Shown: positions 1 through 34,790, counted from the stretch's first letter. The stretch: 34,790 bases of DNA from a virus (IMGVR_UViG_3300048592_001035:1-34790); one strand, 5' to 3'. Made by a program: numbers and translations. Notes: a model not told the origin generated them from the sequence alone.

Positions 1-134
1 GTGCGTCGCAACCATTTTGCGACGCACTGTGACGCTCTGACGCTCTGTAGATCTCTTTATTTCTCTCTCTATATATCTCTGAGAGAAGAAAAGGAGCAGT
101 GCGTCAGAGCGTCAGAGCGTCACAACCCCCTTTT
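1..134. repeat. Terminal direct repeat, left copy (circle closure)
   Basis: Bases 9-134 are identical to 34665-34790 and bases 1-7 also match 34657-34663; only base 8 (g here, a at 34664) differs. The simplest reading is that the contig was cut from a circular or circularly permuted molecule of about 34,656 bp. A genuine short terminal repeat of packaged DNA is the alternative. The 126-bp exact overlap falls in the candidate origin region, which is itself repetitive. Confidence 0.9.
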
Positions 135-216
135 TTGTGACGCACTGGATCATAAACCGTGGTTAAACCTGCCAAAACGGGGCAGTGCGCAACACGTGTG
201 ACGCTCTGACGCACTG
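20..216. other. Iteron-like box array, candidate replication origin
   Basis: The box TGACGCWCTG occurs in direct orientation at 30-39, 38-47, 138-147, 199-208 and 207-216, with a variant at 20-29. It occurs inverted at 97-106, 105-114 and 113-122. Neighbouring boxes overlap by two bases, giving an 8-bp period. Bases 28-47 and 105-124 form a perfect 20-bp inverted repeat around an A/T-rich pyrimidine tract (48-90, containing tatatat) that could be an unwinding element. Bases 1-11 and 17-27 form an 11-bp hairpin. On the circle the array lies immediately after the primase-helicase gene. Iterons beside a replication gene are a known origin design; origin function here is inferred. Confidence 0.55.
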
Positions 217-237
217 GTTTCATCGAACGGGTTTTCA

Positions 238-271
238 CCCGCCGCTGATGCGGCGGGCTATCGGCCAGACG
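238..271 (+). promoter_or_regulatory. Leader stem-loop plus conserved GGCCAGACG element
   Basis: CCCGCCGC (238-245) pairs with GCGGCGGG (250-257) around a TGAT loop. It is followed by GGCCAGACG at 263-271 and then the Shine-Dalgarno AAGGAG before the ATG at 289. The same arrangement of a GC hairpin followed by GGCCAGACG recurs at 569-601 ahead of the next gene. There is no U-tract, so it looks like a 5' leader element rather than a terminator. Confidence 0.45.
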
Positions 272-288
272 ACCAAAGGAGCACAGCA

Positions 289-543
289 ATGGATGAGATT
301 TTGTTGGAACAGGACGGCGTGACGATCAGCGGGCGTCTGGCCGAAGACGGGCAGTGGGAGGTCACGGTCTCCAGTCATCCGAGCGTGATCGGGCGCGGCA
401 GCACGAAGGAAGAGGCCGCCAAAAACGCCATGCTCCAGCTTTTCGCCTACGGCATGTCGGAACTGGCGAAAGCCAGCGAAGCGATGGGCAATGCCGCGCA
501 GGGGTTAGCCGAGGCCTGGCCGAAGTTCACCGACGGCGCATAG
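289..543 (+). CDS. Small hypothetical protein, HicB-like fold possible
   Basis: This 84-aa protein has a clear Shine-Dalgarno (aaggag, 11 bases before the ATG). Residues 8-50 (GVTISGRL, W, then GRGSTKEEAAKNA) resemble the short beta-beta-beta-alpha pattern of HicB/UPF0150 proteins, in which a GxGxTxEEA turn precedes a helix. The resemblance is weak and no HicA-like partner is adjacent, so a toxin-antitoxin role is not claimed. The C-terminal half is helical and alanine-rich. It is the first gene after the iteron region and stands apart from the overlapping operon that starts at 620. Third-position G+C is lower than in the genes after 1710. Confidence 0.75.
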   Translation: MDEILLEQDGVTISGRLAEDGQWEVTVSSHPSVIGRGSTKEEAAKNAMLQLFAYGMSELAKASEAMGNAAQGLAEAWPKFTDGA

Positions 544-568
544 CGCATTTCTTTCAGCGAGTGACAGT

Positions 569-601
569 GGCGGCCCGGCGGGGCCGCCCATAGGCCAGAC
601 G
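569..601 (+). promoter_or_regulatory. Second leader stem-loop with GGCCAGACG element
   Basis: GGCGGCCC (569-576) pairs perfectly with GGGCCGCC (581-588) around GGCG. GGCCAGACG follows at 593-601, as in the leader at 238-271. The repetition of stem plus nonamer ahead of two adjacent genes suggests a shared leader function or duplication of the intergenic segment. Confidence 0.4.
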
Positions 602-619
602 GCCAGAAAGTAAGCGAAC

Positions 620-1453
620 ATGAACAATTATCTGGAAGACCTCGCGCAATCTCTTCGGCACTGGCGCGACAGCGCAATCACGACAGACACCCTGATTAAC
701 CGCGCACTTCCGCTCATCGTCGAATTGCTCGGTCAGCACGACATCGCGGCAGGGCCGGTCATGAGAGAAATGGACGCGCGGCTTAAGGCATTGGAGGCCG
801 CCGCTGAACTGCCGAAGGAGCTTCGGGCGCGGGTGTATGCCCTGAAAGAGCGTGTGGACGCGCTGGAGAGCAATTTCAGGGCGTTGGGTGGCAACTGGGA
901 AGCGACAGACCTGCGCAGCCGCACGACCGTCACCGACGTGAGCATCATCAACGACAACATCGAGGACTTCGGCGCACGCATCGAGTTCCTCGAAAAGCGC
1001 GTCGTATGGTTGGCCGAGCGCGCCGACTTGACACCGGAGGAGTGGGACTTCATCGACCGCAGCGGCCAGCGCGACGAGTGCGAGCGCATGGTGCGGCAAG
1101 GGAAGCAGCCGGACGAAATCCGCGCGGCGCTCAGTGAAGATGCGGACGGACAGTCCTCCGAAACATCCGGGGAAATCCTGAGCCGCGTCGCCGATGCTCT
1201 CTCCAACGCCATGCCCACGATGGCCGAAGCCGCCGAAAACCTGCGCGAGTTCCGTGAGGCGCTCAACGCGCCGCGCAAACCGGAACAGGCCTATGTCGTC
1301 ATCCCCGCCGCCAGGTTTGTGCGCCTTCAGCGCGCATTTGAGGCTATCGCGCTGCGCATGGTCTCCGGCGAGAACGTGCGTCCAAATGCAATCCTGGCCC
1401 AAATCACGGCGCTGCTTGCCCTGCTCGACGACGAAGGCGAGGTGCAATCGTGA
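620..1453 (+). CDS. Coiled-coil hypothetical protein
   Basis: The product is 277 aa with no family that I recognise. Long charged amphipathic helices (roughly residues 50-95 and 105-145) predict coiled coil, for example the ELRARVYALKERVDALE run. There are no membrane segments or cysteine clusters. The ATG at 620 is the only good start; its Shine-Dalgarno (gaaag) is weak. The stop overlaps the GTG of the next gene (GTGA at 1450-1453), so the two are translationally coupled. It is the first cistron of the compact operon running to the integrase, suggesting an accessory or establishment role, but no function can be assigned. Confidence 0.8.
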   Translation: MNNYLEDLAQSLRHWRDSAITTDTLINRALPLIVELLGQHDIAAGPVMREMDARLKALEAAAELPKELRARVYALKERVDALESNFRALGGNWEATDLRSRTTVTDVSIINDNIEDFGARIEFLEKRVVWLAERADLTPEEWDFIDRSGQRDECERMVRQGKQPDEIRAALSEDADGQSSETSGEILSRVADALSNAMPTMAEAAENLREFREALNAPRKPEQAYVVIPAARFVRLQRAFEAIALRMVSGENVRPNAILAQITALLALLDDEGEVQS

Positions 1454-1713
1454 GTGAGAACATTCAACTGGACAAGGACAGGATCAAGGCAATGGTCGTG
1501 GTGAACCCGTGCGAGTGGGAAGCGGTCATTGAGGTGGACGGAGGGGAAAGACTCTCGGCCCGTGGACACCTTCCAGATTATGCCGAGTCTCGATTGCTTT
1601 CCGGGTTGAAAGACAAGCTCATGCAACTGGAGAGGAAAGGCGCTGAGGGCAAGCTCCATAGCAACGACATCGCCACACTGCTATTCCTGCGTGGACTGGT
1701 GGTGCAGTCATGA
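1450..1713 (+). CDS. Hypothetical protein, 87 aa
   Basis: Starts at GTG 1450 inside the stop of the upstream gene (GTGA) and ends in an ATGA overlap with the next gene. It has an N-terminal beta-rich half (residues 14-45) and a charged helical C-terminus. No recognised family, signal or metal-binding motif. The tight coupling on both sides is the main support for its reality. Confidence 0.7.
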   Translation: MSENIQLDKDRIKAMVVVNPCEWEAVIEVDGGERLSARGHLPDYAESRLLSGLKDKLMQLERKGAEGKLHSNDIATLLFLRGLVVQS

Positions 1714-2123
1714 CCGTCTTCTACACCCTCACCGAACGCCAGCAGCAGGGCCTCACCGGCGACAAGGTCGACCGCACTACGCGCAAGGCGCTCCATTCGC
1801 GCGGTCTCATCACCAGCTGCGACGACTCCGGCTTTCAGCTCGTCACCCTTACGGACGCCGGCCAGTTCGTGCTCTTCGAGCACACGCAGCGCGATAACCG
1901 CCTCACGGATTTCAAGCGCGGCGATGCCGTCGTGCATCTCTGGGGCCGCTGGCGCAACGGGCGCTTCATCCCCGGCGCGCGCCGCGCTACCGTCGTCTAC
2001 CTCACGACCGCGATGGTGTGCATCGAGTACGACAACGAGATGCGCGCCACCCTGCGCCCGGCTTCGCTCGCGCAGCTCGCCGACTTCGAGGCCGCCGGCC
2101 TCGGCCACCTGGTGCAATCATGA
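1710..2123 (+). CDS. Winged-helix-like small protein
   Basis: The product is 137 aa. Residues 5-60 follow the pattern of MarR/replication-type winged helices: a helix with LTERQQQGL, a recognition-like helix TTRKALHSRGLI, and a beta wing ending LVTLTDAGQFVL. Residues 68-105 look like a small beta domain (FKRGDAVVHLWGRW). The next gene (2120-2353) has a similar wing pattern, ending in SITDKGLAL, so the two may be diverged relatives. Both ends overlap neighbours by ATGA. A DNA-binding regulatory role is inferred from fold only. Confidence 0.7.
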   Translation: MTVFYTLTERQQQGLTGDKVDRTTRKALHSRGLITSCDDSGFQLVTLTDAGQFVLFEHTQRDNRLTDFKRGDAVVHLWGRWRNGRFIPGARRATVVYLTTAMVCIEYDNEMRATLRPASLAQLADFEAAGLGHLVQS

Positions 2124-2353
2124 CTGTCAGCGAGCCGACGTGGGATGACTTGACGCCGGTGATGCAAAAAGTGCTGCTGGCGTTGCCCGCAAACAAGCGG
2201 TCAGTCTACACGGGCCATTCACGCACTCTGCGCGCCCTGTTGAATTATGGGCTGATTGCCGCGTATACGGGCGTGGGGACGCGCAAGTTGGCTTATGCAT
2301 CCATCACGGACAAAGGGCTGGCGTTGCGCGCCGGGAAGGAGCGCAAATCATGA
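2120..2353 (+). CDS. Winged-helix-like small protein, 77 aa
   Basis: The start ATG 2120 overlaps the previous stop (ATGA). The pattern LTPVMQKVLLAL, then TLRALLNYGLIAAY, then YASITDKGLALRAG matches a minimal winged helix with a beta hairpin, as in the preceding gene. Codon third positions are less G/C-rich than in the flanking genes, hinting at a separate origin. It ends with an ATGA overlap into 2350-2571. Probable DNA-binding protein; the target is unknown. Confidence 0.68.
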   Translation: MTVSEPTWDDLTPVMQKVLLALPANKRSVYTGHSRTLRALLNYGLIAAYTGVGTRKLAYASITDKGLALRAGKERKS

Positions 2354-2571
2354 CCGCGCCGCGCGAATACTGCGTCGCTGTCCGCACGGTTCGCGGCATG
2401 CGCTACTACTACGTCCTCGCCTGCAGCCACGCCGAGGCCGAGCAATCGGTCTCGGCCCTCGGCACGGTGCTCGGCGCGCTGCGCGTCACTCAGCCCACCT
2501 GGAACGAGGCCGTCCATCTCATGAAAGCCTTTCTGTCCGTGTCCCACCAGACGAGCGAGACGCAACCATGA
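2350..2571 (+). CDS. Hypothetical protein, 73 aa
   Basis: Coupled to both neighbours by ATGA overlaps. An N-terminal beta stretch, rich in aromatic residues around residues 17-24 (GMRYYYVLA), is followed by a helix with AEAEQSVSALG. No family recognised. The overlap pattern and normal codon use of the operon are the evidence for coding. Confidence 0.65.
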   Translation: MTAPREYCVAVRTVRGMRYYYVLACSHAEAEQSVSALGTVLGALRVTQPTWNEAVHLMKAFLSVSHQTSETQP

Positions 2572-2777
2572 CCCCCCTCCGCACTACCCTTGAGACCCTG
2601 CGCGACAGCGCCGACCTGCTGCACAACCAGGTCTTCGAAATGACCGCCGGCATCGAGCAGGCCGAAGACATCGACAGCCGCTTCCTCAACGAGGCGTGGA
2701 ACGCCGAGGACGCGGCGCTCACCACCGTCGCGGCCATCGAGGCCATGCTGACCATGCTGGAGTCCGCCCATGGATGA
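2568..2777 (+). CDS. Small helical acidic protein, 69 aa
   Basis: ATG 2568 lies inside the previous stop (ATGA). The product is almost entirely helical and acidic (for example IEQAEDIDSRFLNEAW), without cysteines or membrane segments. The final eight bases overlap the start of the following membrane peptide gene. No family recognised. Confidence 0.65.
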   Translation: MTPLRTTLETLRDSADLLHNQVFEMTAGIEQAEDIDSRFLNEAWNAEDAALTTVAAIEAMLTMLESAHG

Positions 2778-2904
2778 GCCTGCCCCCGTCAACGGCCCGT
2801 TCCGCGGCGTGGTGGTCGCGCTGGGCCTCATGGCCCTCATGACCTGCTGCTGCCTCGTGAGCATCAACGCCTTCTGGTATTTCCTCGCCTACGGAGGACT
2901 GTGA
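2770..2904 (+). CDS. Single-pass membrane peptide, 44 aa
   Basis: ATG 2770 overlaps the upstream stop by eight bases and the TGA (2902-2904) shares its last base with the ATG of the next gene. The peptide has a short charged N-terminus and a transmembrane helix at about residues 13-36, containing three consecutive cysteines (TCCC). Fitting exactly between two coupled genes supports it despite its size. Role unknown; small membrane peptides of this kind can act in exclusion or lysis timing, but nothing in the sequence specifies that. Confidence 0.6.
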   Translation: MDEPAPVNGPFRGVVVALGLMALMTCCCLVSINAFWYFLAYGGL

Positions 2905-3419
2905 TGTCCCGTCCCTCTGCCACCGCCTGTCGCATTTGCGGCGCGCCCCGGCGTCCCAACAAGGTCGGCCTCGCCCTCTGCGAAGACCACCTGCGCGAAT
3001 ACTGGCGCGAGCAAAAAGCGAAGCGCCGCCGTCAGCTCGCCGCAGCGCCTGCGCCCGCTGCCCCGCCCGCCCCGCCCGCCATCGTCACTCTGCCCGCCGG
3101 GAAAATCCGCAAGCGGCCCTCCACTCCCGCCCCTGCGCCCACGCCAGTGTCCGCGCCGGCTGCCAGGCCCGTCATCGGCGTGTGCGGCGACCGCGTCACC
3201 ATGTCCGTCGACATGCTCAAGCAGCTGCTGGCGGCCCACGCGCCTGCGCCTGCGGCGCGGCGCGGCGTACGCCTGGCTGTCGTCAGCGCGTCGCTGGAGA
3301 CCGTGCGCCTGTACGAAATCGTCAGCGTCGAGCGCGGCAAGCGGCTCACCGACGCCGGCTACGCGCGTGAGCTGGCCGAGCTGCGCGAGGCCGGTTATCT
3401 CGTGTGCGTGGAGGGCTGA
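2904..3419 (+). CDS. Zinc-finger protein with proline/alanine-rich linker
   Basis: The product is 171 aa. Residues 9-30 hold CRICG then CEDH, a four-ligand zinc site, followed by a basic helix (REQKAKRRR). Residues 45-90 are a Pro/Ala-rich disordered linker. The C-terminal third is a compact alpha/beta segment ending LAELREAGYLVCV. The layout suggests a nucleic-acid-binding head joined to a small C-terminal domain. Start ATG 2904 is chosen over the in-frame GTG at 2901 because it forms TGATG with the upstream stop, the pattern used throughout this operon. Confidence 0.7.
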   Translation: MSRPSATACRICGAPRRPNKVGLALCEDHLREYWREQKAKRRRQLAAAPAPAAPPAPPAIVTLPAGKIRKRPSTPAPAPTPVSAPAARPVIGVCGDRVTMSVDMLKQLLAAHAPAPAARRGVRLAVVSASLETVRLYEIVSVERGKRLTDAGYARELAELREAGYLVCVEG

Positions 3420-3628
3420 TGACCCCCGCCCGCTTCACCCCGCCGCCGGATCCGGCCCTTGACGACCTCGCGCGGCGTGTCTGCGCCGCGCGCGCGGCCC
3501 AGCAGGCGGATGCGTCGCTGGCGGGGTGGGACATGGCGCACGGGCTGGCGGAGTTCCTGCGCGCCGCCGCCCGCATCCACGCCGAGCACCTCAACGCGCC
3601 GGCCGAACCGGTTGACAGGGGCGCATGA
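3419..3628 (+). CDS. Hypothetical protein, 69 aa
   Basis: ATG 3419 shares a base with the upstream stop (TGATG). The Pro-rich N-terminus is followed by two alanine-rich helices (DDLARRVCAARAAQQ; AHGLAEFLRAAARIHAEHL). No recognised family. The stop overlaps ATG 3625 of the next small ORF by ATGA. Confidence 0.6.
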   Translation: MTPARFTPPPDPALDDLARRVCAARAAQQADASLAGWDMAHGLAEFLRAAARIHAEHLNAPAEPVDRGA

Positions 3629-3768
3629 TGTCGCTACTCTCGAATGCGAACGGCGGGGCCTCCAACCGCCCCGCCGCTCTGGTCATCGCACTACGCCCGC
3701 TAGCGCGCGACCTGCCCCTACTCTATCCATCCGGCAGGCGTCTCGCCAGCACGAGATCGGGAGAGTAG
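3625..3768 (+). CDS. Putative 47-aa protein upstream of integrase
   Basis: This reading frame starts in an ATGA overlap with the previous stop and ends in TAG two bases before the integrase ATG, so it fills the gap exactly. It begins MMSLLSNANGG and is rich in Leu, Arg and Ser, with several CTA leucine codons that are uncommon elsewhere. It contains a GGCGGGG/CCCCGCC hairpin (3652-3675), so the segment could instead be a noncoding leader of the integrase gene. Confidence 0.4.
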   Translation: MMSLLSNANGGASNRPAALVIALRPLARDLPLLYPSGRRLASTRSGE

Positions 3769-3770
3769 CC

Positions 3771-5699
3771 ATGCCCCGCAAGCCGGCCCCCGCCATCGCG
3801 CGCACCATCGCCCTGTGCTACATCCGCAAATCGTTCACCCGCGACGAACACGACACGCTCAGCCCCGAGCGCCAGCGCGCCAACATCGAGGCCGTCTGCG
3901 CGCGCAACGGCTGGCTCGCCGAGTGGTACGAGGACGCCGAGGGCCACAAGTCCGGGCGCAGCGAGGCCGGACGGCCGGCGTGGCTCGCGCTCAAGCGCCG
4001 TCTGTCCGACCCGCGCATCGTCGCCGTCGTCGCCAACGACCTCGCCCGCCTGCACCGGCGCGCCTGGCACGTCGGGCGCACGATGGAAGAACTCGACGCG
4101 CACAACATCCGCCTCGTCTTCGCCGCGCCGGGCCGCGAGTTCGACACCTCCACCCCGCACGGGCGCATGCTCATCCAGTTCATGGCCATGCACGACGAAG
4201 CCTACGCCGAGGATGTCGCCACCCGCCAGAAGGACAGCATCGCCTACCGCAAATCGCAGGGCAAGTCCGTCGGCATGCCGCCGTTTGGCACGGCGCGCAA
4301 CGCCGCCGGCTACCTCGAACCCACCCCCGCCGGCGCGTGGCTGCTGCCCGGCGGCGCGTACCGCGCCGGTGAGGCCGGCGCGCCGCCGGCGGAAGGCGCG
4401 CAGTGGTTCGGCTACTTCGACGCGCTCACGCGCATCTACGCGCTCTACGCCGAAAACCGGCTGGGCATCAACCGGCTCGCCTACCAGATGTCGGCGGAGG
4501 GCTGGCGTTTCCGCGACCGCAAGGGCCAGCCGCGCCCGTTCACCCGCGACGACCTGCGCCGCATCGTCGCCAACTGGCGCGAGTACGCCGGCCTGCCCAC
4601 CGTCGGCAAGGCCGTCGCCAAAAACGCCAGCGCCCTCGATCATCCCAGCGCCGCCCTCTACGACACCGGCCGCGCCGTGCTGCCGCTGGAGCTGCTGCGC
4701 GCGGTGGCCACCGTGCAGGAAGCGCGCAGTTTCACGGTGCATCCGCTCGGCGCGCGCGCCGCGGCGCGTGTCTATCCGCTCAGCGGCATGGTCTACTGCG
4801 CCCACTGCGAGGCGCAGGCGGCGCACAACGCCGGCCCGCGCTCGCGCCTGAACGGCGTGTCCCAGCGCGGCTACATCACCTATCGCCATGTGGAAGGCCA
4901 CCAATGCGGCGCGAAGGCCCGCTCGGTGCCGCTGGCGCTGATTGAGGGGGATGTCGCGCGGCTGATCGGGCTGCTCAGCCTCAGCGAGGATTCGCTCGAC
5001 CTGCTCACGGCGCTGGCGCAGGAGTCACTGCCCGATGCGACGCGCGAGGATGACGCGCGCTTCGAGCGCGAGCGCGCCCAGCAGCTCGCGCGCCTGACGC
5101 GCAAGGCGAATGCCAACCGGCATTTGTACAGTGAAGGCGAGCTGACGCGCGAGGAATTCGAGCGCAAACGGGCGGAGATTGCCCGCGAAACCGCCTACTG
5201 GCACAACCGCACCACCGACACGGCGCAGATGACGCTGGAGCTGCGCCAGTGCGTGGCGGCGCTGGGGCAGGTGGCGCAGGAGTATCCGTCCGCCTCACCC
5301 GAGGCGCAGCAGGCGCTCGTGCGCAGCCTGTTCGATCACCTGGTCTACGACCTCGACCAGCGCCAGATTGTCGATTTCCGCCTCAAATCGTGGGCGGATC
5401 GCTATATGGTGCTGCGCGCGGCGCTGTACCAGGGCGAAAATCAAGGCTTTCTACGTCCTGTGCTCCATACGAGGCTCGACAGCACACGACGTAGACTGCT
5501 CGATGCCCTCGCCGACGCCACCCGCGCCTACCTCGATCAGCTCTACGCCGCCCTCGCCCGCCCCGTCTCCACGGCCCAGCGCAACGAGGCCATCCGCGCC
5601 CGGGCCGCGGCCGGCGAGGCGCAGGCCGCGCTGGCGCGCGAGTACGGCATGAGCGGCCAGCGGATTTACCAGATCGTGCGCCGCATTCACCACCGTTGA
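3771..5699 (+). CDS. int: Large serine integrase (site-specific recombinase)
   Basis: The product is 642 aa and catalyses phage integration between attP and attB. The N-terminal resolvase domain (about 12-160) has ALCYIRKSFT with the catalytic serine near residue 21, followed by SPERQRANIE. The recombinase domain covers about 165-300. A zinc-ribbon region follows with CAHC near 343-346 and HQC near 379. Only three cysteines are visible, and a histidine may replace the fourth ligand. A charged coiled coil lies at about 430-480, and the C-terminal tail has a Hin-like HTH (AALAREYGMSGQRIYQIV). ATG 3771 follows a gggagag ribosome site; upstream in-frame codons lack homology. attP is probably close by but cannot be located from sequence alone. 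Confidence 0.93.
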   Translation: MPRKPAPAIARTIALCYIRKSFTRDEHDTLSPERQRANIEAVCARNGWLAEWYEDAEGHKSGRSEAGRPAWLALKRRLSDPRIVAVVANDLARLHRRAWHVGRTMEELDAHNIRLVFAAPGREFDTSTPHGRMLIQFMAMHDEAYAEDVATRQKDSIAYRKSQGKSVGMPPFGTARNAAGYLEPTPAGAWLLPGGAYRAGEAGAPPAEGAQWFGYFDALTRIYALYAENRLGINRLAYQMSAEGWRFRDRKGQPRPFTRDDLRRIVANWREYAGLPTVGKAVAKNASALDHPSAALYDTGRAVLPLELLRAVATVQEARSFTVHPLGARAAARVYPLSGMVYCAHCEAQAAHNAGPRSRLNGVSQRGYITYRHVEGHQCGAKARSVPLALIEGDVARLIGLLSLSEDSLDLLTALAQESLPDATREDDARFERERAQQLARLTRKANANRHLYSEGELTREEFERKRAEIARETAYWHNRTTDTAQMTLELRQCVAALGQVAQEYPSASPEAQQALVRSLFDHLVYDLDQRQIVDFRLKSWADRYMVLRAALYQGENQGFLRPVLHTRLDSTRRRLLDALADATRAYLDQLYAALARPVSTAQRNEAIRARAAAGEAQAALAREYGMSGQRIYQIVRRIHHR

Positions 5700-5701
5700 G
5701 C

Positions 5702-5733
5702 CTGATAAAGACAATTATCATGGTCTAATTGAG
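5702..5733 (+). promoter_or_regulatory. Degenerate composite operator
   Basis: CTGATAAAGACA (5702-5713), linker attatcat and GGTCTAATTGAG (5722-5733) match the composite operator seen elsewhere. The inner half-sites GACA and GGTC are kept around an 8-bp A/T linker; the outer halves are degenerate. TGATAA/TTATCA (5703-5708, 5715-5720) is also a perfect 6-bp inverted repeat. It lies between the integrase stop and the next gene. Confidence 0.4.
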
Positions 5734-5746
5734 AGGTGTGATTGTC

Positions 5747-6145
5747 ATGCTCATTCATCAACCCTCCCCCACCACCGAGCCGCGCAAGCGTATACCCCGC
5801 TCGGCTGAAACAACCGCCAAAAAGCCACCTGCGTCATCGGCAGGGCAGGGCGTTGGTCGCTGCTGTCCGTGGTGCGGCAATCCGCTGCCGGCCGCCCCCA
5901 AACGCCGCGGCGGCCAGCGCCGCCGCTGGTGCAGCGGCAGTTGCCGCACCCTCGCCCACCGCTGCAAGTCGCGATTGATTCCCGGGGCAGCCGCCGCCGT
6001 GTTCGAATGCCCGCTCGATGAATCCGAGCGCATGCTCGACCAGGCCGGCATCTCGCGCGTCACCGCCCTGCTCAAAGCCGCCGGCGTCGAGTTTCAGCCG
6101 CACCGCCGCGCCTTTGTGGATCGCGCGGGCCGAATCTATGCATAA
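5747..6145 (+). CDS. Zinc-finger protein, 132 aa
   Basis: Residues about 36-70 form a treble-clef-like site: CCPWCG, a basic loop, then RRWCSGSCRTLAHR, typical of small zinc-binding nucleic-acid proteins. The C-terminal part (LDQAGISRVTALLKAAGV) is helical. ATG 5747 is preferred over upstream TTG/GTG codons because GAGAGG lies ten bases before it. Its position directly after the integrase and behind a candidate operator could suit a directionality or regulatory factor, but that is inference. Confidence 0.75.
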   Translation: MLIHQPSPTTEPRKRIPRSAETTAKKPPASSAGQGVGRCCPWCGNPLPAAPKRRGGQRRRWCSGSCRTLAHRCKSRLIPGAAAAVFECPLDESERMLDQAGISRVTALLKAAGVEFQPHRRAFVDRAGRIYA

Positions 6146-6179
6146 TGGAGTCAGCGTCCCCACACACAGGAGTCCGGCC

Positions 6180-6563
6180 ATGACGGCCCCGCACTACACC
6201 CCTGAACAGTACGCCAAAGCGGTCGCGCTGGAGCTGCGCAAGGAGAAACGGCGCGAGGCCAACCAGCGCGGCTGCGGCTGCCTGCTGCTGCTCGTGCTGC
6301 TGGCCGCCGGCGCGTTTCTCGTCTCGCGCTCCGCCGCGCCCGTCCAACCCCTCGATGCCGCCCACAGCGAAGACACCTGGCCGGCTTTGGTCCAGTGGGC
6401 GGACGAATCGGATCGCTGCTTCGAGAACCGCCTCGGCATGGACGCGGTCAACCGCCGCCAGGCAACCGGCGAGCTGACGCTTCAGCAGGCCGTCGCGCAG
6501 GGCAACTACTTCCTCGCCGTCGCCGGCCGCCTCGACTGCCCGCTCGCGCCGCCTGCGCCCTGA
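6180..6563 (+). CDS. Single-pass membrane protein, 127 aa
   Basis: The basic N-terminus (ELRKEKRREANQRG) is followed by CGC and a strong transmembrane helix, LLLLVLLAAGAFLVS, at about residues 37-54. An extracytoplasmic domain of about 70 residues with two cysteines (DRCFEN; RLDCPL) follows. AGGAG lies eight bases before ATG 6180. Lysis-associated or superinfection-related function is possible from its place ahead of the lysis genes, but there is no family match that I recognise. Confidence 0.75.
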   Translation: MTAPHYTPEQYAKAVALELRKEKRREANQRGCGCLLLLVLLAAGAFLVSRSAAPVQPLDAAHSEDTWPALVQWADESDRCFENRLGMDAVNRRQATGELTLQQAVAQGNYFLAVAGRLDCPLAPPAP

Positions 6564-6641
6564 CCCCCGCCCCAACGCCCCCGGCGGCGGCCGGGGGCGT
6601 GCGCTTGCCCCGCGCCACTGGCATTCCGTGGCAATTAAATC

Positions 6642-6673
6642 TGTCAGATGGTAAATTAGTTTGTCAGTGCCCT
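6642..6673 (+). promoter_or_regulatory. Composite operator upstream of lysis-side genes
   Basis: TGTCAGATGGTA (6642-6653) and TGTCAGTGCCCT (6662-6673) lie 20 bp apart around the linker aattagtt, the spacing seen at three other loci. The stretch taaatt at 6652-6657, 17 bp after tggcaa (6629-6634), is a poor but possible promoter overlapped by the operator. It precedes ATG 6690. Confidence 0.5.
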
Positions 6674-6689
6674 CTACAGGACGCGCACC

Positions 6690-7049
6690 ATGTCCATCCG
6701 CCCGATCATCAGCTTTCCCAACGCGGTCGGCGCGCTCATGCTCGGCTACGCCCTCGCCATCCAGCTCACCCCCTCCACCGGCGCGATGGGCTACATCCGC
6801 GCCAACACCCCGCTGGATGCCCACGCCGTCGCGCTCATCTTCGTGCTCTGCGGCGGCGCGATTGCGCTGTTTCGGCCCGCGCCGCCGCTGTTTTCGCTGC
6901 TGGCCACGCCGTTTCTGCTCTACGCCATCGCCGCAGTCGGTTTCTTCCTCAGCCGTGAGGATGTCGGTTTTACGGGCGTGATGGGTCACCTCGGCGTGTG
7001 GCTCATCATCAACGCGGTCAACTACGAGAGGGCGCGGCAATGGAAGTGA
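6690..7049 (+). CDS. Four-helix integral membrane protein, 119 aa
   Basis: Four hydrophobic segments are visible at about residues 8-27, 46-62, 66-88 and 98-112, with short connecting loops. No enzymatic motif is present. Located directly upstream of a membrane-anchored coiled-coil protein and the two lysins, it may take part in lysis (holin or antiholin) or in membrane remodelling. Those roles are inferred from position only. The last ten bases overlap the next gene. Confidence 0.75.
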   Translation: MSIRPIISFPNAVGALMLGYALAIQLTPSTGAMGYIRANTPLDAHAVALIFVLCGGAIALFRPAPPLFSLLATPFLLYAIAAVGFFLSREDVGFTGVMGHLGVWLIINAVNYERARQWK

Positions 7050-7699
7050 TCATCGACGCGGCCCGCGAGTTTGTCGCGCAATACGGCCTCATCACCGGCC
7101 TGCTCGCCATCTCGCTGCTGGTGTTCCTCGCCATGCGCGAGCGCAAGAGCCGCTCCGCCGCCGCCGCCGAGAAGGCCGAGGCGGAAGCGGCGGCGGCGCA
7201 TACGGCGCAGCAGAACCTCATCACGAAACAATTCGAGTCGCTGTTTGCCGACAACCGCGCCCTGCAGAAGCGCTGCGACGCGCTCGAAGCCGCGCAGTCG
7301 GCGCTCGAAGCCAAGCTCGCCGAGGCCAAACATCACGCCGCCGAGCTGGAGAAAGACCTCAAGGAGTCGCAGCAGCGCGCCCGGGCGCTCGAAGCGGATG
7401 TGAAGGCGCTCAACGAGAAGGTGGCGCAGCTCGAAACCGAGAAGGTGCTGCGCGACGACGAGCTCAAACGCGAGCGCACCCAGAGCGAAATTCAGGCGCG
7501 CGAGCTGAAGACCGCCAAAGAGAAGATCGCCGAACTCATCGCCCGCGTCTCGCATCTGGAGGGCCAGAACGAGGCGCTCCGCCTCCTGCTCGAAAAGCTC
7601 AAGGTGGTCGAGGTCATCCCGGAGGACGAGCCGGCCAAACTGCCCGGCACGAAGCCGCTGCCCCCGCCGCCGGACCATGCAGAGGAGAGCGCACCGTAA
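7040..7699 (+). CDS. Membrane-anchored coiled-coil protein (spanin-like shape)
   Basis: The product is 219 aa. An N-terminal transmembrane helix (about 13-32, YGLITGLLAISLLVFLAM) is followed by a long, nearly continuous coiled coil (about 35-195, many E/K/L/A heptads) and a Pro-rich tail (PLPPPP). This is the topology of Rz-type inner spanins, which are, however, shorter and belong to diderm hosts, and no outer-membrane lipoprotein partner is visible. A structural tether or lysis accessory is equally possible. It overlaps the upstream gene by ten bases; its stop TAA joins the next ATG (TAATG). Confidence 0.75.
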   Translation: MEVIIDAAREFVAQYGLITGLLAISLLVFLAMRERKSRSAAAAEKAEAEAAAAHTAQQNLITKQFESLFADNRALQKRCDALEAAQSALEAKLAEAKHHAAELEKDLKESQQRARALEADVKALNEKVAQLETEKVLRDDELKRERTQSEIQARELKTAKEKIAELIARVSHLEGQNEALRLLLEKLKVVEVIPEDEPAKLPGTKPLPPPPDHAEESAP

Positions 7700-7935
7700 T
7701 GTGCAGCCACGGAACAACCACCGATTGTCTCGTGCCAATGCCCGCCGAACTCAGCTACACAGGCAAATTTCGTTGGGCAATCAAAGGCATTGATAGCTGT
7801 ATCGCGGACATCGTGAACGCGCTCAACGCTTCTGGTGTCTACACCGCGAACTGCTGCTGTGGGCATGGGGAGAGGCCGGGGGAAATTATCCTGCACGATG
7901 GGCGCACACTGACGATTACGGAGAGTGTGGCATGA
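7699..7935 (+). CDS. Cys/His-rich small phage protein
   Basis: The product is 78 aa with CSHGTT near the N-terminus, an IDSCIADIVNALN segment, CCCGHG at about 53-58 and a closing beta strand (IILHDGRTLTI). I recognise this arrangement as a small family common in phages and metagenomes with no assigned function. The Cys/His pattern suggests metal binding. TAATG and ATGA junctions couple it to both neighbours. Third-position base use is more A/T-rich than in the adjoining lysin gene. Confidence 0.75.
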   Translation: MCSHGTTTDCLVPMPAELSYTGKFRWAIKGIDSCIADIVNALNASGVYTANCCCGHGERPGEIILHDGRTLTITESVA

Positions 7936-8375
7936 GCGACGCATTCTTGCTGCCCCCCTGCCCCGGCTATCCCGTCTCCCAGCCCTACGGCGCGAACAAG
8001 CCGAAGTACCAGAAGCTTGGCTTGCCGATGGGCCACGAGGGCATCGACTTCGCGTGTCCGGTGGGCACGCCCATTCGCGCCGCCGCTGCCGGCCACGTCG
8101 TCACGCTTCAGCGTGACGAGCGCGCCGGCCATCCCTACGGCGTCTACCTGCGCCTCACCCACTGGCACGACGAGATGGCGTGGATCACCGTCTACGCCCA
8201 CCTCGATCGTATCGCCCTCGGCCTGCGCCTGTACTCGCCGGTCGAACGCGGCGAAATCATCGGCTGGAGCGGCGACAGCGGCCGCTCGACCGGCCCACAC
8301 CTGCATCTTTCAGTCCGGCGCGCCGGGCGCATTGTCGATCCGGCGCCGTTTCTGCTCGATGGAGGCGCGTCGTGA
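7932..8375 (+). CDS. M23/LytM-type peptidoglycan endopeptidase
   Basis: The product is 147 aa, a single peptidase domain. Zinc ligands are visible in GHEGIDFACPVGTPIRA (H35, D39) and in GPHLHLS (HxH near 122-124). WITVYAHLDRI supplies the conserved YAHL strand. The family cleaves peptide cross-links of peptidoglycan. No signal peptide is present, so release would need the holin, as for a classical endolysin. It overlaps its neighbours by ATGA and GTGA and forms a lysis cassette with the glycoside-hydrolase-like gene and holin candidate downstream. Confidence 0.9.
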   Translation: MSDAFLLPPCPGYPVSQPYGANKPKYQKLGLPMGHEGIDFACPVGTPIRAAAAGHVVTLQRDERAGHPYGVYLRLTHWHDEMAWITVYAHLDRIALGLRLYSPVERGEIIGWSGDSGRSTGPHLHLSVRRAGRIVDPAPFLLDGGAS

Positions 8376-9409
8376 TTTCGCTCAACGTGCTCGGTCACAC
8401 GCCGCTCGATGCAGACGGACTGCTGGCATGGGTGCGGGCCGCCCAACCGCCCTACACCCTCGTCATGGACGATGTGGCGCTGGCGCAGCGCGTCGCCGAT
8501 GCCGGCACAACCGTCATCTTCCGCCGCTACCGCCCCGACGATGCCGAACTGGCGTCCAAACTCGGCCCCACCGCGTTTCTCGACAGCGTGGCCGACGTCC
8601 CGGCGGGCTGGATTGTGCAAGCCGGGAACGAGCCCGGCGGAGACCAGGCGCAGCTCGTGCAGTGGACGGTGGCGCTCATGCATCTGGCGACCGCGCGCGG
8701 GCGCAGGCTGGCCATCGGCAGCTGGTCCGTCGGCAATCCCGACGATCTGGCCGTTGCCGCGGGCGCATACGACCCGCTGCTGAGGGCGCTGGCCGGATCC
8801 GGCCATGTGTTGTCGCTGCACGAGTATTTTCTTGACGACCCCGCCACCGAGCCGTGGCATATCGGGCGCTACAGGGCCTTCCTGCGCCGCGCCGAGGCCC
8901 TCGGCCTCGCGCGTCCGGTCATCGTCATCACCGAGCATGGCCGCGACCTCGGCGGCGGTCACGACGGCTGGCGCGTGATGGGCTGGAGCGAGGCCGATTA
9001 CGCGCGGCGGCTGGAAGCCGCCCAGCGCGCCTACAACGCCGACGGCATCACCGCCTGCGTGTTCTGCTACGGGCGCGGCTTCGATGACCGCTGGCAGACG
9101 TTCAATGTGGACGGCGCGGGCGAACTGCTCGCGCGCATGGCTGCCATGAACCGGCCGTACGAGTACCAGGAGGACGAAGACATGCTGCCCCCCGGCTGGG
9201 CCAAACTCACCATCACCAGCGGCGCGAGCGCGGTCAACGTGCGCGCGCTGCCCACGCTCTCCGGCGCGGTCATCGCGGCCGCGCGCACCGGCGATCTCGT
9301 CCGGCTTGACGGGACGGTCATCGTCGCCAACGGCCACCGCTGGCAACCCATCCGCCTGCACGACTGCACCCGCGCTTTTGTCAGTCTGAACGTCGTTCGC
9401 ATCGATTAG
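8372..9409 (+). CDS. Glycoside-hydrolase-like lysin with C-terminal SH3b domain
   Basis: The product is 345 aa. A TIM-barrel-like N-terminal part (about 1-260) has VQAGNEPGG with an acid/base-type Glu near 86 and VITEHGRD with a nucleophile-like Glu near 188, the spacing and motifs of clan GH-A hydrolases. Residues about 270-345 (SGASAVNVRALPTLSGAVI, HRWQPIRL) form a bacterial SH3 domain of the kind that binds cell-wall peptides. GTG 8372 is chosen: GGAGG lies six bases upstream and it forms GTGA with the peptidase stop. Likely a cell-wall glycan hydrolase working with the M23 peptidase; substrate not determinable. Confidence 0.8.
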   Translation: MISLNVLGHTPLDADGLLAWVRAAQPPYTLVMDDVALAQRVADAGTTVIFRRYRPDDAELASKLGPTAFLDSVADVPAGWIVQAGNEPGGDQAQLVQWTVALMHLATARGRRLAIGSWSVGNPDDLAVAAGAYDPLLRALAGSGHVLSLHEYFLDDPATEPWHIGRYRAFLRRAEALGLARPVIVITEHGRDLGGGHDGWRVMGWSEADYARRLEAAQRAYNADGITACVFCYGRGFDDRWQTFNVDGAGELLARMAAMNRPYEYQEDEDMLPPGWAKLTITSGASAVNVRALPTLSGAVIAAARTGDLVRLDGTVIVANGHRWQPIRLHDCTRAFVSLNVVRID

Positions 9410-9420
9410 CTGGAGGCATC

Positions 9421-9777
9421 ATGGAACAGGCACAGGTCGAAGCTGTTGAAGTGAAAGTCCGGATGATTCTGTCCCCGCTGGCGGCCCTGCTGCGCTCGCG
9501 CAAGTTCATGGTGGCGATTGTGTCGCTGCTGGTGGCGCTGCTGGTCACCGCCGTACCGCAGTTTGCGAGCGTGCAGACCGAACTCATCACGCTCATCACC
9601 GTCGTGGCGCTGGCCGTCATCGGGGGCACGGCGTGGGAAGACTCCGCGGCGCTCAAGGCCGTCGCGCAGGAGAACGCGGGCAAGAGCGCCGACGAGCTGG
9701 CCAAAGAGGTCGCGGTCATCCTGATCGACGAACTGGCGCGCCAGGGCAAATCCCCACCAGACAACCCCGCCGGGTAG
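9421..9777 (+). CDS. Holin candidate, two transmembrane helices
   Basis: The product is 118 aa with hydrophobic helices at about residues 28-50 and 54-70 separated by a short turn, a polar N-terminus and a charged helical C-terminus (DELAKEVAVILIDELARQ). Size, topology and position directly after two lysins fit a phage holin. Ribosome site ctggaggcatc precedes the ATG. A terminator follows at 9807. Confidence 0.7.
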   Translation: MEQAQVEAVEVKVRMILSPLAALLRSRKFMVAIVSLLVALLVTAVPQFASVQTELITLITVVALAVIGGTAWEDSAALKAVAQENAGKSADELAKEVAVILIDELARQGKSPPDNPAG

Positions 9778-9806
9778 CTCCCCCTCCTGCCCGGCGCGTT
9801 GTAAAC

Positions 9807-9832
9807 AGCCCCCTCCATCGAGGGAGCTTTTT
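9807..9832 (+). terminator. Rho-independent terminator of the lysis operon
   Basis: AGC plus CCCTC (9811-9815), loop catc, then GAGGG (9820-9824) and GCT, followed by a run of five T at 9828-9832. It ends rightward transcription 30 bases after the holin candidate, where leftward genes begin. Confidence 0.75.
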
Positions 9833-9836
9833 CGTC

Positions 9837-9992
9837 CTACGGGCCAATGGTGGGAACTAGCGTGCCAACCCCGTCCATCACACTCCTTCCTCCGTCCCCC
9901 GAAATTGTCTGGAAGAACAGGCCGATTAAATAGAATGCGACGACTGCGAGAGCTACAACAAACAAGCCTGCCAAAATCTTCCGTAGCGTCAT
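9837..9992 (-). CDS. Small membrane protein, 51 aa
   Basis: On the minus strand GGAGG lies eight bases before ATG 9992. The peptide starts MTLRKILAGLFVVALAVV, a basic start plus one transmembrane helix (about 6-29), and ends with a Gly-rich tail before TAG at 9837-9839. Excellent ribosome site and clean frame support it. It lies beyond the late-operon terminator hairpin, so it needs its own promoter or read-through. The short-tail topology could suit a second holin, pinholin or membrane exclusion peptide. Confidence 0.6.
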   Translation of the reverse strand: MTLRKILAGLFVVALAVVAFYLIGLFFQTISGDGGRSVMDGVGTLVPTIGP

Positions 9993-10062
9993 GTTTTCCG
10001 CCTCCTGTATCGAACATCTGTCTTACACACCAATGCGCCCATTTCCTCAAAATGTGAACGAA

Positions 10063-10085
10063 AGCCCCCGCCAAAAGCGGGGGCT
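10063..10085 (-). terminator. Hairpin at the end of the late operon
   Basis: AGCCCCCGC (10063-10071) pairs perfectly with GCGGGGGCT (10077-10085), with a caaaa loop. On the minus strand a short T-rich stretch follows. It lies 59 bases after the last small late gene and most likely ends the structural transcript. Confidence 0.6.
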
Positions 10086-10143
10086 GTTCATTGTCGCACC
10101 ACAAAGTGACGAGCGGCCGGCTTCGAAGCCGCCCAACGCGGCC

Positions 10144-10251
10144 TTAACCCTCCGCGCGGATCGCCCCACCCACCGCCAGCGCCACCAACTCCGCGTCCTG
10201 CGCCTGCGCCGGCGTCCACAGCGCCACGTACACCGCTTCGCCATCCGTCAT
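10144..10251 (-). CDS. Small late protein, 35 aa
   Basis: ATG 10251 overlaps the stop of the 44-aa gene upstream (ATGA), and the frame ends in TAA at 10146-10144. The peptide is short, with WTPAQAQDAELVALAVGG. Last cistron of the structural operon before the terminator. The coupling pattern is identical to that of larger late genes; function unknown, perhaps tail-tip or chaperone related. Confidence 0.45.
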   Translation of the reverse strand: MTDGEAVYVALWTPAQAQDAELVALAVGGAIRAEG

Positions 10252-10382
10252 CTGCCAGTTGGCAGCCGGTCGCCGAATGCCCCCGTCAGCCCGCTGATCA
10301 GCGCCTCGACCTCCACGGTCTCGCGCACTACAACCCGGCGCCGCTCCACAAACGGCAGCTCAATCACGCGCTCGTCAGTCAT
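10248..10382 (-). CDS. Small late protein, 44 aa
   Basis: ATG 10382 follows the preceding tail gene's stop by one base. The product is charged, with two basic clusters (VERRRVVVRE), and ends in TGA at 10250-10248, overlapping the next ATG. No family recognised. Its place after the tail-tip paralogs suggests a virion or assembly role. Confidence 0.5.
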   Translation of the reverse strand: MTDERVIELPFVERRRVVVRETVEVEALISGLTGAFGDRLPTGR

Positions 10383-10383
10383 C

Positions 10384-10896
10384 TCAAATCTCCCACACCA
10401 GCAGCCGCGCGCTCAGCAGCTTGAAGTTCGCGCCCGCGTTGTTGAACGTCTGGTACTCCACCTGCACCGTGTTGGCCCCGTCCGCCAGCACGAGCGGCGT
10501 CACCATCGTCAGGCTCGTGCGCGTCAACATCGCCGTGATCGTCCCGCTCACCGGCCCGTGCTGTATCCACAAATGGCCCGTCTCGCTCACCTCCGGCACG
10601 CCGTTGACCACGAAGCGGAACTTGTTATCGACCCACTGGTCTTTCACGTCCGCGTTCAGGTTCACCGTGAACAGCGCCACCGCCGCCGGCCCCACGGCCG
10701 GCGTCACGCTCGCCGCCGTCGGGAAAAAGGCCGCCCACGCACCCAGCGTCGTGCCCATCGTCGTCGCCGTGCGCGTCACCTGCGCGCTGGCGCGCGCCGC
10801 CAGCGCGTTCAAATCGCGCACGATCTGGTTGTAGCGGTTGGTCGTGATCACCGCCCCTTCGGCCAGCTCGTAGGCCGCCCTGAATTGCATGCTCAT
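10384..10896 (-). CDS. Tail-tip protein paralog 3
   Basis: The product is 170 aa, third of three tandem paralogs. Shared pattern: an N-terminal NRYNQIVRDLNALAAR helix, a T-R-x(6)-G-x(4)-W segment, LFTVNLNAD, LWIQHG, a strand ending VQVEYQTF and the C-terminal LLSARLLVWEI. ATG 10896 lies in an ATGA overlap with the upstream copy, so the longer upstream frame extension is noncoding. Beta-rich proteins repeated at the end of a siphovirus tail operon are likely surface, baseplate or receptor-facing proteins; this is positional inference. Confidence 0.7.
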   Translation of the reverse strand: MSMQFRAAYELAEGAVITTNRYNQIVRDLNALAARASAQVTRTATTMGTTLGAWAAFFPTAASVTPAVGPAAVALFTVNLNADVKDQWVDNKFRFVVNGVPEVSETGHLWIQHGPVSGTITAMLTRTSLTMVTPLVLADGANTVQVEYQTFNNAGANFKLLSARLLVWEI

Positions 10897-11417
10897 ATTT
10901 CCATCCCCACCAGCTGCGCCCCCAGGATCGGCGCGGTGTTGGCGTCCGACGACAGCCCGCGGTACTGCGCGCGGATGTCGTTGGGCCCGTTCACCGGCAG
11001 CGTCACCAGCGTCGCCATCTGCATCGTCAGCGCGTGGTACAGCGACAGCGGGCTGCCCGTCATCGTCGCGTGCCGCGTGTCGATGTAGCCCACATAACCG
11101 ATGTCCGGCCCGCTGTCCGACTGCACACGAATGCGAAACTCCATGCGATGCCACATGTTGATGTTGGCCGCCTCGAAGTTCACCGTCAGCAGCAGCACCG
11201 CCTTCAGGCTCACCAGCGGGTCGAGCGTGAAGCTCGCCGGCGCTGAAAACAGGTCTTTCCAGCTCGTCCCCGCCGTCAGATTGCCCGCCCCGCGCGTGAG
11301 CGAACCCTGCGCCCTGAACGCCAGCGCATTTGCGTTGATGATCAGCCGGTTCCAGTCCGTCGGCGTCACCACGTAGTCCGCCGGCTTCTCCGTCTGCGCC
11401 ACGAACGCAATCGTCAT
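10893..11417 (-). CDS. Tail-tip protein paralog 2
   Basis: The product is 174 aa, second of the tandem set. It keeps the pattern TDWNRLIINANALAFR, SLTRGAGNLTAGTSWKDLF, LLLTVNFEAANINMWHR, a middle beta region and the C-terminal QLVGMEI. Of the three it has the longest central insert (VQSDSGPDIGYVGYID). Overlaps its downstream paralog by ATGA. Probably assembles with the other two in the tail tip. Confidence 0.72.
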   Translation of the reverse strand: MTIAFVAQTEKPADYVVTPTDWNRLIINANALAFRAQGSLTRGAGNLTAGTSWKDLFSAPASFTLDPLVSLKAVLLLTVNFEAANINMWHRMEFRIRVQSDSGPDIGYVGYIDTRHATMTGSPLSLYHALTMQMATLVTLPVNGPNDIRAQYRGLSSDANTAPILGAQLVGMEI

Positions 11418-11418
11418 G

Positions 11419-11934
11419 TCACAGCTCCTTCACCAGCAGCCGCGCGTTGTGCGTCTTGAACTGGTGCGCCGGGTCGGTGCTCGTCTTGTACTGCCCCTGC
11501 AGGTAGTTCACCCCGTCCACCGTCGGCAGCGTCAAAATCGCCAGCACCACCGCGCTCGCCGAGTGCGTCACCGTCCCGCCCACGTTGCCGTGGGCCGCGC
11601 TCCATCTCACCTGCAGGTCCGTCAGCACGTCCGCGTTCAGCTTGAGCGTGAAATAGGTCTCACTCCAGAAGTGCATGCTGTCGCTGTTGATATTCACCGT
11701 CAGGATGGCCAGCACCCGCGCGCTCACGCGCGGGATGAGCGCGATGTTCTGCGGGTCGGTGAACAGGCTCGTCCACAACCCGTTGCTGGAACCATACGTC
11801 GTCGCGCCGCGCGTGAGCGTCTCGATCTGCCGGCCCGCGCCCAGCGCATTCACGTTGCGCACCATCTGGTTCCACTCGGCCTCGGTCACCACGTGCGCCG
11901 CGCCAATCGTCGTCATCGCCTGGAAATCGACCAT
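11419..11934 (-). CDS. Tail-tip protein paralog 1
   Basis: The product is 171 aa, first of the tandem set, starting at ATG 11934 just after the hub gene stop. It shows TEAEWNQMVRNVNALGAG, TLTRGATTYGSSNGLWTSLF, AILTVNINSDSMHFW and the C-terminal HNARLLVKEL. The order helix, TRGA, W-x-LF, LTVN, H-x-W, LLV-x-E is conserved across all three copies while loops differ, consistent with duplication followed by surface divergence. Confidence 0.72.
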   Translation of the reverse strand: MVDFQAMTTIGAAHVVTEAEWNQMVRNVNALGAGRQIETLTRGATTYGSSNGLWTSLFTDPQNIALIPRVSARVLAILTVNINSDSMHFWSETYFTLKLNADVLTDLQVRWSAAHGNVGGTVTHSASAVVLAILTLPTVDGVNYLQGQYKTSTDPAHQFKTHNARLLVKEL

Positions 11935-11936
11935 GC

Positions 11937-13403
11937 CTACGCCGCCTCCACCGGTTCGAGGTACAGCGTCACATCGATCAGCCGGTGGCCCTCGCTCGCC
12001 GACCAGTCGCAGCCGATGACCAGATAACCCCCGTCGTGCGCCAGCCGCGCGCTCGTGATGCGCACCCGTGTCCCGAACGGGATCGTCATCCACGCAATCG
12101 CGTCCGCCGTCGTGCGCGCGCGCAGCTCGATGCGCTCGATACGGTTCTCGCTCACGCTCGCCGCCGCCAGCTCGCGCGCCGCCCGCGCATTCGCCGTCGC
12201 CTGGTCATCGATCAGCGCGCAGTCCAGCGTGCGCGAGCGCAATCCGTAGCGGCTGATGTCGTACTCCGCCCGCTTGCGCGCCTCCACCTGGTCATTGGAC
12301 AAGAGCGCCGTGCCCGCGATTGCGATGTTGGTCAGGTCGATGGCGTAGGCCGCATAGTTGCGCACGCGCAGCGTGCCGCCCGTCGCCTTCACCTCGCCCA
12401 CCCACTCCCAGAACAGCCCGCCGTCGCTCGCGCTCAGCGTCACCGCCACCTGCTCGGCCGCCACCACCCGATCCGCCTCGCCATGCTTGAAGCGCACCGC
12501 CCAGTCGCGCTGCTCGTTCACGCCGAAGTTCACCGGGCTGGCGGGGTCGAGCGTCCACAACGTCACCCCCGCCTCCCAGCGCTTCGGATACCAGGTCAGC
12601 CGCACATCGTTGGCGTACTGCGCCCCGTTCTGGCCGCTCGCGCTCACGATCTCGGCGTCGGTGAACGTCCGCGCCGGCGCGCCGGCGCGCGCGGCGTCCA
12701 GCCACCCCTGCGCGTACACCTCCAGCACATTATCGCGGCCCCATACCGCCCTGCCCGCCTCGGCCTTCATCAGCTCGGCCAGCGCGCCCAGCACATCCAG
12801 ATCGCCGCCGCCCGCCACGCCGTAGCCGCCCGCCGCCACCAGCGGCTTCCAGCCCGTGCCGGTGAAACGCGCATACGCGTTCACCGGCAGCCCGCCGCCC
12901 GTCGCCGCGCCCGAGCCGTACAGCTTCGTGTTCACGCCCAGCGCCGCATAGCCCAGCATCCAGTACCCGCCGGCGCTCGCCAGCGGCACCTCCGCCAGCA
13001 GCGCCTCGACCGCCGCCTTCGTCGTCGTGTTCTTCAGCAGCGCCGATTCCGTCGGCACGAACAGGTCGCCGCGCATCGTCGACAGGCTGATTGACACGTA
13101 GGGTTGCTCGGCCGCATAGTACGCCGCGATCTCCTCGATGCGCCCGGTGAACAGCAGCTCGTGCGTGCCACTCACCCGCACCTTCGCCCACACGCCCGCG
13201 CGCAGGCCCGCCGGCGCGGTGTACGCGCCGTCGCCGTTGACCACCTCCACCGTCGTGCGCGCATTGTCCGCCACGTACGTGCCCACACCCTTGAAGCCGA
13301 ACTGCCCGGCGATGCGCTGAATGCGCCCGGCAGGGATGACCGTCTCGTACACCCCGTCGACATCCGCGTCCAGAATGACTTCGACCGGCACATACGCGGC
13401 CAT
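11937..13403 (-). CDS. Tail hub / tail-associated protein
   Basis: The product is 488 aa. Residues about 5-95 (ILDADVDGVYETVIPAGRIQRIAGQFGFKG; VRVSGTHELLFTGRIEEI) are typical of the first beta domain of tail hub or Tal-like proteins that cap the tube after the tape measure. The C-terminal part (RTTADAIAWMTIPFGTRVRITSARLAHDGGYLVIGCDW) resembles the closing beta domain of such proteins. It starts at ATG 13403, which shares a base with the tape measure stop (TGATG); the in-frame extension upstream is the shadow of the tape measure gene. No peptidase motif is evident. Confidence 0.72.
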   Translation of the reverse strand: MAAYVPVEVILDADVDGVYETVIPAGRIQRIAGQFGFKGVGTYVADNARTTVEVVNGDGAYTAPAGLRAGVWAKVRVSGTHELLFTGRIEEIAAYYAAEQPYVSISLSTMRGDLFVPTESALLKNTTTKAAVEALLAEVPLASAGGYWMLGYAALGVNTKLYGSGAATGGGLPVNAYARFTGTGWKPLVAAGGYGVAGGGDLDVLGALAELMKAEAGRAVWGRDNVLEVYAQGWLDAARAGAPARTFTDAEIVSASGQNGAQYANDVRLTWYPKRWEAGVTLWTLDPASPVNFGVNEQRDWAVRFKHGEADRVVAAEQVAVTLSASDGGLFWEWVGEVKATGGTLRVRNYAAYAIDLTNIAIAGTALLSNDQVEARKRAEYDISRYGLRSRTLDCALIDDQATANARAARELAAASVSENRIERIELRARTTADAIAWMTIPFGTRVRITSARLAHDGGYLVIGCDWSASEGHRLIDVTLYLEPVEAA

Positions 13404-16000
13404 CAGCGCCCCCTGTCGCGCAGCGCGCGCTCCACCAGCGCCGCCAGCTGGTGCGTGTCCTGGCTGTAGTTGTTGATGACGAACTGCGACGCGCGCCCGC
13501 CCTGCTGCGTCTCGCGCCGGTTGAGCACCGCCTCGCCCGCGTGCAGATAGAACAGCCCGTCGCGCTGAATGCTCCCGCCCGTCGCCAGTCCCGTGATCGT
13601 CTTGCCGCCGATGCGCTTCGGGTTGCCCGCCGGCGGGACGTTGATATTCACCGGCGGCGGCACGATGCGGTCGGTGTTGGGGCGGTAGCCCCAATCGCCC
13701 GGCCCCGGCACGCCGTTGAACGCCTGCGCGATATTGCCCGCCGGCGGCGTCACGCCCATGCCCGTGTTGATGATCGGGTTCAGGAACACCGGCACATCCA
13801 CCGTGAAGCCGGCGCTCAGCGCCTCCTGCATGTACGCCTTGATCGGCGGCAGCACCTCGCCGTAAATCTCCAGCGCCTTCGCCGCGTCGAACAGCAGCTG
13901 GTAGTCCTCGTGCCCGCTCGCCAGCGCCAGCGCGTTCGCCATCGCCGTGTAAATCGACGAGTCGACATCGTCGCTGAATTCCGGCCGCGTCAGCACCTCG
14001 TTGATCGAGGCGCGCAGGCTGGTCGATACGCTCTCGCCGAAGCGGTTGGTCGAGATGTACTTCGTGTCGACGTCCACCACGCCCGCCGCCATCTGCGCGT
14101 TCAGCTCCGCCTCGATGGCCGCTACGAAGTCGTTCTCGCGCATGTCGTTTTCAATCGAGGTCTTCAGCGTGTCGCCGACCCCGATGCCCGCCGTCTCCAG
14201 CTGGCGAAACACCTCCGCCATGTCGGGATTGAAAATCCCGATCAGGGCGGTCAGCCCCGGCGAGTCCTGAATGCGCTGCAGAATGTCCGCGTAAATCAGC
14301 CCGATCTGCGCCGTGAACTGGTCGCCCGCCTGCTTCAGGTCTTCCACCGCCAGCGAGATGACAATCGGCAGGTTCGTGAAGATCGCGCCGATGCCCGCAA
14401 TCGCGTCCTTCAGCCCCGTCCAGTCCGTCAGCCCGAGGTCGTTGAGGATGGCGATCATGCCGTCGACGGGCGCGGCGGCTATCGCCGCGATGCCCGTCAC
14501 GATGTTGCCCATCCCGGTCGCGAACTTCTCCGCCGCGCCCTGCAAATCGCCCGAAATCAGCAGGCCGAGGCTTTCGGCCAGATTGCCGAACCCGTCGACG
14601 ATGCTCTGCAAGCCCTCGCCCAGCAGCGGCGAGCGCAGCGCGCCCACAATCGTGAAGATGGCCGCCGCCACCAACAGCGCCGGCAGCGCAATCGGCGCGA
14701 GCGCCGCCGGCAGCGCCGTCAGTCCCGTGATCAGCGTCCCGCCCACCGCCACAATTTTTCCGATACCCGCGATGATGGGGCCAACAATCAGTGCGACAGC
14801 CCCAAGCGTTGTGAGCCCAATGGCGAGTGCCCCGAACGCGCCCGCGATGCCAGGGTTTTCGGTCACCCATGCCGAAAGGCCCGTCAACTTGTCCGTGAGC
14901 GTCTCGATGACGGGTGAAATCGTGTCTGCTACAGCCTCGCCAAACACCGTCGTAAGGGTATCTTTGGCGTTTTCAAGCTGGCTCATCTTGAAGGCGAGCG
15001 TGTCTTGCTTCCCCGCAAAAATATCGGCGGCAGACGTGGCCGCTTCCATCTTGCGGGTCATTTCGTCCCAGCCGCCCGCAGAGACCAATGCGGAAGCACC
15101 GCTTCCGCCAAACGCCCCGAACAGCGCGGAAAAGGCGTCATTCAACTCTTTCGCTGTATATTCCCCGCTGGACATGCGTTCTTGCAAATCATCAAAGACG
15201 GCGCTAAGCGGGCGCAGATTCTCGTCCGTATCGTACAAGCTCAGATTGAGCGATCTGAGAGCGCTCTTGACCGATTCGGTTGGCTGGTAAAGATTCATCA
15301 GCATGCTTCGCAACTGTGTGCCGCCTTCAGCGCCTTGCATGCCCGCGTCGCTGAAGGTCGCAAGAATTGCGACAACCGTATCCAGATCGAGGCCCATGCG
15401 TGCCGCGGTTGGGCCGACATTGGACATGCCATCTGCAAGGTCTGCGACATCCGCTCGGCTCGCGCCTGCGGCGCGAGCCAGTGCTTCAATAATGTTATTT
15501 GTGTCGGCGCTCGTGAGATTGAATTGGGCCATGGAAGTGGTCAGCAGGCCGGCTGCCTGCGCCATATCCAGATCGCCTACCGTAGCGAGCTTGGCGGCGG
15601 CGGCCGCCATTTCCATGGCATCAGCGGCCCCGTAGCCGCCTTTTGTAAATTCAAGGATGGCGTTACCCGCCTGCGTGGCCGAAAACATCGTTGTCTGTGC
15701 CATGGCGCGGGCCGCAGCTTCGACCATCCCCATCTGATCGGCTGCCACGCCACCATACAATTGAATGTCCGTCATGACGGAGTCAAAACCGGCAAAGCTC
15801 GAAATGGCTTGCTCGGCGTAGTCAGCGAGCGGCCCAAAGGCTTGGGTCATTTGCCCGCCAAAGGCCGTGACCCGCTGACCAAGCTGCTGTGTTGTCTGGC
15901 TGAAACGTTGAACGAGGGAATCGGCTTGTTCCATGCCGGAAGCGAGGCGAGAAACGTCCGCGGCAATCTGCACCACTACAGCATTTGTGATGTCAACCAT
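13403..16000 (-). CDS. Tail tape measure protein
   Basis: The product is 865 aa and sets tail length inside the tube. Residues about 60-290 match the TP901-type tape measure core (FDSVMTDIQLYGG, EFTKGGYGAADAMEMAAAAAKLA, GLLTTSMAQFNLTSADTNNIIEAL, QGAEGGTQLRSMLMNL). Hydrophobic segments follow at about 405-470. The start is ATG 16000, ten bases after GGAGG; the earlier in-frame GTG at 16009 touches that GGAGG. Codon use changes inside the gene: from about 14750 to 16000 the third positions are mixed, while the rest is strongly G/C, suggesting a recombinant gene. Unusually, it is separated from the G/GT chaperone genes by an opposite-strand cassette. Confidence 0.93.
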   Translation of the reverse strand: MVDITNAVVVQIAADVSRLASGMEQADSLVQRFSQTTQQLGQRVTAFGGQMTQAFGPLADYAEQAISSFAGFDSVMTDIQLYGGVAADQMGMVEAAARAMAQTTMFSATQAGNAILEFTKGGYGAADAMEMAAAAAKLATVGDLDMAQAAGLLTTSMAQFNLTSADTNNIIEALARAAGASRADVADLADGMSNVGPTAARMGLDLDTVVAILATFSDAGMQGAEGGTQLRSMLMNLYQPTESVKSALRSLNLSLYDTDENLRPLSAVFDDLQERMSSGEYTAKELNDAFSALFGAFGGSGASALVSAGGWDEMTRKMEAATSAADIFAGKQDTLAFKMSQLENAKDTLTTVFGEAVADTISPVIETLTDKLTGLSAWVTENPGIAGAFGALAIGLTTLGAVALIVGPIIAGIGKIVAVGGTLITGLTALPAALAPIALPALLVAAAIFTIVGALRSPLLGEGLQSIVDGFGNLAESLGLLISGDLQGAAEKFATGMGNIVTGIAAIAAAPVDGMIAILNDLGLTDWTGLKDAIAGIGAIFTNLPIVISLAVEDLKQAGDQFTAQIGLIYADILQRIQDSPGLTALIGIFNPDMAEVFRQLETAGIGVGDTLKTSIENDMRENDFVAAIEAELNAQMAAGVVDVDTKYISTNRFGESVSTSLRASINEVLTRPEFSDDVDSSIYTAMANALALASGHEDYQLLFDAAKALEIYGEVLPPIKAYMQEALSAGFTVDVPVFLNPIINTGMGVTPPAGNIAQAFNGVPGPGDWGYRPNTDRIVPPPVNINVPPAGNPKRIGGKTITGLATGGSIQRDGLFYLHAGEAVLNRRETQQGGRASQFVINNYSQDTHQLAALVERALRDRGR

Positions 16001-16029
16001 AATTGCCACACCTCCGCTTAACTGTGACT

Positions 16030-16069
16030 ATTATATCTCTCAGTTGACCAACATGCTTGCCATTTTCTC
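16030..16069 (-). promoter_or_regulatory. Leftward promoter and operator for the tape measure unit
   Basis: On the minus strand a perfect TATAAT (16035-16030) lies 30 bases before ATG 16000. The operator 12-mer GGTCAACTGAGA (16049-16038) sits immediately upstream, in the -35/-10 spacer. In plus orientation the half-site GACC, linker aacatgct and TGCC continue to 16061, a degenerate composite operator. No good -35 hexamer is present. The promoter would restart late transcription after the inserted cassette. Confidence 0.5.
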
Positions 16070-16077
16070 AAAAGGGG

Positions 16078-16107
16078 TTGCAATTATGCCGCATAGGGAG
16101 ATATAAT
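16078..16107 (+). promoter_or_regulatory. Rightward promoter of the cassette, probably leaderless
   Basis: TTGCAA (16078-16083), an 18-bp spacer and TATAAT (16102-16107). Only six bases separate the -10 box from ATG 16114, so the transcript would start at or next to the start codon. It diverges from the leftward promoter at 16030. Confidence 0.6.
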
Positions 16108-16113
16108 CAGGTT

Positions 16114-16305
16114 ATGACCGTGAAAGAAGCCGCTCAACTACTGGGGGTTAGTCCCCGACAGGTTCGTCACATGATTGCATGTGGCATCCTGCGTGCTGAA
16201 AAGCACGGGCGCGACTATTGGATCGAGCCGGAAGCGGTCAAGGCGGCTCAAAATCGGCGCGGCCCCGGAAGGCCGAGGAAGGAGAACCCCGGGAAAAGCG
16301 GGTAG
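16114..16305 (+). CDS. Excisionase/MerR-like HTH protein, 63 aa
   Basis: MTVKEAAQLLGVSPRQVRHMIACG is a standard HTH_17/excisionase-type helix-turn-helix, followed by a wing (GRDYWIEPEAVKAA) and a basic tail (RRGPGRPRKE, AT-hook-like GRPRK). ATG 16114 is the domain start; the frame extends upstream but that part overlaps the promoter. There is no Shine-Dalgarno, consistent with a leaderless message. First gene of the cassette inserted in the tail operon; may regulate the cassette or the divergent tape measure promoter. Confidence 0.8.
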   Translation: MTVKEAAQLLGVSPRQVRHMIACGILRAEKHGRDYWIEPEAVKAAQNRRGPGRPRKENPGKSG

Positions 16306-16326
16306 CAGCACAATTTCGAAGAAAAA

Positions 16327-16357
16327 GCCCCGGCGGGTGCGCTAACACCCCCGAGGC
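16327..16357 (+). promoter_or_regulatory. Imperfect intergenic stem-loop
   Basis: GCCCCGGCGGGTG and CACCCCCGAGGC fold with one bulge and one mismatch around cgctaa. No U-tract follows. It lies between the HTH gene and 16387-16995 and may attenuate transcription or stabilise the downstream message. AAGGAGG at 16374-16380 then serves ATG 16387. Confidence 0.35.
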
Positions 16358-16386
16358 CATGGTCAGAGCCCCAAGGAGGCCCTAAC

Positions 16387-16995
16387 ATGTTTAATTCTAC
16401 ACCCACCCCCGCGTTTGAAACCATTGACGACCGCGCCGAAGCGATGGAGACGCTCCCCGAGCGTGCCTTGCTGCTTATTGACGCGCTCCTCGCGGCCCAT
16501 TTCCTCGGCACTTTCGACGAAGAAGCCCCCGCCCTGCTCGCTGCCTACTACGCGCAGCATTTCGCGCCCGCCTTCCCCCAGTGGATGCACAAGCTGGTGG
16601 AAGTGGACGAGGCCCGCAAGGCGGCCGAGGCCGCCGCGCAGGCGGAAGCCGACGCGCAGGCGGCGGCGATGCAGCGCCTGCTCGGCGCGAACCTCGTCGA
16701 GGTGCTCGCGTTCCTCTTGGACGTGGCCCTGCCCGCGCCGGAGACGAACGAGATTGTGCTTGATGGCGTGCACTTCTCCCTTGACCGCCACGACATTGAG
16801 CCCTTCAGCCGCAGCGAGGCGGGCGAAGTCACCCACTTCCACTTTACGCTCCGCGTCGCTGGTGACGTGCAGCCCGACGCGCCGCGTTATTTCCAGTTCG
16901 CTTCCATCTGCGGGGACGACGGCCTGCGCACGGAGATGGAAAAGCTTGCCGAGCACGTCATGTACCTCGTGACCTTCTCCCACAGCGCCGCCTAA
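16387..16995 (+). CDS. Hypothetical protein, paralog of the early gene at 29027
   Basis: The product is 202 aa. Residues about 66-125 (WMHKLVEVDEARKAAEAAA through LPAPETNE) are almost identical to the N-terminus of the protein at 29027-29665, and the DNA is identical for 96 bp (16581-16676). The first 65 residues are unique and the C-terminal 75 are similar but diverged (FHFTLRVAGD versus FHFTLVVRAGD). Both genes end HSAA and are followed seven bases later by the same type of GC hairpin. No known domain; the alanine-rich segment is helical. AAGGAGG precedes the ATG by six bases. Confidence 0.78.
   Translation: MFNSTPTPAFETIDDRAEAMETLPERALLLIDALLAAHFLGTFDEEAPALLAAYYAQHFAPAFPQWMHKLVEVDEARKAAEAAAQAEADAQAAAMQRLLGANLVEVLAFLLDVALPAPETNEIVLDGVHFSLDRHDIEPFSRSEAGEVTHFHFTLRVAGDVQPDAPRYFQFASICGDDGLRTEMEKLAEHVMYLVTFSHSAA
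16581..16752. repeat. Intragenic duplicated segment, copy A
   Basis: It aligns to 29044-29215 at a constant offset of 12463. The first 96 bases are identical; differences then cluster at 16677-16720, before near-identity resumes to gagacgaacgag. Such a block inside otherwise diverged genes points to recent gene conversion or duplication. It could also recombine and delete or invert the intervening DNA. Confidence 0.95.
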
Positions 16996-17001
16996 TACGA
17001 G

Positions 17002-17023
17002 CGGGGCGGCGCAAGCCGCCCCG
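17002..17023 (+). promoter_or_regulatory. GC stem-loop with GCAA tetraloop
   Basis: CGGGGCGGC pairs perfectly with GCCGCCCCG around GCAA, a GNRA-type loop. It lies seven bases after the stop of 16387-16995 and 14 before the HNH gene. The paralogous gene at 29027 has an equivalent hairpin at 29672-29693. Confidence 0.5.
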
Positions 17024-17036
17024 ACTGGAAACTCCC

Positions 17037-17768
17037 ATGGACGACTTGAAGCGATGCACAAAGTGCGGCGAGTGGAAGCCACTAAACGAGTTCTACAGAG
17101 ACCGGTCCAAGGCGCTTGGGCTCACTTCCCGGTGCAAGCCATGTTGCAAAACGCAGGCGCAACAAACCGACTCGGCCAGAGCCGACAAAAAAAGTGCGCG
17201 TCGACGTGAGTACTATTTGGAACACCGCGACGACATATTAGCCCGCGACCGCAAGTACCGGTCCTCAAATTCAGAGACGATCCGTGCGCGCCGACGCGAA
17301 AACTATGTCGCCAACCGTGAAAAAGAGCATGAGCGAGATCGCCGATACAGAGCGGCCAATGCCCAAAAGATCAGGGACTATCAGCGCCAGTTCTATGCCT
17401 CCAATCGAGACAAAAGGCGAGTTATCAGCCACCGCCGCCTAGCCTGCAAACGCGGTCTTCCCGACGCTTTCACCGCCGCGGACTGGCAAGCGGCGCTTGA
17501 CCATTTCGGCGGCTGCTGTGCGGCCTGTGGCCGTCCGCCCGGCCTCTGGCACACGATTGCCGCCGACCACTGGATACCGCTTTCCTCACCCAACTGCCCC
17601 GGAACCGTGCCGGAAAACATCGTGCCCCTCTGCCACGGCGTCGATGGCTGCAATAACTCCAAGTCCAACCGTCCCGCTGGCGAATGGCTCGCGCAAAAGT
17701 ATGGCCCGCGCAAAGCACGGGCCATTCAGAAACGTATCGAGCGTTGGCTTAAGACACGACATCTTTAG
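17037..17768 (+). CDS. HNH endonuclease with N-terminal zinc ribbon
   Basis: The product is 243 aa. Residues 7-36 carry CTKC and CKPC, a zinc ribbon. A long Arg/Lys/Tyr-rich helix (about 50-130, repeated RRRENY-like units) probably contacts DNA. The C-terminal domain has CAACG, ADHWIPLS (catalytic His near 176), a central Asn in ENIVPLCHG and a second Cys pair in CNNSKSN, a typical HNH fold. Base composition is less G/C-rich than the structural genes, and it sits in a cassette on the opposite strand, so a free-standing homing nuclease is likely. A role in packaging is possible, but it lies far from the terminase genes. Confidence 0.85.
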   Translation: MDDLKRCTKCGEWKPLNEFYRDRSKALGLTSRCKPCCKTQAQQTDSARADKKSARRREYYLEHRDDILARDRKYRSSNSETIRARRRENYVANREKEHERDRRYRAANAQKIRDYQRQFYASNRDKRRVISHRRLACKRGLPDAFTAADWQAALDHFGGCCAACGRPPGLWHTIAADHWIPLSSPNCPGTVPENIVPLCHGVDGCNNSKSNRPAGEWLAQKYGPRKARAIQKRIERWLKTRHL

Positions 17769-17833
17769 GCTTGGAACTTCGCCCCTCATGTTAGGATTGG
17801 ATCCATACGTCGATCAGAAAAGGAGATCGTTTG

Positions 17834-18328
17834 ATGCGCTCAATCCTCGTAGTGCTGTTCGCTGTCACGTTGGTGCTTGCAATCCCGGCCATTGCTCAGG
17901 ACGGTGTTGAAGACTGCGCGCCGCGAAGCTTCGCGGCGGCGCTGGCGTATGCTGCGGACACATTGGAAGATGTAGCCCCTGAGCGCCTGGACAGCGCGCT
18001 TCTGGCCGTCGTCAACACGCTACAGGTGTATCGCGCCTATTGCGCCGGGCTGTCGTTTCAGGGCGCGGATGGGGACGTCGTGATTGGCCCAGTGCAGCTA
18101 GCTGCGGGGACATGGATCAACGAAGGGCAGTTCGACGGCCCGGGGTACATCGAGTTCACCGCGCTCACGGACGGCTGCGGGCCCGACCTTGATGGCATGG
18201 GCGTTAGCTCGATGGGGGGCGGTGATTCCGCTTCGCAGACGGTGATAGAGGCACGGGTGGACTGCGACTTGCTGATTGAGGTCAAAACGAACGGCGCTTG
18301 GGAGTTCCGCTTTACACGTGCACGCTAG
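17834..18328 (+). CDS. Secreted protein with signal peptide
   Basis: The product is 164 aa. The N-terminus MRSILVVLFAVTLVLAIPAIAQ is a classical signal peptide with likely cleavage after AQ. The mature part has five cysteines (EDCAPR, RAYCAG, DGCGPD, VDCDLL), beta-rich C-terminus and a Gly/Ser loop (GVSSMGGGDS). AAAAGGAG precedes ATG 17834. Carried in an opposite-strand cassette within the late operon, it fits the pattern of a moron expressed from the prophage and acting at the host surface. Function unknown. Confidence 0.78.
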   Translation: MRSILVVLFAVTLVLAIPAIAQDGVEDCAPRSFAAALAYAADTLEDVAPERLDSALLAVVNTLQVYRAYCAGLSFQGADGDVVIGPVQLAAGTWINEGQFDGPGYIEFTALTDGCGPDLDGMGVSSMGGGDSASQTVIEARVDCDLLIEVKTNGAWEFRFTRAR

Positions 18329-18361
18329 TCTTGCCTCTCAGTCGATCCGCAGATGGAACAC

Positions 18362-18383
18362 ACCCCCGGCATAGGCCGGGGGT
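18362..18383. terminator. Bidirectional hairpin between convergent genes
   Basis: ACCCCCGGC (18362-18370) pairs with GCCGGGGGT (18375-18383) around atag. It separates the rightward cassette from the leftward GT gene, ending at 18384, so it may stop both transcripts. There is no strong U-tract on either side. Confidence 0.5.
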
Positions 18384-18868
18384 TCAGCGTTCCGCCCGCT
18401 CCGCCCGTCGTTTCTCACGTGCGTTGAAGAAGGCGCGCATACTGATCAGGTCGCTGAATGGCAGATTATCCAGCACATCAAACGTCCACCCCAGCAGCTC
18501 GGCCAGCACAACCCGCTCGACTATCCACGGATCATCAAGTGGCATTTGCTCTGACCCGAAGACCAGGTTGAGGTAGATGGATTTTTCTACCTGCTGCGTT
18601 GTTTTCCCGAGGCGTCCACCAGCCCCTCGATCAAGTCGGCGAACTCGCCGTAGTAGGGCAGGCGCATGTACGTCTCCGGGTCGTCCGGCGCGCCCCATTC
18701 CGGCGGGCAGTCCGTGATGGCGACGGCGAGCGTCTTCGCCACCGCCTCGATGTCGTTCTTGCGGCTGGCCTCCATAAAATCGGCCATCTGCCGCGCGGTC
18801 AGCGCCTTCAGGTGGTACGTCACCTGCTCCGCCGCGCTCAGCCGCACTTCCTCAATCTGTTTCGCCAT
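18384..18868 (-). CDS. Tail assembly chaperone GT, -1 frameshift product
   Basis: The long form reads residues 1-89 in the frame of the short chaperone, slips at GGGAAAA (18608-18602) and continues for 72 residues in the -1 frame (TTQQVEKSIYLNLVFGSEQ to REKRRAERAER), giving about 161 aa. The second frame has no convincing start of its own and is protein-like only after the slip site. This G/GT arrangement, between tail tube and tape measure, is conserved in long-tailed phages; the long form binds the tape measure protein during tail assembly. Confidence 0.82.
18587..18868 (-). CDS. Tail assembly chaperone G, 0-frame product
   Basis: The product is 93 aa: MAKQIEEVRLSAAEQVTYHLKALTARQMADFMEA, a mostly helical protein of the size of siphovirus gpG chaperones. 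GGAG precedes ATG 18868. Termination at 18587 gives the major form; a -1 slip at codons 88-89 yields GT. It lies directly downstream of the tail tube gene after a hairpin. Confidence 0.82.
   Translation of the reverse strand: MAKQIEEVRLSAAEQVTYHLKALTARQMADFMEASRKNDIEAVAKTLAVAITDCPPEWGAPDDPETYMRLPYYGEFADLIEGLVDASGKQRSR
18602..18608 (-). promoter_or_regulatory. -1 programmed frameshift slippery heptamer
   Basis: The minus strand reads TCG GGA AAA CAA in the 0 frame, i.e. G GGA AAA, an exact X XXY YYZ heptamer. It resembles the GGGAAAG site of the lambda G/T genes. After slippage the frame reads GGG AAA ACA ACG and continues open to 18384. Confidence 0.85.
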
Positions 18869-18898
18869 CGTGCGCTCTCCTCAGTGAGCCATTTCGCA

Positions 18899-18924
18899 AC
18901 CCGCCGCCGTGACCAGCGGCGGGT
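18899..18924 (-). terminator. Intergenic hairpin after tail tube gene
   Basis: ACCCGCCGC (18899-18907) and GCGGCGGGT (18916-18924) form a perfect 9-bp stem with an 8-base loop. It lies between the tube gene and the chaperone genes and lacks a U-tract, so it could act as a partial attenuator lowering chaperone expression relative to the abundant tube protein. Confidence 0.45.
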
Positions 18925-18944
18925 AATCCCCTGCCTGCGTTCAG

Positions 18945-19373
18945 CTACGGCGCGACGTACGCCTCGCCCTCGTGCAGCAGCGTCGAGCCGGTGTTGGCCC
19001 ATTCCAGGCTGAACTTGGCCACGTCGTCGTAGGGCAGGCTCTGGCTCATCTTCTTCACCAGCGCGCTCATGCCCCACACCGGCTTACCCGCGGTCTTGCC
19101 CTCGGGATACCAGGTCAGCTCGCCCTCGTCGCCCAGCTGCAAATCGTCGACCCACGCGGCGCTGCTGTTCATCAGCAGCTCCATGCTCGCCGACGCCATC
19201 TTCACCGTCTTCAGCTCCACGCGGTACTCGTCCGCGCCCGCCGTCCCGTCCGCCGTCTCCTGGTCGTGGGTGAACTCGAACGAGCGCCCGTCCGCCGTCA
19301 GCGCGACCGCCGGACCCGCGCCCTTCTTCCACTCCACCACGAGGTTCTTGCCGGTGTATCGTGTGGTTGCCAT
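18945..19373 (-). CDS. Major tail tube protein
   Basis: The product is 142 aa, beta-rich and with the organisation of siphovirus tube proteins: YTGKNLVVEWKKG near the start, SFEFTHDQETADGTAGADEYRVELKTVKMAS in the middle and a SLEWANTGSTLLHEG C-terminus. It polymerises into the hexameric tube around the tape measure. AGGAG precedes ATG 19373. Gene order (tail terminator, tube, G/GT) supports the call. Confidence 0.78.
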   Translation of the reverse strand: MATTRYTGKNLVVEWKKGAGPAVALTADGRSFEFTHDQETADGTAGADEYRVELKTVKMASASMELLMNSSAAWVDDLQLGDEGELTWYPEGKTAGKPVWGMSALVKKMSQSLPYDDVAKFSLEWANTGSTLLHEGEAYVAP

Positions 19374-19383
19374 GTCCCGCTCC

Positions 19384-19782
19384 TCACTCCGTATAGCGCG
19401 CCGCCAGGCGCGTGGTGCCGTAATACAACGTGTCTCGCCCTTCGCGTTCGGCGTAGAACACCGTGCCCGCCGTCCGCATATCCGCCATATGCACGCCGGC
19501 CACCGCCAGCGGCGTCGCCATCAGCGCCCGCACGCGGCTGGCCAGCGTTTCCACCGGCCCCCAGCTGCGCCCCACCGCCATCACATCCACCGTCGCATCG
19601 AGCGTCGGCGCGTAGGCGTCATCCGGCAGGTCCAGCTCGGGCACGCTCACGATCAGGCACGGGAACGCCGCCCCTTCCGGCGCGGTGAACGCGAACACGC
19701 GCTCGCCCGCCAGCGCCGCAATCGCCGCATCGGCCACCAGTCGCGTCCGCATCGCCTCCAGCAGCCCGCTGCCCGTCGTCAT
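19384..19782 (-). CDS. Tail terminator protein (DUF3168/gpU-like)
   Basis: The product is 132 aa. An N-terminal helix (LLEAMRTRLVADAAIAAL) is followed by PCLIVSVPELD, an alpha/beta domain with TLDATVDVMAVG and a paired-helix region (VETLASRVRALMATPL), the pattern of proteins that cap the tail end joining the head. ATG 19782 overlaps the upstream stop (ATGA). Position between the gp10-like protein and the tube supports it. Confidence 0.68.
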   Translation of the reverse strand: MTTGSGLLEAMRTRLVADAAIAALAGERVFAFTAPEGAAFPCLIVSVPELDLPDDAYAPTLDATVDVMAVGRSWGPVETLASRVRALMATPLAVAGVHMADMRTAGTVFYAEREGRDTLYYGTTRLAARYTE

Positions 19783-20219
19783 CGGCTGGCCCTCCTAAGG
19801 GCCGCATCGGCGCGCTCGCTCAATCGCTTCTCGGCGTACTCCATCGTCGCCTGCGCAAACGGCCGCGCCGACATGCGCCGCGTGCCGAATTCCAGGTAAA
19901 TCGAGTACGTCTTGCCAAACACGATCCGGTAGCGCGCCTTGCCCAGCGGCTCCGTGCGCGTGTTGCGCGTCAGTTCGCCGCTGTCCACCGCCGGGAAGTT
20001 CCCCTCCGCGCTGGCGATGTGATAGCGGCGCTTGCCGCGCTTGCCGCGCTTGCCGCGCTTGTAGCGCCGGCCTGTGCGCGCCGTGTCCCGAAAGCCGCGC
20101 TTGGCGAACGCCTCGGCATCCTCCGCCGTCAGCTCGACCGCCTCGTCCAGATCGACCGCCCGCAGCTGATTGAAAATGCGCTGCACATCCGCGCTCACCT
20201 GCACCTGGACGCTGATCAC
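19779..20219 (-). CDS. HK97 gp10-like neck/tail completion protein
   Basis: The product is 146 aa, starting at GTG 20219 in a GTGA overlap. The C-terminal motif YSIYLEFGTRRMSARPFAQATMEY is diagnostic of the HK97-gp10 family of head-tail joining proteins. A basic repeated stretch (RGKRGKRGKRR) is encoded by a short 9-bp tandem DNA repeat around 20033-20062, which may vary in copy number. Confidence 0.82.
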   Translation of the reverse strand: MISVQVQVSADVQRIFNQLRAVDLDEAVELTAEDAEAFAKRGFRDTARTGRRYKRGKRGKRGKRRYHIASAEGNFPAVDSGELTRNTRTEPLGKARYRIVFGKTYSIYLEFGTRRMSARPFAQATMEYAEKRLSERADAALRRASR

Positions 20220-20584
20220 GGCAGTCGCTCCGTCCGCACCCGCGCGCGCGTCACCGCGCGCAGCGAGTGGCGCTCATGCAGGCTGTTGATCTGGTAGCGC
20301 ACCCCTGCGATCTCGATGCGCGAGTCGCTCTCGACCGGCGCATCCCACGGCAGCGACAGCACGTACTCGTCCTCGATGCCCGTGCGCTCAGCCGCGCCCA
20401 TCTGCGCCCGCAGCTCAATCGGGTCGAGCCGGCACGGCACGTCGCTGGCCGCCTCGGCCCACGTCCGCTCCACCGCGCCCGTCGGCGCGACCGTCTCGGC
20501 CTGCGCCCAGATCACGCAGCGGTCCGGCAGGGTCAGCCGCACCACATCCGCGCGCAGGCGGTCCATTTCAGCCGGGGAAATCAT
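20216..20584 (-). CDS. Head closure / head-tail joining protein
   Basis: The product is 122 aa from ATG 20584, which has a GGAG 12 bases upstream and overlaps the previous gene by 17 bases; ATG 20566 is the alternative. Beta-rich core with LTLPDRCVIWAQAET, VPCRLDPIELR and a C-terminal DSRIEIAGVRYQINSLHERHSLRAVTRARV, typical of small head completion (stopper) proteins. Adjacent to the gp10-like gene. Confidence 0.6.
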   Translation of the reverse strand: MISPAEMDRLRADVVRLTLPDRCVIWAQAETVAPTGAVERTWAEAASDVPCRLDPIELRAQMGAAERTGIEDEYVLSLPWDAPVESDSRIEIAGVRYQINSLHERHSLRAVTRARVRTERLP

Positions 20585-21149
20585 CGGGCGCGTCGCTCCG
20601 TACCAGCCGCCGAACTTTGGCCGTCTGGCCGTCATCGCCGCCGGCGATGCTCTGGGCGTTCTGCGCCAGTTTCAGGTAGTGCGCCACCGTCTGACTGCGT
20701 TTGATGTCGTGGTTGTCGGTCTTGATGTCCACGGCCGTCGTGGCGGCCTCCGCCGCCAGCGTCCGCCAGACATCGACCGCGATCAGCGGCAGCGGGAAAT
20801 AGGGGTAGGTCATGTACACCGCGCCGGTCCGGCTCTGCACCGTGTCCGGCAGCGTCAGCTCGGCGCGCTCGAAATCGAACGCCTCATCCGCCACCGCCAG
20901 CGGCGAGTCGAACGCGTGCGCGGCGTACACCACAAACAGCGCGGGCGTGCGCTCCACCACGCGCTCGGCCCACGCCCAATCGACCGAGTCGTCGTCCCAC
21001 CGCACCGCCGTCAGCAGTTCGGTGGTGCTCACCTGCGCCCGGGCGTCGCACAGCGCCTGGAGCGTGTCATCGTCCAGACTGCCGGCGGCTGCGCCGGTCG
21101 TCCGGCGCAGCGCGGCGATCACCTCGACCATTCCCGGGCGCAGGCTCAT
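20568..21149 (-). CDS. Putative head-tail connector protein
   Basis: The product is 193 aa, mainly helical: RPGMVEVIAALRRTTGAA, then a DDDTLQALCDARAQ helix and a C-terminal segment TDNHDIKRSQTVAHYLKLAQNAQSI. Its position immediately after the major capsid gene fits an adaptor of the gp6/gp15 type that docks on the portal. The sequence alone gives no strong family match that I can name. Confidence 0.55.
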   Translation of the reverse strand: MSLRPGMVEVIAALRRTTGAAAGSLDDDTLQALCDARAQVSTTELLTAVRWDDDSVDWAWAERVVERTPALFVVYAAHAFDSPLAVADEAFDFERAELTLPDTVQSRTGAVYMTYPYFPLPLIAVDVWRTLAAEAATTAVDIKTDNHDIKRSQTVAHYLKLAQNAQSIAGGDDGQTAKVRRLVRSDAPDDFPG

Positions 21150-21159
21150 GGTTGCGCTC

Positions 21160-22005
21160 CTACGACGGGGTCGCCATCACGCCGAGAAGCTTCACGCCAT
21201 GCTCGGGCTTCTGCACGCCCCAGCCCGCGCGCACCACGGTGTTGACCATGTAGCCGCGGATGCTGGCGTCGCGCTGGATTTCGACCGTCATCGGCGTGCG
21301 CTCGTCGTAGACGATGCTCGGGGTCGTGAAGATCGCGCCTGCGATTTTGCCCGCGTCCGCCTTGTTGATGGCGTTGTTGAGGTACCAGTTGGCCCCCAGC
21401 CAGTTGCCGACGAAATACTGGCGCATCGCGTCGTTGGCCATCTCCGGCGAGGTCTTGGCCGCCGCGCCCGACGCCGTCAGTTCGGCGAGGATGTTGTGCC
21501 ACTCGAACGGGTGGATGCAGACGTTGATCGTGCCGATGGGGTCGGATTCCATCAGCAGGCTGATGCCGGCCAGCACCTTCGACACCGTCAGCGCCGTCGC
21601 AATCGTGCCCACCGACTTGGTGAACTTCGCAAACTGCGTCGCGCCGTCCTGCTCGATCTTGAACGCGACCGACAGGCCCGCTTCCTGCGCGGCGCTGCGC
21701 ATCGCATCGTCCGGGTCGGTCATGATGCGCTCGTCGGTCAGCGCCACCTGGTGGTGGTAAATCTTCGGGGCGATGGTGTCGGTCGCGCTCTTGGACAGCG
21801 TCACGCCCGTGGGCGCCACACCTTCCACCGGCGTCTCCGTGGTGGTGGCCGCCACCTTCGTCAGCTTGCGGTCGGCCATGCTGTCCGAACGGCGCACCTC
21901 CACCAGCCGCGGCAGCAGCTCCGCCTGCCGCGAGATGAAGTACGCGCCTTCGTAAATCTGGCTGAACAGACTGTTCAGATCGGCGATCTTGCTGTAGGTA
22001 GGCAT
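21160..22005 (-). CDS. Major capsid protein (HK97-fold type)
   Basis: The product is 281 aa. After a short N-terminal helix (LNSLFSQIYEGAYFISRQAELLPRLVEV) come beta and alpha stretches, including GTINVCIHPFEWHNILAEL, and a C-terminal strand region (TPMTVEIQRDASIRGYMVNTVVRAGWGV), typical of capsid P- and A-domains. It is smaller than HK97 gp5 and has no N-terminal delta domain, which agrees with a separate scaffold gene just upstream. AAAGGA lies before ATG 22005. Confidence 0.82.
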   Translation of the reverse strand: MPTYSKIADLNSLFSQIYEGAYFISRQAELLPRLVEVRRSDSMADRKLTKVAATTTETPVEGVAPTGVTLSKSATDTIAPKIYHHQVALTDERIMTDPDDAMRSAAQEAGLSVAFKIEQDGATQFAKFTKSVGTIATALTVSKVLAGISLLMESDPIGTINVCIHPFEWHNILAELTASGAAAKTSPEMANDAMRQYFVGNWLGANWYLNNAINKADAGKIAGAIFTTPSIVYDERTPMTVEIQRDASIRGYMVNTVVRAGWGVQKPEHGVKLLGVMATPS

Positions 22006-22124
22006 TGCAGGTGTCCTTTCCTGACGAACTTCCGTGCTTGCCGTCCGTCAGGACGCGCTTCCTGCTGTGCCACCGGGGCACGCGTGATAAGGGGGGGGTG
22101 GCTCGCCTGGAGCCGTGAACCGGT

Positions 22125-22691
22125 CTAGCGCGACGAGAAGATGAGCCGCCCGTCGTCCCGCTCTTCCTGCTGCGTCACCGGCACGCTGTCCCGCCCGCCG
22201 CCGCCGAGGAACTGGCGGCGCAGATCGGCCTCGCTCTTGCCCGTGGCCGGCAGGCCGTTGGGCACGCTCGTCACCGGGCGCTGGGGCTGCGCGGGCGCAG
22301 CCGGCGTTGCCGGCGCGACCAGCCCCTTCAAGGCTTCGGCATCCGCTCGAAGCTCGTCTTCGGTGCTGCCCTCCAGCCGTTTGGCAAGCACCGGCGGCAG
22401 CTGGTACTCCGACGCAATCTGCTGCCTCAGCAGCGCCGCGTCTTTGGCCGCGAGATCGGCCTCCAGCCGTTCCAGCTTGGCGCGCAGGTCGTCCACCCCG
22501 TCGCCCTCGGCCGTCTTGGCCGCCGGGGCCGCCGTGGTCTTTTCGCGCAGCTCGTTCAGCTGCGCCTCGGCCTCGCGCGCCCGCAGCCGCCACTTCTTGC
22601 TCTCGAAGCGCAGCGAGCGCACGTACTCGGCGTCGAACGGTTCGTTCGTCGCCTGCGGTTTGGCCTCGGGGGTCGTCGGTTGTTCGCTCAT
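22125..22691 (-). CDS. Scaffolding protein
   Basis: The product is 188 aa, charged, with a predicted coiled coil (about 28-90, KKWRLRAREAEAQLNELREK; DLRAKLERLEADLAAKDAALL) and a Pro/Ala-rich C-terminal part. This composition and its place directly before the major capsid gene are characteristic of phage scaffold (GP20/DUF4355-like) proteins. ATG 22691 is chosen because AGGAG lies nine bases upstream; the alternative ATG at 22700 overlaps that site. The promoter/operator at 22715-22761 immediately precedes it. A 119-bp gap to the capsid gene contains an inverted repeat at 22020-22052. Confidence 0.82.
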   Translation of the reverse strand: MSEQPTTPEAKPQATNEPFDAEYVRSLRFESKKWRLRAREAEAQLNELREKTTAAPAAKTAEGDGVDDLRAKLERLEADLAAKDAALLRQQIASEYQLPPVLAKRLEGSTEDELRADAEALKGLVAPATPAAPAQPQRPVTSVPNGLPATGKSEADLRRQFLGGGGRDSVPVTQQEERDDGRLIFSSR

Positions 22692-22714
22692 GCGTTCCAT
22701 CTCCTGCTACCTGT

Positions 22715-22761
22715 AGTGTACATCGAAATGGTCAACTGACAAAATTATCTGTCACCCAACA
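22715..22761 (-). promoter_or_regulatory. Internal late promoter with composite operator
   Basis: On the minus strand TTGTCA (22742-22737), a 16-bp spacer and TACACT (22720-22715) form a plausible promoter for scaffold and capsid. The operator pair GGTCAACTGACA (22730-22741) and TGTCACCCAACA (22750-22761), 20 bp apart with linker aaattatc, covers the -35 region. It overlaps the 3' end of the MuF-like gene. Confidence 0.55.
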
Positions 22762-23791
22762 CGCGCAAGGTCGTGCGAAAGCGGTCGCTCGGCCCGTTCT
22801 CGCGCAGCGCATAGAGCGGCTGGCGGCGGCTCATCAGCCCCAGCGTGAAATTCTGATAGTCTTCCGGGATGGCCTCCCAGCTTGTCCCGCCCTGCGCCAG
22901 CAGGTCGCGTGTCCCCTTGCCCACCAGCAGGGCCTGATCGGCGCGGCTTTGTCGCTCATACCAGTCCCGCCCCCGTTCGTAGCTGCCCGTCCAGTCATCG
23001 TCCCGCGTCACAGGAATGGATACGCACCGGCCCGCGTGATGGTCGTTGAGCACCGCGCCGACGGGGAAGATTTCCCCGTCGCGCGCCAGGCACGCTGCGC
23101 AGGTGCGCGCGTCTTTGGAACTCGACCACATCCACCCGCGCAGCAGGCGCGCGTTCTCCACCTGCGCCGCCGCCGCCGCTTCATTCGAGGCGTAGGCGCT
23201 GGCCGTGCGCACGAACGTCGTCATGCGCGCATACGGCAGCCCGAACGCCCGGCGCAGATAGCGCGCGATGAACGCCGGCGACTGCCCCTGCGCGATCAGC
23301 GTCAGCACGTCCTCGCCCACCGCCAGCGCCGCCTGCGCGCCGACATTGTCCAGCGCCCCACCGCTCGCGCGCGCCCGCGTCATGATGCGCTCCACAATCG
23401 CCACCGCCCGCACATCGGGCTGGGCGAACGCCGCCGCGAGCGGCGCGTCCTGCGCCGCGATCATGTCACGCTGCCCCTCGACCGCCGCCCCCGTCTGGAA
23501 CTGCATCACCTGCTGCGCCAGCCGCCCGCTCTCGGCCGCAAACTGGTCCAGCTCACGGCCCATCACCTCCACCAGGTCGCGGTACGAGCGCAGCCGCTGC
23601 ACGCTCGCCGGCGTCAGGTCGCCCGCGCCGTCCAGCTCGCGCAGGTCGCGGTTGACGCGCGCCACGATGTCGCGCATGCGCCCCAGCGTGCCCTGGTAGG
23701 CCCGCGCCAGCCGCTCGGCAGTCGTGCGGTCCGCCGCCAGTGCCCGCGCCAGATAGCGCTCGCGCGCCCGGAGAATATCCTCGACCGGCAT
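22745..23791 (-). CDS. MuF-like minor head protein
   Basis: The product is 348 aa. The N-terminal 200 residues are helical (ILRARERYLARALAADRTTAERLARAY). Residues about 225-260 carry the MuF-type metal motif: SKDARTCAACLARDGEIF followed by HHAGRCVSIP, with Cys and His ligands. Members enter the capsid with the portal and aid head morphogenesis. It follows the portal gene directly, the usual order. Its C-terminus overlaps the operator region of the scaffold promoter. Confidence 0.82.
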   Translation of the reverse strand: MPVEDILRARERYLARALAADRTTAERLARAYQGTLGRMRDIVARVNRDLRELDGAGDLTPASVQRLRSYRDLVEVMGRELDQFAAESGRLAQQVMQFQTGAAVEGQRDMIAAQDAPLAAAFAQPDVRAVAIVERIMTRARASGGALDNVGAQAALAVGEDVLTLIAQGQSPAFIARYLRRAFGLPYARMTTFVRTASAYASNEAAAAAQVENARLLRGWMWSSSKDARTCAACLARDGEIFPVGAVLNDHHAGRCVSIPVTRDDDWTGSYERGRDWYERQSRADQALLVGKGTRDLLAQGGTSWEAIPEDYQNFTLGLMSRRQPLYALRENGPSDRFRTTLRVLGDR

Positions 23792-23794
23792 CGG

Positions 23795-25165
23795 CTAGGG
23801 GGCCAGCTGCCCGACCTGCGCCATCGCGGTCAGCTGCGCCCGCTCCATCATCGACGCGGCGTTCTGCTCCTCCGCCATGCGCTCGGCTTCAAACACCCAG
23901 TCGCGCCCCAGCTCCGCCGCTGCCGTCTGCCGCGAAATCACGCCCATCGCCAGCTCGCGCTCCAGCGTCGCCACCTGCCCGGCGCGGTCCGCCACCAGCG
24001 CCTCGGGCCAGCGCGGCACCGGCAGCGTGCCCGGCCCGCCTTCGAGCACGCTTAGCGCCGCAAGCACCTGCGCCAGCCCCGCCCCGTGCGCCTCGCGCCG
24101 CTCCTCGATGCGATTCAGCATGTCCGAGTACAGCATGCGCGCCGAGTAGTTGGTGAGCTGCCCCAGCCGGTCCTTGATGGTCGAGATGTCCACCACGTGC
24201 CGCTCGGCGAAGAACGCCGAGCGCAGCATGTCGAGGAAACGCATCGAGGCGTTCAGGTCGCTCGCCATTTCCAGGTTGAACACCTTCGTGTCCGGCGACG
24301 AGAATTCGAGCGCGGCGTCCGGGGCCACATCGACATCATCCGGCAGCCGCCCGCCGGCGACGATCGTCTTGGGCGCGGCGTGGTATTTCACAATCTTGGC
24401 CGTGCTGGAGGCGACGAAGTTGACCGCGTCGTTCTGCTTGAGCGCGCTGTCGGGGATGTCCGGCTCGCCGTAGTACACGAACGAGCGCGGCCGGCTCTGC
24501 CAGTCGATGATCGGCGCGAACGGATAATTCCACAGCTCCTGCCCCACCAGCGCCCAGCCGGCCGCGCCCTGCTCCCACTCCATGATCTGCCAGCCCGAGC
24601 CGCCCTGGTACGCCTCGGCGCGCACCATGTCCTGACGCCGGCGCTTGCCCATCGTCGTCCACTCCAGCCGGTACACCGCCGCCGCCCGCTCGTTCTCGGT
24701 CGCGTCCTCGCTCCAGAACACGCTCACCATGCGCGGATCGAGCAGTACCGGCCGCGCCTCGGCGCCAGCCACCAGCCGCACGAACACATGTCCCGAAATC
24801 AGCCCCGACTGGATGATGCGGCCCGTCAGCCGCCGCATGTCGATGCGCTCCAGCCGCGCATCGAGCGCCCGCTGCGCCGCCGACGCCTCCTGCACGTAGC
24901 TGCCATCCGCCAGCGGCTCGGCGTTGGGCGTCTCGACTTCCCACTCCGGCACGCCAATGCCCGACGTCAGCTTGTCGATCACCTCCTCGCACAGATTGAG
25001 GATGACATGCGAGTCCTGGTCGCGCTGTGGCAGTGGCCGTTTGTGGTTGCCATAGTAGTAGGCGCGCCGCGCCTCGATCTGGCGCGCGCGGTCGCTGCGC
25101 TCGCGCGTGGCGAGGTCGTCGAGGTCCTTCTGGAACGGTTCGTAGGGTCGGCTCAGCAGGGGCAT
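23795..25165 (-). CDS. Portal protein
   Basis: The product is 456 aa and forms the dodecameric DNA gate. Characteristic features: an N-terminal RQIEARRAYYYGNHKRPLP segment, CEEVIDKLTSGIGVP, wing strands (GHVFVRLVAGAEARPVLLDPRMVSVFW), NYPFAPIIDW, and a clip/stem region (NDAVNFVASSTAKIVKYHAAPKTIV), as in SPP1/HK97-type portals. ATG 25165 lies one base after the TerL stop; the longer frame start at 25195 is inside terL. An acidic and Met-rich C-terminus ends QLAP. Confidence 0.88.
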   Translation of the reverse strand: MPLLSRPYEPFQKDLDDLATRERSDRARQIEARRAYYYGNHKRPLPQRDQDSHVILNLCEEVIDKLTSGIGVPEWEVETPNAEPLADGSYVQEASAAQRALDARLERIDMRRLTGRIIQSGLISGHVFVRLVAGAEARPVLLDPRMVSVFWSEDATENERAAAVYRLEWTTMGKRRRQDMVRAEAYQGGSGWQIMEWEQGAAGWALVGQELWNYPFAPIIDWQSRPRSFVYYGEPDIPDSALKQNDAVNFVASSTAKIVKYHAAPKTIVAGGRLPDDVDVAPDAALEFSSPDTKVFNLEMASDLNASMRFLDMLRSAFFAERHVVDISTIKDRLGQLTNYSARMLYSDMLNRIEERREAHGAGLAQVLAALSVLEGGPGTLPVPRWPEALVADRAGQVATLERELAMGVISRQTAAAELGRDWVFEAERMAEEQNAASMMERAQLTAMAQVGQLAP

Positions 25166-25166
25166 G

Positions 25167-26399
25167 TCAGTATAATCCTCGTCTAACGCGAGCAATCGGG
25201 AAGTCCAGCCCGTGCAGCGCCAGCGCCAGCGCGATCACGGTGTCGTCGTGCAGCCCCGCCGGCGCGCCGTAGGCATAGCGCCCCGAGGGCAGGCGTGTCA
25301 GTTCGTAGGCCGACAGCTCAGCCTTCTGCACAGGGTCGTCCAGCAGCGCCAGCGTGCCCTGCTCCAACGCCAGCGCCAACCCCTCGATGAGCGCCGGCTT
25401 CGAGGCGGCCGTGGTCTCGAACGGCTGCACCGGCAACCCTTCGCGCTGCAGCGCCTCGATGTTGGGCGCGCCGATGGAGTTGGATTCGGCGATGATGACC
25501 TGCGGCCGCCAGGCATCGGCCAGCGCCTTGAGCCGGCCGCGCTGGAGCGTCCACCCGATTTCGTTGAAGCGGTCCAGCAGCACCTGCCGGCGCGTCTTCA
25601 TGTCGAGCAGCACAATGGCGGTGTAGTCGTTGGAACGGCCCCAGTCGATGCCCATCGCGAACGCGCCGGTGTAGGGCGCGGCTGGCTTGAGCACACAGGC
25701 CGTCTCCAGATTACGGAATACGGCCCCGGCATCGGAGAGAATGTCCGCCTCATATTCCTGTCGCCAGATGCGCTCGGTCACGTTGCAGCGAATGTCCGCC
25801 AGCCTCGCCGCATTCATGTTGGGATTGTCGGACGTGCGCCAGTGCAGCGGCCGCCAGCGCGGCCGCGACTGCGCCTTCGCCCACAAGTGCGCCGCCCAGT
25901 TCTGGCCTTTGGGCACGCCGATGAACAGCGCCCAGCCCTCGGTGTCCAAAAGCGCTGCTTCGAGGTATTCCGTCCATACAATCTCGCTCATAAGCGAGAA
26001 CTCGTCCACCACCGCCCCGCGTACCGCCTCGCCCGCCAGGCTGTCCGGGCGCTCCGCCGAGCGCAACCAGATCGCCGAGCCGTTGGGCAGCGCGATTTCC
26101 TTGTCGCTCTCGCGAATGGCGCGGCTCACATCCATCCCCAGGGCGCGATAGATTTTGCGCACGTAGTATTTCAGCAGTCGCCAGGCGCGCTTGAGCGAGG
26201 CCGAGCGCCACGACAGGCCGAGCCACCAGTACAGGCCCACCGTCTCGGTTGCCGCGCGCAGGATGGCCATCACGCCCGTCTGCGTCTTGCCCGTGCGCCG
26301 GCCGCCGAAAATCACGACCGACTCGCCCTGCGCCAGCAGGTCGAGCGCCTCGCGCTGATACGGGTACGGGCGCGGCAGCGTGATTTCAATCGCGCTCAT
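25167..26399 (-). CDS. terL: Terminase large subunit
   Basis: The product is 410 aa. ATPase domain: Walker A GGRRTGKT at 32-39 and Walker B AVVDEF near 127. Nuclease domain: GIDWGRSNDYTAIVLLD with the first catalytic Asp near 250, IIAESNS with a second acidic residue and GLHDDTVIALALA with the last Asp near 384. It drives DNA packaging into the prohead and cuts concatemers. ATG 26399 is preferred (GGGGG six bases upstream); in-frame starts at 26411 and 26423 are alternatives. Overlaps terS by 14 bases. Confidence 0.95.
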   Translation of the reverse strand: MSAIEITLPRPYPYQREALDLLAQGESVVIFGGRRTGKTQTGVMAILRAATETVGLYWWLGLSWRSASLKRAWRLLKYYVRKIYRALGMDVSRAIRESDKEIALPNGSAIWLRSAERPDSLAGEAVRGAVVDEFSLMSEIVWTEYLEAALLDTEGWALFIGVPKGQNWAAHLWAKAQSRPRWRPLHWRTSDNPNMNAARLADIRCNVTERIWRQEYEADILSDAGAVFRNLETACVLKPAAPYTGAFAMGIDWGRSNDYTAIVLLDMKTRRQVLLDRFNEIGWTLQRGRLKALADAWRPQVIIAESNSIGAPNIEALQREGLPVQPFETTAASKPALIEGLALALEQGTLALLDDPVQKAELSAYELTRLPSGRYAYGAPAGLHDDTVIALALALHGLDFPIARVRRGLY

Positions 26400-26823
26400 G
26401 CCCGCCCCCATCCGGCGCGTCATCCGCCCACACGAAGCGAATTTCGGCCTTCAGCGCCCCGCCGCCCGCCCCCGTGATTTCGGTCTTGGCCGGCGCGTAC
26501 AGGCCGAGCAGCGTATTGCGTTCCTTCTGCGCCGCCAGCGCGCTGCGCAAGTCGCCTATCGTGACCGCTCGCGCATAAAGGTCGTCCACCCGCGCCAGCG
26601 CGAGCCCCAGCTCGCGCTGCTCGACGGTCTTCGCCTGCGCTTCGAGCAGGCGGTTGGCAGCCGCCATGTAGTTCTCGACCGTCCGCTCCGCCACGCCCCA
26701 ATCGGTCGATTCCGCAACGAAGCGCAGAATCTCCTGCCTGCCCTGCCCGCGCAGCATCATCTTGTAGACGGTCTGCACCCGTCGCCGGTATTCGTGCTTG
26801 TCGGGTTTGCCCCCGCCCGCCAT
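26386..26823 (-). CDS. terS: Terminase small subunit
   Basis: The product is 145 aa. Residues about 10-60 (EYRRRVQTVYKMMLRGQGRQEILRFVAESTDWGVAERTVENYM) form a DNA-binding HTH typical of small terminases. The rest is an oligomerising helical region (EQRELGLALARVDDLYARAV). It recognises the packaging site and recruits TerL. First gene of the leftward late operon, preceded by the promoter/operator at 26852-26885. Confidence 0.85.
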   Translation of the reverse strand: MAGGGKPDKHEYRRRVQTVYKMMLRGQGRQEILRFVAESTDWGVAERTVENYMAAANRLLEAQAKTVEQRELGLALARVDDLYARAVTIGDLRSALAAQKERNTLLGLYAPAKTEITGAGGGALKAEIRFVWADDAPDGGGHERD

Positions 26824-26851
26824 GCCTCAGCCCTCACGTGACACCCTGCCC

Positions 26852-26885
26852 TGATTATACCTTTTGTCAGTTGACAAACATAATC
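26852..26885. promoter_or_regulatory. Late promoter and strongest operator copy
   Basis: TGTCAGTTGACA at 26865-26876 is an exact TGTC-N4-GACA operator, extended to TTGTCAGTTGACAA and flanked by GATTA (26852) and TAATC (26881-26885), a larger imperfect palindrome. On the minus strand a perfect TATAAT (26859-26854) lies beside it, 31 bp before the terS start, placing the operator in the promoter spacer. The linker aacataat follows, but the second 12-mer is degenerate. Confidence 0.65.
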
Positions 26886-26904
26886 ACCACGCAGCCCTGA
26901 ATTT

Positions 26905-26913
26905 TGCTATACT
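26905..26913 (+). promoter_or_regulatory. Extended -10 promoter for the DUF5131 gene
   Basis: TGCTATACT contains an extended TGn and a near-consensus -10 (TATACT at 26908-26913), 27 bases before ATG 26941. No -35 hexamer is evident at 17 bp. GCGGAGGAGAGGCC supplies the ribosome site. The operator at 26865-26876 lies about 32 bp upstream. Confidence 0.45.
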
Positions 26914-26940
26914 CATGGGTATAAGCGCGGAGGAGAGGCC

Positions 26941-27849
26941 ATGAATGAGACGGCGATCAGCTGGACGGACAAGTCCTGGAATTTCGTGGCGGGGTGCTCA
27001 AAGGTGAGCGACGGCTGCAGGCACTGCTACGCCGCGACGCTCAGCGCGCGCTACGGCTGGACGCACAAGCCGTGGACCGTTCAGAACGAGGCCGAGAATG
27101 TTGTCCTCAAGCCGCACAAGCTCGCGGAGATTTACCGCGAGCGCAAGCCGGCGCGCATCTTCGTCAACAGCATGTCGGACATGTTCCACCGCGTCATCCC
27201 CGACTGGTTTCTGGCTGCGGCGTTCAACATCATGCTCGACAACCCGCAGCACACCTTCCAAATCCTCACCAAGCGGCCCGAGGCCGCGCAGGACTGGCAC
27301 GAGCGCTACCAGGCCGCCGTGCTGTCCCCCGCCTACCAGCGCTTCATCAACGCGCAGCCGGACAACCGCATGATTGCGGCGCTGGCGCGCCGCCATGCCA
27401 GCCCGTGGGCGCGCCACATCTGGCTCGGCGCAAGCGTCGAGGATACGCGCGTCATCGGCCGCGTCGCCGCCCTGCGCGCGGTGCCGGCGAAGGTGCGCTT
27501 CATCAGCGCCGAGCCGCTGCTCGGTCCGTGGCCGGCATACACCGACCTGGACGGCATCCACTGGGTCATCGTCGGTGGCGAGAGCGGGACACATCTGAAC
27601 TCCCCCGACAACCCGCGCTGGATGCGTCAGGAGTGGGCGCGGGGCGTGCGCGATCTGACCGTCGGCCAGGGCATCCCGTTTTTCTACAAGCAGGACTCCG
27701 GCCCGCGCGCCGGCGCGCGTCCGTACCTGATCGAGGAAGACGGCAGCCGCTGGGTCTGGCAGCAGTGGCCCGACAACCCCGCCCCGCCCTATCCGTGGGG
27801 ACAGGTGCCGCCCAGGGAGGAGCCGCCGGCGCAAATCGCGCTGTTTTGA
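26941..27849 (+). CDS. DUF5131 (phage Gp37/Gp68-like) protein
   Basis: The product is 302 aa. ISWTDKSWNFVAGCSKVSDGCRHCYA matches this family exactly, with C19, C26 and C29 forming a CX6CX2C cluster reminiscent of radical-SAM iron-sulfur sites. Further family motifs are IFVNSMSDMFH, FQILTKRPE, IWLGASVED, VRFISAEPLLGP and WVIVGGESG. The biochemical function is not established; nucleic-acid or base modification has been considered because of the radical-SAM resemblance. Here it is the first gene of a short rightward unit facing the terminase operon. Confidence 0.9.
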   Translation: MNETAISWTDKSWNFVAGCSKVSDGCRHCYAATLSARYGWTHKPWTVQNEAENVVLKPHKLAEIYRERKPARIFVNSMSDMFHRVIPDWFLAAAFNIMLDNPQHTFQILTKRPEAAQDWHERYQAAVLSPAYQRFINAQPDNRMIAALARRHASPWARHIWLGASVEDTRVIGRVAALRAVPAKVRFISAEPLLGPWPAYTDLDGIHWVIVGGESGTHLNSPDNPRWMRQEWARGVRDLTVGQGIPFFYKQDSGPRAGARPYLIEEDGSRWVWQQWPDNPAPPYPWGQVPPREEPPAQIALF

Positions 27850-27874
27850 CACGAATACGCCCCGTCCGTACAAT
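27846..27874 (+). promoter_or_regulatory. Strong sigma70-type promoter, leaderless
   Basis: A consensus TTGACA (27846-27851), a 17-bp spacer and TACAAT (27869-27874). The -10 box ends six bases before ATG 27881, so transcription should begin at the start codon. The -35 box overlaps the stop codon of the DUF5131 gene. Confidence 0.7.
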
Positions 27875-27880
27875 GACGGC

Positions 27881-27982
27881 ATGATGACGGATGAAACGCT
27901 CGCGTTGTGGGTGGTGTGGCTGGCGGTGACCGCCTTCGGGCTGATCGCCCTCTGGCGCGAGGAAAGGAATTTGAGGAGATGA
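27881..27982 (+). CDS. 33-aa single-pass membrane peptide
   Basis: The frame starts ATGATG at 27881, at the predicted transcription start, and its stop overlaps ATG 27979 of the HTH gene (ATGA). The peptide is a short acidic start, one transmembrane helix with five Trp (LWVVWLAVTAFGLIALW) and a basic end (REERNLRR). The strong promoter, coupling and clean hydrophobic design support it. Possible membrane toxin, exclusion peptide or simply a translational leader; function unknown. Confidence 0.6.
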   Translation: MMTDETLALWVVWLAVTAFGLIALWREERNLRR

Positions 27983-28245
27983 AGCTGTACAGCACCCGTG
28001 AAGCCGCCGATGCGCTCGGCCTGACCATTGGCACGGTCAAACATCATGTCTACAAGTCCGGCCGGCTGCACCCGCAGCTGGTCGCCAATCAGTGGGTGTT
28101 CACCGAAGACGACCTGCGCGCCTTCAAAGCCTGGCAGCAGGAGCGCGCGGCCGTGGCCGCGCTGTCGCCCGAAGAAAAGAAGGCGCGCCACCGCGCCCAG
28201 CAGGCGGCCCACATGCGCCGGCGCGCCCGCGCGTCCAAATCGTAG
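27979..28245 (+). CDS. HTH_17/excisionase-like DNA-binding protein
   Basis: The product is 88 aa. MKLYSTREAADALGLTIGTVKHHVYKSGRL is a MerR/excisionase-type HTH, followed by a wing (LVANQWVFTEDDLRAFKAW) and a basic tail rich in Arg and Ala. AGGAG lies before ATG 27979 and the start is coupled to the membrane peptide. As an Xis-type or Cro-type regulator it could affect integration or the neighbouring switch region. A second small HTH_17 protein lies at 16114. Confidence 0.82.
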   Translation: MKLYSTREAADALGLTIGTVKHHVYKSGRLHPQLVANQWVFTEDDLRAFKAWQQERAAVAALSPEEKKARHRAQQAAHMRRRARASKS

Positions 28246-28262
28246 TCCGGGCGTTTCACATA

Positions 28263-28274
28263 GAACAATCGTTC
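28263..28274 (+). promoter_or_regulatory. Possible LexA (SOS) box
   Basis: GAACAATCGTTC is a perfect GAAC-N4-GTTC inverted repeat, the core of the Gram-positive-type LexA operator. It lies 46 bases before ATG 28320. About one such 8-base match is expected every 65 kb by chance, so one occurrence alone is weak evidence. Confidence 0.3.
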
Positions 28275-28319
28275 GGTGTTTTACTCTCAGTGTGCCGTGC
28301 TCACACCCTGGAGCAGCTC

Positions 28320-28556
28320 ATGGACCTCACCGAGCGCGCAGCGCGCCTGGCGGCGCTCTCCCCCGCAGAACTGGACCTGATCGACCACCTAATCGCGGCG
28401 GCGACTGTCGGCGTCCATGATGATGCCGTCGATGACCTGGCGCACATGTTTGGGCAGCGCCTCGATGAGTTGCGCGCGCAGCAGGATGCCGGGCGAAGCC
28501 GACGTCAGCTTGCCGAGATCGTCGCGATATTCCGGGTACGCCAGCGCGATGAGTAA
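28320..28556 (+). CDS. Possible 78-aa ORF antisense to the repressor
   Basis: Its first 23 codons lie outside the repressor gene and encode a protein-like start (MDLTERAARLAALSPAELDLIDHLIAAA). The remainder is antisense to the repressor 3' end. GGAG lies eight bases upstream of the ATG and a possible SOS box precedes it. The antisense overlap could make the tail of the frame merely open by chance, so coding is uncertain. Confidence 0.3.
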   Translation: MDLTERAARLAALSPAELDLIDHLIAAATVGVHDDAVDDLAHMFGQRLDELRAQQDAGRSRRQLAEIVAIFRVRQRDE

Positions 28557-28766
28557 AAACACATTCGTGTGCGTCTTGCGCGCCATCTGCCCCAGCGTCG
28601 ATACGCGCGGCGGCGCGGTGCGCGCGCTCGGCGACAGCATCCCGTTCACCGTCGCGTAACTGAGGCCCAGCCACTCCGCGAACTGCCGTCCGCTGTCGAT
28701 GCTGCGCGCGCTCATCTCCGCGCGCATCCAGTCCGCCAACGTCGCGTGCTCCTCCAAAATCGCCAT
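28389..28766 (-). CDS. XRE-family phage repressor
   Basis: The product is 125 aa. Residues about 8-70 form a Cro/CI-type HTH domain (LADWMRAEMSARSIDSGRQFAEWLGLSYATVNGMLSPS, with the recognition helix in SYATVNGML). The C-terminal half is helical and short, without an LexA-type autoprotease (no Ser-Lys dyad region), so induction would need an antirepressor or another route. It is transcribed away from the early genes, with operator half-sites in its own promoter. Best candidate for the protein binding the dispersed operators; that link is inferred. Confidence 0.8.
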   Translation of the reverse strand: MAILEEHATLADWMRAEMSARSIDSGRQFAEWLGLSYATVNGMLSPSARTAPPRVSTLGQMARKTHTNVFLLIALAYPEYRDDLGKLTSASPGILLRAQLIEALPKHVRQVIDGIIMDADSRRRD

Positions 28767-28844
28767 CGTCGCCTCCGCCCGTCAGGGCGCACCGCCTGGG
28801 TCTGACCACTGCCCATCAGCGTAACACGCATCCTGCGATTCGAT

Positions 28845-28881
28845 AATATACGTTGTCGCATGACATGTCTGTCATATGACC
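28845..28881. promoter_or_regulatory. Repressor promoter with operator cluster
   Basis: On the minus strand TATATT (28850-28845) is a likely -10 for the repressor gene, with TGACAG (28874-28869) 18 bp upstream. TGTCGCATGACA (28854-28865), an exact TGTC-N4-GACA, and TGTCATATGACC (28870-28881) lie 16 bp apart across the spacer and -35 region, with GACATGTC between them. The arrangement fits autoregulation. Confidence 0.6.
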
Positions 28882-28946
28882 ATCACACTGGTCAGCGCCC
28901 GAGCCGCCTACACAGCACCAGTTTTGCACAATCCAGCGAAGGATAC

Positions 28947-28976
28947 TTGACATTGGTTATACTCATCAGCTATAAT
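28947..28976 (+). promoter_or_regulatory. Early rightward promoter (consensus sigma70)
   Basis: Perfect hexamers TTGACA (28947-28952) and TATAAT (28971-28976) with an 18-bp spacer. Transcription would start near 28983, inside the operator pair at 28983-29014, a design well suited to tight repression. The first gene downstream starts at 29027. Confidence 0.85.
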
Positions 28977-28982
28977 GTGCGG

Positions 28983-29014
28983 TATCGAGTGACAAATTAA
29001 TCTGTCACGTGACC
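28983..29014 (+). promoter_or_regulatory. Composite operator at the early promoter start site
   Basis: TATCGAGTGACA (28983-28994), linker aattaatc and TGTCACGTGACC (29003-29014), 20 bp apart. The inner part, GTGACA-N8-TGTCAC (28989-29008), is a near copy of the 22737-22755 site: 17 of 19 bases agree. It covers the expected transcription start. Confidence 0.65.
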
Positions 29015-29026
29015 AGGAGAACAGTC

Positions 29027-29665
29027 ATGAGCGCGTACCCCGAGTGGATGCACAAGCTGGTGGAAGTGGACGAGGCCCGCAAGGCGGCCGAGGCCGCCGC
29101 GCAGGCGGAAGCCGACGCGCAGGCGGCGGCGATGCAGCGGCTGCTGGGCGAAAATCTGGTCGAGGTGCTCGCGTTCCTGCTGGACGTGGCCCTGCCCGCG
29201 CCGGAGACGAACGAGGTCGAGCTGGATGGCGTGAAGTTCGCCCTCGGCCCGCATGACGTGGAGCCGATTGTCCGCGACGAGGCGGGCAACATCACGAACT
29301 TCCATTTCACGCTCGTGGTGCGGGCCGGCGACGGCAACACTTTCCTCACGCAGGCGCGCGCGTTCCAGTTCGGCTCGCTGATCGGCGTCGACCTCGCGCC
29401 GCTGGCGGCGCACGTGCTCACGCTGGTGTCCATCCAGCGCGCGCTTGGCGCGCTGGATGGGCTGACCGTCGGCGATCTGCTCGACGACTGCGAAGCCGCC
29501 AACCCGGTCGTCGCCAACGCGGCCCACATCCTCGCCGCCGACTTCGAGCTGCACGGCCTCGCCGCGGCCAACACGATGCTGGGCGTGGCGCTCGATCACG
29601 GCGACCGTGTGCATGAAGCCGCCGTCGTGCGCGACTACCTGCTCAGCCTTCATTCCGCTGCCTAG
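29027..29665 (+). CDS. First early gene product, paralog of 16387-16995
   Basis: The product is 212 aa. Residues 5-63 are nearly identical to the middle of the 16387 gene product; residues 70-110 are similar; the last 80 (ALGALDGLTVGDLLDDCEAANPVVANAAHILAADFEL) are unique, helical and acidic. CAGGAG precedes ATG 29027 by eight bases. As the first gene behind the strongest promoter and operator it may be a regulator or host-takeover protein, but no domain is recognised. Confidence 0.78.
   Translation: MSAYPEWMHKLVEVDEARKAAEAAAQAEADAQAAAMQRLLGENLVEVLAFLLDVALPAPETNEVELDGVKFALGPHDVEPIVRDEAGNITNFHFTLVVRAGDGNTFLTQARAFQFGSLIGVDLAPLAAHVLTLVSIQRALGALDGLTVGDLLDDCEAANPVVANAAHILAADFELHGLAAANTMLGVALDHGDRVHEAAVVRDYLLSLHSAA
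29044..29215. repeat. Intragenic duplicated segment, copy B
   Basis: Partner of 16581-16752. Bases 29044-29139 are identical to 16581-16676. See copy A for interpretation. Confidence 0.95.
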
Positions 29666-29671
29666 TCCGTC

Positions 29672-29693
29672 CGGGGCGGCCTGCGCCGCCCCG
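29672..29693 (+). promoter_or_regulatory. GC stem-loop after the first early gene
   Basis: CGGGGCGGC and GCCGCCCCG pair perfectly around ctgc, seven bases after the stop codon, the same stem sequence and distance as at 17002-17023. A T6 run at 29706-29711 is 13 bases further on, too far for a standard terminator, so attenuation or message processing is more likely. Confidence 0.45.
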
Positions 29694-29733
29694 CTCTACG
29701 CTTCGTTTTTTCAGACACGCACAGGAGAGTCCC

Positions 29734-30618
29734 GTGAACAGCATCGTCCCCGTTCCCTTCGATACCGAATCCAGCATCGCCAGCGTCAAGCTGCTGGCGG
29801 CCATCGTCCACGCACTGAAAGACGACGTGTTCCAGGACGGCGTCGATTACGGCGTCATCCCCGGCACGAACACCAAGCCGGTGCTGCTGCTGCCCGGCAT
29901 GGAAAAGCTCATGCGCGCCCTGCGCCTGCGCCCGGAGTACATCGCCCGTCAGACCATCGTCGATTTTGACAAGCACCTGTTTTATTTCCAGTACGAGTGC
30001 CGGCTGGTCGAGATCGACTCCGGCCTCGCCGTCGCGTCTGCCATCGGCTCGGCCAATTCGCACGAGGCCAAGTGGCGCTGGCGTCAGGCGCAGCGCGTGT
30101 GCCCGTCCTGCGGCGTGGCCGCCATCATCGAGGGCAAGCCGGAGTATGGCGGCGGCTGGGTGTGCTTCAAGAAGAAGGACGGCTGCGGCGCGAAATTCAA
30201 GGCGGACGATACGCGCATCACCGAGCAGCAGGTCGGGCGCGTCGAAAATCCCGACATGGCCGACCAGCTCAACACCATCGACAAGATCGCGCAGAAGCGC
30301 GCGCTCGCCTCGGCCATCAAGGGCGCGGCGAATGTCAGCGAGATGTTCACGGTGGACCTCGACGACCAGATCGTCGTGACGAGGCCGCTGACCGCCGACC
30401 AGGGCAACCGGCTCAAGGCCAAGTGGGGCAAGAGCCACCAGCTTAGCGCCGACGACCTGCGCGCCGCCCTCGGCGGCCCCGCCTCCAGCTGGAAGGCCGG
30501 CTACGACGCCGCCGATGAGCGCATCGCCGCGTGGGTGCGCGACAACCGCCCCGCCGGCGAGCCGGATGTGGTGGACGCCGACTTCGCCGATGTCACCAGC
30601 GACGAGATGCCGCTGTGA
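29734..30618 (+). CDS. Putative recombination (single-strand annealing-like) protein
   Basis: The product is 294 aa, GTG start with AGGAG upstream. DGVDYGVIPGTNTKPVLLLPGMEKLMRALRLRPEY and the later DQLNTIDKIAQKRALASAIKGAANVSEMF are motifs of a widespread phage protein family that I associate with Rad52/annealing-type folds. An inserted zinc ribbon (CPSC at about 123-126, then CFKKKDGCGAKF) separates the two parts. Upstream of the primase-helicase, it would suit phage recombination or replication restart. The family assignment is from memory of the pattern; the biochemical role is inferred. GTGA overlap with the next gene. Confidence 0.6.
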   Translation: MNSIVPVPFDTESSIASVKLLAAIVHALKDDVFQDGVDYGVIPGTNTKPVLLLPGMEKLMRALRLRPEYIARQTIVDFDKHLFYFQYECRLVEIDSGLAVASAIGSANSHEAKWRWRQAQRVCPSCGVAAIIEGKPEYGGGWVCFKKKDGCGAKFKADDTRITEQQVGRVENPDMADQLNTIDKIAQKRALASAIKGAANVSEMFTVDLDDQIVVTRPLTADQGNRLKAKWGKSHQLSADDLRAALGGPASSWKAGYDAADERIAAWVRDNRPAGEPDVVDADFADVTSDEMPL

Positions 30619-30821
30619 GCGGGTTGCAGCAAATCGCGCGCATCAGCATCCAGGGGCGCGAGTACCCCGTGCTGGTGCGGCGCACGCGCTACGGCGTAGC
30701 GCTCAAGCTGGCAGGGGGGCCGCCGCGCGGCGGCCCCCTCCTGAACTCGGACAGCGAACACCTGGCCGAACATCCTGACAAAGCAGCCGCCCTCCTGCGC
30801 GGCGAAGTCGTGAAGTGTTAG
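30615..30821 (+). CDS. Hypothetical protein, 68 aa
   Basis: Starts at GTG 30615 in a GTGA overlap with the previous stop. An N-terminal beta segment (ARISIQGREYPVLVRRTRYGVALKL) is followed by a Gly/Pro loop encoded by a GC-rich imperfect palindrome (about 30713-30735) and a short helix. No family recognised. Confidence 0.6.
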   Translation: MSGLQQIARISIQGREYPVLVRRTRYGVALKLAGGPPRGGPLLNSDSEHLAEHPDKAAALLRGEVVKC

Positions 30822-30829
30822 GAGAAAAC

Positions 30830-31090
30830 ATGACCACCGAATTGTACTGGTTCTACTGGGAAACCGATGGCCGCCGCCAGCCCTACGCGCTGCGCGCCAA
30901 ACCGGCCGTCTCCGATGTGCCGTACTGGGTCGAGCACGCCGACGATCCGCCCTTCGATATCGGCCGCTTTCGCCCGCTGTCCGATTCGCCGATGACCATG
31001 ACCGAGGGCGACCAGCTGGGCATGAGCATGATCAAGGCCGCCGGCGGTCGCTGGTTCTGGCTGCAACCGCCGGCGGAGGCGCAGTCATGA
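30830..31090 (+). CDS. Hypothetical protein, 86 aa, aromatic-rich
   Basis: TTAGGAG lies seven bases before ATG 30830. The N-terminus ELYWFYWETDGRRQPYALRAK and the C-terminus GGRWFWLQPP are unusually rich in Trp and Tyr; the middle is acidic. No family recognised. Stop overlaps the next ATG (ATGA). Confidence 0.65.
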   Translation: MTTELYWFYWETDGRRQPYALRAKPAVSDVPYWVEHADDPPFDIGRFRPLSDSPMTMTEGDQLGMSMIKAAGGRWFWLQPPAEAQS

Positions 31091-31311
31091 CAACAAAACG
31101 CGAGCCTTACGTGGTGGCGTACTTCGGAGAGTCGGGCCGTATTCGCACGAGGCGCATTATGGCGACCAGTTACGGCGAAATTTCGCGTCTGCTGGGCAAG
31201 TACGGGATTGACCACAAGCGTTGTTACGTGTCGCACATCCCCCGCGACACGACATACGCCCAGCAGCGCGAGAAAGTGAAACAGTGGCTACAACTGGAGT
31301 CCCAGTCATGA
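31087..31311 (+). CDS. Hypothetical protein, 74 aa
   Basis: ATGA-coupled at both ends. The product has a beta start (YVVAYFGESGRIRTRRI) and a helix (YGEISRLLGKYGI). Codon use is more A/T-tolerant than in neighbours, suggesting a recently acquired gene. No family recognised. Confidence 0.62.
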   Translation: MTTKREPYVVAYFGESGRIRTRRIMATSYGEISRLLGKYGIDHKRCYVSHIPRDTTYAQQREKVKQWLQLESQS

Positions 31312-31538
31312 CCGCCCCGATCGTGCTCGACCCGCTGTCGGAGGAGGCGCGCCGCTTCTTCGAGCGACGCACCGGCCCGCCCGTCTACCAGACCCGCATC
31401 GCCAAGACGGGGTGGCCCACCCGCTGCCCCGTCTGCGGCGGCCCGCTGCTGATGGAATTCACCGTCGATGACCAGGTGGGCCTGTCGCTCACCGTCGAGG
31501 ACTGCGCGACCTGCGCCCACAAGGAGAACCCGTCATGA
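31308..31538 (+). CDS. Zinc-ribbon protein, 76 aa
   Basis: The C-terminal half carries CPVCGGPL and CATCAHK, two CxxC pairs about 30 residues apart, a zinc ribbon. The N-terminal half is helical (SEEARRFFERRTG). Start ATG 31308 overlaps the previous stop; the longer upstream frame is the shadow of that gene. Probably nucleic-acid or protein binding within the replication operon. Confidence 0.68.
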   Translation: MTAPIVLDPLSEEARRFFERRTGPPVYQTRIAKTGWPTRCPVCGGPLLMEFTVDDQVGLSLTVEDCATCAHKENPS

Positions 31539-31756
31539 CCGATTTCACCCGCATTGATGCTCTAAAACGCGACACCGCCGACACGCGCGACGCGCTGATC
31601 GACATCCTCACTGAGCTTCCCGTCGCGCCCCAACACACCGACCTCGCCTTTCACCTGCGCTATGCCCAGATCGCGCTGGATGATGCCGTCCGCGCGCTGG
31701 CCGACGCGCACCACGCGGCGCAGCGCGCCGCCCACGAGGCCGAATCACATGCCTGA
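31535..31756 (+). CDS. Helical hypothetical protein, 73 aa
   Basis: ATGA overlap with 31308-31538 and an 8-base overlap with the next gene. The peptide is nearly all helix (DALKRDTADTRDALIDILTEL; AQIALDDAVRALADAHHAAQRAAHEA), likely a small helical bundle or coiled coil. No family recognised. Confidence 0.6.
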   Translation: MTDFTRIDALKRDTADTRDALIDILTELPVAPQHTDLAFHLRYAQIALDDAVRALADAHHAAQRAAHEAESHA

Positions 31757-31997
31757 TCGCGCTTTTCTCGTCCGCCACGCCCTCGGGCAGCTGGCGATCA
31801 ATGAGGTCTATCGCACCTCGGCCGGCGTCTGCGTCGTGCGCAGCGAAAACACCGTGTATTCCATCAGCGTGCGCCAGCAGCACTTCCGCAAATTCCGCAC
31901 CGGGCGGCGCATCACCGACGAGTCGCTCTGGGAGCTGACCGCGCTCGTATTGCAGTGTGAAACGCTGCCCGAAATGGCAGAAAATATTGTCAGTTGA
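31749..31997 (+). CDS. Hypothetical protein, 82 aa
   Basis: ATG 31749 overlaps the preceding gene. Beta strands (INEVYRTSAGVCVVRSENTVYSISV) are followed by a basic turn and a C-terminal helix. Its last codons (ENIVS, TGA at 31995-31997) lie within the composite operator, so coding and regulatory sequence overlap. No family recognised. Confidence 0.62.
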   Translation: MPDRAFLVRHALGQLAINEVYRTSAGVCVVRSENTVYSISVRQQHFRKFRTGRRITDESLWELTALVLQCETLPEMAENIVS

Positions 31998-32019
31998 TAA
32001 ACTTAATTGTCAACTGGCC
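31988..32019 (+). promoter_or_regulatory. Composite operator before the primase unit
   Basis: TGTCAGTTGATA (31988-31999), linker aacttaat and TGTCAACTGGCC (32008-32019), 20 bp apart. CAGTTGATAA (31991-32000) and TTGTCAACTG (32007-32016) form an inverted repeat with one mismatch. No clear promoter was found beside it, though TTGATAT at 32020-32026 is A/T-rich. Confidence 0.55.
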
Positions 32020-32030
32020 TTGATATGAAA

Positions 32031-32062
32031 GGGCGACTGTCGGCCAGCCCCGACAGTCGCCC
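32031..32062 (+). promoter_or_regulatory. 13-bp stem-loop in the primase leader
   Basis: GGGCGACTGTCGG (32031-32043) pairs perfectly with CCGACAGTCGCCC (32050-32062) around ccagcc. It is the most stable hairpin in the window, 13 bases before a GGAAGGAG ribosome site. Without a T-run it is better explained as a regulatory leader structure or a read-through barrier. Confidence 0.55.
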
Positions 32063-32090
32063 CGGTTGTCGCAGTGGAAGGAGAGTCCAC

Positions 32091-32186
32091 GTGCACCACA
32101 CAGTATACCCCATCTGTCTATTTCAAAAACGCGTTTCTTTCGCGCAGGCACAGCCTGCGCCTGTCGGGTTCGGAGCACGCTCATGA
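32091..32186 (+). CDS. 31-aa leader peptide coupled to the primase gene
   Basis: GTG 32091 has the best ribosome site of the region (GGAAGGAG, seven bases upstream). The frame stays open for 31 codons (HHTVYPICLFQKRVSFAQAQ, then PAPVGFGARS) and its TGA overlaps ATG 32183 (ATGA). Translating it would melt the hairpin at 32142-32160 that otherwise lies just upstream of the primase start. This is the layout of a regulatory leader ORF; the peptide itself may have no function. Confidence 0.5.
   Translation: MHHTVYPICLFQKRVSFAQAQPAPVGFGARS
32142..32160 (+). promoter_or_regulatory. Hairpin within the leader ORF
   Basis: GCGCAGGC and GCCTGCGC pair perfectly around aca. It ends 11 bases before the GGAG (32172-32175) that serves the primase ATG, so it could influence initiation there. 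Confidence 0.45.
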
Positions 32187-34636
32187 CGCAGGCCGCCCCG
32201 CGCGATCTGGCGCTGGAACGAGGTTTCTCGCCCGAGGTCGTGCGCGCCTTCTCGATTCAGAACAACGGCGCCGGCTGGAAGTGGCAAACGGGGCTGCTCG
32301 GCGGCGGGCAGGCCACACGCTGGAAGTCGTACTACTCGCGCCGCCCCGAGGGCGACCCGTCCTGGCGCAAATACAGCTGGATTGATTCCAAGCCCGCGGA
32401 TGCCATTTTTCTCTACCCGCCCGGCCGGTCGCTCGCCGAGGCCGTCGCGCAGGGCGGCGGCCGGCTGTACCTGGCCGGCGGCGAACCCGCCGCCATGTCG
32501 CTCATGTCCGCCGGGCGCTGGAACAGCACCAGCCTGTTTGGCGACGGCCTCATCCCCGAAAATCTCGGCGAACTGCTGCGCGCGCTCGGCGTTAAAACGC
32601 TGCTCACCCTCGCCGACCGCGACCAGTCCGGCGTGGTCTGGGCCGGGCGCATCCGCGACCGACTCATCCCCTGCCTCGACATCGACTTCCGCCCGCTGGC
32701 GCTGCCCTACCCGCTGCTGGAAAAGCACGGGCAGGATGTCAACGACTTGTGGCTCGAAGTGCTCGATACCACGCCCGGCGACGAAGACCCCGCCGCGCGC
32801 TTTCTGGAGCGCATTGACGCGCTGGAGGACATGTACCTGCCCGAGCCGGAGCGCAAGACCGCGCCCGACATGGACTACGGCCTCGCGCCCCTCGATCTGC
32901 CCGTCGCGTTCCTGCAAGCCATCGAGGTCAAGCTCGACATCACCCACGGCTTCAAGCACACCGGCTGGACGAAAAAGCCCGTCCGCTGCCCCTTCCACGA
33001 CGATCAGCACCCTTCCGCCAACTGGAATCGGCATCTGGGCATCCTGCATTGTTTTTCCGGTTGCGGCAAAACCTACCTGGCGAAAGAGGTGGGGACAGCC
33101 TTCGGCCTCAGCCTGAAAGACTTCCTGCCCACCGGCCCGCGTATCCCGCTCGTAGCCGCAGGTCCATTGCCCGCTCCCGCGCCCGTCGCCGTCCGCACGG
33201 TGGACATCCCCGACGATCTGCGCGCGCTCAAGCGCGGGCTGCGCCCGCCGCTGCCCGCCGCCGCCGCGCTCACCGACGCCGATCTGCGCCTCGCCGCCAC
33301 CGGCCGCGGTTTTCTGGATGACTATGTCCAGTTCGCGCAGGCCGCCGCGCCGGCCGCGCCGGCGCTGTTTCACGAGGCGCTCGGCGTGTGGCTGCTGTCG
33401 GCCATCTCCACCCGCCGCGTGGCCCTGGACGCCGAGCACGCGCCGCTGTTTCCCAACCTCTACATCCTGCTGGTGGCGCGCACCACGCTCTATCGCAAGT
33501 CCACCGCCATGAACCAGGCCGAGCGCGTGCTGCGCCAGGCCGGCCTCGATTACCTGCTGCTGCCTACCGAATTCTCGACCGAGGCGATGTTCGACACCCT
33601 CGCCGGCATGCGCCACATCAACGAGGCCGATCTGCCGCGCGATGTGCAAATTCGCGAGGCCAAAGGCCGCTTTTTCGCAGCCCAGCGCTCGTTCCTGGTC
33701 GATGAGGCCAGCTCCATTTTCGCGCTCGCCAAGCGTGATTACGGCTCCGGCCTGCACGAGATGCTGCTGAAAGGCTATGACGCGCCCGTGAGCTGGTCGA
33801 AATCGCTCAAAACGCGCGGGCTGGTCGTCGTGCGCCGGCCCTGCCTCAGCTTCATGGGCGCGACCACGCCGATCATGATGAACCGCTATTTCGGCAACGA
33901 AGAGTCCGAGTCGGGCCTGGCGCCACGCTTCGTGTTCGTCACCCCCGATGCGCCGCCCATCCCGCCCGTCTGGCCGGACGCGATCCCCGTCCCGCAGGAA
34001 CTCAGCGCCCGCCTCAAACAACTGCACTGGCTGCTGCCGTTCCAGGCGCGCGAGAAGCTCACCGACGAACAGCTGCTCGACCTCGATCCGCGCCTGCTCG
34101 ACGCCCCGGCCATCCTGCGCGCGCGCTTCGCGCCCGAGGCGCGAAGGCGAATGGACGCCTACGTGCGCACCGTCGGCTTCGACCTCGCGATGAACGAAAC
34201 CGACCAGACCGGCGCCGTCTACGGCCGCCTCGTCGTCACCGCCAAAAAAGTCGCGATGCTGCTGGCCATGGGGCAGATGACGGAGAAACCGAGCGAGCTG
34301 GTCATCTCCGAGGCCAACGCGCTGGCCGCCATCGTCATCTGCGAGCGCTGGCGCGAGTCGTATCACCGCCTCACCGGCGACGTGGCCCTTGCCGCCAGCT
34401 CCAAGCTCGACGAGAAGGTCATCGCCTTCCTCGCGGCAGCAGGCCGCGAGGGCGCGACCGGTCGTGACATCACCCGCGGGGCTGGCATCCGCGACCGACG
34501 CCAGCTCGACGACATCCTCACCCTGCTCGCTGAAGACGGAAAAATCGAGGCGTTCCCGCGTCCGCCCCGTGGCGAGCGCAGCCGCGTCACCCGTGCCTAC
34601 CGCATCGTTGAAGACACGAAAGAGGTGTCCTCATGA
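32183..34636 (+). CDS. Primase-helicase with TOPRIM, zinc finger and DUF3987 regions
   Basis: The product is 817 aa. Domains in order: an N-terminal region (about 1-90) with RWKSYYSRR; a TOPRIM-like segment (about 94-165) with the Glu in LAGGEPAAMSL and the DxD-type LADRDQSG near 143; a CHC2-like zinc finger (about 268-292: CPFHDD, then CFSGCG); and a DUF3987-like ATPase (about 380-720) with the degenerate P-loop TTLYRKSTAM near 433 and the Walker B-like FLVDEASS near 503. A winged helix closes the protein (ATGRDITRGAGIRDRRQLDDILTLL). It probably primes and unwinds phage DNA at the adjacent iteron region. TOPRIM before the zinc finger is the reverse of DnaG. ATG 32183 follows GGAG by seven bases. 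Confidence 0.8.
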   Translation: MTQAAPRDLALERGFSPEVVRAFSIQNNGAGWKWQTGLLGGGQATRWKSYYSRRPEGDPSWRKYSWIDSKPADAIFLYPPGRSLAEAVAQGGGRLYLAGGEPAAMSLMSAGRWNSTSLFGDGLIPENLGELLRALGVKTLLTLADRDQSGVVWAGRIRDRLIPCLDIDFRPLALPYPLLEKHGQDVNDLWLEVLDTTPGDEDPAARFLERIDALEDMYLPEPERKTAPDMDYGLAPLDLPVAFLQAIEVKLDITHGFKHTGWTKKPVRCPFHDDQHPSANWNRHLGILHCFSGCGKTYLAKEVGTAFGLSLKDFLPTGPRIPLVAAGPLPAPAPVAVRTVDIPDDLRALKRGLRPPLPAAAALTDADLRLAATGRGFLDDYVQFAQAAAPAAPALFHEALGVWLLSAISTRRVALDAEHAPLFPNLYILLVARTTLYRKSTAMNQAERVLRQAGLDYLLLPTEFSTEAMFDTLAGMRHINEADLPRDVQIREAKGRFFAAQRSFLVDEASSIFALAKRDYGSGLHEMLLKGYDAPVSWSKSLKTRGLVVVRRPCLSFMGATTPIMMNRYFGNEESESGLAPRFVFVTPDAPPIPPVWPDAIPVPQELSARLKQLHWLLPFQAREKLTDEQLLDLDPRLLDAPAILRARFAPEARRRMDAYVRTVGFDLAMNETDQTGAVYGRLVVTAKKVAMLLAMGQMTEKPSELVISEANALAAIVICERWRESYHRLTGDVALAASSKLDEKVIAFLAAAGREGATGRDITRGAGIRDRRQLDDILTLLAEDGKIEAFPRPPRGERSRVTRAYRIVEDTKEVSS

Positions 34637-34790
34637 GCCGCGCGCAGTGCGTCGCAGTGCGTCACAACCATTTTGCGACGCACTGTGACGCTCTGACGCT
34701 CTGTAGATCTCTTTATTTCTCTCTCTATATATCTCTGAGAGAAGAAAAGGAGCAGTGCGTCAGAGCGTCAGAGCGTCACAACCCCCTTTT
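34633..34790 (+). other. Open frame running through the iteron region, doubtful gene
   Basis: ATG 34633 overlaps the primase stop (ATGA). The frame stays open to the window end and, on the closed circle, to TGA at 199-201, giving 74 codons. The predicted peptide merely translates the repeated boxes (CDALTLC, RHNPLFCDAL). The coupling is suggestive, but a repeat-derived frame without other support is probably not a gene. Confidence 0.2.
34645..34790. repeat. Right copy of terminal repeat with two extra boxes
   Basis: Bases 34657-34790 repeat 1-134. Just before it, inverted boxes CAGTGCGTCG (34645-34654) and CAGTGCGTCA (34655-34664) extend the iteron array up to the primase stop codon. On the circle the array therefore spans roughly 34645 to 216, about 230 bp. 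Confidence 0.88.

Follow-up and report, generated by a model that had tools for sequence, protein, structure and literature searches.

An HNH nuclease cassette between the chaperone and tape measure genes of a siphophage and the compositionally foreign tract in which it lies

In siphophages, the chaperone genes are generally followed directly by the tape measure protein (TMP) gene. In the phage genome considered here, four plus-strand open reading frames (ORFs) at 16114-18328 separate the minus-strand chaperone from the minus-strand TMP gene, which raises the question of how these genes came to lie there and what arrived with them.

The window, i.e., the whole stretch of DNA that was analysed, is an IMG/VR record of 34,790 bases (IMGVR_UViG_3300048592_001035). 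Its first 134 bases recur at its end with 99% identity (1-134 and 34657-34790), so the genome is circularly closed at about 34.66 kb. Inside this end repeat, a 43-nt imperfect inverted repeat (TGTGACGCTCTGACGCTCTG...) forms a long hairpin at the contig join. The siphophage structural genes run on the minus strand, leftwards from the small terminase gene (26823), and most of the remaining genes lie on the plus strand. A protein of the serine recombinase family (Resolvase domain, 1e-22) suggests that the phage is temperate. No close relative of the window was found by nucleotide search in an annotated phage collection, and scans of a genome collection returned no close prophage and only distant TMP matches.

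Elsewhere in the window, a DUF5131 gene (26941-27849, 7.6e-69) is divergent from the small terminase gene. Two small plus-strand ORFs (27979-28245 and 28320-28556), the first of which is HTH_17-like by eye, precede the early operon and may encode the switch or excisionase of the phage itself. Two minus-strand ORFs downstream of the tail genes (10384-11154 and 11419-12093) have a direct repeat of 109 nt between them (10378-10486 / 11413-11521, 71% identity), a tandem duplication.

The interrupted junction and an uninterrupted relative

The genes and hairpins around the junction are the following:

18587-18868, minus strand: G chaperone ORF
18384-18608, minus strand: T part of the G/T chaperone, translated after a -1 frameshift at GGGAAAA (18608-18602)
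18362-18382: hairpin (CCCCCGGC-ATAG-GCCGGGGG, no T run) in the gap at which the cassette and the T gene converge
17834-18328, plus strand: small protein with an N-terminal signal peptide
17037-17768, plus strand: HNH endonuclease with an N-terminal Cys4 motif and a C-terminal D-H...N...N-x-S-K core
17002-17023, plus strand: GC-rich hairpin after orf2, whose 9-bp stem is identical to that of the hairpin after the early paralog (29672-29693)
16387-16995, plus strand: orf2, a 202-aa paralog of an early protein
16114-16305, plus strand: HTH_17 / excisionase-like DNA-binding protein of 63 aa with a basic GRPRK tail
13403-16000, minus strand: TMP gene (PhageMin_Tail, 9e-38) with its ATG at 16000-15998 and GGAGG upstream

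The intergenic limits of the cassette are thus 16001-18383, and the compositionally foreign block is larger, at about 14752-18607. The first-pass annotation had described an HTH protein, a paralog of an early gene, an HNH nuclease, and a signal-peptide protein in reverse orientation, and all four are present on the plus strand. The HTH protein matches Pfam HTH_17 with an E value of 5e-9, above the curated cutoff, and its gene is probably leaderless, as the ATG lies 6 nt after the -10 element. For the signal-peptide protein, searches for relatives found none and the fold model is weak and unreliable (pLDDT 47). In PADLOC, the HTH protein matched HTH domains alone (best E 6e-8) and the other cassette proteins gave weak matches, so that a classification of the cassette as a defence system was not adopted. 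The hairpin that had been proposed to bound the cassette at 18362 is present and very stable (-38 kcal/mol for 18400-18340 on the minus strand, z -4.3), but it carries no T run and so does not have the form of a canonical intrinsic terminator in either direction.

That the chaperone is a genuine G/T pair is suggested by a second ORF in the -1 frame and by slippery heptamers at the equivalent place in the window (GGGAAAA) and in a close relative (GGGAAAG). This relative, L005 (IMGVR_UViG_3300048838_000588; 7,377 bases), was found by a major tail protein scan; alignment searches with the major tail protein, TMP, and capsid gave this 7.4 kb fragment as their sole match, and a single-protein TMP scan of viral contigs returned nothing. 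The gene order of L005 matches that of the window from the capsid gene through the gene after TMP, with protein identities of about 49-70%. L005 lacks the cassette with its flanking genes intact, and its T overlaps TMP by 8 nt (TMP GTG at 3794, T TGA at 3799-3801). The T-TMP junction is therefore polymorphic for the presence of the cassette, as judged against one relative, and the comparison with a cassette-free phage that the first-pass annotation had proposed supports an insertion to the same extent. The annotated record of Paenibacillus phage Fern also shows two small genes and then the TMP gene, with no cassette between them. The Fern TMP is only 29% identical to that of the window.

In view of the uninterrupted L005, the Fern record, and the general arrangement in siphophages, the cassette is likely an insertion rather than the ancestral order. 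One comparison alone cannot polarise the change, so that the cassette might be ancestral and have been lost from L005 by deletion. Such a loss appears very unlikely, since Fern and siphophages in general have the chaperone and then TMP with no cassette, and since the composition of the block is foreign to the window, whereas that of L005 is uniform.

A foreign composition tract in intact reading frames

The discussion of composition refers to two further features:

14752-18607: putative imported (allelic replacement) tract comprising the T part, the cassette, the control region, and the 5' half of the TMP gene
29024-29665, plus strand: early-region paralog of orf2 behind a consensus promoter (TTGACA-18-TATAAT, -10 at 28971-28976)

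The GC content at third codon positions (GC3) is about 0.85-0.95 in most of the phage genes compared with 0.64-0.73 in the HTH, HNH, and signal-peptide genes, and T (0.68) and the beginning of TMP are equally low. Among 126 sixty-codon blocks of the genome, the 13 with the lowest GC3 all fell within 14.75-18.6 kb. In TMP, the change-point is located at codon 415, near 14752 (interval 14719-14755), with a GC3 of 0.65 before and 0.93 after the break (LLR 53.9); none of 2000 permutations exceeded an LLR of 10.3 (p<=0.0005). A second break occurs at codon 87 of G, near 18607 and thus at the slippery site, where GC3 drops from 0.94 to 0.68 (LLR 15.2, p<=0.0005). The change-point test on the L005 TMP showed no significant GC3 break (p 0.29).

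Both breaks lie inside reading frames whose integrity and homology are preserved, as would be expected after recombination between related phages. It is well supported by this tract that the imported unit was not a bare cassette but measured about 3.9 kb and included the T segment and the first ~415 codons of TMP. The earlier description of an inserted cassette therefore stands as far as insertion is concerned, which is likely, and falls short on the extent of what was imported. The tract exceeds the cassette on both sides, as a homing gene would lead one to expect, and ordinary recombination would give the same picture.

The relationship of orf2 to an early gene, which had also been proposed from the first reading, is real and partial. 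At the DNA level, orf2 is 86% identical to 29032-29314 over 283 nt, and at the protein level the two are 67% identical over 142 aligned columns; both end in HSAA, but they differ at the N-terminus and by an additional segment in the early protein. Over its first third, the shared region is nearly identical between the two DNA sequences, with 3 differences among the initial 96 bases, and the differences increase from there on. At 0.93-1.0, the GC3 of this near-identical segment is as high as elsewhere in the phage, but in the N-terminal part of orf2 it is 0.67-0.77. The simplest reading of this contrast, taken together with the near-identity, is that the middle segment of orf2 probably results from a recent local gene conversion after the cassette had arrived. 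Searches for further relatives of this two-member family found none.

Sharp composition breaks within conserved genes could also arise if the assembler had joined two co-occurring, related phages in conserved regions, so that the record would be a chimera of metagenomic strains. This is highly improbable, as the genome closes via its 134-nt end repeat and the reading frames are intact. Moreover, the near-identical segment and the hairpin stem that orf2 shares with the early gene of the same genome tie the cassette to this genome.

Promoter-like sites in the divergent region

Between the cassette and TMP, and at the head of the structural operon, the following sites were identified:

16078-16107, plus strand: cassette promoter-like site, TTGCAA-18-TATAAT
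16030-16048, minus strand: TMP promoter-like site, TATAAT at 16030-16035 with GTCAACTGA upstream at 16040-16048 and no recognisable -35 (2/6)
16030-16107: dyad of the divergent region, an exact inverted repeat of GAGATATAAT (16030-16039 / 16098-16107)
26854-26875, minus strand: promoter-like site of the main structural operon upstream of the small terminase gene, TATAAT and GTCAACTGA with no -35

Against an expectation of 0.9, the window contains five copies of TATAAT, four of which lie at operon heads: at 28971 (plus), at 26859 (minus, before the small terminase gene), at 16102 (plus, cassette), and at 16035 (minus, TMP). L005 has no TATAAT at all. At the two plus-strand sites, a -35 hexamer is found with 6/6 (28971) and 4/6 matches (16102). 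The divergent promoters that had been claimed at 16030 and 16078 are thus borne out as promoter-like TATAAT sites, the one on the minus strand being without a -35.

The nine-base GTCAACTGA is the longest string common to the TMP and terminase-side sites, and 0.4% of shuffles reach this length. This common string suggests that the TMP site could be of the structural-operon type; the likeness is suggestive only, because the spacing from GTCAACTGA to the -10 differs by 3 nt between the two sites. A TTGTCA-AC-TGACAA palindrome (26854-26880) lies just upstream of the structural-operon -10, and upstream of the TMP -10 only its GTCAACTGA part is present.

The first-pass annotation had further proposed that a new promoter restores TMP expression. 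This agrees with a well-placed promoter-like site with a ribosome-binding site at a junction where L005 has no such site, but the site lies within the imported block. From this position, the TMP promoter probably came with the block rather than evolving afterwards.

The GAGATATAAT repeat covers both -10 elements, and 0.5% of shuffles reach its length of 10 nt. A second, imperfect dyad of 16 nt lies in the same region, which is a candidate for a shared operator of the adjacent HTH protein. It has therefore been considered whether the cassette is a regulatory island, in which the HTH protein would bind the dyads of the divergent region and control the cassette and TMP promoters and hence tail expression. 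Both dyads and the adjacent, probably leaderless HTH gene speak for such an island, yet the exact repeat could merely reflect common promoter sequence and the HTH family also fits an excisionase, so that we regard it as unlikely. It is still more doubtful that the HTH protein governs, through the shared divergent operator region, the expression of TMP and the subsequent tail genes, by which a mobile nuclease cassette would have brought half of the tail operon under its own regulator.

The nuclease, the origin of the cassette, and known parallels

The HNH protein matches a PHROG family named endonuclease VII (E 1e-24), a likeness it has in common with F-CphI and the Endo VII-type (DHHRN) enzymes, which lack the central asparagine of HNH nucleases (PMC6083498). 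In an alignment of seven sequences, D177, H178, N194, N206, S208, and K209 are invariant and correspond to the classical HNH core, which is thus intact (D177-H178, N194, N206-x-S208-K209). Unlike the DHHRN enzymes, the protein has kept the central N194 and has no DHH (ADHWIPL...N194...N206); it is therefore an HNH nuclease, and an Endo VII-type identity is ruled out on the motif. An intron-encoded nuclease is likewise ruled out, as the gene lies between two complete genes on the opposite strand. A PDB sequence search with the HNH protein gave no meaningful match.

A viral scan identified 19 loci that encode relatives of this nuclease, several of which are lone insertions at different structural-gene junctions. 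The closest (L009, 43-47% identity) lies on the strand opposite to the structural genes, between a gene in the tail-terminator position and a major-tail-like gene, and that of L010 (41-52%) follows a head morphogenesis gene. In L011/L017 (about 31-34%), the HNH gene is found exactly between the chaperone (phrog_344, 7e-11) and the TMP gene. The L011 phage is unrelated, its TMP being only 26% identical to that of the window over part of the length, and its nuclease (31% identical) is on the same strand as TMP; an isolated-phage relative of L011 with an empty site was looked for and none was found. Further HNH relatives occur outside structural modules, e.g., among replication genes. L009 also carries a glycosyltransferase gene (L009:3124-4293, phrog_2170, 5e-34) between capsid-like and head-tail connector genes, which is another cargo gene inside the structural module of a phage with one of the closest HNH homologs.

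The reading that we favour, at a probability of roughly 0.6, is that a homing-type HNH cassette entered through a homologous replacement of about 3.9 kb together with a separate TMP promoter. It is based on a relative without the cassette (L005), on the composition block with its edges, on the promoter-like sites, and on the recurrent insertion of the HNH family at gene junctions. The donor would have been a related phage of lower GC3, one crossover falling in the G/T slippery region and the other within TMP, and the replacement would have carried the free-standing HNH cassette to the chaperone-TMP junction. There, the cassette would be transcribed from its own promoter on the opposite strand, and the separate promoter of structural-operon type, presumably active late, would drive TMP and the genes beyond it. 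The tail genes would thus stay expressed even though the coupling of chaperone and TMP is broken, and the HTH protein may control the divergent promoters. Insertion and the mosaic tract are well supported parts of this reading, and a spread driven by the nuclease can reasonably be inferred from its family and its position. Against homing, ordinary homologous recombination would leave an identical tract, and three of the cassette genes are unexplained by a homing nuclease.

The first-pass annotation had proposed a moron-type insertion expressed from the prophage. As a classic moron, the locus would be a lysogenic-conversion cassette of a secreted protein and an HTH regulator that is bounded by the 18362 hairpin and expressed via the site at 16078, with the HNH gene as a passenger. 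The cassette resembles temperate-phage morons in its position between operon genes, its opposite orientation, its composition shift to a GC lower than that of the phage, and a candidate secreted product with a signal peptide. Furthermore, its own sigma-70-like promoter with a -35 (TTGCAA-18-TATAAT) is autonomous at sequence level, and the serine recombinase suggests a temperate phage. The proposal thus holds in that an insertion is likely, with L005 free of the cassette, but it differs from morons in that the imported tract includes structural genes and the 18362 hairpin has no T run; moreover, one of the four genes is a nuclease of a junction-inserting HNH family. A plain moron is therefore possible but rather unlikely, and a homing or recombination origin would fit better, given the import of about 3.9 kb with structural genes and the recurrence of HNH relatives at structural-gene junctions.

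The favoured homing-type entry has parallels in known systems. Free-standing phage HNH homing genes (intronless homing; PMC10448857, PMC2988022) likewise lie between essential genes, at boundaries of exchange, with flanking DNA transferred along, and homing endonuclease genes have been described at boundaries of phage genetic exchange and also as interrupting TMP genes (PMC10448857). Unlike these, the putative homing gene of the window is one of four in a cassette that has a promoter of its own. Among the cluster O mycobacteriophages, an HNH gene lies between chaperone and tmp in Corndog, Firecracker, and YungJamal and is absent in Dylan and Catdawg (PMC4351075); the Firecracker record shows this arrangement. 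As with the window and L005, there are uninterrupted sister phages, in which the start of tmp overlaps with the stop of the chaperone gene. In YungJamal, an HTH regulator also heads a group of four leftward genes that lie between those for the major tail protein and the chaperone, and a leaderless leftward promoter with a terminator has been described beside the major tail gene of the Corndog group. Cluster O thus also has opposite-strand genes led by a DNA-binding protein and a leaderless promoter within the tail operon, there with a nearby terminator. These HTH genes lie one junction upstream, whereas the window has HTH and HNH in one cassette at T-TMP, and the HNH gene of cluster O shares its strand with tmp and has a sequence unrelated to that in the window. 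Homology of the HNH protein to that of Firecracker and of the HTH protein to that of YungJamal was looked for and not found, so the Corndog-type cases are parallels of arrangement only.

The kind of event is already known, and the locus is a well-marked example of phage mosaicism. What is new is the combination of the opposite strand, HTH and HNH genes in one cassette, the import of half a TMP gene, and a candidate promoter of structural-operon type. The locus shows how a tightly coupled, frameshifting chaperone/TMP pair can be separated without obvious loss of function, as the transferred DNA includes a putative promoter for the gene that was cut off. Nuclease genes seem to have landed repeatedly at the chaperone-TMP junction in unrelated phages (the window, L011/L017, and the Corndog group), and, to judge from the composition breaks, transfers of this type may bring along half of the gene that determines tail length.
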